This document shows positions 1 to 45,732 of a DNA stretch of 45,732 bases, one piece after another. The stretch comes from Clostridia bacterium (lineage in GTDB: Bacteria; Bacillota; Clostridia; Oscillospirales; CAG-272). The first letter of the stretch is position 1; every line of letters starts with the position of its first letter. The notes beneath the pieces were generated by a model that saw only the letters and a list, made by a program, of their open reading frames with translations, searched no databases and was not told the origin of the DNA. Location: the NCBI GenBank assembly GCA_017631855.1, contig JAGBSP010000066.1, positions 1-45,732 of the forward strand, given 5' to 3'. The position numbers and the translations under genes are program-made.

Positions 1-10
1 CCTTTTTCAT
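1..10 (-). CDS. start of a leftward gene cut by the window edge
   Basis: An ATG reads leftward from position 10, followed by two lysine codons before the sequence ends. A strong Shine-Dalgarno, GGAGG on the minus strand at 23-19, lies 8 bases upstream. M-K-K would suit a signal peptide, but three codons are too few to identify anything. The ribosome site lies inside one arm of a 16-bp inverted repeat, described separately. Confidence 0.4.
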
Positions 11-14
11 AGAT

Positions 15-83
15 AAATCCTCCAAATATGTTTTTTGGTTTTGACTGGCAGGTCGAACTTATTATATCATATTTGGAGGATTT
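15..83. repeat. perfect 16-bp inverted repeat enclosing 37 bp
   Basis: The arms are 15-30 and 68-83 and are exact reverse complements (AAATCCTCCAAATATG and its complement). The left arm carries the ribosome-binding site of the leftward gene starting at 10. The enclosed 37 bp holds TATAAT on the minus strand (66-61). It also holds a plausible rightward promoter, TTGACT at 41-46 and TATCAT at 65-70. The element could be an RNA hairpin hiding the ribosome site, an operator or an invertible segment. The sequence alone does not decide. Confidence 0.7.
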
Positions 84-107
84 CTTCTCACCGGTTAACC
101 TTTATTG

Positions 108-134
108 AACCCCGCCACTATGGCGGGGTTTTCG
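108..134 (+). terminator. intrinsic terminator hairpin
   Basis: Stem AACCCCGCC (108-116) pairs with GGCGGGGTT (122-130) around a 5-base loop, followed by TTTT on the plus strand. No rightward gene precedes it in the window. It may terminate rightward transcription from the inverted-repeat region. Confidence 0.6.
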
Positions 135-138
135 TTTA

Positions 139-171
139 CAAAAAGACCGCAGAGAAATTCTCTGCGGTCTT
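139..171 (-). terminator. terminator of the lipoprotein gene
   Basis: A 12-bp stem (143-154 with 160-171, core GACCGCAGAG) has a 5-base loop. Read leftward it is followed by a T-run. It lies 17 bp beyond the stop codon of the lipoprotein gene at 188. Confidence 0.75.
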
Positions 172-187
172 GATTTTTGCGGTTCTA

Positions 188-1054
188 TTAATAGGTCGCG
201 CTGTCAAGCATCCATTCGCCGTTTTGCAAGCAAAGTCCAAGCTTGACGGTCAGACGATCGTCCGGCGTACTTTCCAAATAGGATTCGATCTCCACCGTCA
301 CGTACTGTCCGTTCTTCGGACGAACGATCTTTGCCGTGGAAAAATCGTACAACCGCTTTTCGGTCACAAGAGGATCAATGGTATTGGATTTCATCAACCA
401 AACCTCTCCCGTTTCAGGATCGGTATGTTCCATATATCTTGCCGAAAGGATCTGCGAGCCCTCGGTCACGCCTGCCGCGCCGACAAACAACATCTCGTAA
501 ATCGACTCGAGATATTCCGCCGAATAAACGAGAGAGGCGGACTCCTTGATCTGCTCGATGCTCAAATATCCCGTGTCGGCGCGAACGTAATCGTAATCGA
601 CGGGGTCGTCGTCATCGTAAAACAGATCGTAGCTCGGCTCGGTGTATTCGGTCAGCAAATAGCAATATACGCCGTCTTCCTCATAAAAGGGTGTGCGGGT
701 CGCATCCTTCTCAGAGAGCACCTGCAAATACTCATAGGGCTTGATATAGGACGAACGGAAGGCGATCACACGTCCAAGGGTGGGATCATTCAGTTCGTAA
801 TAATATATACGGCGCTCCTTCGCAGGATCTTCGGGATCGGGCTTGATCAGAACCTGTACCGTCGATTTCGGGTCGTATACACGCTCGTAGGTCGGAAGTC
901 CCATACCGAAAAAGATCTCGTTGATCTCATAGGATGCCTCAATCAATTCCTTCAGACGATCCTCGATCTCGGAATATTCGGGCGCCTTGGAACAGGATAC
1001 TACCGCGGGGAGCATCAGTACAAGGCAGAGAAGTAAGCAAATGATTTTTTTCAT
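188..1054 (-). CDS. putative secreted lipoprotein, unknown function
   Basis: A 288-residue protein that I do not recognise. Residues 1-20 form a lipoprotein signal peptide: M-K-K-I, a Leu-rich core, then L-P-A-V-V-S before Cys21. It should therefore be lipid-anchored on the outer face of the cytoplasmic membrane. The mature part is acidic, rich in Tyr, Asp and Glu, with a D-D-D-D-P stretch in the middle. The C-terminus (G-L-C-L-Q-N-G-E-W-M-L-D-S) resembles the last strand of NTF2-like or DUF4829-type extracytoplasmic domains; this is only a resemblance. The ATG at 1054 follows GAGG at a good distance. It lies downstream of gyrA in the same direction, separated by a hairpin, and ends in its own terminator. 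No enzyme motif is visible. Confidence 0.75.
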   Translation of the reverse strand: MKKIICLLLCLVLMLPAVVSCSKAPEYSEIEDRLKELIEASYEINEIFFGMGLPTYERVYDPKSTVQVLIKPDPEDPAKERRIYYYELNDPTLGRVIAFRSSYIKPYEYLQVLSEKDATRTPFYEEDGVYCYLLTEYTEPSYDLFYDDDDPVDYDYVRADTGYLSIEQIKESASLVYSAEYLESIYEMLFVGAAGVTEGSQILSARYMEHTDPETGEVWLMKSNTIDPLVTEKRLYDFSTAKIVRPKNGQYVTVEIESYLESTPDDRLTVKLGLCLQNGEWMLDSATY

Positions 1055-1077
1055 ACAAACCTCGTTGTTTTGAAATG

Positions 1078-1115
1078 ACGGGGGAATTCTTTTTTCAGAG
1101 TTCCCCCGTTTTTTT
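1078..1115 (+). terminator. hairpin between gyrA and the lipoprotein gene
   Basis: ACGGGGGAA (1078-1086) pairs with TTCCCCCGT (1101-1109). The T-run (1109-1115) is on the plus strand, so as an intrinsic terminator it reads rightward. On the gyrA (minus) strand the same stem follows the gyrA stop directly but lacks a good T-run, so it may only partly stop gyrA transcription or protect the 3' end. Confidence 0.5.
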
Positions 1116-1116
1116 G

Positions 1117-3666
1117 TTATTCTTGGGTAGCCTCGGTCGTCTCTACCGTTTCTTCAACCGCATCAACGATCTCTTCTTCCTCTTCCTCACGGGCAACTGC
1201 CGTAAAGTTAATCAGCGTCTGACCCTCGCCAAGGCGCATTACAATAACACCGCCTGCCGTTCTCGAATAGGTAGGAATATCCGAAGCGGGCGTACGAATG
1301 ATCGTACCGCTGTCGGTGATCATCATCAGGTCATCCTCGTCGGAAACCGTACGAATGCCGCAGAGCAGTCCCGTCTTTTCGGTCAGCTTGTGGCAGGTGA
1401 CACCGTAACCGCCACGCGTCTTCATCTCGCGGAAGTCCTCAAAGTCGGTGCGCTTACCGAATCCATTTTCGGTAATGGTCACAAGGTTCTTGCCCTCTTC
1501 GACGATCGCAACACCCGTCACGTAGTCGTCGCCGCGGAGCTTGATACCGCGAACACCGCGCGCCGTTCTTCCCATCGGACGAACGTTTGCTTCGGTATAA
1601 CGAACCGCGCTGCCTTGCTTGGTTGCAAGCACGATATCGCACTCACCGTGCGTATGCATCACGAAGACAAGCTCGTCGTCCTCGTCAAGGCTCAGAGCGA
1701 TCTTACCGCCCTTGCGCTGATATTCATATGCTGAGAGCAGCGTACGCTTGATGACACCCTTCTTGGTGACCATCGTCAAAAATTCACCCTCGTTGAATCC
1801 CTCCACGCTAATCATTGCAGTGATCTTCTCCTCGGGGAGCATTTCGATGATATTGACGATATTCGTTCCCTTTGCGGTTCTCGATGCTTCGGGGATCTGG
1901 TATGCCTTTCTTGTGTGAACCTTACCCTTGTTCGTGAACATCATCAGATAGGAATGGCTGTGTACTGCCATCACCTTTTCCACGAAATCGTTTTCCTTGG
2001 TATTCATACCGATAATACCCTTACCGCCTCTGTGCTGTGCGGAATAGGTGTCGGCAGGCAAACGCTTGATATAGCCCGCGTTGGTCACGGTAATGACACA
2101 GTTGTGCTTTTCAATGAGATCCTCAAGCTCAATATCGTCGGTTGCCGCAACGATTTCGGTTCTTCTTACATCACCATACTTGCGCTTGATCTCGTTCATT
2201 TCATCCTTGATGATCTGCATAATCTTTGCTTCGTCGGCAAGAATACCCTCAAGCTCAATGATGAGCGCATGAAGTCTTGCAAGCTCGTCCTCGATCTTAT
2301 CTCTCTCAAGACCTGTCAGCTTACCAAGCGTCATTTCGACGATCGCCTGTGCCTGCGTCTCGGAGAGCTGACGGATATTGCCAAGCTCATTTTCGTAGCC
2401 GTCCTTGTAGGTTACGGTAAAGAATTCCGCCATCAGGCGTTCCTTTGCCTCGGGAATCGACTTCGAGGTCTTCATAATCTCCACGATGCGGTCGATATTG
2501 TCAAGGGCAATATGATAACCCTCAAAAATATGTGCTCTTGCCTTTGCCTTCTCCAGCTCGTACTGTACGCGGCGGTAGATGACCGACTTCTGGTGGTCAA
2601 TATACACATCGAGGATCTGCGGGAGAGAAAGGATCTTCGGCTCATTGTTCACGAGTGCGAGCATATTGATCGCGCAGGTGTCCTCGAGCTGAGAATATTT
2701 ATAAAGCTGATTGAGAATGACCTGTCCGTTGGCATCTCTGCGGTATTCGATCACAATGCGCATACCGTCTCTGCCCGACTCGTCGCGCATATCGGTAATG
2801 CCCTCTACGCGCTTTTCTCTTGCCAGTGCGGCAATCGATTCACAGAGCACGCTCTTGTTCACCTGATAGGGGATTTCGGTGATAATAATGCGGTGCTTAT
2901 CCTCTTCGATCTCCGCCTTTGCACGTACCTTGATATGTCCCTTACCCGTCGTATATGCCTGAATGATGCCGTTGACACCATAGATGGTCGCATAGGTCGG
3001 AAAATCGGGACCCTTGACGTATTCCATCAGCTCGGGCACGGTACATTCGGGATTGTCCATACGGTAGATGGTCGCGTCAATGACCTCTCCAAGGTTGTGG
3101 GGAGGAATGTTGGTTGCCATACCGACCGCAATACCGACCGAGCCGTTGACCAGCAGGTTCGGGAAGCGCGACGGAAGAACCTTAGGCTCCTTCAAACGGT
3201 TATCAAAGTTCGGCTGAAAATCAACAACGTCCTTTTCAATGTCTGCCAGAAGCTCATCGGCAATCTTTGACATTCTTGCCTCGGTATAACGGTAAGCAGC
3301 CGCGCCGTCGCCGTCAACCGAACCAAAGTTTCCGTGGCCCTCTACGAGAGGATAGCGAAGCGAGAAATCCTGCGCCATACGAACCATCGTGTCATACACG
3401 GCAGAGTCACCGTGCGGATGGTAACGTCCAAGCACGTTACCGACCGTCGTTGCAGACTTGCGGAAGGGCTTGTCATTGGTCAGGTGATCCTCGTACATTG
3501 CGTACATAATGCGTCGCTGACCCGGCTTAAGACCGTCGCGAACGTCGGGAAGTGCACGTGCGGCGATAACCGACATAGAGTATTCGATGAAGGATTTTTC
3601 AACTTCCTTCTTCATTTCCACGTCAACGATTTTTTGATCTCTGAATTCTATATTTTCGTGTTCCAA
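1117..3666 (-). CDS. gyrA: DNA gyrase subunit A
   Basis: GyrA cuts and rejoins DNA in the A2B2 gyrase that adds negative supercoils. At 849 residues it has the usual length. The breakage-reunion domain is complete: the quinolone pocket has Ser88 and Asp92 in G-D-S-A-V-Y-D, the susceptible form, and the catalytic Tyr is Tyr127 (A-A-Y-R-Y-T-E). The C-terminal beta-pinwheel carries a GyrA box reading Q-H-R-G-G-K-G (544-550), where Q-[RK]-R-G-G-K-G is usual. The last ~25 residues are strongly acidic. The start is TTG at 3666: a Shine-Dalgarno AAGGTAGG lies 8 bases upstream and the N-terminus M-E-H-E-N matches other Firmicutes GyrA. It follows gyrB on the same strand, 159 bp away, separated by hairpin repeats. 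Confidence 0.98.
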
Positions 3667-3692
3667 TTTTTTTACCTACCTTATGATGATTA

Positions 3693-3810
3693 CTTGGGGC
3701 GTCGCCCCAAACCCCATGTAAGAAACTTTTTGAAAAAAGTTTCTTAAAAATCTTCAAAAACTTTAAAAGAGGTATTTTTTTGTTGTTTTCTTTTGGTTAC
3801 TTTTCTTTTC
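3693..3810. repeat. palindromic repeats between gyrB and gyrA
   Basis: The 159-bp gap holds two clear hairpins: GGGGCG/CGCCCC around 3696-3708, and AAGAAACTTTTT paired with AAAAAGTTTCTT at 3720-3747. A looser palindrome, TTTTCTTTTGG with CCAAAAGAAAA, spans about 3785-3822. Read on the minus strand the order is an AAAGTTTTTGAAGATTTTT leader, then a hairpin, then a GC hairpin. I associate this with REP-like elements dispersed in Clostridia. They lie downstream of gyrB and could adjust gyrB versus gyrA expression. Confidence 0.5.
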
Positions 3811-3825
3811 CAAAAGAAAAGCAAC

Positions 3826-5778
<1,953 letters not shown>

Positions 5779-5802
5779 TTAAAATTTTCAAAAACGTTTT
5801 AG

Positions 5803-6057
5803 TCAGTTAAAAAGATTCATTCTTCCCCGCAGAGCAGAGGAAGAGAGAGGAGAAAAACAAATTTTATAAAGTCCGTTTTCCTCAAATAAAATGAAAGATT
5901 TCGGAAGCTCCACCGCAGCAATCTCCACAAGCAGCTGCTTTTGCTTCTCGCTGAGAAATTTTCTCGTCACCGAGGAGAGCGTTGCGTTGTCCATATCAAA
6001 AATACCAACAACGTCCTTCATTCTGATATTTTTATGATTTCCTACGTGTAAAAACAT
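5803..6057 (-). CDS. remB: RemB/YaaB-like DUF370 protein
   Basis: An 84-residue protein of the DUF370 family (extracellular matrix regulator RemA/RemB). It begins M-F-L-H-V-G-N and carries V-V-G-I-F-D-M-D early on, typical of YaaB, which sits between recF and gyrB in Bacillus and most Firmicutes. In B. subtilis, RemA-type members bind DNA and switch on matrix genes; the role of RemB is less clear. The ATG at 6057 is preceded by AGGGAG at 6065-6070, which overlaps the recF stop codon, so translation is probably coupled to recF. A longer upstream in-frame reading would overlap recF by 86 bp and has no such ribosome site. Confidence 0.85.
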   Translation of the reverse strand: MFLHVGNHKNIRMKDVVGIFDMDNATLSSVTRKFLSEKQKQLLVEIAAVELPKSFILFEENGLYKICFSPLSSSALRGRMNLFN

Positions 6058-6067
6058 TGTATTCTCC

Positions 6068-7192
6068 CTATGATTCGATGGGAACCGTATAGGTTCCGTC
6101 CGAAACAATAATCCGACGAACATCGCTTCTCTCGGAAAGCAAGCTCGGCTCACAGCTCGTTAAAATGACCTGCTTATCCTTAATTTTATAAAGCAAATAT
6201 TCTCGCCGCGACTGATCCAGCTCCGAGAGCACGTCGTCAAAGAGAAATACGGGATAATCTCCAAACTCATCGCGGCAAATTTCACCTTCGGCAAGTTTGA
6301 GAGCAAGAGCCAAGGATCTTTGCTGTCCTTGAGAGCCGTAAATTCTTGCGCTTTTACCGTTTAGACGAATATCAAGGTCATCCTTATGAATTCCCCACAA
6401 CGTCGCTCCTGCGTTAATTTCGCGGTCGTGAGAGGACATTAAAAGAGAATAATATTTTTCCTCGGTTAGCTTTCGGTCAAGATATTCTTCCTCGGGCTGT
6501 CCCGACGAGCCGTCAAACACCACAGTCGGACGCTCTCGCTCTCCCGTCATTTCAGCAAAGCATTCGGCAACGTAACCCGAAACGCGACGAATAAATTTCA
6601 AGCGCATCTCGGAAATAATTGCTGCCTCGTGTGCGAGCTGTTCACTCCAAAGCTCTACCGTCGCATCAAAGGTTTTCCGATCCGAAAACGCCGATTTGAT
6701 CAGCGCATTTCTCTGTTGCAAAAGATGATGATAGGTCTGTAGAGAATGAATATACATTGGATACATTCGGCTGATTGCCATATCCATATAGCTTCTTCTC
6801 TGTGCGGGACCGTCCTTGATCATCGATAGATGTTCGGGACAAAAAAGCACCGCACGAAAACTCCCGACAATCTCCGAAAGCTTTTCCATTTTTACGCCAT
6901 TTTTTTCAATCTGCCGCTGTTTATCGCGAAAAATCTTGACCTTGATCGATTGATCTCGGTGAACGTCGTGAAAATCGAGAATAATTTCCGCAAAGTTCTC
7001 ACCAAAGCCGATCATTTCAGGCGTATGTGCTCCACGAAAGCTTCGACCCACCGACGGATAAAAGATTGCTTCTAGCAAATTGGTTTTCCCTTGCGCGTTT
7101 TCTCCCAAAAGAATATTCACTCCTTCAGAAAACGTCACTTCGGCTTCAGAAATATTACGAAAATTTCGAACCGAAATTTTTTTACAGTACAT
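6068..7192 (-). CDS. recF: DNA replication and repair protein RecF
   Basis: A 374-residue SMC-like ATPase that loads RecA at gaps through RecOR. The Walker A is G-E-N-A-Q-G-K-T (30-37). The ABC-type signature lies in Y-G-S-Q-G-Q-Q-R-S, and the Walker B is F-L-F-D-D-V-L-S-E-L-D. The N-terminal R-N-F-R-N-I is the classic RecF/SMC start. The ATG at 7192 is only 6 bp beyond the dnaN stop and has no strong Shine-Dalgarno, so translational coupling to dnaN is likely. The small S4-domain gene yaaA/rlbA that normally separates dnaN and recF is absent. Confidence 0.97.
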   Translation of the reverse strand: MYCKKISVRNFRNISEAEVTFSEGVNILLGENAQGKTNLLEAIFYPSVGRSFRGAHTPEMIGFGENFAEIILDFHDVHRDQSIKVKIFRDKQRQIEKNGVKMEKLSEIVGSFRAVLFCPEHLSMIKDGPAQRRSYMDMAISRMYPMYIHSLQTYHHLLQQRNALIKSAFSDRKTFDATVELWSEQLAHEAAIISEMRLKFIRRVSGYVAECFAEMTGERERPTVVFDGSSGQPEEEYLDRKLTEEKYYSLLMSSHDREINAGATLWGIHKDDLDIRLNGKSARIYGSQGQQRSLALALKLAEGEICRDEFGDYPVFLFDDVLSELDQSRREYLLYKIKDKQVILTSCEPSLLSERSDVRRIIVSDGTYTVPIES

Positions 7193-7198
7193 TGTGAT

Positions 7199-8353
7199 TT
7201 AGTCTTTCATTCTGACGGGCAGAAGCATAAAGATCTCTTCTTCTCCCTCTTCCTCCACAGCAGGCTGAATGTTCATACTGGTCAGCGGAGAGGACATCGA
7301 AAGAATAATCTTTTCATCACTGCACGCCTTGACACTATCAATTAGGAAACGGTTATTAAAGGCGATCAAAAGATCGTCACCCGTGTGCTCGATAAAGAGC
7401 TCATCGTAAGTGCTTCCTGCCGAAGAAACGGCAGAAATCTTCAATACGTCACCCACAACGTCCAATTTTACATGAGAACGAACGCTTCCCGCGATCTTTT
7501 CTTCGGTAACAAGCGCCGCACGCTCAAGTGCCGAGATCAACTCACGGCGGTCAAGCGTCACGGAAATCTTGTGAGAGGACATAATAATTCGATCATAATC
7601 GATATATTCTCCGTCTACCAGACGCGAGAAGAAAATCAGCTCGCCAATGAGGAAAACGATATGCTTTCTGGTTACGTAGATCTGCATCACAGCATCCTCG
7701 TCGTCCGAAAGTAGACGGGAAAGCTCATTCATGGTCTTAACGGGAACGATAAATTTATATTCGAGATGCTCGTTTCCGTTGGTATTCTTATTGACAAGCT
7801 CGGTGGTCTTTGCACACTTTGCCAGCTTAAAGCTATCGCAGGCAACCATCATAATCGAATCATCAGTAATCTTAAAGAAGGTACCGTTGAGAACCGTTCT
7901 CTGATCATTCACTCCCATTGCAAAGGAAACCTGATTCATCATTTTCTTTACAACCGACTGACCGATAATAAAGCTTCTGTCACTGACAAGATCGGGGATA
8001 TTCGGAAAATCAGAGCCTGCAAGAGCACTCATCTTATGAGAAGAACGTCCGCTGAAGATGCAGGCAACGAGCTTTTCGTCGACCGTCAGAGTAATCTCTT
8101 CCCCCTCCATTACGCGAAGCGTCTGATTGAATTTCTGGGCATTAATAATATAGGAGCCTTCCTCAATGACCTTCGCCTCGACGGTAATACGAACGCCTTT
8201 GTCTAAGTCAAAGGTCGTCATCACACAGGTATCGGGCGCTTTCGCTTCAATCAGAATACCTTCGATGGTGCTAAGGGTAGATTTGCCCGAAACGGCACAC
8301 ATAAGGGGAGCAACGGCGGCGCTGATGGCGGAACGGTTAAAAATAATTTTCAT
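7199..8353 (-). CDS. dnaN: DNA polymerase III beta subunit (sliding clamp)
   Basis: A 384-residue ring-forming clamp that tethers the replicase. It starts M-K-I-I-F-N-R and ends L-L-P-V-R-M-K-D, the conserved P-V-R clamp terminus. Three clamp-fold repeats are consistent with the length. G-S-D-F-P in the first third and A-F-N-N-R-F-L in the last third are family landmarks. The ATG at 8353 follows AAAGGAGA at good spacing. Upstream is the probable oriC; downstream is recF after 6 bp. Confidence 0.97.
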   Translation of the reverse strand: MKIIFNRSAISAAVAPLMCAVSGKSTLSTIEGILIEAKAPDTCVMTTFDLDKGVRITVEAKVIEEGSYIINAQKFNQTLRVMEGEEITLTVDEKLVACIFSGRSSHKMSALAGSDFPNIPDLVSDRSFIIGQSVVKKMMNQVSFAMGVNDQRTVLNGTFFKITDDSIMMVACDSFKLAKCAKTTELVNKNTNGNEHLEYKFIVPVKTMNELSRLLSDDEDAVMQIYVTRKHIVFLIGELIFFSRLVDGEYIDYDRIIMSSHKISVTLDRRELISALERAALVTEEKIAGSVRSHVKLDVVGDVLKISAVSSAGSTYDELFIEHTGDDLLIAFNNRFLIDSVKACSDEKIILSMSSPLTSMNIQPAVEEEGEEEIFMLLPVRMKD

Positions 8354-8392
8354 AAGAAATCTCCTTTTTGGCAGATTTTATTTTTTCTGCCC

Positions 8393-8430
8393 TTTTAATA
8401 AAATAAAAATAAATAATAAATAAAAGAAAT
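8393..8430. other. AT-rich candidate DNA unwinding element
   Basis: Almost only A and T (TTTTAATAAAATAAAAATAA and onward), directly beside the triplet run and the first DnaA box. This is the expected order of a Gram-positive unwinding system: box, GC patch, DnaA-trio, melting region. Confidence 0.6.
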
Positions 8431-8450
8431 AGTAACAGTAGTATTATTAT
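8430..8450 (+). other. DnaA-trio-like triplet run
   Basis: Plus strand reads TAG-TAA-CAG-TAG-TAT-TAT-TAT. Read 3' to 5' away from the adjacent DnaA box, the distal triplets are GAT, GAC, AAT and GAT, which fit the 3'-[G/A]AT-5' DnaA-trio; the three nearest the box are TAT. A short GC-containing spacer (TTTGCGGAAAT) separates the run from the box at 8464. Confidence 0.55.
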
Positions 8451-8463
8451 GATTTGCGGAAAT

Positions 8464-8472
8464 TGTGGAAAA
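8464..8472 (-). promoter_or_regulatory. DnaA box beside the triplet run
   Basis: TTTTCCACA on the minus strand. It is the box closest to the melting region and identical to the boxes at 8665-8673 and 8812-8820. Confidence 0.6.
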
Positions 8473-8865
8473 GTCGTCAAAACCTTACTGTGCAAGGTTT
8501 TTTTGATGTTTTATTTTGTGAGATCTTATCTGTTGAGAAAGGAAATTGAATGGAAAAAAACGTGGAAAATTAAAAGGTTGATTGCGTTCGAAATGTGTTT
8601 TATCCAAGTGACGTTTTTTGAATATGTCTCTCGCTTAATTATGGAAAAGTTTTAAGCACTTTTTTGTGGAAAAGTTTTAATTTGTCGTAGAGAGATCGTA
8701 TCTCTTTCCCATAGACGTCAAAAAACTTTTCAATAGCGAAATGTCTTGTTTTCTTTTGCTTTTTTTACTTTTCCAATTCTCTCTTATGGAAAAAACAGAG
8801 AAAAAATACAGTGTGGAAAAGCATGGGAAAGGTCGTAGAAAAGCCACTTTGTTTTGTTGGAAAAA

Positions 8866-10239
8866 TTATACGCCTGTAATATCCTTCATCAATTCGTCGA
8901 TCTCAATTTTGAACATCGAATCTGAGGTATACCGACGGTCGATTTGCTCAAAGGATGCGTGAATTGTTGCATAGTCGCGGTCAAAGATCTTTGCGATGCT
9001 CGGGAAAGACATATCGGTGATCTCACGAATCAGAAAAATAGCAACGTGGCGCGCACTTGCAATTTCCTTCGTTCTCTTTTTTCCGATGAGCTCGATCTTT
9101 GTGACATTAAATTTTTCCTGAACTGCACCAAAGATTTTTTCAATGGTTACGTTGACAGGCTCGGCACCACCGAGAAGTTCGGAAAGACAACCTTTGGCAA
9201 GATCCATGGAGATCTTTTGTCCCGAGAGAAAGCTCAGTGCACTCAGCTTTTTGATCGCACCCTCGATTTGTCGGATATTTGAACGAAGATTTTCTGCAAG
9301 GAAGGTTAGAACCTCATCGGGAATATCGATCGAAACCTGCTCTGCTTTTTTCTTGATAATTGCAATACGAAGCTCCAAATCTGGCGGCTGAATGTCAGCA
9401 AGAAGTCCCCATTCAAAACGGGTCTTGAGTCGGTCTTCGAGCGTTGGAATATCCTTGGGTGGACGGTCAGAGGTCAGAATGATCTGCTTTCTTTCTTCAT
9501 ACAGTGTATTAAAGGTGTGGAAAAATTCTTCCTGTGTTGCGTTCTTTCCTGCAATGAACTGAATATCGTCAAGTAAAAGAATATCACAGTTGCGATAGCG
9601 TTCGTGGAACTTGTGCATTTCCTTCTTTGCCAAACTTTCAATCATCTGGTTGGTAAAATCGTCACCCTTCACGTAGAGTACACGAATGTCAGGTTGTCTT
9701 CGCTTAATCTCATTGACGATTGCGCTCATCAGGTGGGTTTTACCAAGTCCACTCGGTCCGTAGATAAACAGAGGATTGTAATCAGACGCGGGTCTTGTTG
9801 CTACGGCAAGACAAGCGGCGTGCGCAAATTTGTTGGAATTTCCAACGATGAAATTTTCAAAGGTGTATTCAAATTTATAGTTCGGGGGAAGAATTCCCTG
9901 AGGGCGCTGCTCTTCCTTTTGAGCCTCGGAAGAAAAATCCTCGGTTTTTGCCGGACTTGCCGTCTGCTCGGGGGAGGAAGGCGTTCCGGTAAATATGACG
10001 TTAATCTCAACCTCAAAACCAAACTGCGTGGAAAATCCATCGCGTAGAGTGTCCATAAACTTTTCACAGATATGCTTGTATTTAAATTCCGAGGGCGTCG
10101 ATAACGTAATTACGTTATTTTCAAAGGATTCGACGGCCATATCTCCAAACCAAAGGTCTACCGTCGAGGACGCGTATTTCGTTAGAAACGATTCTTTTAC
10201 CATCTGCCAAATGGCGGAAAGGTCGTCAAGATAAGACAT
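8866..10239 (-). CDS. dnaA: chromosomal replication initiator DnaA
   Basis: A 457-residue initiator that binds oriC boxes and melts DNA. Domain I is residues 1-80 and a Pro/Ser/Gln-rich linker about 85-115. The AAA+ domain has Walker A G-P-S-G-L-G-K-T (161-168), Walker B I-L-L-L-D-D (220-225), and the sensor/arginine-finger region. The C-terminal helix-turn-helix domain has A-R-H-V-A-I-F-L. The normally conserved R-D-H-[ST]-T-V reads R-D-Y-A-T-I (421-426): base-contacting His and Thr/Ser are replaced by Tyr423 and Ala424. ATG at 10239 follows CGGAGTG. A consensus-like promoter lies 73 bp upstream. Upstream, in place of the usual rpmH-rnpA genes, is a divergent cca operon. Confidence 0.97.
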   Translation of the reverse strand: MSYLDDLSAIWQMVKESFLTKYASSTVDLWFGDMAVESFENNVITLSTPSEFKYKHICEKFMDTLRDGFSTQFGFEVEINVIFTGTPSSPEQTASPAKTEDFSSEAQKEEQRPQGILPPNYKFEYTFENFIVGNSNKFAHAACLAVATRPASDYNPLFIYGPSGLGKTHLMSAIVNEIKRRQPDIRVLYVKGDDFTNQMIESLAKKEMHKFHERYRNCDILLLDDIQFIAGKNATQEEFFHTFNTLYEERKQIILTSDRPPKDIPTLEDRLKTRFEWGLLADIQPPDLELRIAIIKKKAEQVSIDIPDEVLTFLAENLRSNIRQIEGAIKKLSALSFLSGQKISMDLAKGCLSELLGGAEPVNVTIEKIFGAVQEKFNVTKIELIGKKRTKEIASARHVAIFLIREITDMSFPSIAKIFDRDYATIHASFEQIDRRYTSDSMFKIEIDELMKDITGV

Positions 10240-10311
10240 AAAATCACTCCGTTCCAGATTATAAAATATCTTAAGTAAATCATATGAAAAAATGAAAATT
10301 ATCTATACTAT

Positions 10312-10340
10312 ATTATAGCATAATTCAAAAAAAATTGCAA
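10312..10340 (-). promoter_or_regulatory. dnaA promoter
   Basis: On the minus strand TTGCAA (10340-10335), a 17-bp spacer, then TATAAT (10317-10312). It points at dnaA with a leader of about 65 bases. No DnaA box is visible in it. Confidence 0.75.
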
Positions 10341-10399
10341 GGATTTTTTAAATTTTCTTCCAATTTTTATATATATTTATGTCTTTGTTTTTCGGTGTC

Positions 10400-10428
10400 T
10401 TGACAGATAGCAAAAAAAAGGATATAAT
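10400..10428 (+). promoter_or_regulatory. promoter of the cca-ruvX operon
   Basis: TTGACA (10400-10405), 17 bp, TATAAT (10423-10428): a perfect sigma-A consensus. It is divergent from the dnaA promoter, 60 bp away. Confidence 0.85.
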
Positions 10429-10460
10429 AGAAACAGAAATAGCGTAGGGAGGAGATTTTG

Positions 10461-11654
10461 ATGCAAAAAACAGAAAAAAATATCATCATTTCCGACCGTA
10501 TTTTACGATTAATAAAAAGAATGGAGCAGGCGGGAGAGGACGCATATTTGGTTGGCGGGTCACTTAGAGATCTTTTGCTTGGACTTTCCCCGAACGATTA
10601 TGATTTGGCAACGTCGGCGCTGCCGCAAAAAACGGTGGAGATCTTTGCCGACCATCGTGTGATCACAACGGGACTGAAGCACGGAACCGTCACCGTTATG
10701 GAGGACGCAGAGCCTATTGAAATCACGACCTTCCGCATTGACGGCTTGTATAGCGATGCAAGACATCCCGACGGAGTGACCTTTACCGGACGCATCGAAG
10801 AGGATCTTGCCCGCAGAGATTTTACCATCAACGCGATGGCGTATCATCCAAAGATCGGTCTTATCGATCCCTTTGGCGGTAGAGAGGACCTTGAGAAAAA
10901 AATTCTTCGTGCAGTAGGAAATCCGGAGGTGCGATTTGACGAAGATGCGCTCCGTATTTTACGTGCGTTTCGATTTTCGGCACAGCTCGGCTTTGCTATT
11001 GAAGAAAAAACGTTGGCGGGATGTACTGAAAGTAAGTATGGACTAACCAAAATAGCAAAGGAACGGATTGCCGTCGAGCTATTAAAGCTTCTGTTGAGTA
11101 AAGAACCTACATTGTCCTTACAAAAAATGATTGAAACGGGTGTTTCTTTCTTTGTTTTCGGAGAATATTTACCGTCCAACAAGCTTTTAGAGCTTCTGCC
11201 GCAAATGACTGCCACCGATACGGGAAAGCTTGGCTTTTTCTTCTCGGAATGCGACGAAGAAGAGGCAAGAAAAATTTTGGAAATGCTTCGGTATTCCAAA
11301 AAACAGATCACGGGAGCCCTTGCGGTGGCTAGAGGCGCGACAAAAAAAATTTCGACCCCCTTGGAAGCAAGACGCCTGATCGCACTATGCGGAAGTTACG
11401 CCGAGGATGCTTGTCGCGCATCAATTTTGTGGGAAAATTCTCCCAAGGAAGCCTTAGATTGGGTAAAAGAGAGCAAAGCGCCCACTAAAATTTCGGATTT
11501 GAAGATTTCGGGCAGAGATCTGATGGCGCTCGGCTATGCGGGACGCGAGATCGGTTTGATATTAGAAGAGCTTTTGCGTCTTGTGATTGACGATCCTACG
11601 CAAAACGAAAAGGCAAAATTACTTGAACTTACCAAAAATATTAGTATAAACTAA
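10461..11654 (+). CDS. cca: CCA tRNA nucleotidyltransferase
   Basis: A 397-residue class II nucleotidyltransferase that adds or repairs the 3'-CCA of tRNAs. The polymerase-beta-like head has G-G-S-L-R-D (32-37) and the metal carboxylates D-Y-D (46-48). The R-R-D-F-T-I-N-A motif and R-I-L-R-A-F-R-F-S motif follow. The single-protein form with these motifs is typical, though members with only A-adding activity cannot be excluded. I place the start at ATG 10461, seven bases after AGGGAGGAG; a TTG just before it is less likely. First gene of an operon with ruvX (24-bp gap). Confidence 0.93.
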   Translation: MQKTEKNIIISDRILRLIKRMEQAGEDAYLVGGSLRDLLLGLSPNDYDLATSALPQKTVEIFADHRVITTGLKHGTVTVMEDAEPIEITTFRIDGLYSDARHPDGVTFTGRIEEDLARRDFTINAMAYHPKIGLIDPFGGREDLEKKILRAVGNPEVRFDEDALRILRAFRFSAQLGFAIEEKTLAGCTESKYGLTKIAKERIAVELLKLLLSKEPTLSLQKMIETGVSFFVFGEYLPSNKLLELLPQMTATDTGKLGFFFSECDEEEARKILEMLRYSKKQITGALAVARGATKKISTPLEARRLIALCGSYAEDACRASILWENSPKEALDWVKESKAPTKISDLKISGRDLMALGYAGREIGLILEELLRLVIDDPTQNEKAKLLELTKNISIN

Positions 11655-11678
11655 CTACAAAAAGAAACGGAACAAAAA

Positions 11679-12134
11679 ATGAACAATTTGGAAAAGATTT
11701 CCGGAACAAAGGGAAAGATTTTAGGAGTAGATTTTGGAGATACAAGAACCGGTCTTGCGGTTTGTGATCCGTCAAGATTGTTGGCTTCGGGCATTGGATA
11801 TATCAGTCCCGGCGGTATTGAAAAAACGGCAGATGCTGTGGCGGAAATTGCCAAAGAGCAGGGGGTTTCTTCGATTATTGTTGGTCTTCCTGTTAATATG
11901 GACGGAAGCGAAGGGGGAAGAGCATCGCGCTGCCGAAAATTTGCTTCGATGCTCGAGGATCGCTTGTCGCTTCCCGTTGCAATGTTTGACGAACGAATGA
12001 CAACAATGACCGCGGCTCGCTATTTGAACGAAACCAATACCCGCGGAAAAAAGAGAAAAACCGTCATTGACACGCTGTCGGCGCAGATCATTTTGCAAAA
12101 TGCATTGGATCGTTTGAAATATTTGCAGGGATGA
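11679..12134 (+). CDS. ruvX: RuvX/YqgF, RNase H-fold pre-16S rRNA nuclease
   Basis: 151 residues, normal for the YqgF family. The RNase H-like fold begins I-L-G-V-D-F-G-D-T-R-T-G-L-A, with the first catalytic Asp. V-G-L-P-V-N-M-D-G-S is the family hallmark, F-D-E-R-M-T-T the second acidic site, and D-T-L-S-A-Q the third. Family members process the 5' end of 16S rRNA, and Holliday-junction cleavage has also been proposed. Between cca and a DUF6472 gene, 16 bp before the latter. Confidence 0.93.
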   Translation: MNNLEKISGTKGKILGVDFGDTRTGLAVCDPSRLLASGIGYISPGGIEKTADAVAEIAKEQGVSSIIVGLPVNMDGSEGGRASRCRKFASMLEDRLSLPVAMFDERMTTMTAARYLNETNTRGKKRKTVIDTLSAQIILQNALDRLKYLQG

Positions 12135-12150
12135 TCAGAAGGAGTTAAAA

Positions 12151-12375
12151 ATGACTAACTACTCAGAAAGATTTCGCAAGAAAAAAGCTCCCCAAAAAAC
12201 TGTAGGGAGCTGTGAGAGCTGTGAATTTTACGATTACGACGAATACCTGGATGCCTACGTTTGCAATCAACGATTGGATCAGGACGAGATGGTAGATTTT
12301 TTGGGAAAAAATACGTCTGGTTGTCCCTATTACCGTTTTCACGACGAATATAAGAGCGTGCAAAAACAGAACTGA
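12151..12375 (+). CDS. small Cys-rich DUF6472 protein
   Basis: 74 residues. It resembles the Clostridia family DUF6472: C-E-S-C-E-F-Y-D-Y-D-E, then a Cys in Y-V-C-N, then D-Q-D-E-M, and finally G-C-P-Y-Y-R-F-H-D-E-Y. Four cysteines in two clusters (two in C-x-x-C, one in V-C-N, one in G-C-P) could bind a zinc ion, which is an inference. No function is established that I know of. It follows ruvX by 16 bp with GGAG before the ATG, so it is co-transcribed. A role in RNA metabolism is possible only by association. Confidence 0.8.
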   Translation: MTNYSERFRKKKAPQKTVGSCESCEFYDYDEYLDAYVCNQRLDQDEMVDFLGKNTSGCPYYRFHDEYKSVQKQN

Positions 12376-12404
12376 CTTCTTTGGGAGATAAATAAGGAGA
12401 AGTT

Positions 12405-13487
12405 ATGGGTACTTTATTTGATTATCTGGATTGGCGCGGAGATCTTTCTTTTTCGGAGGTACCGCTGAATGAGGTCGACAACTTAATTTTTACACAGCTG
12501 AGCTACGTGGCGTTTGACGGGATTGTTTCCGAGCAACTTAACGACAAGCCGATCACCTTGCGTGATGCTGTTCGGCAATATCTGAAGAAGCATAAGGGAG
12601 AGGTTGCTTACCTTGGAAAGATCGTTCCTTCCGCCATTCTCAGTCTTGCGGCAAAGGTGGCGAAGTGCGCGCGCTATGCAAACGTTAAAATGTTAGCATA
12701 TACTAACCATATTGACCAAAAAACACAGATGCAGTTTTCAGCGGTGACCTTTTTTCCGCCTAAAGCACCCGCGTACGTGGCATACAGAGGAACCGACGAT
12801 ACGCTCGTTGGCTGGAAAGAGGATTTTAATATGAGCTTTTTGCAGCCCGTGCCCGCGCAGATTGAGGCGGTGGCGTATCTTGAGAGGATCGCGCCCTATC
12901 TGACCGAACAGTTTTTCGTTGGCGGACACAGCAAAGGCGGAAATCTTGCCGTCTATGCGGCGGTCAAATGCTCTCCCAAGTTGCAGGAAAGGATTCTTTT
13001 GGTCTACAATAACGACGGTCCCGGCTTTGACCGCGCCTTTATTGAGGGCATTGATCATCAAAATCTTCGCGGTAAAATCCGCACCATCGTTCCCGAATCC
13101 TCGGTGGTGGGAATGCTCTTGGAGCACGAAGAGAGTTACGACGTAATCAAAAGTCACGCCACGGGACTGATGCAACACGACGGATGCTCGTGGGAGGTTC
13201 TCGGTGGAAAATTCATTTATCTGGATGCGATCACCAACGAAAGCCGCCTGATCGATACCACGCTTCGTTCGTGGCTCGACGGCTTGAGTATGGAGGAGCG
13301 AGAAAAGGTGGTCGATTCGGTGTACGAGGTGTTAGTTGCAACAAACGCAACGACGCTCACCGAGTTGACGGCAGATAAGGTCAAGCTCGTCAAAGCATGG
13401 GGAAGCCTTGATCCGAAGATCAAAAGCATCATCCTCAAATGTATTGCAATCTTTTTGAAGGAATCAAAGCTTGGAAAGAAAAAATAA
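12405..13487 (+). CDS. DUF2974 (Mbeg1-like) alpha/beta hydrolase
   Basis: 360 residues of the DUF2974/Mbeg1-like family. The start, G-T-L-F-D-Y-L-D-W-R-G-D, and the L-N-E-V-D-N-L-I motif are characteristic. A-Y-R-G-T-D-D (126-132) resembles the lipase oxyanion segment. G-H-S-K-G-G-N (174-180) is a nucleophile elbow with Ser176. No signal peptide is present, so it is cytoplasmic. The substrate is unknown. Last gene of the cca operon, followed by a terminator at 13489. Confidence 0.88.
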   Translation: MGTLFDYLDWRGDLSFSEVPLNEVDNLIFTQLSYVAFDGIVSEQLNDKPITLRDAVRQYLKKHKGEVAYLGKIVPSAILSLAAKVAKCARYANVKMLAYTNHIDQKTQMQFSAVTFFPPKAPAYVAYRGTDDTLVGWKEDFNMSFLQPVPAQIEAVAYLERIAPYLTEQFFVGGHSKGGNLAVYAAVKCSPKLQERILLVYNNDGPGFDRAFIEGIDHQNLRGKIRTIVPESSVVGMLLEHEESYDVIKSHATGLMQHDGCSWEVLGGKFIYLDAITNESRLIDTTLRSWLDGLSMEEREKVVDSVYEVLVATNATTLTELTADKVKLVKAWGSLDPKIKSIILKCIAIFLKESKLGKKK

Positions 13488-13488
13488 A

Positions 13489-13522
13489 AAAGAAAAACAC
13501 TCGAGAGAGTGTTTTTCTTTTT
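13489..13522. terminator. bidirectional terminator
   Basis: AAAAACACTC (13493-13502), loop GAGA, GAGTGTTTTT (13507-13516), with T-rich tails on both strands. It sits between two converging genes. Confidence 0.85.
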
Positions 13523-13530
13523 ATGGAAAT

Positions 13531-14856
13531 TTATTCTTTTTCGTTATTCTGATTTTCGTTGTGGTGGAGATGGGGCAGATGCAAGTGCGGAAGGTGCATC
13601 AGCGTACGGGCACTGGTTCTGCCTTCGGGCGAAATTTCTCCTGCCTTCTGGAGCGAGATCTTCGTCAGCATCGGTCCGATCAGCTCATAGATCAGTACGG
13701 CAAAGAGGGTAATATTTGCCACGATATGTCCTTCGGGTCCAAGCTGTTCTGCCTTAATTGCCATACCGAGTGCAACGCCCGCCTGCGGCAGAAGCGTAAT
13801 TCCGAGATAGCGGACGATATTTTTGTCGCATTGCGTTGCTTTTGCACTCAGATATGCACCCGAGTATTTTCCTGCCGAACGGGCAAGGATATAAACAAGA
13901 CCAATGAGAACGATTGCGAAATCCTTGAATACCGCAAGCTCCAGCTCGGCACCGCTGATGACGAAGAAGAGAATGAGCAAGGGCGCGGTCCAACGGTCGA
14001 GACGGTCCATCAGCTCTGCGGAGAAATCACAGATGTTACAGAAGATTGTTCCGAGCATCATACAAACTAGCAGAGAAGAGAATGCAATGTGAATGCCGCC
14101 GATCTCAAACTTGAGCATCGATAGCGCCACCGTCAGGAACACGAATGCCACCGACATCGAAAGACGCTTGGATCTCGAATGGAAGAATTTTTCGAAGAAG
14201 GTAAAGAGGAAGCCCATCACAAGACCGAGCGCCAGCGAGAGAACGACCTCGAGGATCGGCTCAACCAGAACCGAAAGAATATCCACTCTTCCCGAAATGA
14301 GCGCCTTGGAAATACCGAAGGAAACAGCGAAGAGCACAAGTCCGACGGCATCGTCGAGCGCGACGACGGGAAGGAGAATATCGGTCAGAGGACCTTTTGC
14401 TTTGTACTGACGGACGACCATCAGCGTTGCGGCGGGTGCGGTTGCCGAAGCGACAGCGCCGAGCACGATCGCGGCAGGCAAGGGAAGCTTGTCGGGCATT
14501 GCCAGATGAATGCCGATGAGAACGGCGTCGACCAGCAGCGTCGCAACGACGGCTTGCACGATACCGATGATGGTTGCCTGCTTACCCGTTTTTTTCAGCT
14601 GTCCCAAACGGAATTCATTTCCGATGGCAAAGGCAATAAATCCGAGTGCAACGTCGGCGATGATCGAATAGGACTTGACGTCTGCCATGCTCATAAATCC
14701 AAGTCCCGGAACACCGAGCTGACCCAGACAGTACGGACCGATGAGAATACCGGCAACCAAATATGCCGTGACGGCGGGGAGCTTAAACACCTTTGCAAGA
14801 CGGGAAAGCATCAGTCCCGCAAACATTGCAACCGATAAGCTCAAAAGTGTTTGCAT
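13531..14856 (-). CDS. cation:proton antiporter (CPA2, KefB/NapA-like)
   Basis: A 441-residue polytopic membrane protein with about 12 hydrophobic segments. It should exchange Na+ or K+ for H+ across the cytoplasmic membrane. The N-terminal helix reads V-T-A-Y-L-V-A-G-I-L-I-G-P, a CPA2 landmark. The core has V-A-L-D-D-A-V-G-L with adjacent Asp residues, as in electrogenic NapA/NhaA-type exchangers, rather than the Q-D of KefC. No C-terminal RCK/TrkA-N regulatory domain follows. The end is a His-rich tail with six His in 13 residues. I choose ATG 14856 because GGAGG lies 8 bases upstream; an earlier TTG would place that site inside the gene. A consensus promoter drives it. Confidence 0.88.
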   Translation of the reverse strand: MQTLLSLSVAMFAGLMLSRLAKVFKLPAVTAYLVAGILIGPYCLGQLGVPGLGFMSMADVKSYSIIADVALGFIAFAIGNEFRLGQLKKTGKQATIIGIVQAVVATLLVDAVLIGIHLAMPDKLPLPAAIVLGAVASATAPAATLMVVRQYKAKGPLTDILLPVVALDDAVGLVLFAVSFGISKALISGRVDILSVLVEPILEVVLSLALGLVMGFLFTFFEKFFHSRSKRLSMSVAFVFLTVALSMLKFEIGGIHIAFSSLLVCMMLGTIFCNICDFSAELMDRLDRWTAPLLILFFVISGAELELAVFKDFAIVLIGLVYILARSAGKYSGAYLSAKATQCDKNIVRYLGITLLPQAGVALGMAIKAEQLGPEGHIVANITLFAVLIYELIGPMLTKISLQKAGEISPEGRTSARTLMHLPHLHLPHLHHNENQNNEKE

Positions 14857-14894
14857 ATCGTAAACCTCCAAAAGATAAAATTACATACCAACCG

Positions 14895-14923
14895 ATTATA
14901 GCACTTTCTTTTCCGAATGTCAA
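14895..14923 (-). promoter_or_regulatory. promoter of the antiporter gene
   Basis: Minus strand TTGACA (14923-14918), 17 bp, TATAAT (14900-14895). Perfect consensus, about 40 bp before the start codon. Confidence 0.85.
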
Positions 14924-14989
14924 GAGAGAAATGAAATTTCTTTTATATAATAATAGGATATTTTAAGAGTCCTGTGAGCGAAGAGGGGC

Positions 14990-15769
14990 TTATTCTTTCT
15001 GTTCGAGTGCCGTACGCGCGTGCTTTCTTCGAAATTCGGAGGGGCTGACGCCAACCTCCTTGCGGAAGGCGTTGGCAAAATAATAGGCGTTTGAATATCC
15101 GCAGAGCGCGGCGATCTCTCCCACGCGGAGCGCACCCTCGAGGAGGAGCTGCTTTGCGTAATGCACCCGAAGCTTGATGAGATAGCGCGAGGGGGTGGTG
15201 TGGAGCTGATTTTTGAATTTCCATATGAGTCCGACGTGGCTCAGATATACCTCGTTGGCAAGCGCGTCAAGGTCGATCTTTTCCGCAAGATGGTCGTTCA
15301 TATAGCGGAGCACGTAGAGAATATCCTCGGAATAGCCATCGGCGCCGTGCCGTTCACTCTGCCTATGAATATAGTGCTCGGTGGCAATTCGTTCTATCAT
15401 ATGCAAGAAAAGCGCTTTGTGGTCGGGAAAATGATGGATCAGCGCGTAATTTTCCGCCATAGCTGCGATATTCTGTTTTGGAATATTCAGCTTTCCCGCC
15501 GACATTTGCGCACAGATCGGACTTGCGGGATCGGTGTGATAGACAAACTGAAAGAAGTCGATCGGCTCGATAATCCAGCGGAAAAATTCGGTGTTGGCTG
15601 GAATGTAAAGAATTTCGTTCTCGCCCACAAGGAGCTCTTGCCCACCGATACGGCACCCGATCTTCCCCTTGGTGATGACAAGCATCATATCCCACGCGCG
15701 TACTCCCTCGCTGACCTCAAATTCACTTCTGCCCGAAAATCTGTTGGAAAAAATTAGTTGAAGATTCAT
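14990..15769 (-). CDS. AraC-family transcriptional regulator
   Basis: 259 residues. An N-terminal cupin-like sensing domain (1-140) has V-I-T-K-G-K-I-G-C and Y-I-P-A-N-T-E-F-F. A C-terminal double helix-turn-helix (about 160-255) has H-V-G-L-I-W-K-F-K, G-E-I-A-A-L-C-G-Y-S-N-A-Y-Y-F-A-N-A-F-R-K and G-V-S-P-S-E-F-R. This layout fits regulators of carbohydrate genes. The ATG at 15769 follows AGGAGAAAG; longer in-frame readings have no ribosome site and would overlap the divergent gene. It is divergent from the FAD oxidoreductase with overlapping promoters, so that gene is its likely target. Confidence 0.9.
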   Translation of the reverse strand: MNLQLIFSNRFSGRSEFEVSEGVRAWDMMLVITKGKIGCRIGGQELLVGENEILYIPANTEFFRWIIEPIDFFQFVYHTDPASPICAQMSAGKLNIPKQNIAAMAENYALIHHFPDHKALFLHMIERIATEHYIHRQSERHGADGYSEDILYVLRYMNDHLAEKIDLDALANEVYLSHVGLIWKFKNQLHTTPSRYLIKLRVHYAKQLLLEGALRVGEIAALCGYSNAYYFANAFRKEVGVSPSEFRRKHARTALEQKE

Positions 15770-15805
15770 TCTTTCTCCTGAATTACTATAAAAAATTATA
15801 TTTTT

Positions 15806-15850
15806 ATTATAATTTATTACATTGTATTTGTCAAGAGAAGATGGTAAAAT
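15806..15850. promoter_or_regulatory. overlapping divergent promoters, AraC regulator and oxidoreductase
   Basis: Leftward: TTGACA (15834-15829), 17 bp, TATAAT (15811-15806). Rightward: TTGTAT (15822-15827), 17 bp, TAAAAT (15845-15850). The two cores interlock, so RNA polymerase cannot occupy both. The leftward one is perfect and the rightward one weak, as expected for an activated target gene. Confidence 0.75.
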
Positions 15851-15894
15851 AAATTCAGAAATAATCTCATGAACATATAAAAAGGAGAAAGAAA

Positions 15895-17718
15895 ATGAAC
15901 GCAACATTGAAGAAGAAAATCTTAGAGTGCGATCTGTGTGTCGTCGGTGGCGGTCTTTCGGGATCGTTTGCAGCCCTCGCTGCGGCAAGACACGGCGCAA
16001 AGGTTGTCGTAATTCAGGACCGCCCGATGCTCGGCGGTAACGCATCGTCCGAGATCCGTATGTGCCCCAGAGGAGCAAAGTGCAGAAAGCCCTCGGAGGA
16101 CGCGATCTACGACAGAGAAACCGGTATGATCAGCGAGCTCGAGGAGCGCCAGATCTACGGAAACCCCACGCTCGTTTACTCGATCTGGGACGCAACCCTC
16201 TATTCGATGCTTCGTGAGAACGCAAACATCACCCTCTGCCTGAACACCTCGTGCGTCGACGCCGAGATGGACGGAGAGAAAATCGTTTCTGTCACGGGCT
16301 GGCAGGCAACGACCTACACCTGGGTCACCGTCAAGGCAAAGCTCTTTGCCGACTGCTCGGGTGACAGTATTCTCGCAACGCTGACGGGTGCTGAGTACCG
16401 CGTCGGACGCGAGGCAAAGTCGGAGTTTGGCGAAACGCTCGCGCAGGACGTTGCCGACAATCACACGATGGGTATGTCGATCCTGCTTGGTGCGAAGGAA
16501 ACCGACCGCCCCGTCAAGTTCACGCCTCCCACCTTTGCAAAGACCTTTGCAAACGAGAGCGATTTTGCAAGCTCGGGCGAGAACAGCGACGAAAACCTGC
16601 CCCGTGACCACGAGGTCGGCACGAACGGCTGTAACCTCTGGTGGAACGAGCTCGGCGGTATGGTCGACAGTATCCACGACACCGAGGAGCTTCGCGACGA
16701 GCTGCTTGCCAACATCTACGGTATCTGGGATCACATCAAGAACCAGGGCGATCACGGCAAGGAAAACTGGGATCTTGATTGGGTAGGCTTCCTCCCCGGT
16801 AAGCGCGAATCCCGCCGTTACGTCGGAGATTACCTCCTGAAGGAGCAGGATCTCGTCGCAGGCGGACAGTTCGACGACGTCGTTGCTTACGGCGGTTGGC
16901 CGATCGACGACCACAACCCCTACGGCTTTATGAAGAACGACGAGAACAACGATACGGGAAGAAATATCTATATGAGCGATCTTTACGGTATCCCGCTTCG
17001 TTCGCTTTACTCGAAGAATATTGATAATCTGCTCTTCGCAGGAAGAAATATCAGTGCTACGCATATGGCAATGTCCTCGACGCGCGTTATGAACACCTGT
17101 TCTCTGATCGGACAGGCGGCAGGTACGGCGGCGGCAGTTGCGATCGCACACGGTACCTCGATGAGAGAGGTGGCAAAGAGCCACGTATCCGAGGTACAGA
17201 AGAAGCTGATGGACGACGGTGTGTATCTGCCCCGTATGCTCCGTGAGGTTTCGGAGCTCATCAAGAGCGCGAAGATGAACGTTTCGGACGAGGAGCGCGC
17301 GCTTCTGCTCAACGGTAAGGAGCGTCCCCGCAAGGCAGGCGAAGAGGTTGGTATCTGGCAGAATCTCGGTGAGAGCCTGACCTTCACCTTCGAGAAGGCA
17401 GAGAAGCTTGGCGTACTGCGTCTGCAGTTCGACCCCGATTTCTCGAGAATGTCGGTTTCGAAGGACTTCAAGGTTCGCCGTTATGCAACCAAGATCCATA
17501 CGAACGCGGACTTCGAGCCCGTCAAGGTGCCGAACACCATCGTCAAGAGCTTTGTGGTCTATGCGGACGGTAAGCCCGTCTTTACCGCAAAGGACAACTA
17601 CCTCTCGCTCGTAAAGATCCCCTTGAACGTTGAAGCAAAGGAGCTTCGCATCGAGTGGCTCGCAACCAATGGAGCAGAGAAGGTACATCTCTACTCGGCA
17701 GATATTCTTGATTCTTAA
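15895..17718 (+). CDS. FAD-dependent oxidoreductase (FAD_oxidored family)
   Basis: 607 residues. The N-terminal Rossmann site is V-V-G-G-G-L-S-G-S (16-24) and the R-P-M-L-G-G-N-A-S-S-E-I-R segment follows, both typical of the PF12831 FAD_oxidored family. Conserved G-R-N-I-S-A-T-H and the C-S-L-I-G-Q-A-A-G-T-A-A-A helix close the FAD domain (to about 430). Residues ~475-605 look like a beta-sandwich, possibly a discoidin/CBM-like domain. No signal peptide. Members often occur in polysaccharide-use loci, so a sugar or glycoside substrate is likely, but it is not shown. Codons end mostly in C or G, as in highly expressed genes here. Control by the divergent AraC protein is likely. A terminator follows. 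Confidence 0.85.
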   Translation: MNATLKKKILECDLCVVGGGLSGSFAALAAARHGAKVVVIQDRPMLGGNASSEIRMCPRGAKCRKPSEDAIYDRETGMISELEERQIYGNPTLVYSIWDATLYSMLRENANITLCLNTSCVDAEMDGEKIVSVTGWQATTYTWVTVKAKLFADCSGDSILATLTGAEYRVGREAKSEFGETLAQDVADNHTMGMSILLGAKETDRPVKFTPPTFAKTFANESDFASSGENSDENLPRDHEVGTNGCNLWWNELGGMVDSIHDTEELRDELLANIYGIWDHIKNQGDHGKENWDLDWVGFLPGKRESRRYVGDYLLKEQDLVAGGQFDDVVAYGGWPIDDHNPYGFMKNDENNDTGRNIYMSDLYGIPLRSLYSKNIDNLLFAGRNISATHMAMSSTRVMNTCSLIGQAAGTAAAVAIAHGTSMREVAKSHVSEVQKKLMDDGVYLPRMLREVSELIKSAKMNVSDEERALLLNGKERPRKAGEEVGIWQNLGESLTFTFEKAEKLGVLRLQFDPDFSRMSVSKDFKVRRYATKIHTNADFEPVKVPNTIVKSFVVYADGKPVFTAKDNYLSLVKIPLNVEAKELRIEWLATNGAEKVHLYSADILDS

Positions 17719-17726
17719 TTTCAAAA

Positions 17727-17756
17727 CAAAAAACCTCGCTACGGCGAGGTTTTTTG
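17727..17756 (+). terminator. terminator of the FAD oxidoreductase gene
   Basis: ACCTCGC (17733-17739), loop TACG, GCGAGGT (17744-17750), then TTTTT. Confidence 0.85.
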
Positions 17757-17764
17757 TTGAGTTG

Positions 17765-17793
17765 TTGACTTATTGAAAAAAATGGTGTATAAT
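17765..17793 (+). promoter_or_regulatory. promoter of the threonine/serine exporter pair
   Basis: TTGACT (17765-17770), 17 bp, TATAAT (17788-17793), 47 bp before the start codon. Confidence 0.8.
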
Positions 17794-17840
17794 GAGAAAA
17801 ATAGGTCGTTTTTTAACGATTTTAAAGAAGGAAAATTTGT

Positions 17841-18653
17841 ATGATATCAAAGAATGTTCAAGCTTTTGAATCGGACAATCGAAGCTTTGCCGATCATACG
17901 GCGGAATATTTGCTTTGTCTTGCACTGGACATCGGAGAGGGAATGCTCAAATGCGGTGCGGAGATCCGCCGTGTCGAGGATACGATTGAGCGCGTTTGTG
18001 TGGCATACGGCGCTTCTCACGTCGAGATCTTCGCAATTCCGTCGGTCATTATTGCCGCCATTCGTTTGCCTGACGGCGAATACTCCTCACAGGTGCGCCG
18101 CGTCAAGAAAGGGGGAAACAATCTTTCTCTCCTGGAGCGCTTCAACGAAATTTCGCGCAATATCTGTCGGACCACGCCCCCTCTTGCCGAGGTCGACGAA
18201 ATGATACGCAAGGCAAAGGAAAAAAAGGTCTACCCCAAGTGGTTGCATTTTCTTTCCTATGCGCTTGCGTCGGGCTCGTTTGCCGTCTTTTTCGGCGGAA
18301 GCTGGCGGGACGGTATTGTTGCCGCCGTCATCGGACTTGTGTTTGCGCTGATCGATCTCATTTCGCTCGAAGGCGTCAATCAGTTTGCCAAAACGGCAAT
18401 GCAATCCTTCGTCGGCGGTCTTCTTTCCTGCCTTGCCATTCGCGCGGGACTTGGAGATGACGTGGGTATGATTATGATCGGAACGATTATGATCCTCATT
18501 CCCGGCGTCTTCTTCAGTACGGCGCTCCGAGATCTGCTTTGCGGGGACTTTCTTGCGGGAACGCTGAAGACGGTGCAGGCGATTCTCTCGACGCTGATGA
18601 TTGCCTTTGGCTATCTTCTGGCAATGTTTCTGGTGGGAGGTGGCATTCTATGA
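17841..18653 (+). CDS. threonine/serine exporter, N-terminal half (ThrE/YjjP, DUF1212)
   Basis: 270 residues. The cytoplasmic N-terminal part has the family motif A-L-D-I-G-E-G-M-L-K-C-G-A-E-I-R-R-V-E-D-T. Residues ~135-270 carry about five membrane helices. In the two-gene ThrE/YjjP-YjjB arrangement this subunit pairs with the small membrane protein encoded next. The family exports threonine, serine or, in some bacteria, succinate. Stop and next start overlap (ATGA), so the two are made together. Confidence 0.88.
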   Translation: MISKNVQAFESDNRSFADHTAEYLLCLALDIGEGMLKCGAEIRRVEDTIERVCVAYGASHVEIFAIPSVIIAAIRLPDGEYSSQVRRVKKGGNNLSLLERFNEISRNICRTTPPLAEVDEMIRKAKEKKVYPKWLHFLSYALASGSFAVFFGGSWRDGIVAAVIGLVFALIDLISLEGVNQFAKTAMQSFVGGLLSCLAIRAGLGDDVGMIMIGTIMILIPGVFFSTALRDLLCGDFLAGTLKTVQAILSTLMIAFGYLLAMFLVGGGIL

Positions 18654-19129
18654 GTGACTTTTTCACCTTACCCTTTTTTACTCAGCTTGTAATGTCTGCC
18701 TTGGGAAGCATCGGCTTTGCAATGATCTATCGCGTGGCGGGAAAATATCTTCCTTTGGCGGCGCTTGGCGGAGTGCTGACCTTTGCCGTATATTACACGG
18801 TCGAATTTTTCGGTCTAGGCGTGTTTGCCGCGGCAACCTTTTCCTCGGCATTTTCTGCGCTTTTTTCGGAGATCTTTGCCAAGATCAAGCGCGCGCCCGT
18901 TAGCATCTTCCTTCTGCCTTGCTCGATTCCGATCGTACCGGGAAGCGGACTTTACTACACCATTGCGAATTTTATTGCGAAAGATTTTGCCGCGGCGTGG
19001 CACTACCTCGGCGTCACACTTGGTATCGGTCTTGGTATCGCGTGCGGTATCGTGGTCGTACCCGTTCTTTGGCATCTTATCTTTGGCGCGATCACGTATC
19101 TCGGTAAGCGAAAGAAAAAAGCAGAATAA
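18650..19129 (+). CDS. threonine/serine exporter, C-terminal half (DUF3815/YjjB)
   Basis: 159 residues with about five hydrophobic helices. P-C-S-I-P-I-V-P-G-S-G-L-Y-Y-T is the DUF3815 signature. The ATG at 18650 overlaps the stop of the upstream partner, and GGGAGG lies 9 bases before it inside that gene. Together the two genes form one split ThrE-type exporter. Confidence 0.87.
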   Translation: MSDFFTLPFFTQLVMSALGSIGFAMIYRVAGKYLPLAALGGVLTFAVYYTVEFFGLGVFAAATFSSAFSALFSEIFAKIKRAPVSIFLLPCSIPIVPGSGLYYTIANFIAKDFAAAWHYLGVTLGIGLGIACGIVVVPVLWHLIFGAITYLGKRKKKAE

Positions 19130-19134
19130 AAGTA

Positions 19135-19173
19135 AAAAGCACTTGCAGCAAAATTGTTACAAGTGCTTTTTTC
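19135..19173. terminator. bidirectional terminator
   Basis: AAAAGCACTTG (19135-19145) pairs with CAAGTGCTTTT (19160-19170) around a 14-base loop. It separates the exporter pair from the end of the converging cassette. Confidence 0.8.
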
Positions 19174-19189
19174 TTATTGTTTTTTATGC

Positions 19190-20992
19190 TTAAAATTTCG
19201 CTTCGATGATTTTCTGGAATTCCTCTCTGTCAAGGAAGGGAGCCATATCGTTGATTGACGGCGAAACGATGCGTCCGTCGGGCAGAACCTTCGACGAGGA
19301 CTTGGGTGCGAAGTTCTGCGTGGGATCGACCACAACTTCGCAGACGGCGGGTCCTTCGCTTGCAAGGAATTCCGCAAGCACCTCGTCTGCGTTTTTCTCC
19401 GAATCAAAGGTATAGTACGCAAGTCCGAACGCGTCGGAGAGCTTTGCGAAGTCGGGGAAGCAGATGCCGCTTGTACCATCAATACCGATAAAGGGCGGCT
19501 TAAAGAGATTGGTCTGCGTTTGACGGATCGAATGATAGCCGTTGTTGTTGATGATCAGGAGCTTCATATTGAGCTTGTTATACGCGATGGTGGCAAGCTC
19601 CTGAATGTTCATCATGACGCTTCCGTCTCCGTCGATGCAGATGGTGCGCTTCGAATTGTCCGAAATTGCCACACCGAGTGCCGCGGGAAGTCCATAACCC
19701 ATTGCCGCGCAACCCGAATTCGTAAACATTCTCTGTCCCTGCTTGATCTTTCCTGCCTGGAAGGTTACGACGCACGCACTTCCGTTACCGCAGATGATAC
19801 GGTCGTCGGGCGTGAGGTGATCAAAGAGCTTGTCAATGAAAATATAGGGGTTGATGGGCGCATCGTCGTGGCGGTACTCGTCACACGCCGCGGGATATTT
19901 CTTTACGAGATCGCGGCACCAAGCGAGCCATTTTGCGTGAGAGGGAACGGGGGTATAGTCCTCGGAAAGGAGCTTGTCGAGCAGATCGCTGACGTCGGCA
20001 TTGACCGGCATATCGGGGCGAACGGTCGGTTTGACAAGCTCGCGGGGATCGATATCGACGATGATCTTATAGGCATTCTTGGCAAAATCATAGTGCGTAT
20101 AGCCGATCATTCGGATGTTCAGACGGCAACCAAGGCTGAGGAGCAGGTCACACTGCTGGATTGCAAAGTTGCCGGGGCGCGTGCCGACGGTGCCGGGCAT
20201 TCCCGCAAAGTAGGGGCTGTCGTGTGCAACCGTATCGTTTGCGTTCCACGCGGTAACCACGGGAATCTGCAACTTATCCAAAAGCTTCAAAAGCTTTTCT
20301 TCAGCTCCGCCGAGACGGATACCCGTACCTGCAAGAACGAGAGGAGCCTTTGCGTTTTTGATTTTTTCGAGAATGGTTTTTGCAACCTCGTCGGTGACCT
20401 CGGGTACCTGCCAAGGACATTCGATTGCCGCATTGAAATGACGGAGCTCATCGGTTTCAATCTGTGCGCCCTGTACGTCGAGCGGAATGTCGAGCCATAC
20501 GGGACCGGGTCTGCCGTTGGTTGCGAGGTAGAGCGCCTTTTCGAGATGGTATGCAATATCAAGAGGATCGGTGACCATTACGGCATATTTCGTCATGTTT
20601 GATACCGAGCCGATAATGTCAAATTCCTGATCACCAAGCTGACGAAGTCCGAGCTCGGCACAGCTCCAAGTGGTGGTTTCTCTCTTGACCTGACCCGAAA
20701 GAACGAACATCGGGATCGAGTCGAGCCAACCGCCCATCACGCCCGTGATCGCGTTGGTTCCACCGGGGCCACTCGTGACGCAGACCGCGCAGAGCTTATT
20801 CGTCATACGGGTATATCCCTCTGCGGCAATCGAGCACGCCTGCTCGTGGTGATTGAAAATACAACGCAAGCCTTCCTCGTGTCCGAGTGCGTCGTCGAGG
20901 TGCATCGCGCCGCCGCCCGTGACCATAAAGCAATCGGAAATGCCGTGATTGACAAGAAACTCGGCAACGTATTTTGCAAGTTTGATCTTCAT
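19190..20992 (-). CDS. ThDP-dependent acetolactate synthase-like enzyme
   Basis: 600 residues with all three domains of the acetolactate synthase/pyruvate decarboxylase fold. Glu50 in N-H-H-E-Q activates thiamine diphosphate. The central domain is present (G-T-G-I-R-L-G-G). The ThDP/Mg2+ motif G-D-G (455-457) leads to N-N-N-G-Y. It should decarboxylate a 2-oxo acid and pass the acyl carbanion to an acceptor. As last gene of a cassette with an RfbH-type dehydratase, it may act like YerE, which adds an acetyl unit from pyruvate to a keto-deoxysugar in yersiniose synthesis. A catabolic or branched-chain synthase is less likely: no ilvN-like partner is present. ATG 20992 follows AAAGGAG. Ends at a strong terminator. 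Confidence 0.87.
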   Translation of the reverse strand: MKIKLAKYVAEFLVNHGISDCFMVTGGGAMHLDDALGHEEGLRCIFNHHEQACSIAAEGYTRMTNKLCAVCVTSGPGGTNAITGVMGGWLDSIPMFVLSGQVKRETTTWSCAELGLRQLGDQEFDIIGSVSNMTKYAVMVTDPLDIAYHLEKALYLATNGRPGPVWLDIPLDVQGAQIETDELRHFNAAIECPWQVPEVTDEVAKTILEKIKNAKAPLVLAGTGIRLGGAEEKLLKLLDKLQIPVVTAWNANDTVAHDSPYFAGMPGTVGTRPGNFAIQQCDLLLSLGCRLNIRMIGYTHYDFAKNAYKIIVDIDPRELVKPTVRPDMPVNADVSDLLDKLLSEDYTPVPSHAKWLAWCRDLVKKYPAACDEYRHDDAPINPYIFIDKLFDHLTPDDRIICGNGSACVVTFQAGKIKQGQRMFTNSGCAAMGYGLPAALGVAISDNSKRTICIDGDGSVMMNIQELATIAYNKLNMKLLIINNNGYHSIRQTQTNLFKPPFIGIDGTSGICFPDFAKLSDAFGLAYYTFDSEKNADEVLAEFLASEGPAVCEVVVDPTQNFAPKSSSKVLPDGRIVSPSINDMAPFLDREEFQKIIEAKF

Positions 20993-21010
20993 AGTCTTCT
21001 CCTTTAAAAA

Positions 21011-21667
21011 TTAGAGTTCAAAAAATTTCAAAAGTCCGAGCGCCGTGTCTGCGCTTCCGACCGAGGTGCACTTTGCCACGTCGTCGGCGCTCTCAAAGCC
21101 AAAGCCGTAGGTCACTCCGAGAAAGTCAACGCCCATTCCTTCGGCGCCGATGGCATCGAAGGCGGTGTCGCCGATCATCACGGCGCGCTCCTTCGGCACT
21201 CCGCTGACCGTCATACATTTTTCGATGATGTCCTTCTTTTTGAGCTTGTTTTCGTGGTCGCCGCCAAACATAATGTCGGTGTAGCGGTCAAAGCCGAAAT
21301 GGCGAAGTAGCGTCAGGGCATAGTCCTCACGCTTGTAGGTCGCTACCGCGGGACGAATGCCTCTTTTACAAAGCTCTTCAAACAGCTCGAAGATGCCGTC
21401 GTAGGGCTTGGCGAGCAGAAGATATTCCTCGGTGCTGTATTTGTTTCGGAAGGTGGTGGCAATTTCTTGCAGGATCTCGCCTTCCAATCCATAGGTTCTC
21501 GCAAAGGAGTCCTGAATGGGAGGTCCGATAAAGGCAGAAAGGGCTTTGTCATCAGGAATAGCAAAGCCCATTTCATTCATTGTGTATTTTACAGCGGACA
21601 GAACTCCCTCGGTTGTGTCGAGAAGAGTTCCGTCCAGATCAAAGATCGCAAGATCGTAGCGGTTCAT
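21011..21667 (-). CDS. HAD-family phosphatase (phosphoglycolate phosphatase-like)
   Basis: 218 residues. Asp10 and Asp12 in F-D-L-D-G-T (9-14) are the nucleophile and acid/base, and D-T-T-E-G-V follows. An alpha-helical cap (about 20-85) is of the Gph/PgmB type. V-A-T-Y-K is motif II, K near 145 motif III, and M-I-G-D-T-A-F-D motif IV. It should remove phosphate from a small sugar phosphate. It lies between the aldolase (8 bp) and ThDP (18 bp) genes, so its substrate is probably an intermediate or by-product of that pathway. Confidence 0.88.
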   Translation of the reverse strand: MNRYDLAIFDLDGTLLDTTEGVLSAVKYTMNEMGFAIPDDKALSAFIGPPIQDSFARTYGLEGEILQEIATTFRNKYSTEEYLLLAKPYDGIFELFEELCKRGIRPAVATYKREDYALTLLRHFGFDRYTDIMFGGDHENKLKKKDIIEKCMTVSGVPKERAVMIGDTAFDAIGAEGMGVDFLGVTYGFGFESADDVAKCTSVGSADTALGLLKFFEL

Positions 21668-21675
21668 ACTGATTT

Positions 21676-23274
21676 TTATTCCTCGTAATGAGATTTTGTC
21701 AGGAATTCAACCGTAATCTGATCCTTGACACTCTCAAGGAAATCGATGACGTAGGAATTCAGGTATTTTACTTTCTTTCTGATAAAATCATATTCCATAT
21801 CTGCGTGAATATAGTTCGACGCGCGCAGGGAATATCCGTCAAAGCCCGCCAGCTGTACCTTGTTCACGCCAATGCCGATGAGCGCCTTTAAGAGCATTAC
21901 CAGCGAGTTGTCGATGATCTCGGTGTTGGGGTCAATCAGCGAGCTGTAGTTGAGATGGTAGGCAAACGCGCCCGTGGTCGTTTCGGTCAGGTTTGAGGTC
22001 GCAATGATCGTCTGACTCGTGCGGCTGAGCTTGGTTGCGAGTTGTAGATAACGCTTCGAGTTGCTCAGGAAAACGTAGTCGGGACGGAAGGACTTCGGAA
22101 TATAGTTGATCGAAATGACGGTCGGCTTTTCTTCCTCAACGTAGTGGATAATCTTCTTTTTTACAGCGTCAGATTCCATTGTCGCGCCGGGACCGATGAT
22201 TAGAATATTCTTTCCGCGCAAAGCCTCGCCAAGGGCAAGTCTGTCTGTTTCGTCGTTGATCTCGTTTTTCTGGTAGTCGACGTAAAGCGCTTCGATATAG
22301 TTTTTATCGTAAAGCAGCTTCTTTTCGCCCTCCAGCTTTTCGAGGATCTCGTTGATCGATTTGACCGAGAGCGTACGTTTTTCCATCAGGTAGGAAACGT
22401 AGCTCGGATGGCAATCGTTCGATGCGGCAAGGTAATAAAACATATTGTATCCCCAAGCCGCGGGAGTGTAGAATTGAATAATGTTGGAGTCGATCGCCTC
22501 AAGGAGCTGCGAGATGCGATAGTCCTTGCCAAGCTCGTGATTCATATGCATTGCAATCAGCTCGATCGGAGCGTTGCCCGCACTCTTGCCCATTCCGTAG
22601 ATCGTGCCGTCTACCACCATCGTGCGCTCGATCTTGTTTGCGAGCATTGCGATACAGTTGGCGTAGCCCATCTGGAAGTTGTTGTGCGCATGGTAGCCAA
22701 GTCCGATGGCGGGATCGAGGTTGTCGTTCAGAAGATTGAAATAGTGCATCAGATTGTTCTGGTGCATCAGTCCGTAGGTGTCAACCATCGATACGGCGTA
22801 AGGCTTGTAGTGGTTGGCAAGACGGACGAGATCCAACATCTCCTCGTCGTCGTAGCTGGTAACCGACACGAGTTGAGCGAATACCTTGTAACCAAGCTTG
22901 CTCAGTTCTCCGCAATATGCCATGGCCTCTTCGCGCAGATGCTTTTTGAAAATTACGCGGATACCGTCAAGGAAGCTGTCCTTGGCGGGAGAAATGTGCG
23001 ATAGGGAGCAGGTGCCGTAGTCGATCATTCCGACGATCATTGCCTGCTTTCGGTCAAGCTCGCCGAAGATCTTTCCGACGCTGTCGGTGTCGGGCATAAT
23101 GCTTCGATTGATATCGAACTCACGGCGCTCGTCAAGGAATCCAACCTCGATGATATCGACGCCCGCATCCACCAACCGCTCAAATACGCTGACCAAATTA
23201 TCGTGACCGAAATTCCAATCGTTAATATATCCGCCGTCTCTGAGAGTACAGTCTAAAAGCTTTATCTCACCCAT
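21676..23274 (-). CDS. two-domain HMGL-type aldolase with C-terminal Rossmann-like domain
   Basis: 532 residues. Residues 1-300 are a DRE-TIM (HMG-CoA lyase/4-hydroxy-2-oxovalerate aldolase-like) barrel: L-L-D-C-T-L-R-D-G-G-Y with Arg12 and Asp13, and H-A-H-N-N with metal ligands His195 and His197. Residues ~350-530 form a second domain starting N-I-L-I-I-G-P-G (356-363), which resembles the DUF115/MptE-like fold found in surface-glycan genes. The DRE-TIM part would make or break a C-C bond next to a 2-oxo acid. Proteins of this build occur in surface-polysaccharide loci beside ThDP enzymes. The reaction is unknown. ATG 23274 follows AAGGAGA. It lies between the dehydratase and HAD genes. Confidence 0.8.
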   Translation of the reverse strand: MGEIKLLDCTLRDGGYINDWNFGHDNLVSVFERLVDAGVDIIEVGFLDERREFDINRSIMPDTDSVGKIFGELDRKQAMIVGMIDYGTCSLSHISPAKDSFLDGIRVIFKKHLREEAMAYCGELSKLGYKVFAQLVSVTSYDDEEMLDLVRLANHYKPYAVSMVDTYGLMHQNNLMHYFNLLNDNLDPAIGLGYHAHNNFQMGYANCIAMLANKIERTMVVDGTIYGMGKSAGNAPIELIAMHMNHELGKDYRISQLLEAIDSNIIQFYTPAAWGYNMFYYLAASNDCHPSYVSYLMEKRTLSVKSINEILEKLEGEKKLLYDKNYIEALYVDYQKNEINDETDRLALGEALRGKNILIIGPGATMESDAVKKKIIHYVEEEKPTVISINYIPKSFRPDYVFLSNSKRYLQLATKLSRTSQTIIATSNLTETTTGAFAYHLNYSSLIDPNTEIIDNSLVMLLKALIGIGVNKVQLAGFDGYSLRASNYIHADMEYDFIRKKVKYLNSYVIDFLESVKDQITVEFLTKSHYEE

Positions 23275-23295
23275 AATATTCTCCTTATGATGGAT

Positions 23296-24636
23296 TTACT
23301 GCTCTACTGCCTCGATGACGGTCTTTGCCATATAATCCAGCATTTCGTCGGTCATACCGGGATATACGCCGATCCAGAAGGTATCGGTCATAATACGGTC
23401 GGTTTGCGACAGATCGCCAACGATGCGGTAGCCTTCTCCGCTCTTTCTCATCTCGTCAAAGCAGGGGTGCTTGGTGAGGTTGCCAGCAAAGAGCATTCTC
23501 GTCTGCACGCCGTGGCTTTCGATATAACCCACTACTTTTTCACGATCAACGCCCTCGCGACAGGTCAGAAGGAATCCGAACCAAGAGGGATTGGAGTTTT
23601 CGCAAGCCTCGGGCAGAATAAGCTTGTCCGCGATGGGAGCGAGCTTTTCCTTGAGATATGCGAAGTTGTGACGGCGACGCTCGACGAAGCTCGGGAATTT
23701 CTTGAGCTGAGCACAGCCGACGGCAGCCTGCATATCGGTTGCCTTGAGGTTGTATCCGAAATGAGAATATACGTATTTGTGGTCGTATCCGAAGGGAAGC
23801 TCGCCGTACTGACGGTCGAAGCGGTGGTGACAGAAATTGTCCATACCCGAGGGACAGACACAGTCACGTCCCCAGTCACGGATCGAACGGATGATCTTGG
23901 AAAGCAGAGGATTATCGGTATAAACGGCACCGCCCTCACCCATCGTCATATGGTGAGGAGGATAGAAGCTGCTTGTTCCGATGTCACCGACGGTACCCGT
24001 CTTGCGGACGACACCATCAATGGTGTACTCCGAGCCGAGTGCGTCACAGTTGTCCTCGATGAGCCACAGATTATGCTTCTCGCAGAACGCCTTGACCGCG
24101 GAAAGATTGAAGGGATTTCCGAGGGTGTGTGCGATCATAACAGCTTTGGTCTTTTCGGAGAGAGCTGCCTCGAGTATCGTAACGTCGATATTGTACTGAG
24201 GAATGGTTACGTCCACGAATACGGGAATTGCGCCGTACTGAATGATAGGCGTAACCGTCGTGGGGAAGCCTGCGGCTACGGTGATAACTTCATCGCCGCG
24301 GCGAACCATTCTATCACCCAGCAGGGGAGAGGTCAAAGTCATAAAAGCAAGCAGGTTTGCCGAAGAGCCCGAGTTGACAAGGCTGCAGTGGCGAACACCG
24401 AGGTATTCGGCGAAGTTCTTTTCAAATTCGTCGGTATATCTGCCCGAGGTGAGCCAGAATTCAAGTGCACTGTCCACAAGGTTGCACATCTCGTCGCTGT
24501 CGTAAACGCGAGATGCATAGGGGATACGGTCACCCTCCTTGTAGGGAGCCTTGGTATGATATTTTTCACAGTATTCCTTGACTTGTGCGAGAATATTTTC
24601 TCTTGCTTCACGCTCGTTTGCGATAGGGGTCATCAT
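23296..24636 (-). CDS. RfbH/E1-type sugar 3-dehydratase (DegT family, PMP and [2Fe-2S])
   Basis: 446 residues of the DegT/DnrJ/EryC1 fold. Where aminotransferases have the PLP lysine, it reads S-F-Y-P-P-H-H-M-T-M-G-E-G-G with His228. This is the mark of RfbH/E1 CDP-4-keto-6-deoxyglucose 3-dehydratase, which uses free PMP. Asp195 in E-D-N-C-D-A-L binds the pyridine nitrogen. C-x-C-x7-C (Cys259, Cys261, Cys269) plus Cys197 fits the E1 [2Fe-2S] motif, though the upstream spacing is 61 rather than 57 residues. It should deoxygenate C3 of a nucleotide 4-keto-6-deoxyhexose. I choose ATG 24636 (or 24633), after AAAGGACTT; a start upstream would include the leader palindrome. First gene of the cassette. 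Confidence 0.9.
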   Translation of the reverse strand: MMTPIANEREARENILAQVKEYCEKYHTKAPYKEGDRIPYASRVYDSDEMCNLVDSALEFWLTSGRYTDEFEKNFAEYLGVRHCSLVNSGSSANLLAFMTLTSPLLGDRMVRRGDEVITVAAGFPTTVTPIIQYGAIPVFVDVTIPQYNIDVTILEAALSEKTKAVMIAHTLGNPFNLSAVKAFCEKHNLWLIEDNCDALGSEYTIDGVVRKTGTVGDIGTSSFYPPHHMTMGEGGAVYTDNPLLSKIIRSIRDWGRDCVCPSGMDNFCHHRFDRQYGELPFGYDHKYVYSHFGYNLKATDMQAAVGCAQLKKFPSFVERRRHNFAYLKEKLAPIADKLILPEACENSNPSWFGFLLTCREGVDREKVVGYIESHGVQTRMLFAGNLTKHPCFDEMRKSGEGYRIVGDLSQTDRIMTDTFWIGVYPGMTDEMLDYMAKTVIEAVEQ

Positions 24637-24670
24637 AAGATTAAGTCCTTTCTCTTTCGTTTGTAATAAT

Positions 24671-24696
24671 ATGATTTGCCGTTTTTTGCAAATCAT
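24671..24696. promoter_or_regulatory. palindrome in the leader of the deoxysugar cassette
   Basis: ATGATTTGC (24671-24679) and GCAAATCAT (24688-24696) are perfect inverted arms around 8 bases. It lies between the promoter and the ribosome site of the 3-dehydratase gene. Without a T-run it is not a terminator. It could be a repressor operator or a leader hairpin. Confidence 0.5.
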
Positions 24697-24724
24697 ACGA
24701 TGGGAGTGCAAAATTCTCTAATGT

Positions 24725-24753
24725 ATATTACCATACATTTCCTATTTTGTCAA
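24725..24753 (-). promoter_or_regulatory. promoter of the deoxysugar cassette
   Basis: Minus strand TTGACA (24753-24748), 17 bp, TAATAT (24730-24725). About 80 bases of leader before the start codon. Confidence 0.7.
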
Positions 24754-24797
24754 CAGTTTTGTAACAAAAAGGTCAAATCTCGACAACATCACGGGAC

Positions 24798-24826
24798 TTG
24801 ACATTCGAGCGTGAAAAGGATATAAT
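24798..24826 (+). promoter_or_regulatory. promoter of the U32-family gene
   Basis: TTGACA (24798-24803), 17 bp, TATAAT (24821-24826). Perfect consensus. Confidence 0.85.
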
Positions 24827-24866
24827 AAAGAAAACGGACAAAAGAAAGGAGCGTGGAGAGCCTTTT

Positions 24867-26885
24867 ATGAAGCAGATCGGGAAAAAGACAGAGCTTTTGT
24901 GCCCCGCAGGATCGCCTGCGGCATTGTTTGCCGCCATCGAAGCGGGCGCGGATGCCGTTTATCTTGGCGGTGTTGCGTTCAATGCCCGAATGGGAGCGAA
25001 AAATTTCACGGCGGACGAGCTTCGCGACGGGATCTCCTTGGCGCACGCCTACGGAGCGAAGGTCTATCTGACCGCTAACACGCTCGTTTACGATAAAGAG
25101 CTCGACGATTTTCTTCGTGCCGCTGAGGACGCCTACCTGATGGGAGCCGACGCGCTGATCTTGGCGGATCTTGGTGGAGCGAGGATGATCCGTGAGAGAA
25201 TTCCAATCGAGCTACACGCAAGCACGCAGGTGTCGGGACACGGAGCATTTGCCGCTAAGGAGCTTGCCGAGATGGGATTTTCGAGAATGGTTTGCGCCAG
25301 AGAAATGTCGGCAAGAGATTTGCGTTCGTTTGTGGAAAAATCTCCGATCGAAGCGGAGGTGTTCGTGCACGGCGCGCTCTGCGTTTGCCATTCGGGACAG
25401 TGCCTTTTTTCGTCGCTTGTCGGCGGTCGGAGCGGCAATCGGGGCGAATGCGCCCAGCCCTGCCGACTTCCCTTTGGAGAGGGAAAGAAGCAAAGCTACC
25501 CGCTCTCCTTGAAGGATCTTTGTCTCGCTCGCTACGTGCCTGAGCTGATGGAGATGGGAATTGCGTCGTTTAAGATCGAGGGACGAATGAAATCGCCCGA
25601 ATACGTGCGCGACACGGCAAAAATCTGGAGACGCTTGATCGATGAAAACCGTGGCGCGAACGACGACGAGCTCCGCGAGCTTGCCTCGATTTTCTCGCGC
25701 GGCGGATTTACCGACGGATATTATACCGAACGGATTGACCGCAAAATGCTCGGCGTGCGTTCCGAACAGGATAAGCAAAGCACTCGCGTGCTCACTCCCT
25801 TTGATAAGATCACTCGAAAGCTCCCGATCGACCTTTCGGTGAGCGTGGCGGCGGATGCCCCCGTAAGAATGACGCTGACGGCAAGGGACGGTCGCTCGGT
25901 GACGGTCGAGGGAGAGATTCCGCAGACGGCAAAAACCGCGCCGATGAACGAAGAAAGCGTTTTGAGAAGCGTGACGAAGCTTGGAAACACACCCTATATC
26001 GCATCGACGGCACACGCCGAGGTAGAAGAGAGACTGATGCTTCCGATCTCGTCGCTCAACGCCCTGCGCCGTTCGGCGGTCGACGCGCTGAACGAGGCGG
26101 CACAGCCGAAGCGAAGCGCCGAGGATTTTGGAACGGTTTCTCCTCTTCCTAAGCTTGCGCGGCGCGGGGCAAGCCGTTCGGCAGTCTTTTATTTCCCCGA
26201 TCGGATTCCCGACGAGGCGTACGACTTTTTCGATCTGATTTACACACCGCTCGAGCGCTACGACGGATCGACGAACGGGGTGTTTCTTCCTCCTGTGATC
26301 TTTGACGGAGAGAGAGAAGAAATCATCGCGCTTCTGCATCGTGCCGAGTCGCTTGGCGCAACGCACGCGCTCGTTGGCAATTTGGGGCATTTTTCTCTGC
26401 TTGAGGGAACGAATCTCATTCCGCATGGCGATTTCCGACTCAATATCACTAACCGAGAGAGTGCTTCGCTTTGGGAAGAGCGAGGACTTTGCGACTATCT
26501 GCTCTCGCCCGAGCTTACTCTTCCGCGTTTGCGTGATATCGGCGGAGGAAGCCGCGTGACGGTGTACGGAAGAATTCCTCTGATGGTGACCGAGAAATGC
26601 GTTGGCAAAGAGCTTGGCTCTTGCGAGAATTGTACCGACGGCAGATCGGTGCTGACCGACCGTCGCGGTGTTCGTTTTCCCGTGCTCCGTGCGTGGAAAC
26701 ACCGAAGTCTGATCGTCAACTCGGTGCCGCACTATATGGCGGATAAGCAGGACGAGCTTGCCCGAAACGGCTTGACAAGACAGCATTTCATCTTTACGAC
26801 CGAGAGCAAAAAAGAAATTTCCGCTCTGCTCCGCGCCTATGAAAAAGGGCTCCCCCCCACGGGTGAGGTGCGACGGATTAAATAA
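24867..26885 (+). CDS. U32-family protein (RlhA/TrhP-like RNA hydroxylation)
   Basis: 672 residues. The N-terminal barrel begins L-L-C-P-A-G-S-P-A-A-L and carries the U32 signature F-V-H-G-A-L-C-V-C-H-S-G-Q-C (167-179), followed by G-E-C-A-Q-P-C-R. Cysteines 172 or 174, 179, 195 and 199 are candidates for the Fe-S cluster seen in this family. A long C-terminal part (DUF3656-like, with C-V-G-K...C-E-N-C late in the protein) resembles E. coli RlhA, which hydroxylates 23S rRNA C2501. TrhP relatives act on tRNA U34. The historical name peptidase U32 is probably misleading here. I choose ATG 24867 after GGAG. Terminator at 26890. Confidence 0.85.
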   Translation: MKQIGKKTELLCPAGSPAALFAAIEAGADAVYLGGVAFNARMGAKNFTADELRDGISLAHAYGAKVYLTANTLVYDKELDDFLRAAEDAYLMGADALILADLGGARMIRERIPIELHASTQVSGHGAFAAKELAEMGFSRMVCAREMSARDLRSFVEKSPIEAEVFVHGALCVCHSGQCLFSSLVGGRSGNRGECAQPCRLPFGEGKKQSYPLSLKDLCLARYVPELMEMGIASFKIEGRMKSPEYVRDTAKIWRRLIDENRGANDDELRELASIFSRGGFTDGYYTERIDRKMLGVRSEQDKQSTRVLTPFDKITRKLPIDLSVSVAADAPVRMTLTARDGRSVTVEGEIPQTAKTAPMNEESVLRSVTKLGNTPYIASTAHAEVEERLMLPISSLNALRRSAVDALNEAAQPKRSAEDFGTVSPLPKLARRGASRSAVFYFPDRIPDEAYDFFDLIYTPLERYDGSTNGVFLPPVIFDGEREEIIALLHRAESLGATHALVGNLGHFSLLEGTNLIPHGDFRLNITNRESASLWEERGLCDYLLSPELTLPRLRDIGGGSRVTVYGRIPLMVTEKCVGKELGSCENCTDGRSVLTDRRGVRFPVLRAWKHRSLIVNSVPHYMADKQDELARNGLTRQHFIFTTESKKEISALLRAYEKGLPPTGEVRRIK

Positions 26886-26889
26886 AGAG

Positions 26890-26928
26890 AACGCGTAGCC
26901 GTAAAATTTTTACGGCTACGCGTTTTTA
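26890..26928. terminator. strong bidirectional terminator
   Basis: ACGCGTAGCCGTAAAA (26891-26906) pairs with TTTTACGGCTACGCGT after it, with A and T runs on both sides. It separates two converging genes; the left arm begins 5 bp after the U32 stop. Confidence 0.9.
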
Positions 26929-28083
26929 TCAGATGTTTTTCTTTTGTGTTTTATCGGTGGTGTCTGCACCGCCGTAACAATGGTATTGGTCGATTTTCCA
27001 AGGAATCGTTACATAAGGGTTTCTTTGCTCCATGTCGTCCACCAATTCAACACCCCAACCGGGTCCGTCGGGAATTTCCATATAGCCGTCCTTGAGCTTG
27101 AATTTATACTCTCCCATACAATCTAATGCTTGCTGGAAGGTCTTTGGCGGGAATGTTTCCATAATTAAAAAGTTGGGGATCGCCGCCGCCATATGTAAGC
27201 TTGCCGCAATGTTGATCACGCTGACCGGCACGTGCGGAACGATGTATGCGTGGTGCGCCTCTGCCAAGGCACAAACCTTCATACTTCCCGTAAAGCCGCC
27301 CAAGGTGCATACGTCGGGTCTTGCGATCCTCATTCCCGCGTTCAGCATCATTTCAAATTCCTGAATGCTGATGCATCGCTCGCCTGCGGCGATCGGCACG
27401 ACGGTTTTTGCCGTGAATTCTTTCAGGGTCTCAATGTTTTCCGAACGGATCGGGTCTTCAAAGAAGAGGATGTTCAAGGACTCCAGCATTTTGCAGAGCA
27501 TCAGCGATTCGTCACCGTTCAGTTCTCGGTGGATTTCAATCGCAATATCGATCTCGTCGCCGAGCACCTCTCTTGCAAAAGCGACTCTTTGATACATCGT
27601 TGCAAGCCGCTTGGAAGAGGCAAAGCCTTCCATATCTCTGCAAGGATTGAGTCTGACCGCCGTAAAGCCTTCTTCCTTTGCTTCAAGTAACAGAGCTCTG
27701 AATAATTCATTATCATTGTTTGGCGTAATGTGGCGCCATACACGAATTTTGTTTCGATACTTGCCACCAAATAAATCATATACAGGGACACCTAACGCTT
27801 TTCCCTTGATATCCCACAGCGCAAGATCAATGGCGGAAATGGCACTCTGTATGTTCATTCCCTTGAATTGATGCTCTTCATATAATCTTTCGTTGATAAA
27901 ATTGATTCGGTTGACGTCTTCGCCGACCAAAACAGGCTCTAAGCATTTCAGCGTTCCGACAACGCCTTCTCTCATCGCCCAAAGTCCGGATTCGCCAAGA
28001 CCGACGATTCCTTCGTCGGTGTGAACCTTAACGAATAAATGTCTGTTCCCCGATAAAATCGGCTCTATTTTCGTGATCTTCAT
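26929..28083 (-). CDS. enolase-superfamily dehydratase (mandelate racemase/DgoD-like)
   Basis: 384 residues of the MR_MLE family. The N-terminal capping domain (1-115) has A-I-D-L-A-L-W-D-I-K-G-K. The barrel ligands are E183 (I-E-I-H, with His185), E209 (F-F-E-D-P) and E235 (A-A-G-E-R-C). The first of these is Glu where Asp is more common. His284 in V-P-H-V-P is the likely general base or acid. Members dehydrate sugar acids such as galactonate, or tartrate. Fifteen bp after a tartrate/malate-type dehydrogenase gene in the same direction, with AAAGGACGG before the ATG. An acid-sugar or hydroxy-diacid substrate is inferred; no transporter is nearby. Confidence 0.87.
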   Translation of the reverse strand: MKITKIEPILSGNRHLFVKVHTDEGIVGLGESGLWAMREGVVGTLKCLEPVLVGEDVNRINFINERLYEEHQFKGMNIQSAISAIDLALWDIKGKALGVPVYDLFGGKYRNKIRVWRHITPNNDNELFRALLLEAKEEGFTAVRLNPCRDMEGFASSKRLATMYQRVAFAREVLGDEIDIAIEIHRELNGDESLMLCKMLESLNILFFEDPIRSENIETLKEFTAKTVVPIAAGERCISIQEFEMMLNAGMRIARPDVCTLGGFTGSMKVCALAEAHHAYIVPHVPVSVINIAASLHMAAAIPNFLIMETFPPKTFQQALDCMGEYKFKLKDGYMEIPDGPGWGVELVDDMEQRNPYVTIPWKIDQYHCYGGADTTDKTQKKNI

Positions 28084-28098
28084 CTGTGCCGTCCTTTC

Positions 28099-29181
28099 TT
28101 ACAGTAGCTTTGAATGTTCGGTTTCGAGGCGCTTTATGATGGCATCTCCGACTTCGCTCGTCTTTGCCGTTCCGCCAAGGTCGCAGGTGAGAGTCTTGCC
28201 CTCGACCATCAGAGCCTCGATGGCATCGATCAAACGCGCGCCCCAATTCTCGTAGCCAAGGAAATCGAGCATTTGGCTTGCCGACCAGATGGAAGCAAGC
28301 GGATTTGCGATCTGTTTGCCCGCAATGTCGGGTGCAGAGCCGTGGATCGGCTCAAACATGGACGGGAATTTTCTTTCGGGGTTCAGATTTGCTCCTGCTG
28401 CAAGACCCATACCACCTGTAATAGCGGCTCCAAGGTCGGTCAAAATGTCTCCAAAGAGATTGGACGTTACGACGATCTCGAATCTTGCGGGGTCCTTCAC
28501 GAAGAACATGCTTGCCGCATCGACGAGATAAGAAGCGGTCTTTACGTCGGGATATTCCTTGGCAACCTCGGCAAATACGCTATCCCAAAATACCATGGAA
28601 TAATTCAGCGCATTGCCCTTGGAAATGCTCGTTAACGTCTTCTTTTCCTTACGCGCCAGCTCGAACGCATAGCGAATGATCCGTTCGGTTCCCTTGCGAG
28701 AGAAAACTCCCGTTTGAAGTACGACCTCATTTTCCTGACCGCGATAGAGCCAATCGCCCGCGCCTGCATATTCGCCTTCGCTGTTTTCTCGGATCACTAC
28801 CATATCAATATCCTTGCAGGATACGTTTTTCAGCGGGCAAGGTGCGCCGTTCAGTAATTTGATGGGACGGACGTTTACGTATTCGTCAAACTCGTGGCGG
28901 ATTTTCAACAGCAGATCCCAAAGCGAGATATGATCGGGAACGCCGGGATAGCCTACTGCACCAAGATAGATCGCATCGTATTGCTTCAATACCTCAATTG
29001 CGTCGTCAGGCATCATCTTTCCGGTGTTCAGATAATACTCACATCCCCAAGGAAAATGCGTGAATTCGAATTGAAATCCTCCGTCGAGCTTTGCCACGCA
29101 ATTCAAAACCCGCACACCCTCGTTAATCACCTCAGGACCTATTCCGTCACCTGCAATCACGGCAATCTTATAGTTTTTCAT
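28099..29181 (-). CDS. tartrate/D-malate dehydrogenase-type decarboxylating dehydrogenase
   Basis: 360 residues of the isocitrate/isopropylmalate dehydrogenase superfamily. It begins I-A-V-I-A-G-D-G-I-G-P-E-V. R-E-N-S-E-G-E-Y-A-G carries the substrate-binding segment, D-I-L-T-D-L the metal aspartates, and F-E-P-I-H-G-S-A-P-D-I the NAD loop. L-W-D-L-L-L-K-I-R near residue 88 is like the tartrate/D-malate (TtuC/DmlA) group rather than LeuB or Icd. It would oxidise and decarboxylate a (D)-2-hydroxy diacid using NAD+ and Mn2+/Mg2+. ATG 29181 follows GGAGAAATT. First gene of an operon with the enolase-type gene, divergent from a LysR regulator. Confidence 0.87.
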   Translation of the reverse strand: MKNYKIAVIAGDGIGPEVINEGVRVLNCVAKLDGGFQFEFTHFPWGCEYYLNTGKMMPDDAIEVLKQYDAIYLGAVGYPGVPDHISLWDLLLKIRHEFDEYVNVRPIKLLNGAPCPLKNVSCKDIDMVVIRENSEGEYAGAGDWLYRGQENEVVLQTGVFSRKGTERIIRYAFELARKEKKTLTSISKGNALNYSMVFWDSVFAEVAKEYPDVKTASYLVDAASMFFVKDPARFEIVVTSNLFGDILTDLGAAITGGMGLAAGANLNPERKFPSMFEPIHGSAPDIAGKQIANPLASIWSASQMLDFLGYENWGARLIDAIEALMVEGKTLTCDLGGTAKTSEVGDAIIKRLETEHSKLL

Positions 29182-29265
29182 AATTTCTCCTTTGCTTTTC
29201 GCATTGTTTTACTAATGTATTTTCATTTTATCATAGCTTTGATTATTTGAGAAATACATTTTATA

Positions 29266-29294
29266 TTGACAATTATAGTTTTTTGCTATATAAT
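29266..29294 (+). promoter_or_regulatory. lysR promoter with an embedded LysR-type palindrome
   Basis: TTGACA (29266-29271), 17 bp, TATAAT (29289-29294). The palindrome TATAG-N7-CTATA (29274-29290) lies between the two hexamers and contains the T-N11-A core of LysR-regulator sites. A bound regulator here would block its own promoter, the usual autorepression, while facing the divergent dehydrogenase operon. Confidence 0.75.
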
Positions 29295-29326
29295 GATGGG
29301 GAATATAAGTCATGGAGGACACGATG

Positions 29327-30205
29327 ATGAATATTACTCAGTTGAAATATTTTCACGCGGTGGCGACCTACCACACGGTATCCCTTGCGGCGCAACACTT
29401 ATATATCTCACAGCCCTCGCTTTCCAATGCAATTAAAGAGCTTGAAAAGGAATTTTCGGTAAATCTGTTTTACCGCCGATATAACGGCATGGTTCTAACA
29501 CCCGCAGGAACCAAGCTATATAATTCCGTCACAGATCTTCTTTCTCGCTACGAAGCGGTAGAGCAGCTGATGCGTACCATGGGAAAGGACGGCAAGCAGC
29601 TGCGCTTGGGGATCCCTCCGATGATCAGCTCGTTTATTCTTGCGGATATTTACAAAGATCTTGTTCTTACCGAAAAAAATATCGATCTCAGTATTACGGA
29701 AAAAGGAAAATATGAGCTGTTGGACCAACTGAACGACGGACTTCTCGACGTTGTTTTGCTTCCCCACACCAAGCCCTTTGACAGTACCATTTCCGCTAAA
29801 AAAATAGGCGCGCTTGAAATCGTATGCTGTGCAAACAAGACGTCTCCGATTTCCCAATGCAAAACGGTCGATGCGAAAGCTCTTGCAGAATATCCGCTGG
29901 TGCTGTTTTTCGATACGTTTTTTCAGACAAAAACGATCAAAAATTGGTTTGCAAATGCCTCGGTGGAACCAAACGTATTGCTACAAACGGAACAGTTCTC
30001 TACGGCGAAAAATATGATAGAAAACAATTTGGCAGTTGGATTTATGTTTAAAAAGCTTGCCCAAAAGAACTCTTCCATGGTAACCATTCCTTTAGATCCT
30101 CCCATCACCGTTGACATTAGCGTGTTGAGAAAAAAAGAAGTGTATGCCCTTGACTGTATCAAGGATTTTGAGAATTATCTGCAAAAAAGGAATCTCTTTG
30201 TATAA
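29327..30205 (+). CDS. LysR-family transcriptional regulator
   Basis: 292 residues. The N-terminal winged helix-turn-helix (1-65) reads L-K-Y-F-H-A-V-A, A-A-Q-H-L-Y-I-S-Q-P-S-L-S-N-A-I-K-E-L-E. A periplasmic-binding-protein-like effector domain (about 90-290) follows, with L-R-L-G-I-P-P-M at its start. ATG 29327 is 8 bases after GGAGG; two earlier ATGs are too close to or overlap that site. Divergent from the dehydrogenase-enolase operon, which it probably controls in response to a hydroxy acid substrate. Confidence 0.9.
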   Translation: MNITQLKYFHAVATYHTVSLAAQHLYISQPSLSNAIKELEKEFSVNLFYRRYNGMVLTPAGTKLYNSVTDLLSRYEAVEQLMRTMGKDGKQLRLGIPPMISSFILADIYKDLVLTEKNIDLSITEKGKYELLDQLNDGLLDVVLLPHTKPFDSTISAKKIGALEIVCCANKTSPISQCKTVDAKALAEYPLVLFFDTFFQTKTIKNWFANASVEPNVLLQTEQFSTAKNMIENNLAVGFMFKKLAQKNSSMVTIPLDPPITVDISVLRKKEVYALDCIKDFENYLQKRNLFV

Positions 30206-30258
30206 CGTAAGTGGTTGGCAGAATTGTGCTCGATGCTGTGATTTTTTGAAAATACCTC

Positions 30259-30287
30259 TTGACAATTCGGCACAAACGGAGTATAAT
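30259..30287 (+). promoter_or_regulatory. promoter of the SDR gene
   Basis: TTGACA (30259-30264), 17 bp, TATAAT (30282-30287). The SDR is therefore a separate unit from lysR. Confidence 0.85.
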
Positions 30288-30336
30288 AAGCTTACTTAAT
30301 TTATTCAATAAACAAAGTGGATAAGGAGAAAAAGCT

Positions 30337-31113
30337 ATGTTAAAAAATAAGATTGCTATTATTACGGGCGCGGCAGGCGGAATCGGATACGTTGCCGCAA
30401 AGCGTTTTGCCAAGGAAGGCGCGTTTGTGTTCGGACTTGACGTCAATGCCGATGCTTGCGCTAAGGCAAGCGAGGAGATCACGGCGGCAGGCGGCAAGTG
30501 CTGTTACGTTGCCTGCGATATTTCGTCCGAGGAATCGGTCGACGCGGCATTTGCAACGATTACGGCGCAGACCGACCGCATCGATATCGTTTATAATAAC
30601 GCATCGGTATTTCTCGGCGGCAAGGACGGCCCTCTCGGTGACGTTTCGAGCGCCGTTTGGCACAAGGTACTCGGCATCAACCTGACGGGAACCTACCTCG
30701 TCACCCACCGTTCTCTCCCGATGATGAAAGCCAACGGCGGTTCGATCATTCTTACCGCTTCGTCGGCAGGTGTATCGGGTATTCCCGCGTGCGCGGCGTA
30801 TACGGCAACCAAGGGCGCGATGGTGTCCTTGACCCGTTCGATGGCAGTCGACTACGGAAAATACAATATTCGCACCAACTGTATCGCCCCCGCGGCGATC
30901 CTGACCGAAATGGTCAAGGAGAGCAACCTCAACGATCCGAACTTCAACGAGCAGAAATTCCTTGACATGGTTACCCCTCTGCACCGTTGGGGAACCCCCG
31001 AGGACATCGCGGCAATCGCTTGCTTCCTTGCCTCGGACGAAGGCTCGTACGTCAACGGAACGATTCTTCGTGCTGACGGCGGTATCACCGTCAACGGCGA
31101 CGTCAATCGATAA
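30337..31113 (+). CDS. short-chain dehydrogenase/reductase
   Basis: 258 residues, classical SDR. The NAD(P) loop is T-G-A-A-G-G-I-G (10-17). Asp35 in F-G-L-D-V-N favours NAD+. The structural N-N-A-G is N-N-A-S here (87-90). Catalytic residues are Ser142 or Ser143, Tyr155 and Lys159 (Y-T-A-T-K). It ends R-A-D-G-G-I-T-V-N-G, as in glucose 1-dehydrogenase and sorbose or gluconate reductase groups. The substrate is unknown; a sugar or sugar-acid alcohol is likely from its neighbours. Own promoter and terminator. ATG 30337 follows AAGGAG. Confidence 0.88.
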   Translation: MLKNKIAIITGAAGGIGYVAAKRFAKEGAFVFGLDVNADACAKASEEITAAGGKCCYVACDISSEESVDAAFATITAQTDRIDIVYNNASVFLGGKDGPLGDVSSAVWHKVLGINLTGTYLVTHRSLPMMKANGGSIILTASSAGVSGIPACAAYTATKGAMVSLTRSMAVDYGKYNIRTNCIAPAAILTEMVKESNLNDPNFNEQKFLDMVTPLHRWGTPEDIAAIACFLASDEGSYVNGTILRADGGITVNGDVNR

Positions 31114-31114
31114 T

Positions 31115-31153
31115 CAAAAAAGAAGCTGTGAATTTTCACAGCTTCTTTTTTTA
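31115..31153. terminator. bidirectional terminator
   Basis: AGAAGCTGTG (31121-31130) pairs with CACAGCTTCT (31137-31146), flanked by A6 and T7. It separates the SDR gene from the converging tmk end. Confidence 0.85.
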
Positions 31154-31792
31154 ATTCAATGCGTCAACAGCATCGGCAATATCCTTCGCGATTTCTTCGG
31201 GAGTACGGTAAGCGTCGATGCGGACAATGCGGTCGGTTTCGGAGAGATCGTCGAGCACCGAAAGGAAAGCATTTCGAACCTTGGTGAGCGTTTCCTCATT
31301 TTCGTAGATTTCTACACTGTCGCGTCCCGTACGGATGCGCTCCAAACTCTGCTTGGGCGTCAAGTCGAGGTAGATGCAGAGGTCTGGCTTCCTGATTTCG
31401 GGGCAGGAAAGATTCATTGCTTTGACCCACGCATAGTCGGTCGATTGTCCTTGGTATGCGAGCGTGGAGTAGTAATAGCGGTCGCAAAGAACGTCGATTC
31501 CCGCGTCGAGCTTTGCGCAAACTCCCTCGGTCGGGTGAATGTTGTGCGCGATGCGGTCGAGCACGAACATCGTTGCCATCTCACATTCACTCTTTTTTAC
31601 CTTGCCGCCGAGTGCCTCGCGTAGAGCGATTCCCGAAGGAAAGGGGGTTGGCTCTGCCGTGCGGAAGACCTCGCTTCCCTTTGCTTCAAGGTGTGCTTGG
31701 AGCAGGGCGGCTTGCGTGGTTTTTCCCGCACCGTCAATGCCTTCGAGGACGATGAATCGTCCTTTTTTGTTTTCTGTATGTAAATTGCTCAT
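31151..31792 (-). CDS. tmk: thymidylate kinase
   Basis: 213 residues, making dTDP from dTMP for DNA synthesis. P-loop L-E-G-I-D-G-A-G-K-T-T (16-26). E-P-T-P-F-P-S-G is the dTMP-site motif, in the E-P-T form also seen in some Clostridia and archaea. D-R-Y-Y-Y-S-T-L-A-Y-Q-G is the D-R-Y/H motif. The lid has R-I-R-T-G-R-D. ATG 31792 overlaps the birA stop (ATGA), so the two are coupled. Confidence 0.95.
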   Translation of the reverse strand: MSNLHTENKKGRFIVLEGIDGAGKTTQAALLQAHLEAKGSEVFRTAEPTPFPSGIALREALGGKVKKSECEMATMFVLDRIAHNIHPTEGVCAKLDAGIDVLCDRYYYSTLAYQGQSTDYAWVKAMNLSCPEIRKPDLCIYLDLTPKQSLERIRTGRDSVEIYENEETLTKVRNAFLSVLDDLSETDRIVRIDAYRTPEEIAKDIADAVDALN

Positions 31793-32568
31793 TTCGGTTC
31801 TCCTTTTTTGTCGTTGATTCTAAGAGAGATTTCGCCGCTGGCGAGCAGCTCGGTCGTGCCGTCGGAGTGGCGCACGAGTAGCCGTCCGAGCTCGTCTACG
31901 GCTTCGGCAACGCCGCACCGCGCGACCCCGTTTTGGAGATAGGTAATGTCTTGTCCGAGCACCAAAGAGGCGGCTCGGTAATCTTCCATAAAAACGTTGG
32001 ATTCGCCGTCGGTCAAAATCGAGTAGAGCCGTCGGGCGATCTCTGCCGCAAGTGCTTCACGAAGCGTCGTGCTCTCCGCAAAAAGCGAGCCCGCCGTTCC
32101 TTGCAGCTCCTCGGGAAAATCGACGGTAGAGAGGTTGACGCCGACGCCGACGATCAGATATCGGTCAGCGCCTACGAAAAAGGATTCCGCCAAGATGCCG
32201 CAGATCTTTTTGCCATCATAATAGAGGTCGTTGACCCATTTGATGCCCACCGAAATGCCCGTGATTGCTTCGATTGCCTGACGTACGGCAACAGCGGACG
32301 CCGTGGTCGCCGTGATTGGATCGGACAGAGCGTCGTTCGTTTTCAGCAACAGCGAGAGATAGATTCCCGTGCTGTGCGGCGAGAAGAAGGAGCGACCCAT
32401 GCGACCGCGTCCCGCCGTCTGCTCTTCGGCAAGGAAGAGCGCGGGCACGGCGTTGCCATCAATCGCATAGCGCCTCGCTTCGCTGTTGGTAGAGTCGACC
32501 GTGGGAAAGAAAAAGAAAGAGAGGGGCGTGTCCGACAGAGCCTGTCGCAGTGTTTGTTCGTTGAACAT
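31789..32568 (-). CDS. birA: biotin-[acetyl-CoA carboxylase] ligase
   Basis: 259 residues. The biotin-AMP loop is A-G-R-G-R-M-G-R, with K-W-V-N-D-L-Y-Y and K-K-I-C-G-I-L-A-E following, and V-G-V-G-V-N-L-S later. The N-terminus lacks the helix-turn-helix of E. coli BirA, so it is a monofunctional ligase and does not repress biotin genes. The short C-terminal SH3-like domain is present. ATG 32568 follows AGGAGG. Leads the birA-tmk pair. Confidence 0.93.
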   Translation of the reverse strand: MFNEQTLRQALSDTPLSFFFFPTVDSTNSEARRYAIDGNAVPALFLAEEQTAGRGRMGRSFFSPHSTGIYLSLLLKTNDALSDPITATTASAVAVRQAIEAITGISVGIKWVNDLYYDGKKICGILAESFFVGADRYLIVGVGVNLSTVDFPEELQGTAGSLFAESTTLREALAAEIARRLYSILTDGESNVFMEDYRAASLVLGQDITYLQNGVARCGVAEAVDELGRLLVRHSDGTTELLASGEISLRINDKKGEPK

Positions 32569-32600
32569 CGCAATCCTCCTTTTCGTGCGTTCTTAGTGTC

Positions 32601-32629
32601 AGTATATCATATTTTTTAGGTTTTTTCAA
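32601..32629 (-). promoter_or_regulatory. promoter of birA-tmk
   Basis: Minus strand TTGAAA (32629-32624), 17 bp, TATACT (32606-32601). It overlaps the last codons of the upstream rluA-like gene. Confidence 0.7.
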
Positions 32630-33275
32630 TGGGGAAATGCTCGGAAAAGGGCAAAAATTCGGCACTCGTCGGTGCAGAGAACCATTCCATCGGGCGTTCC
32701 TCGGTTGGGTGCGTAAAGGAAAGACGGTAGGAGTGGAGCGCAATCGACGAGCCGTCCGCGGGCGCGCCGTAGCGGCGGTCGCCGACCAGAGGCAGCTTAC
32801 GCGAGGCAAACTGAACGCGGATCTGATGGGTTCGTCCCGTCAGAAGATGAACGCATACGAGCGAGCGGGTGGCGTTCGTGGCGAGAAGCTCGTAAGTAAG
32901 CTCGGCTCGCTTGACGCCCTTTCGCTCTTTGGTAACGACAAAGGATTTGCCCTTCTGTCGGTCGTAAAACAGAAGATCGGAGAGCGCTTCGCAAGGCTCG
33001 TTCGGTGTTCCGCAGAGAAGTGCGAGATAGTCCTTCCTTAGGGTGCCCTCGGTAATCTGACGAGAGAGATGCGCGGCGACACGGCTTGTACGGGCAAAGA
33101 CTATCAGTCCCGTCGTGTCGCGGTCAAGGCGATGTACGGGATAGATCTCGCCGCCAAGCTCGGCACGAAGCAGAGAGGGTAGCGTTCCCACACCCTCTCC
33201 TTCGGAGAGAATACCAAAGGGTTTTTCGCAGACGGCGATCTCACTGTCGCAATAATGTAGAAAAAGATGATCCAT
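32616..33275 (-). CDS. RluA-family pseudouridine synthase
   Basis: 219 residues. The catalytic motif is H-R-L-D-R-D-T-T-G-L, with Asp in R-L-D-R. The earlier K-P-F-G-I-L motif and G-R-T-H-Q-I-R-V are family marks. No S4 domain is present, so it is the short RluA type that modifies rRNA or tRNA uridines. The exact target cannot be told. ATG 33275 follows GAGGT, which sits immediately after the terminator of the upstream gene. Confidence 0.9.
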   Translation of the reverse strand: MDHLFLHYCDSEIAVCEKPFGILSEGEGVGTLPSLLRAELGGEIYPVHRLDRDTTGLIVFARTSRVAAHLSRQITEGTLRKDYLALLCGTPNEPCEALSDLLFYDRQKGKSFVVTKERKGVKRAELTYELLATNATRSLVCVHLLTGRTHQIRVQFASRKLPLVGDRRYGAPADGSSIALHSYRLSFTHPTEERPMEWFSAPTSAEFLPFSEHFPIEKT

Positions 33276-33290
33276 AAGTACCTCAAAAAA

Positions 33291-33312
33291 GGGCTGCTCT
33301 TCCGCAGCCCTG
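33291..33312 (-). terminator. terminator of the small membrane-protein gene
   Basis: Minus strand AGGGCTGC, loop GGAAGA, GCAGCCCT, then T6 directly before the ribosome site of the RluA-type gene. Readthrough would feed that gene. Confidence 0.8.
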
Positions 33313-33314
33313 AG

Positions 33315-33575
33315 TTAATCCGAAAACAGAGAAAAAAGAGAGAAAAGTCCGCGGAGCAGAGTCCAAAATACGGCACATACTCCGACAAAAGCCAGCAGCT
33401 TCCACAGAGGAAAACGTGCGCATCCCTTTGAGTGATGGGAGCAAATAGGCGTGCCTTCGCATTCTCCGTCGTATAACGTAAGCATCGTGTCGTACTCTTT
33501 TTGTAACTGATATTGGCAAAGGGAAGAGAACATATCGGAAATTTTTCGGTTGGTTTGTTCGTGATAGGAGTTCAT
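33315..33575 (-). CDS. small C-tail membrane protein, unknown
   Basis: 86 residues, not recognised. The soluble N-terminal part has a C-E-G-T-P-I-C-S-H-H-S-K-G-C stretch (three Cys, two His) that could bind metal. A single hydrophobic segment follows at about 57-80 (L-L-A-F-V-G-V-C-A-V-F-W), ending L-F-S-D. I choose ATG 33575, 8 bases after AAGGA; an ATG six bases earlier is too close to it. A TATACT -10 is seen on the minus strand near 33610. Ends in its own terminator. Confidence 0.6.
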   Translation of the reverse strand: MNSYHEQTNRKISDMFSSLCQYQLQKEYDTMLTLYDGECEGTPICSHHSKGCARFPLWKLLAFVGVCAVFWTLLRGLFSLFSLFSD

Positions 33576-33724
33576 AACCATATTCCTTTCGTCGTGTTTT
33601 TCGCTTTTAGTATAACACACTCTGCCATCGATATATCCAACGAAAGGGGATAAGAAAATTTTACCATAAATTTGGGAGAGAAGCAAGAGGTTTGAGAATT
33701 TTATTTCCAAAGATCGGGATGGAC

Positions 33725-33753
33725 TTGTAAATTCGCAGGATTTGTGTTATAAT
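33725..33753 (+). promoter_or_regulatory. promoter of the comM-M42 operon
   Basis: TTGTAA (33725-33730), 17 bp, TATAAT (33748-33753). A TTTTCCACA DnaA-like box lies in the leader at 33777-33785. Confidence 0.75.
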
Positions 33754-33817
33754 ATAATTTAGTATATTTTGAGGATTTTTCCACATAATATGTAGGATGT
33801 AGATATAGGAGGACGAT

Positions 33818-35362
33818 ATGCTTTCGACGATCTATAGCGCAGGACTTTACGGTATTGACGGATACGTCGTGACGGTGGAGTGTAATGCGCAGTCGAGAAT
33901 TCCCGATTTTCAGCTGGTGGGTCTGCCGGACCTCGCCGTCAAGGAAGCAAAGGAGCGAGTTCGTACGGCGTGCGAAAACAGCGGTTTTCGATTTCCTGCG
34001 CTGGAGCTGATGCTCAATCTTGCCCCCGCTGACCGACGCAAGGAAGGCTCGGGCTTTGATACTTCCATTCTTCTCGGAATTCTCCGTTGCGGCGGAGTAA
34101 TTCGTCAAGAGGTTGATTTTTCGGATAAATGCTTTGTCGGAGAGCTGTCTCTGTCGGGAAAGCTTCGTCCGGTGCGCGGTATGCTTTGTATGTGCGTTGC
34201 GGCAAGAGATGCGGGGTTCCGTGAATTTTATGCGCCTGCCGAGAATGCGGGAGAGGCATCCGCCGTCGAGGGAATTTCGGTCTATGCGGTAGAGAATATC
34301 GCACAGCTCGTCAAGCACCTCAACGGAGAAGAAAAAATGACGCCGATGAGATGCGATAAGAGCGCATTTGAGGCAGCGGTGATGAATACGGCACTCGATT
34401 TTGCCGACGTGCGAGGACAGGGAATGGCAAAGAGAGCGCTTGAGGTTGCGGCGGCAGGCGGACACAACGTTTTGCTCATCGGCCCTCCCGGTACGGGAAA
34501 GTCGATGCTCTCTAAGAGAATTCCGTCGATTTTGCCTCCGATGACCTTTACCGAGGCGATCGAGGCGACCAAGGTACATTCGGTGGCGGGCACGCTTCCC
34601 GAGGGTGTTTCTTTGGTGGCGCAACGTCCGTTCCGCTCACCGCACCATACGATGAGTGCGGTCAGCCTTGTCGGCGGCGGAGTCAATCCTTTGCCGGGTG
34701 AGGTTTCGCTGGCACATCACGGAGTACTCTTTCTTGACGAGCTTCCCGAATTTCCAAAGCAGGTCACCGATGCGCTCCGTCAGCCAATCGAGGATCGCCG
34801 CGTGACGATCACGAGAGCCAACGGAAGGGTAACCTATCCTTGCTCCTTTATGCTGGTGGGGGCGATGAACCCTTGCCGTTGCGGCTATTTCGGACATCCG
34901 ACGCAGCCCTGTACTTGCTCGCCTCTTGAGGTTAAGCGCTACGTTTCGCGCATCAGCGGACCGATGCTTGACCGAATCGATATTCAGATCGAGCTGCCCT
35001 CTCTTTCCTACGACGAGCTTGCGGCAACCGATCATAAAGAAGAGAGCTCTGCGTCCATCCGTGAACGCGTCACGAAGGCACGCGAGTTTGCTATGGCTCG
35101 TATGGGTAGTAGTGAGAGTGTGTTCTGCAACGCTCAGCTCGATTCGGCATCGATTCGAAAGTACTGTGTTGCCGATGAGGCGGCGCAGGGACTTCTCAAG
35201 GCGGCGTACGAGCGAATGGGAATGTCGGCGCGAGGCTACGACCGAATTATGCGCGTGGCGCGAACGATTGCCGACCTTGACGGCGTGGAGGTCATTGGAG
35301 CAAAACATATTGCCGAAGCGATTCAATATCGCAGCTTAGATAAAAAATATTGGGGAAAATAA
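33818..35362 (+). CDS. comM: YifB/ComM-family Mg-chelatase-like AAA+ ATPase
   Basis: 514 residues, normal length. An N-terminal Lon-protease-like (ChlI) domain (1-125) reads [16 protein letters not shown]. The AAA+ domain has Walker A G-P-P-G-T-G-K-S, Walker [11 protein letters not shown] and P-M-T-F-T-E-A between. The C-G-Y...C-T-C-S region before the Mg-chelatase C-terminal domain is typical. In transformable bacteria ComM helps branch migration of incoming DNA. In Clostridia the role is untested. Leads an operon with M42 peptidase genes (3-bp gap). Confidence 0.92.
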
Positions 35363-35365
35363 CGT

Positions 35366-36442
35366 ATGAATAACTCTTATGAGAGTCTGGCACAAGAGAT
35401 CGTTGCGCTCTCGTCGGTGATGTCGGTATCGGGCTATGAGGCTCGCGGCATGGACGAGATCTGCCGATTGCTTGGCAAAGGCTTTGATCGCGTCGAAACC
35501 GACGCGGTCGGAAACTGCTTCCTTTGGAAATATTGCGGCAGAGACGGCGCGCCCAAAATTCTTGTGGATACGCATTTTGACGAGATTGGAATGCTGGTTC
35601 GGGAGATCCTTACGGACGGCTTTGTTCGTCTTGTGCCCATCGGAGGACTTTCTCCGTCGGTACTGCAGGCGGCGGACGTGATCCTTTACGGAAAAGAAGC
35701 CATTCGCGGCGTGATCGTATCGACACCGCCGCATTTGCGGAGCGCGGACGAGAATCGCTTGCCCGATTGCGAGGAGCTTCTCGTGGATACGGGATACCCG
35801 AAGGAGGAGCTCGAAGCGCTTCTTCCTATCGGCTCGCCCGTGGGATTTGCTCCCGTGTACCGCGAGCTTCTTTCGGGAAGACTGGCGGGAAAAAGCTTTG
35901 ATAATAAAGCCTGTGCCGCCATTGCCGCGCACGCAATCTCCTCGGTTCCGAAGGAGAAGCTGGCAGGCGACGTCGTGTTGATGCTTTCCTCATACGAGGA
36001 AACGTCGCGCCTTGGCGGAGCTTCGGCGGGTGCGTTTTCCTGTACTCCCGACTACGCGATGGTGATCGACGTCAATCTTGCTACCGTCCCCGACGTCCCC
36101 AAGGTGGAAACGGTTCCGCTCGGCGGGGGACTGTCGATCTCGGTATCGGCGGCAACCGACTTGAATTTGACACGCGCGGTACAAGCACTGTGCAAGGCGC
36201 GCGGCATTGCGCATACGATGATTGCCGCGGCGTCCTCCACGGGAACCAATGCGACCTCGATTCAGCTGGTGGACGGCGGAATTCCCACGGTGGATATTGG
36301 ACTTCCTCTCAGAAATATGCACACCTATAACGAAGTGATCGATCTGTCGGATGCCGAAGCGCTTTGTTCTCTTGTGGAAGCCTTTGTTTGTGATAGAGAG
36401 ATTGCAGACCGCTTTTGCGGCAGAGAGGAGCTTCCGAGATGA
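35366..36442 (+). CDS. M42-family aminopeptidase, paralog 1
   Basis: 358 residues of the M42 (glutamyl aminopeptidase/TET) family: a cytoplasmic, di-metal peptidase that trims peptides from the N-terminus. All metal ligands are present: T-H-F-D-E-I-G, D-N-K-A, S-Y-E-E-T, V-I-D-V-N and H in N-M-H-T-Y-N. The E-E motif reads Y-E-E-T-S-R-L-G-G, diverged from the E-E-V-G-L-R-G of its neighbours, so it is the odd one of the three. It starts 3 bp after comM and overlaps paralog 2 by 4 bp. Confidence 0.9.
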   Translation: MNNSYESLAQEIVALSSVMSVSGYEARGMDEICRLLGKGFDRVETDAVGNCFLWKYCGRDGAPKILVDTHFDEIGMLVREILTDGFVRLVPIGGLSPSVLQAADVILYGKEAIRGVIVSTPPHLRSADENRLPDCEELLVDTGYPKEELEALLPIGSPVGFAPVYRELLSGRLAGKSFDNKACAAIAAHAISSVPKEKLAGDVVLMLSSYEETSRLGGASAGAFSCTPDYAMVIDVNLATVPDVPKVETVPLGGGLSISVSAATDLNLTRAVQALCKARGIAHTMIAAASSTGTNATSIQLVDGGIPTVDIGLPLRNMHTYNEVIDLSDAEALCSLVEAFVCDREIADRFCGREELPR

Positions 36443-37524
36443 AACGTTACGATAAAGATCTGACGCTGTTGCGTGAGCTTTCTCTGCTCTTTGGTCCGTC
36501 GGGCTGTGAGGGCGAGGTTGCCGACACCATCGAGCGCGCGCTCCCCTCGCTTTGCGATTCCTATACGCGTGACCGCATGGGAAACCTGATTGCGCTGATT
36601 CGCACGGGAGACCCTGAGAAAAAACAGCGCAGAAAAGTGATGATCTCGGCGCATATGGACGAGGTCGGGGTGATGGTGAGCGAGCTTTGCGAGGACGGAC
36701 TTCTTCGCTTTGATACGGTCGGTGGCATCGACGTGTCGGTGCTCGAGGGACGGAAGATCACCCTCGAAGGCGCTTGCGGAAAAATTTCGGGGGTGATTGC
36801 ATCAAAGGCGATTCACCATAAGGAAAGAAAAGACCGCAACAAGCCGACGCCGATGGCGAAGCTGTTCATTGATATCGGTGCGCGCGACCGTGCCGAAGCC
36901 GAAGGCTACGTTTCGGTGGGAAGCTTTGGTACCTTTGATTCGGAATTTTACCGCTTCGGAAAGGACGGCGCCTTCGTCAAGGGTAAGGCGCTCGACGACC
37001 GAATGGGGTGTGCGGCGATGATCTCGGTGATGTCGTCGCTAATGGGCGATCGTCCCAAAGCCGATCTCGATCTCTATTTTTGCTTTACCGTTCGTGAGGA
37101 GATCGGACTTTCGGGTGCGAAGGTGGTAGCGCAGAGAATTGCGCCCGAGCTTGCGATCGTGCTGGAGAGCACGGCGGTTGCCGATCTGCCCGATACCGAG
37201 GATGCAAAGCGCGTTGCCGAGCTTGGCGCGGGCGGAGCACTTTCGGTGATGGACCGCTCCACGATTTATGATCGTGATTTTCTTGCCTTTGCAAGATGGA
37301 TTGCAGAGGAGCAAGCGATCCCCGTGCAGCTCAAAAAATACGTGTCGGGCGGCAACGATGCGGGCTCGATCCACAAAAGCGGTGTCGGCGTCCGTACGCT
37401 GGCGCTGTCGGTTCCCACACGCTATCTGCATTCGCCTGCCTGTGTGGCAAGCGTGAGTGATTATCATTCGGTCACCCGTCTGGTCGAAGCAATGCTTCGT
37501 TCGATGACGCCCGTGTTGCCGTAA
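36439..37524 (+). CDS. M42-family aminopeptidase, paralog 2
   Basis: 361 residues. Metal ligands are S-A-H-M-D-E-V-G, A-L-D-D-R-M-G-C, R-E-E-I-G-L-S-G-A and H in R-Y-L-H-S. E-S-T-A-V-A-D takes the place of the V-D-V of the others, as in many standard M42 enzymes. ATG 36439 overlaps the stop of paralog 1 (ATGA), so translation is coupled. M42 enzymes form tetrahedral dodecamers, and paralogs may mix. Confidence 0.92.
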   Translation: MKRYDKDLTLLRELSLLFGPSGCEGEVADTIERALPSLCDSYTRDRMGNLIALIRTGDPEKKQRRKVMISAHMDEVGVMVSELCEDGLLRFDTVGGIDVSVLEGRKITLEGACGKISGVIASKAIHHKERKDRNKPTPMAKLFIDIGARDRAEAEGYVSVGSFGTFDSEFYRFGKDGAFVKGKALDDRMGCAAMISVMSSLMGDRPKADLDLYFCFTVREEIGLSGAKVVAQRIAPELAIVLESTAVADLPDTEDAKRVAELGAGGALSVMDRSTIYDRDFLAFARWIAEEQAIPVQLKKYVSGGNDAGSIHKSGVGVRTLALSVPTRYLHSPACVASVSDYHSVTRLVEAMLRSMTPVLP

Positions 37525-37541
37525 GAAAGGATACGATCAAA

Positions 37542-38552
37542 ATGACGAATTTATATACAACCCTGCAAAAGCTTTGCGCCTGCCCCTCGGTTTCGGGCAG
37601 AGAGGAGCGCATTCGAGAAATGCTTCGCGAAATGATCGCGCCGTTTTGCGATGAGGTTTCAGTGGATAATCTCGGAAACCTGATCGCAAAGAAAAAGGGA
37701 GCTAAGGCGGACGGAACAAAGATAATGCTGTGCGCCCATATGGACGAGATCGGCTTTCTTGTGACCTTCATTGAGAAAAACGGATTGCTTCGCGTTGCCC
37801 CCATCGGAGGCATCAAGTCGGTGTCCGCCGCTTTCACGGAGGTGATCTCGGAGAGAGGCGTGGCGGGCGTTCTCGTGCCCAATACCAAAACAAAGCCCGA
37901 GGATCTGTCGACCGACAAATTGTATATCGATCTCGGCGTTAAGGATCAAAAAAGCGCCGAGAGAAAGGTGTCTGTGGGAGATTTCTTCGTGCTTCGCGGC
38001 GGTGTTCGCCGACTTGCGGGACGCCGCATCTGCGGCCGTCCGATCGATGACCGCATCGGATGCGCCGTACTTCTGTCGGTTGCTGAACGGCTGAGCCGAA
38101 CCTCGCTTGACGGCGACGTATATTACGTCTTTTCGGCGCAGGAGGAGGTTGGCGGCAGAGGCGCGCTCCCCGCTGCATTTGCCATTCGTCCCGACGTTTC
38201 TCTTTGCGTGGACGTGACGGGAACGGGCGATACCCCCGGTGCCGATGCAATGGCGTGCTCTCTGGGAGAGGGCGTTGCCGTGAAGATCAAGGATAGCTCG
38301 CTGATCTGTCACGAAGAGGTGGTTTTCGAACTTTGTCGACTTGCCGAAGAGAACAAGATCCCGTATCAGAGAGAGATCCTGCTCCACGGCGGAACCGACG
38401 CTTCGCAAATGCAGCTGGCGGGAAGCGGAAGTCGCGCGGGCGCTCTTTCGATCCCTTGCCGTTATATTCATTCGGCGGTAGAGCTCTGCGAACTCGGTGA
38501 CGCCGAGGCTTGCGTGGCTCTTGCGGAACAGTTTGTATTAAGTATCAAATAA
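37542..38552 (+). CDS. M42-family aminopeptidase, paralog 3
   Basis: 336 residues. Metal ligands are C-A-H-M-D-E-I-G, P-I-D-D-R-I-G-C, A-Q-E-E-V-G-G-R-G-A, C-V-D-V-T and R-Y-I-H-S. It is intact with its own ribosome site (AAAGGAT). It follows paralog 2 by 17 bp. Confidence 0.92.
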   Translation: MTNLYTTLQKLCACPSVSGREERIREMLREMIAPFCDEVSVDNLGNLIAKKKGAKADGTKIMLCAHMDEIGFLVTFIEKNGLLRVAPIGGIKSVSAAFTEVISERGVAGVLVPNTKTKPEDLSTDKLYIDLGVKDQKSAERKVSVGDFFVLRGGVRRLAGRRICGRPIDDRIGCAVLLSVAERLSRTSLDGDVYYVFSAQEEVGGRGALPAAFAIRPDVSLCVDVTGTGDTPGADAMACSLGEGVAVKIKDSSLICHEEVVFELCRLAEENKIPYQREILLHGGTDASQMQLAGSGSRAGALSIPCRYIHSAVELCELGDAEACVALAEQFVLSIK

Positions 38553-38567
38553 AGGATAGAATCAAAG

Positions 38568-39830
38568 ATGGAATTTTCAAATGAATTACTGACGCTTGCG
38601 GCAAAGGCGGAAAGTGCGCTTTCCGAGCGTTTTGCCGAGATCGACCGCATTGCCTTTGAAAATACGCAGAAGGTTATGGCGGCATTCCGTGAGCATCGCG
38701 TGGATGAGGCGATGTTCAATCCTACCAGTGGCTACGGCTACGACGACCGCGGCAGAGATGCACTCGACCGCATTTGGGCAGACGTGATGAATGCCGAGGT
38801 AGCGTTTGTGCGTCATCAGATCGTCAACGGAACGCAGGCGCTGACCATCGGTCTTTTCGGTCTGCTCCGTCCGAACGACATTCTCTTTTCGATTGCGGGA
38901 AAGCCCTACGATACGCTTGACGAGGTCATTGGAAACGCGGGAGAGGCGGGCAACGGCTCGCTTCGCGACTTCGGTGTCGAGTACCGTCAGGCAGACCTTT
39001 TCGAGGACGGAAGCTTTGATCACGAAACCATTCGCCGTGTCCTCACCGAAGAGGGCGAGCGTGTGAAGGTCGTCTTCATTCAGCGCTCGAAGGGATATCT
39101 GAATCGCAAGACGCTGAGCGTGGCAATGATCGGCGAGATCGTTCCGCTTGTGCGGGAGCTTGCTCCAAATGCTTATATTGTCGTAGATAACTGTTACGGC
39201 GAATTTACCGAGACCCGTGAGCCGACGGCGGTGGGCGTCGATATGATCATCGGATCGCTCATCAAGAACCCCGGCGGCGGAATGGCGGAAACGGGTGGCT
39301 ACATCGCGGGCACGGCACGCGCCGTGGAGCTTGCATCCTACCGTCTGACCTCAGTAGGCTGCGGACTTGAGGTCGGCGCCTCGATGGGACAGAATAAGCC
39401 GATGTTTAAGGGACTTTTCTACGCACCGCATACTACGGCGCAGGCGCTCAAAACCGCTTGCCTCGCCGCATATATCTTCGGAGAAGAGGGTCTTGGCTTT
39501 ACGGTCGAGCCCAAGTGGAACGAGCCGAGATACGACATTATTCAGTCGGTCATCACGGGTTCGCGTGAGGGACTTTGCGCTTTCTGTCGCGGAATTCAGG
39601 CAGGTTCGCCCATCGATTCCTTCGTAACGCCCGAGCCTTGGGCAATGCCCGGATATTCGGACGAGGTCATTATGGCGGCAGGCGCGTTTACGCAGGGCTC
39701 GTCGATCGAGCTCTCGGCAGACGGACCGCTTCGTCCCCCCTATACCGCATTTTTCCAGGGCGGTCTGACCTATGAAAGCGGCAAGATCGGTATCCTCTCT
39801 GCGGCAAAGGAAATGATGAAACTGCTTTGA
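38568..39830 (+). CDS. PLP enzyme of the methionine gamma-lyase/aluminium-resistance family
   Basis: 420 residues of PF06838 (aluminium resistance protein, Met gamma-lyase-like). N-P-T-S-G-Y-G-Y-D-D-R-G-R opens the family core. G-T-Q-A-L-T-I-G-L-F-G binds the PLP phosphate. D-N-C-Y-G-E-F gives the PLP-nitrogen Asp, and S-L-I-K-N-P-G-G-G the Schiff-base Lys. It is cytoplasmic and probably cleaves a sulfur amino acid. Its physiological role is not settled. It follows the M42 genes by 15 bp and ends the operon before a hairpin cluster. Confidence 0.9.
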   Translation: MEFSNELLTLAAKAESALSERFAEIDRIAFENTQKVMAAFREHRVDEAMFNPTSGYGYDDRGRDALDRIWADVMNAEVAFVRHQIVNGTQALTIGLFGLLRPNDILFSIAGKPYDTLDEVIGNAGEAGNGSLRDFGVEYRQADLFEDGSFDHETIRRVLTEEGERVKVVFIQRSKGYLNRKTLSVAMIGEIVPLVRELAPNAYIVVDNCYGEFTETREPTAVGVDMIIGSLIKNPGGGMAETGGYIAGTARAVELASYRLTSVGCGLEVGASMGQNKPMFKGLFYAPHTTAQALKTACLAAYIFGEEGLGFTVEPKWNEPRYDIIQSVITGSREGLCAFCRGIQAGSPIDSFVTPEPWAMPGYSDEVIMAAGAFTQGSSIELSADGPLRPPYTAFFQGGLTYESGKIGILSAAKEMMKLL

Positions 39831-40040
39831 AGTTTTTGATCAAGCTTTTTTTAAAAAGCTTGTCCGAGCCGGCGGGAGCGCCGGTCGCCCGTCGCAACGG
39901 GCGAAAACCCCCATCGTTAGGAAGCGCCCGAAAGGGTGAATTTCTGTTTGCGAAGCAAACAGAAAGAGGGAAAACCACAAGTGGGGTTTTCCCTTAAAGG
40001 GACGAGTGTTACTATAGCTACATAATTTTTAAAAAAGAGG
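39831..40040. repeat. cluster of five hairpins (REP-like intergenic element)
   Basis: In 155 bp lie: CAAGCTTTTTTTAAAAAGCTTG (39841-39862); CCGGCG-GGAG-CGCCGG (39869-39884); GCCCGT-CGCA-ACGGGC (39887-39902); an 11-bp stem TTTCTGTTTGC/GCAAACAGAAA (39941-39965); and GGGAAAACC/GGTTTTCCC (39968-39993). The first can end the operon upstream. The AAGTTTTTGATCAAGCTTTT lead-in is like the gyrB-gyrA hairpin element (3720-3780). I see no gene in it. Confidence 0.65.
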
Positions 40041-40046
40041 GTAGCT

Positions 40047-41447
40047 ATGCTGTTTTCGTCGCTCGAATTTCTCTATTTGTTTTTGCCGATCACGCTTCTT
40101 CTGTATTTCGTTTGCCCGCCTGTGGCGCGGAATGCGGTGTTGCTTTCCGTTAGTCTGATCTTTTACGGCTTTGGTGAGCCGATCTACGTCTTTTTGATGA
40201 TCTTTACGATCGGCGCGGACTATTTGTTTGGATTGTCAATTGCAAAACGGGTGCGCGGCGGAGCTTCGCCAAAGCGACTTTTATGGAGTGCTGTGGCGTT
40301 CAATCTCGCCCTGCTTGGCTTTTTCAAGTATTATGATTTCTTTGCGAGGACGGCAGGACTTCCCACGCTCGGACTTTCGCTTCCGATCGGTATTTCCTTT
40401 TACACCTTTCAGGCGCTTTCCTACGTGATCGACGTGGCGCGCAGCGAGGTGGCGGCACAGAAAAATCCCGTGACCTTCGGCGCGTACGTCACGCTCTTTC
40501 CTCAGCTGATCGCAGGACCGATCGTACGCTATTCCGAGGTTGACGCACAACTTTCGCATCGAAAGCATACACTCGCTCGTGCCGCCGACGGAATTTCGCT
40601 GTTTTGCGTCGGACTTGCCAAAAAGGTGCTTCTTGCCAATCCCGCAGGCGAGCTTTGCGAGGCGCTTCTGCTTCGTCTTTCCGACGAGGCGGGGAGAACG
40701 GTGATGGGCGCGTGGCTCTGGCTGATTCTGTTTGCGGCGCAGATTTATTTTGACTTTTCGGGGTATTCGGAGATGGCGGTGGGACTCGGACGGATCTTCG
40801 GCTTTGAATTTCCCACCAATTTTCGCTATCCCTATCTTGCCCGAAGTATTACCGAATTCTGGCGGCGGTGGCACATCACGCTCTCCTCGTGGTTTCGGGA
40901 GTACGTGTATATTCCGCTCGGCGGCAACCGCAAAGGACGATTGCGCACCTATCGAAATCTTTTGATCACGTGGGCGCTCACGGGACTCTGGCACGGAGCC
41001 GAATGGAATTTTCTTTGGTGGGGACTCTACTTTTTCTTGCTTCTCTCCTTGGAAAAAGCGTTTCTCGGAAAGAAGCTTGAGCGGTGTCCGTTGCCCGTTC
41101 GGCACGGATACGCGCTGTTCTTTATTTTGATCGGCTGGCTTATTTTTGCCTCGGACGGCACGCTTCCGATCGGCGGCTTGTCGCTCTGTCGGTGCCTGTT
41201 TGGAATCGGATGCGCGTCCTTCTCGGATGCCATCGTCCGATATGAAGCAATTCGATTTTTACCGCTTCTTTGTATTATGGTAATCGGTGCGACGCCGCTT
41301 CCCAGAAAGCTGTTTTATATCGCGCTGGGAGATCGACCGAGGGCGGCGGGTGCGTCGCGGCTGCTTCTTTGCCTCGCATCCTTGCTGATTTGTACGGCGT
41401 ATCTCGTCGATTCTGGATACAATCCGTTTCTTTATTTTCGATTTTAA
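40047..41447 (+). CDS. MBOAT-family O-acyltransferase (AlgI-like)
   Basis: 466 residues with about 10-12 membrane helices. The catalytic region is G-L-W-H-G-A-E-W-N-F-L-W-W-G (His in the first third of this motif), and E-F-W-R-R-W-H-I-T-L-S-S-W-F is the other AlgI mark. It transfers acetyl or another acyl group across the membrane to a polysaccharide or teichoic acid, usually with an SGNH/AlgJ partner. No such partner is near. GAGGG precedes the ATG at 40047. Confidence 0.9.
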   Translation: MLFSSLEFLYLFLPITLLLYFVCPPVARNAVLLSVSLIFYGFGEPIYVFLMIFTIGADYLFGLSIAKRVRGGASPKRLLWSAVAFNLALLGFFKYYDFFARTAGLPTLGLSLPIGISFYTFQALSYVIDVARSEVAAQKNPVTFGAYVTLFPQLIAGPIVRYSEVDAQLSHRKHTLARAADGISLFCVGLAKKVLLANPAGELCEALLLRLSDEAGRTVMGAWLWLILFAAQIYFDFSGYSEMAVGLGRIFGFEFPTNFRYPYLARSITEFWRRWHITLSSWFREYVYIPLGGNRKGRLRTYRNLLITWALTGLWHGAEWNFLWWGLYFFLLLSLEKAFLGKKLERCPLPVRHGYALFFILIGWLIFASDGTLPIGGLSLCRCLFGIGCASFSDAIVRYEAIRFLPLLCIMVIGATPLPRKLFYIALGDRPRAAGASRLLLCLASLLICTAYLVDSGYNPFLYFRF

Positions 41448-41477
41448 GTTCAAATTTTTATCATTACGGAGAATGTT

Positions 41478-42638
41478 ATGACCAGCTTTTTGTGTAAGCT
41501 TTTTATTAAAAATGGGGACGATCTCAAAAATCCTGCTGTGCGCCGCGCCTACGGAACGCTGGCGAGCGTGGTGGGTATCGTAACGAATATCCTGTTGGCA
41601 TTTTTTAAACTGCTTGCAGGACTTCTTTCGGGCGCGATCTCGGTGACGGCGGACGGTCTGAATAACCTTTCGGACGCGGGCTCGCAGGTCGTGTCGCTCA
41701 TCAGCTTCAAGATGTCGGCAAAGCCCGCCGACCGCGATCATCCCTTCGGGCATGCGCGGATCGAATACGTGGCGTCGATGATCGTTTCCTTTTTGATTCT
41801 TCTGGTTGGCTTTGAGCTTCTCAAGGAGTCGATCGCAAAGATCTTCACTCCCACCGAAACCGAGGTATCGCTTCTCGTGATCATCGTGCTTTCGATCTCG
41901 GTGCTCGTCAAGCTTTGGCTTGCCATCTTTAACCGAACGGTCGGAAAGCGGATTTCCTCTTCGGTGGTCTGCGCTACGGCAACTGACAGCCTCTCGGACG
42001 CGATCGCGACGGCGGCGGTGCTCGTTGCCGCGCTGATCGACCGCTTTACGGGCTTGCGTACCGACGCATATATGGGAATTGCCGTCGGATCGCTGATCTT
42101 CGTTGCGGGTATCCGTATTCTTAACGACACGAAAAATTCCATTCTCGGTAGCGCCCCCGAGCCTGAGGTGGTCGAAGGCATCGTGGCGATTACCAAGGAA
42201 TATCCCGAGGTGCTCGGCATTCACGATATGGTGGTGCATAACTACGGACCCGGCAATACCATCGCCTCGTTCCACGCAGAGGTCGACGGCGCGGTGAACG
42301 CCTTTATCACGCACGACGTGATCGATACGGTGGAGCGTCGGCTTTGGCAGGAGATGGGCGTGCGTGCGACGGTACATATGGATCCCATTGTGACCGACGA
42401 CGAGCGCGTCAGCGCATTGCGTGAAACGGTACGCGAGGTGGTGCAGGGAATCGATGCGCGTCTTGGAATTCACGATTTCCGTTTTGTTGAAGGTATGACA
42501 CATTCGAATCTGATTTTCGACGTTTCGGTTCCGTTTGAAATCAAGGATACGGACGAGCAGATCAAGCGAATGATCAGCTTGCGCATCAGCGAGGTCGACC
42601 CCAATTATTTCGTGGTGATTACCGTAGACAGACAATAA
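41478..42638 (+). CDS. cation diffusion facilitator metal exporter
   Basis: 386 residues: six membrane helices (to about 215) and a cytoplasmic ferredoxin-like C-terminal domain extended by a second repeat. TM2 has N62-x3-D66 (N-N-L-S-D) and TM5 has D170-x3-D174 (D-S-L-S-D). Zn-type CDFs use His in this site, so Mn2+ or Fe2+ is the likelier cargo. R-D-H-P-F-G-H-A-R-I-E is the family loop. It is an H+-coupled exporter in the cytoplasmic membrane. It sits 30 bp after the MBOAT gene and 10 bp before the methyltransferase. Confidence 0.88.
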   Translation: MTSFLCKLFIKNGDDLKNPAVRRAYGTLASVVGIVTNILLAFFKLLAGLLSGAISVTADGLNNLSDAGSQVVSLISFKMSAKPADRDHPFGHARIEYVASMIVSFLILLVGFELLKESIAKIFTPTETEVSLLVIIVLSISVLVKLWLAIFNRTVGKRISSSVVCATATDSLSDAIATAAVLVAALIDRFTGLRTDAYMGIAVGSLIFVAGIRILNDTKNSILGSAPEPEVVEGIVAITKEYPEVLGIHDMVVHNYGPGNTIASFHAEVDGAVNAFITHDVIDTVERRLWQEMGVRATVHMDPIVTDDERVSALRETVREVVQGIDARLGIHDFRFVEGMTHSNLIFDVSVPFEIKDTDEQIKRMISLRISEVDPNYFVVITVDRQ

Positions 42639-42648
42639 AGGAGACAAA

Positions 42649-43254
42649 ATGAACGAAGTTATCAACCATTACGATCAATTGATTGAAGAAAACAATGATC
42701 CTGTTCACGATCCCAAACCATTGCGCGATTATATGGATCAATGGGATGGAGTAAAATTTATTGACGCAATGGACTTGGATCAAGGAAAATCTGTGTTGGA
42801 GATCGGAGTAGGTACGGGGCGTCTTGCGCAAAAGACTGCGCCAAATTGCAAGGAGTTTTGCGGCATCGATATTTCTCCCAAAACGATCGTAAGAGCCGCC
42901 GAAAACCTTTCTTCTTTTTCAAATGTCAATCTTATTTGTGATGATTTTTTATCGTATGCTTTTTCGATGAAATTTGACGTGATATACTCTTCGTTGACGT
43001 TTATGCATATCAAGGAGAAGCAGTCGGCAATCGATAAGGTGTCCTCTTTGTTGCGGAAACGTGGTGTTTTTGTTTTATCCATCGACAAAAATCAAAGCGA
43101 AGAAATTGATATGGGAAATCGAAAGATCAAAATTTATCCCGACACTCCCGAACGGATCAAGCAAACGATATCAAAGGCAAATTTGTCTTTGACAGACGAA
43201 TTTGAAACAGAATTTGCACATATTTTGGTCGCAAAAAAAGCCTCCCTTGTGTAA
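42649..43254 (+). CDS. class I SAM-dependent methyltransferase
   Basis: 201 residues. Motif I is V-L-E-I-G-V-G-T-G-R-L (SAM glycine loop). The acidic end of strand 2 is G-I-D-I-S, and F-D-V-I-Y-S-S-L-T-F-M-H is the post-I segment typical of small-molecule methyltransferases. The substrate is unknown. It is more A/T-rich in its wobble positions than the neighbours, so recent acquisition is possible. GGAG precedes the ATG. Its last four codons and stop lie in the left arm of a palindromic repeat. Confidence 0.85.
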   Translation: MNEVINHYDQLIEENNDPVHDPKPLRDYMDQWDGVKFIDAMDLDQGKSVLEIGVGTGRLAQKTAPNCKEFCGIDISPKTIVRAAENLSSFSNVNLICDDFLSYAFSMKFDVIYSSLTFMHIKEKQSAIDKVSSLLRKRGVFVLSIDKNQSEEIDMGNRKIKIYPDTPERIKQTISKANLSLTDEFETEFAHILVAKKASLV

Positions 43255-43361
43255 AGGGAGGTGGCACGCGAAGCGTGACGGAGGGATTGTAAAAGTTAGT
43301 TACAAAGTGAAAACAATCCCTCACCGCCTACGGCGGAGCTCCCTTTACACAAGGGAGCCTT
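43238..43361. repeat. large palindromic repeat (MITE/REP-like)
   Basis: Terminal arms CTCCCTTGTGTAAAGGGAG (43242-43260) and its exact complement (43339-43357). Inside are GGGATTGT (43283-43290) paired with ACAATCCC (43313-43320), and hairpins CACGCGAAGCGTG (43265-43277) and CCGCCTACGGCGG (43324-43336). This is the look of the common CTCCCT...GAGGG elements in Clostridia. No ORF. It enters the 3' end of the methyltransferase gene. Confidence 0.85.
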
Positions 43362-43387
43362 TTCTTTTAGTGCTTTTTGTTAATTAT

Positions 43388-43420
43388 AAAAAAGGTCGCA
43401 TCAATCGATGCGACCTTTTC
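43388..43420. terminator. bidirectional terminator
   Basis: AAGGTCGCATC (43392-43402), loop AATC, GATGCGACCTT (43407-43417), flanked by A- and T-runs. It lies just past the end of the leftward glucokinase gene. Confidence 0.8.
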
Positions 43421-43427
43421 TGATAGC

Positions 43428-44381
43428 TTACGCTCCAAGCATTGCGGCACCGATGATGCCTGCGTCGTTCTTGAGCGTTGCGATGCGAAGCTCGGTGGCG
43501 GGAACGTGATTTCCGCCGTAGCGTTCTGCCGCAACCAGCGGGAGAATAGCGTCGATGAGCGATTGACCCTCGTTCGAAATACCGCCGCCGATCGAAACGA
43601 CCTCGGGCTGGAAGATATTGATGATGTTGGTCAGACCGCAGGCGAGGTACTTGATATACTTGTCGTGCACCTCTTTGCCCGCCTCGTCGCCCGCTCTCAT
43701 CGCGTCAAACGCGGTTCTTCCCGAAACCTTGGAAGCATCCGCCATAATGGTCTTACGGCCGCTTGCGGCACACTCCTCGATCTTTTCCTTGGTCATACGG
43801 ATCAGTGCCGTTGCCGAGGAATACGCCTCCCAACAGCCGCGTCTTCCGCAGCCGCACGGTGCGCCGTCAAGCTCAATAACGATATGACCGAGCTCTGCTC
43901 CTGCGTAGTTAAAGCCAGAATAGATCTTTCCATTGATAATGATACCGCCGCCGACACCCGTGCCGAGCGTGATCATAATGTTGTTCTTTGTGCCCTTTGC
44001 CGCACCCGCGACAGCTTCGCCCCAAGCGGCGGCATTGGCGTCGTTCTCAATATGAACGCCGCACTCTGCGCCGAGCATATTCTTCAGCGTGTCTGCGATA
44101 GGATAGTGCAAAAAGGAGGGAAGATTGCAGGAGTAAACGAGAACTCCCGTATCGTGGTTGGCAATGCCGGGCGTTGCGATTCCGATTCCGTCAACGTCCT
44201 TGATCGAAATATTTTGTGCGGCACATACCTCACGGCAAAGCGTTGCAATATCCGCAACGATGGCTTCGCTTTCGCGGTTTGCACCCGTGGGAAGGCTCTT
44301 CTTTTGAATGATCTGAAATTTGTCGTTCACAAGACCGACGGCGATGTTCGTTCCGCCAAGGTCTACACCGATTCTGAACAT
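43428..44381 (-). CDS. glcK: ROK-family glucokinase
   Basis: 317 residues, cytoplasmic, forming glucose 6-phosphate from glucose and ATP. The ATP site is G-V-D-L-G-G-T-N (4-11). Catalytic Asp is in E-N-D-A-N-A-A-A. The zinc site H...C-G-C-G-R-R-G-C-W-E is complete. There is no DNA-binding domain, so it is a kinase and not a ROK repressor. ATG 44381 follows GGAGGAAT; a longer reading would run into nth. N-acetylmannosamine or fructose kinase activity cannot be excluded. Confidence 0.9.
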   Translation of the reverse strand: MFRIGVDLGGTNIAVGLVNDKFQIIQKKSLPTGANRESEAIVADIATLCREVCAAQNISIKDVDGIGIATPGIANHDTGVLVYSCNLPSFLHYPIADTLKNMLGAECGVHIENDANAAAWGEAVAGAAKGTKNNIMITLGTGVGGGIIINGKIYSGFNYAGAELGHIVIELDGAPCGCGRRGCWEAYSSATALIRMTKEKIEECAASGRKTIMADASKVSGRTAFDAMRAGDEAGKEVHDKYIKYLACGLTNIINIFQPEVVSIGGGISNEGQSLIDAILPLVAAERYGGNHVPATELRIATLKNDAGIIGAAMLGA

Positions 44382-44409
44382 ATTGATTCCTCCATGTATG
44401 GTATATATT

Positions 44410-45084
44410 TTATTTTTTTGCGGTTGACTTTTTTGCCTTTTCAAATTGCTTTTCACAAAGCGAGGCGAGCGGACAAGAATCGCACGTCGGTGTGCGCGCC
44501 GAGCAGGTATCTCTGCCGAACTGAACGATTCTGTGGCAAAAATCCGATTGTTTTTCGGGCGCAACCAGCTCCGAGAGGATCTTTTCAACCTTGTGCGGAT
44601 CCTTCAGGGACGGGTCGTACATACCGAGCCGTCCGCCAATGCGGATGCAGTGCGTGTCGGCAACGATGCCGGGGAGTCCGTAAATATCTCCGAGTAGAAG
44701 ATTTGCGATCTTTCTGCCAACGCCGGGCAGAGAAAGCAGCTCTTCCATCGTGTCGGGCACGCGTCCGTCGTATTTGTCGCGGATGATCGTGCAAGCCTCC
44801 TTGATGCTTTGCGCCTTGGTGCGGAAAAGTCCGCAGGGACGGATCAGATCCTCAATGCTCTCCAGAGGTGCGTCGGCAAGCTCGGAGAGGGTAGGATAGA
44901 CCGAAAAGAGCTCTCGGCAGACGAGGTTGACACGCGCGTCGGTGCACTGTGCTGAAAGGCGCGCCATGACGAGAAGACGCCAAGCCTCTCCGCCGTACTC
45001 CAGTGCACAAATCGCATCGGGATAAATTTCCTCCAGCGCGGCGACGATTTCCGTCATGCGCGCTATTTTTTGTGCTTTCGTCAT
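44410..45084 (-). CDS. nth: endonuclease III
   Basis: 224 residues. A DNA glycosylase/AP lyase for oxidised pyrimidines. The helix-hairpin-helix is L-P-G-V-G-R-K-I-A, with the catalytic Lys in this motif and the Asp in I-V-A-D-T-H. The [4Fe-4S] motif C-x6-C-x2-C-x5-C is complete (C-S-A-R-T-P-T-C-D-S-C-P-L-A-S-L-C). Starts by overlapping the proB stop (ATGA). 28 bp before glucokinase. Confidence 0.95.
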   Translation of the reverse strand: MTKAQKIARMTEIVAALEEIYPDAICALEYGGEAWRLLVMARLSAQCTDARVNLVCRELFSVYPTLSELADAPLESIEDLIRPCGLFRTKAQSIKEACTIIRDKYDGRVPDTMEELLSLPGVGRKIANLLLGDIYGLPGIVADTHCIRIGGRLGMYDPSLKDPHKVEKILSELVAPEKQSDFCHRIVQFGRDTCSARTPTCDSCPLASLCEKQFEKAKKSTAKK

Positions 45085-45732
45085 ACTTTTTTCGCGGCGG
45101 TAAAGAGCGTTCCCACGTGACCGCCGTCCATCAGGGTATAGAGAATTTCGGGATCGTGTCCGTTGAGAATGAACATCGGAATACCCGCTTCGGTGACAAG
45201 CTTTGCTGCCTGGAGCTTTGCTACCATTCCTCCCGTTCCGCGATCGGTGCCCGCGCCGCCCGCTTTTTCGTAGATCTCGTCAATATTGTCTACGCGGGGA
45301 ATCAGGCTTGCGTCGGGATTCGTGCGGGGATCGGCATCGTAAAGACCGTCGACGTCCGAAAGGTTCAGCAGAAGATCTGCTCCGCTGAGGAGTGCGACGT
45401 ACGCCGAAAGAATATCGTTTCCTCCGAACTTGGTCAGCTCGTCGGTCGAAACCGAGTCGTTTTCGTTGACGATCGGCAAACAGCGCATCTCGAGCAGACG
45501 GCGGAAGGTATTTTCGGCGGCGGTACGGCGGACGGGATTGGTCAGAACGTCCTTGGTCATCAGAATTTGCGCGACGGTGTGACCGTAATCCGAGAAGAAG
45601 CGGTCGTACAGCTTCATCAGCTCGCTCTGCCCGATGGCCGCCATGGCCTGCTTTTCCTCCGGGGTCTCGGGGATGTGCCCGAAGCCCGCCTTGGCGACGC
45701 CCGCACTGACGGCACCCGAGGAGACCAATACC
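45081..45732 (-). CDS. proB: glutamate 5-kinase, N-terminus cut by window end
   Basis: The visible 217 codons are the C-terminal part; the N-terminal ~40 residues lie outside. V-L-V-S-S-G-A-V-S-A-G is the amino-acid kinase motif. N-E-N-D-S-V-S-T-D-E and F-G-G-N-D-I-L-S-A form the glutamate/ATP site, and G-T-G-G-M-V-A-K-L-Q-A-A follows. The protein ends without the PUA domain of E. coli ProB, the short form. It makes gamma-glutamyl phosphate, the first step to proline. Overlaps nth (ATGA). Confidence 0.92.
   Translation of the reverse strand, partial: VLVSSGAVSAGVAKAGFGHIPETPEEKQAMAAIGQSELMKLYDRFFSDYGHTVAQILMTKDVLTNPVRRTAAENTFRRLLEMRCLPIVNENDSVSTDELTKFGGNDILSAYVALLSGADLLLNLSDVDGLYDADPRTNPDASLIPRVDNIDEIYEKAGGAGTDRGTGGMVAKLQAAKLVTEAGIPMFILNGHDPEILYTLMDGGHVGTLFTAAKKV

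Follow-up and report, generated by a model that had tools for sequence, protein, structure and literature searches.

The operon described here most likely encodes, as far as sequence comparison can tell, part of a pathway to a CDP-activated 3,6-dideoxyhexose branched at C-4. Our fuller reading, with a probability of roughly two in three, is that its four genes are half of a pathway in which the branch is a long one, of the erwiniose or caryophyllose type; in it all substrates, the part played by the reductase and the succession of the final reactions are our inference. The product class is proposed because the RfbH protein keeps the residues of E1, the ThDP enzyme groups with JanthE, and RfbF and RfbG are encoded in the same genome. 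The original prediction, that a Clostridia-like genome unites an E1-type 3-dehydratase and a ThDP enzyme of the YerE kind in a pathway to a C-branched deoxysugar, is supported in this respect by the E1 residues and by the clade formed with PDB entry 8rph.

The window, i.e., the whole stretch of 45,732 nucleotides analyzed, contains the four real genes as one compact operon (Table 1). The open reading frame coordinates and the intergenic gaps of 21, 8 and 18 bp agreed with those given before, and the four family calls were matched by the profiles NF011936 (RfbH), PF00682 (aldolase), HAD_2 and TPP_enzyme. In the RfbH frame, an alternative TTG start at 24711 is likewise open. The shared promoter that had been proposed corresponds to a site with 10 of 12 matches and a TG ahead of the -10 element, but the match alone is weak evidence because 13 such sites occurred per 7 kb versus 4.8 expected. 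The hairpin of the proposed terminator folds with a z of -5.3 versus 200 shuffles; it is missing from the list of the terminator scanner because its loop exceeds the allowed length. Just 9 of 86 loci have the four full genes in exactly this order without interruption.

Table 1. Features of the four-gene operon and its flanking signals (window coordinates).
Feature	Coordinates	Strand	Remarks
RfbH/E1-type CDP-4-keto-6-deoxyglucose 3-dehydratase	23296..24636	-	446 aa; ATG start 24636
Aldolase, whole open reading frame	21676..23274	-	532 aa
Aldolase, DRE-TIM part at the N terminus, predicted to make a 3-deoxy-ulosonate (4-hydroxy-2-oxo acid) from pyruvate	22258..23274	-	PF00682
Aldolase, C-terminal domain (residues 340-532)	21676..22257	-	no family in Pfam; remotely similar to PF01973 (MptE-like)
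HAD phosphatase, predicted ulosonate-phosphate phosphatase	21011..21667	-	218 aa; HAD_2
YerE/JanthE-like ThDP carboligase	19190..20992	-	600 aa; three TPP_enzyme domains
Promoter-like site upstream of the four genes	24725..24753	-	TTGACA-17-TAATAT, extended -10
Terminator-like hairpin downstream of the ThDP gene	19134..19171	-	-19.3 kcal/mol

RfbH scored 724.8 bits against the equivalog model NF011936 (cut-off 423), and its best solved structures were 3bcx (529 bits) and 3bb8 (524 bits). All four [2Fe-2S] cysteines (C197, C259, C261 and C269) align with those of E1. So does the His of the motif SFYPPHH, which takes the known role of the residue substituting the PLP lysine in E1-type enzymes and is kept in 45 of 45 homologues longer than 400 aa. 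The spacing after the first cysteine is X61, not X57; the strict pattern C-X57-C-X-C-X7-C was found in only one of the 45 homologues and missed the window RfbH, so the E1 cysteine call rests on the alignment.

Concerning the other enzymes needed to make the sugar, the cassette had been described as an orphan. This description does not hold, because the genome (G000, a MAG 85.5% complete) also has a contig, C21, on which RfbF (cytidylyltransferase) and RfbG (CDP-glucose 4,6-dehydratase), each above its cut-off, stand side by side, followed by an epimerase-family gene (predicted reductase) and a GtrB-like glycosyltransferase gene. The related statement, that genes for a glycosyltransferase, a cytidylyltransferase and a 4,6-dehydratase are missing nearby, stands for the window, where the RfbF, RfbG, GtrB-like, GT87 and PF02348-type profiles gave no match, but fails for the genome as a whole. 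The genomes of the two nearest relatives found (L231 and L232) carry the same four-gene second block, split off likewise; in various Clostridia and certain spirochaetes, all these genes make up a single cluster. RfbF was located elsewhere in the genome in 19 of 23 examined genomes whose aldolase locus has no RfbF nearby, these 23 being taken from 39 named loci of that kind. As to the E3 reductase partner of E1, the kind expected is a FAD_binding_6 protein; none is encoded on the cassette contig in the six carrier genomes examined, G000 has a single match, some 18 kb away from the genes on C21, and genome G158 has none.

The association of these families was counted with profiles, because greedy longest-ORF clustering missed genes hidden by antisense ORFs; these profiles derive from the very loci counted, and we set their score thresholds ourselves. 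It had been left open that the four families might never co-occur elsewhere, yet they were found together within 10 kb in 25 of the 53 named loci that extend at least 8 kb to either side of the aldolase (well-flanked loci) and in 28 of all 80. Within the same distance, the well-flanked loci contained the ThDP enzyme (48), the epimerase-family protein (41), HAD (37), RfbH (35), the GtrB-like protein (35), RfbF (34) and RfbG (33). One carrier that can be cultivated is Lacrimispora saccharolytica (L136). Aldolase loci were retrieved from 30 surveyed genomes; RfbH was present in 11 of the 11 with a ThDP gene beside the aldolase versus 1 of the 19 without it (p 2e-7, kinship ignored).

The ThDP enzyme is closest, among solved structures, to 8rph (412 bits, versus 249 for 5ahk and 244 for 6lpi), which we take to be JanthE of Janthinobacterium. 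In a tree with only four reference rows and long branches, it forms a clade with 8rph (support 100/99), separate from AHAS; 5ahk falls outside this clade, yet also apart from AHAS. This grouping suggests a YerE-like enzyme, with a predicted role as a ketone carboligase, rather than an acetolactate synthase. The catalytic Glu and the Gly of GDG are present in the window enzyme and in all 68 locus rows of the alignment. The identity to 8rph is 36%, and the latter has CDG and Pro where the window enzyme has GDG and Arg. This Arg (R294) is shared with AHAS and 5ahk and is absent in 8rph, so on residues alone the enzyme could also act on pyruvate. JanthE accepts longer donors (PMC12247030, section 2.1), and its physiological substrates are described as not known (PMC12188165).

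In the aldolase, PF00682 (HMGL-like) matches residues 4-247, with no Pfam match on the remainder. The fold residues R12, D13, H195 and H197 are kept. Compared to DmpG (1nvm), the window protein has the same fold, the RD motif and the two metal-ligand His, but it differs in having Tyr (Y16) at the position of a DmpG His, in its extra C-terminal domain, and in that no acylating aldehyde dehydrogenase is found among the four genes. Against the equivalog models of 4-hydroxy-2-oxovalerate aldolases of the DmpG/MhpE kind, it stayed below cut-off, with 87 bits versus 286 (TIGR03217) and 98 versus 229 (NF006049). The C-terminal domain of the window member matched no Pfam family at E up to 1, and nothing reliable was obtained in Pfam, PDB or PHROGs, the best PDB profile match being 9hmz (E 0.027). 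Profile alignment with hhalign gave P 9e-5 against MptE-like PF01973, versus at least 0.014 for nine control families. An origin from GT42/CST-I was also considered; the GT42 profile matched no genome and no control either.

The phosphatase scored 121 bits against HAD_2. A HAD gene is near the aldolase in many ThDP-type loci and in some loci of the cytidylyltransferase type; in the latter the profile matched in only 4 of 15, with short flanks of about 1.5 kb. Of the 53 well-flanked loci, 20 have no HAD gene within 3 kb, the nearest relative L057 among them, and the L057 locus also lacks RfbH.

The chemical class of the donor is suggested by a replacement in gene context. In 15 of the 30 surveyed aldolase loci, a PF02348 cytidylyltransferase of the CMP-ulosonate kind stands beside the aldolase, and none of the 15 has the ThDP gene. 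Both genes together were found in 0 of the 30 surveyed loci and in 0 of the 80 of the second, named set, where the PF02348-type profile, itself built from matches in these loci, hit five; Pfam confirmed PF02348 for 4 of the 15 surveyed and 4 of the 5 named proteins. When five cytidylyltransferases were scanned against NCBIfam, only that of L055 passed an ulosonate model, that of L044 matched PseF below cut-off, and three gave no match at 1e-20. In Leisingera, the annotated order is aldolase, KDO cytidylyltransferase, HAD; locus L048 is also of the cytidylyltransferase type. Because the context swaps the ThDP gene for PF02348 cytidylyltransferases, a longer 4-hydroxy-2-oxo acid is proposed as the donor, and the pyruvate or acetyl donor of the original prediction, with its +44 product, is probably wrong. 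The aldolase, helped by the phosphatase in loci that have one, would make a 3-deoxy-2-ulosonic acid, which may then be either activated with CMP or decarboxylated by the ThDP enzyme and coupled to CDP-4-keto-3,6-dideoxyhexose. We advance tentatively, at a little less than even odds, a wider idea: that the two-domain DRE-TIM aldolases are an unrecognised family of pyruvate-dependent 3-deoxy-2-ulosonate synthases, replacing the PEP-dependent NeuB/KdsA-type ones, whose product has two interchangeable fates set by the adjoining gene, a sialic-acid- or Kdo-like sugar or, by C-C ligation, the 10- to 12-carbon branched surface sugars of gut Clostridia.

The proposed pathway would run as follows. RfbF would form CDP-glucose and RfbG CDP-4-keto-6-deoxyglucose, from which RfbH, with a reductant, would strip the C3 hydroxyl, leaving CDP-4-keto-3,6-dideoxyhexose as the acceptor. 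The aldolase would condense pyruvate with an aldehyde, probably phosphorylated, and the HAD enzyme would take off the phosphate to give the free acid as the donor. The ThDP enzyme would decarboxylate it, and attack of the resulting acyl carbanion on the acceptor's C4 would create a tertiary alcohol whose branch is 2'-deoxy-3'-hydroxy. The ketone of the branch may be reduced by the NAD-dependent epimerase/dehydratase-family protein of C21, and the GtrB/PgfS-like transferase, also on C21, may load the sugar onto polyprenyl phosphate so that it can be exported into a surface glycan.

A yersiniose-like route, in which the ThDP enzyme takes pyruvate and adds an acetyl branch while the aldolase and the phosphatase serve something else, seems rather unlikely to us. 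YerE does use pyruvate with CDP-3,6-dideoxy-4-keto-D-glucose (PMC12247030), and both the retained Arg294 and the loci without a nearby HAD fit that route. It agrees poorly, however, with the position of the aldolase within 3 kb of the ThDP gene in 47 of the 53 well-flanked loci, with the mutually exclusive cytidylyltransferase, and with the greater proximity of the enzyme to 8rph than to 5ahk. More improbable still is that the sugar acid is transferred as such, as a CMP- or CDP-linked ulosonic acid, the ThDP enzyme being at work on the same surface glycan but in a branch unrelated to it. The cytidylyltransferase-aldolase neighbourhoods, the IspD-type cytidylyltransferase-aldolase fusions of L035 and L036 and the remotely MptE-like C-terminal domain speak for it; against it, the PF02348-type profile matches neither the window nor a single one of the ThDP-type loci examined (11 surveyed, 69 named), and across the surveyed genomes the presence of RfbH goes with that of the ThDP gene beside the aldolase. 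An ordinary acetolactate synthase supplying valine and isoleucine, the reading that would have undone the original prediction, is scarcely credible even though the best NCBIfam models are acetolactate synthases and the genome has no other ilvB match, since the score is 362 bits versus the IlvB equivalog cut-off of 538, the enzyme clades with 8rph, the neighbours are sugar genes, and ilvC gave no match in G000 (85.5% complete) or G158 and nothing over cut-off in carriers G135 and G293, although G260 and G329 have it. A plasmid search with the ThDP enzyme returned 10 records at 30.6-33.0% identity, and all eight annotated ones are labelled acetolactate synthase.

The C-4-branched pathway favoured here can be compared to known systems. 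Yersiniose A synthesis in Yersinia pseudotuberculosis (E1/E3 plus YerE), compared here as a pathway, has the same RfbF/RfbG/RfbH acceptor route and a ThDP enzyme branching C4. Here, in contrast, the ThDP gene is accompanied by an aldolase and a phosphatase, which predicts a longer donor, a search nearby turned up no E3 reductase, a GtrB-like lipid-phosphate gene is present, the carriers are mostly Clostridia, and in this lineage the genes occupy two loci. In the Kdo route, KdsA, KdsC and KdsB (synthase, HAD phosphatase and cytidylyltransferase) lead to CMP-Kdo; the cytidylyltransferase-type aldolase neighbourhoods follow the same logic, most clearly in Leisingera, but with a DRE-TIM, presumably pyruvate-using aldolase for the PEP-using synthase, and the window has the ThDP gene in place of the cytidylyltransferase.

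At the level of enzymes, the predicted donor resembles those of ErwE (erwiniose) and MMAR_2332 (caryophyllose), both with a preference for hydroxylated 2-oxo acids. Pyruvate is not a substrate of ErwE, whose acceptor is CDP-4-keto-3,6-dideoxyglucose, as shown in vitro with an acceptor analogue (PMC12247030). The branch of caryophyllose is 1,3,4,5-tetrahydroxyhexyl, deoxy at C2' (PMC5706390), i.e., the 2'-deoxy-3'-hydroxy pattern predicted for the window pathway. Section 2.1 and the related passages of PMC12247030 do not state the origin of the hydroxylated donors. An ulosonic acid with two fates would, if true, explain it for erwiniose- and caryophyllose-type sugars: the cassette and the cytidylyltransferase swap name two candidate donor-making genes and predict the chemical class of the donor. 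A literature search found nothing on this four-gene cassette, though the aldolase link may still be in print; otherwise it gave that review, the JanthE paper and papers on other branched sugars. Many gut Clostridia would carry the pathway and through it equip their surface glycans with rare branched sugars. Sugars with a C-4 hydroxyethyl branch are already known from Gram-positives, in antibiotics (paulomycin-type octoses of Streptomyces; PMC4753412); judged by their descriptions, these are set apart by a two-carbon branch on an antibiotic, versus the longer-branched surface-glycan sugar predicted here.

The four minus-strand genes of the cassette were found where they had been predicted, with gaps of 21, 8 and 18 bp. 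By family models, the first encodes RfbH (NF011936, 724.8 bits against a cut-off of 423), the second an HMGL-like aldolase whose C-terminal part lies outside the family match, the third a HAD phosphatase and the last a ThDP enzyme of three domains. The predicted terminator is a strong hairpin (z -5.3); the predicted promoter matches at 10/12 positions, but 13 such sites were found in 7 kb against 4.8 expected. The cassette is best explained by the synthesis of a CDP-activated, C-4-branched 3,6-dideoxyhexose with a long branch, for which the aldolase and the HAD phosphatase would make the donor of the ThDP enzyme. A literature search on this cassette found nothing, its coverage being incomplete and earlier publication possible.

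The cassette had been considered an orphan. This was not borne out, as RfbF and RfbG above their cut-offs are encoded on C21, another contig of the same genome, together with two proteins whose families often lie 3′ of the ThDP gene at other loci. The epimerase-type protein would act as reductase of the branch. The same second block, RfbF-RfbG-epimerase-GtrB, occurs in the two genomes nearest for the cassette, those of L057 and L058 (as L231 and L232), and both blocks form a single cluster in several named genomes as well as in G135 and G260. At 39 named loci no RfbF lay within 10 kb; of their genomes 23 were examined, and 19 of these carry RfbF elsewhere, while three of the other four (L066, L124, L133) also lacked ThDP at the locus. 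At the 19 second RfbF sites, several on short contigs, RfbG was present at 10, RfbH at 8, GtrB-like at 8 and the epimerase family at 6, and the four-gene block was complete at 2 (L231, L232). The three ORFs upstream of RfbF on C21 are possibly surface proteins.

Features of the second block, the cassette's host contig and single loci
Location	Feature	Remark
C21:21392-22171	RfbF	model cut-off passed
C21:22195-23220	RfbG	model cut-off passed
C21:23328-24263	NAD-dependent epimerase/dehydratase-family protein	3′ of RfbG
C21:24288-25214	GT2 enzyme	best NCBIfam PgfS 161 bits (cut-off 500), then ArnC-type 103 (cut-off 529)
L167:612-9114 (C21)	three large consecutive ORFs	directly upstream of RfbF; signal-peptide-like starts, GLIG-like repeats by eye
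window 6068-10239	recF-like gene (SMC_N), one further ORF, dnaA	grouped
window 26929-29181	enolase-superfamily (MR/MLE) protein, isocitrate/isopropylmalate-type dehydrogenase	LysR regulator adjoining
L035:772-2511; L036:1486-3225	IspD-type cytidylyltransferase and aldolase domain	fused, 579-aa protein
L046:12544-14616	NTP-transferase, cytidylyltransferase-like and PEP mutase domains	690-aa protein, two genes after aldolase-HAD
L172:1467-4667	aldolase and GT2 domains	1066-aa protein; adjoins ThDP gene, RfbH/RfbG/RfbF

The window is the whole contig C8 of a 1.83-Mb genome (85.5% complete). The cassette's nearest relatives are in Clostridia MAGs, and no flanking genes were common to the window and L057 or L058. 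The grouping of the recF-like gene with dnaA places the cassette about 10-15 kb from the probable replication origin region. The enolase-superfamily gene and its neighbours probably form an operon for the catabolism of a sugar acid or hydroxyacid.

Co-occurrence of the four families elsewhere was confirmed. The best 80 of at least 575 aldolase relatives in genome contigs were taken as named loci, 53 of them with at least 8 kb on either side of the aldolase. Within 10 kb at these 53, we found ThDP (48), the epimerase family (41), HAD (37), RfbH (35), GtrB-like (35), RfbF (34), RfbG (33), GtrA (17) and AroB-like (7), with all four cassette families at 25. The order RfbH-aldolase-HAD-ThDP was uninterrupted among profiled families at 9/86 loci examined. 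HAD is absent near some ThDP loci, the nearest relative included, and the Robinsoniella locus L068 has no ThDP gene. A MAG labelled Methanomassiliicoccaceae, an archaeon, carries aldolase, HAD, RfbG and RfbH (L122), by transfer or misbinning.

Across 391 surveyed genomes of the class, RfbH was present in 36 and an aldolase match at E 0.001 in 172, mostly distant HMGL-type paralogues; the comparison was made on the 30 best aldolase loci. Where ThDP adjoins the aldolase, RfbH occurred in 11/11 genomes, as against 1/19 where it does not (Fisher p 2e-7, kinship ignored, six of the eleven belonging to one family).

Judged by alignment with 3bcx, RfbH is an E1-type dehydratase: four cysteines, presumably the [2Fe-2S] ligands, and a His that we take to replace the PLP lysine all match. 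This His was present in 45/45 RfbH homologues >400 aa, while the strict spacing C-X57-C-X-C-X7-C fits 1/45 and not the window protein (first spacing X61). No [2Fe-2S] reductase partner was found near the cassette, and 1/6 carrier genomes had no candidate from that protein family.

The ThDP enzyme is YerE-like by sequence, its best solved match being 8rph (412 bits; presumably JanthE), followed by 5ahk (249; a YerE, as we take it) and 6lpi (244). In a 73-row tree, whose four references have long branches, the window enzyme, 67 locus proteins and 8rph formed one clade with a support of 100/99. Two acetolactate synthases fell outside this clade, as did locus row L172, which paired with 5ahk. Arg294 of the window enzyme is shared with acetolactate synthases and 5ahk and is absent from 8rph. 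A role in branched-chain amino acid synthesis is thus unlikely, given this separate grouping and a genome (85.5% complete) in which neither a second ilvB nor ilvC was found; ilvC was above cut-off in 2/6 cassette genomes examined (G260, G329).

We infer that the aldolase condenses pyruvate with a probably phosphorylated aldehyde and that the resulting 3-deoxy-2-ulosonic acid meets either of two fates. Among the 80 named loci, the best of at least 575 aldolase relatives, HAD lay within 3 kb at 53 and an AroB-related sugar-phosphate phospholyase (TIGR04425, 437.6 bits, cut-off 400) occurred at 8, the two together at 0; at L080 the phospholyase is present and HAD lies farther than 3 kb. This exclusion fits alternative ways of losing phosphate. 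The phospholyase, mostly with an SDR, takes HAD's place at L069, L072, L079, L080, L082, L100, L113 and L126, where a caryose-like carbocyclic branched sugar is conceivable. The aldolase C-terminal domain, present in both ThDP-type and cytidylyltransferase-type aldolases, matched no Pfam model; profile comparison gave a remote similarity to MptE-like PF01973 (probability 59.5, P 9e-5), against P 0.014 or worse for nine control families.

At most survey loci without ThDP, the gene immediately upstream of the aldolase codes for a PF02348-type cytidylyltransferase (the kind to which KdsB, NeuA and PseF presumably belong), at a distance of -5 to 25 bp, or 113 bp in one case. The 30 survey loci had cytidylyltransferase at 15, ThDP at 11, both at 0 and neither at 4 (p 5e-5); for the 80 named loci the numbers were 5, 69, 0 and 6 (p 2e-5). 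These counts come from our own profile, Pfam PF02348 confirming 4 of 15 survey and 4 of 5 named cases. Five were compared with NCBIfam: L055 is KdsB by model (301.7 bits, cut-off 193), one matched PseF below cut-off and three had no match at 1e-20. A Leisingera plasmid is annotated consecutively as aldolase, 3-deoxy-manno-octulosonate cytidylyltransferase and HAD. NeuB gave no match in 9 of the 15 cytidylyltransferase-type genomes, weak matches in 3 (43-48 bits, above the Pfam cut-off) and clear ones in 3; none was beside the aldolase, the nearest being ~20 kb off in G313. The 690-aa protein of L046 suggests a phosphonate-bearing glycan.

As to known branched sugars, hydroxylated 2-oxo acids are reported as preferred donors of ErwE and MMAR_2332; pyruvate is not an ErwE substrate, and CDP-4-keto-3,6-dideoxyglucose is named as the physiological acceptor of ErwE, with in vitro proof using an analogue (PMC12247030). 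The C4 branch of caryophyllose is 1,3,4,5-tetrahydroxyhexyl (PMC5706390). The missing C2′ hydroxyl would be the expected outcome of pyruvate aldol addition followed by decarboxylation. A related arrangement occurs on the Desulfobaculum bizertense plasmid NZ_CP090010.1 (L255), where rfbH lies beside a single-domain aldolase but the ThDP enzyme is a different one, a two-part transketolase that possibly performs the same coupling.
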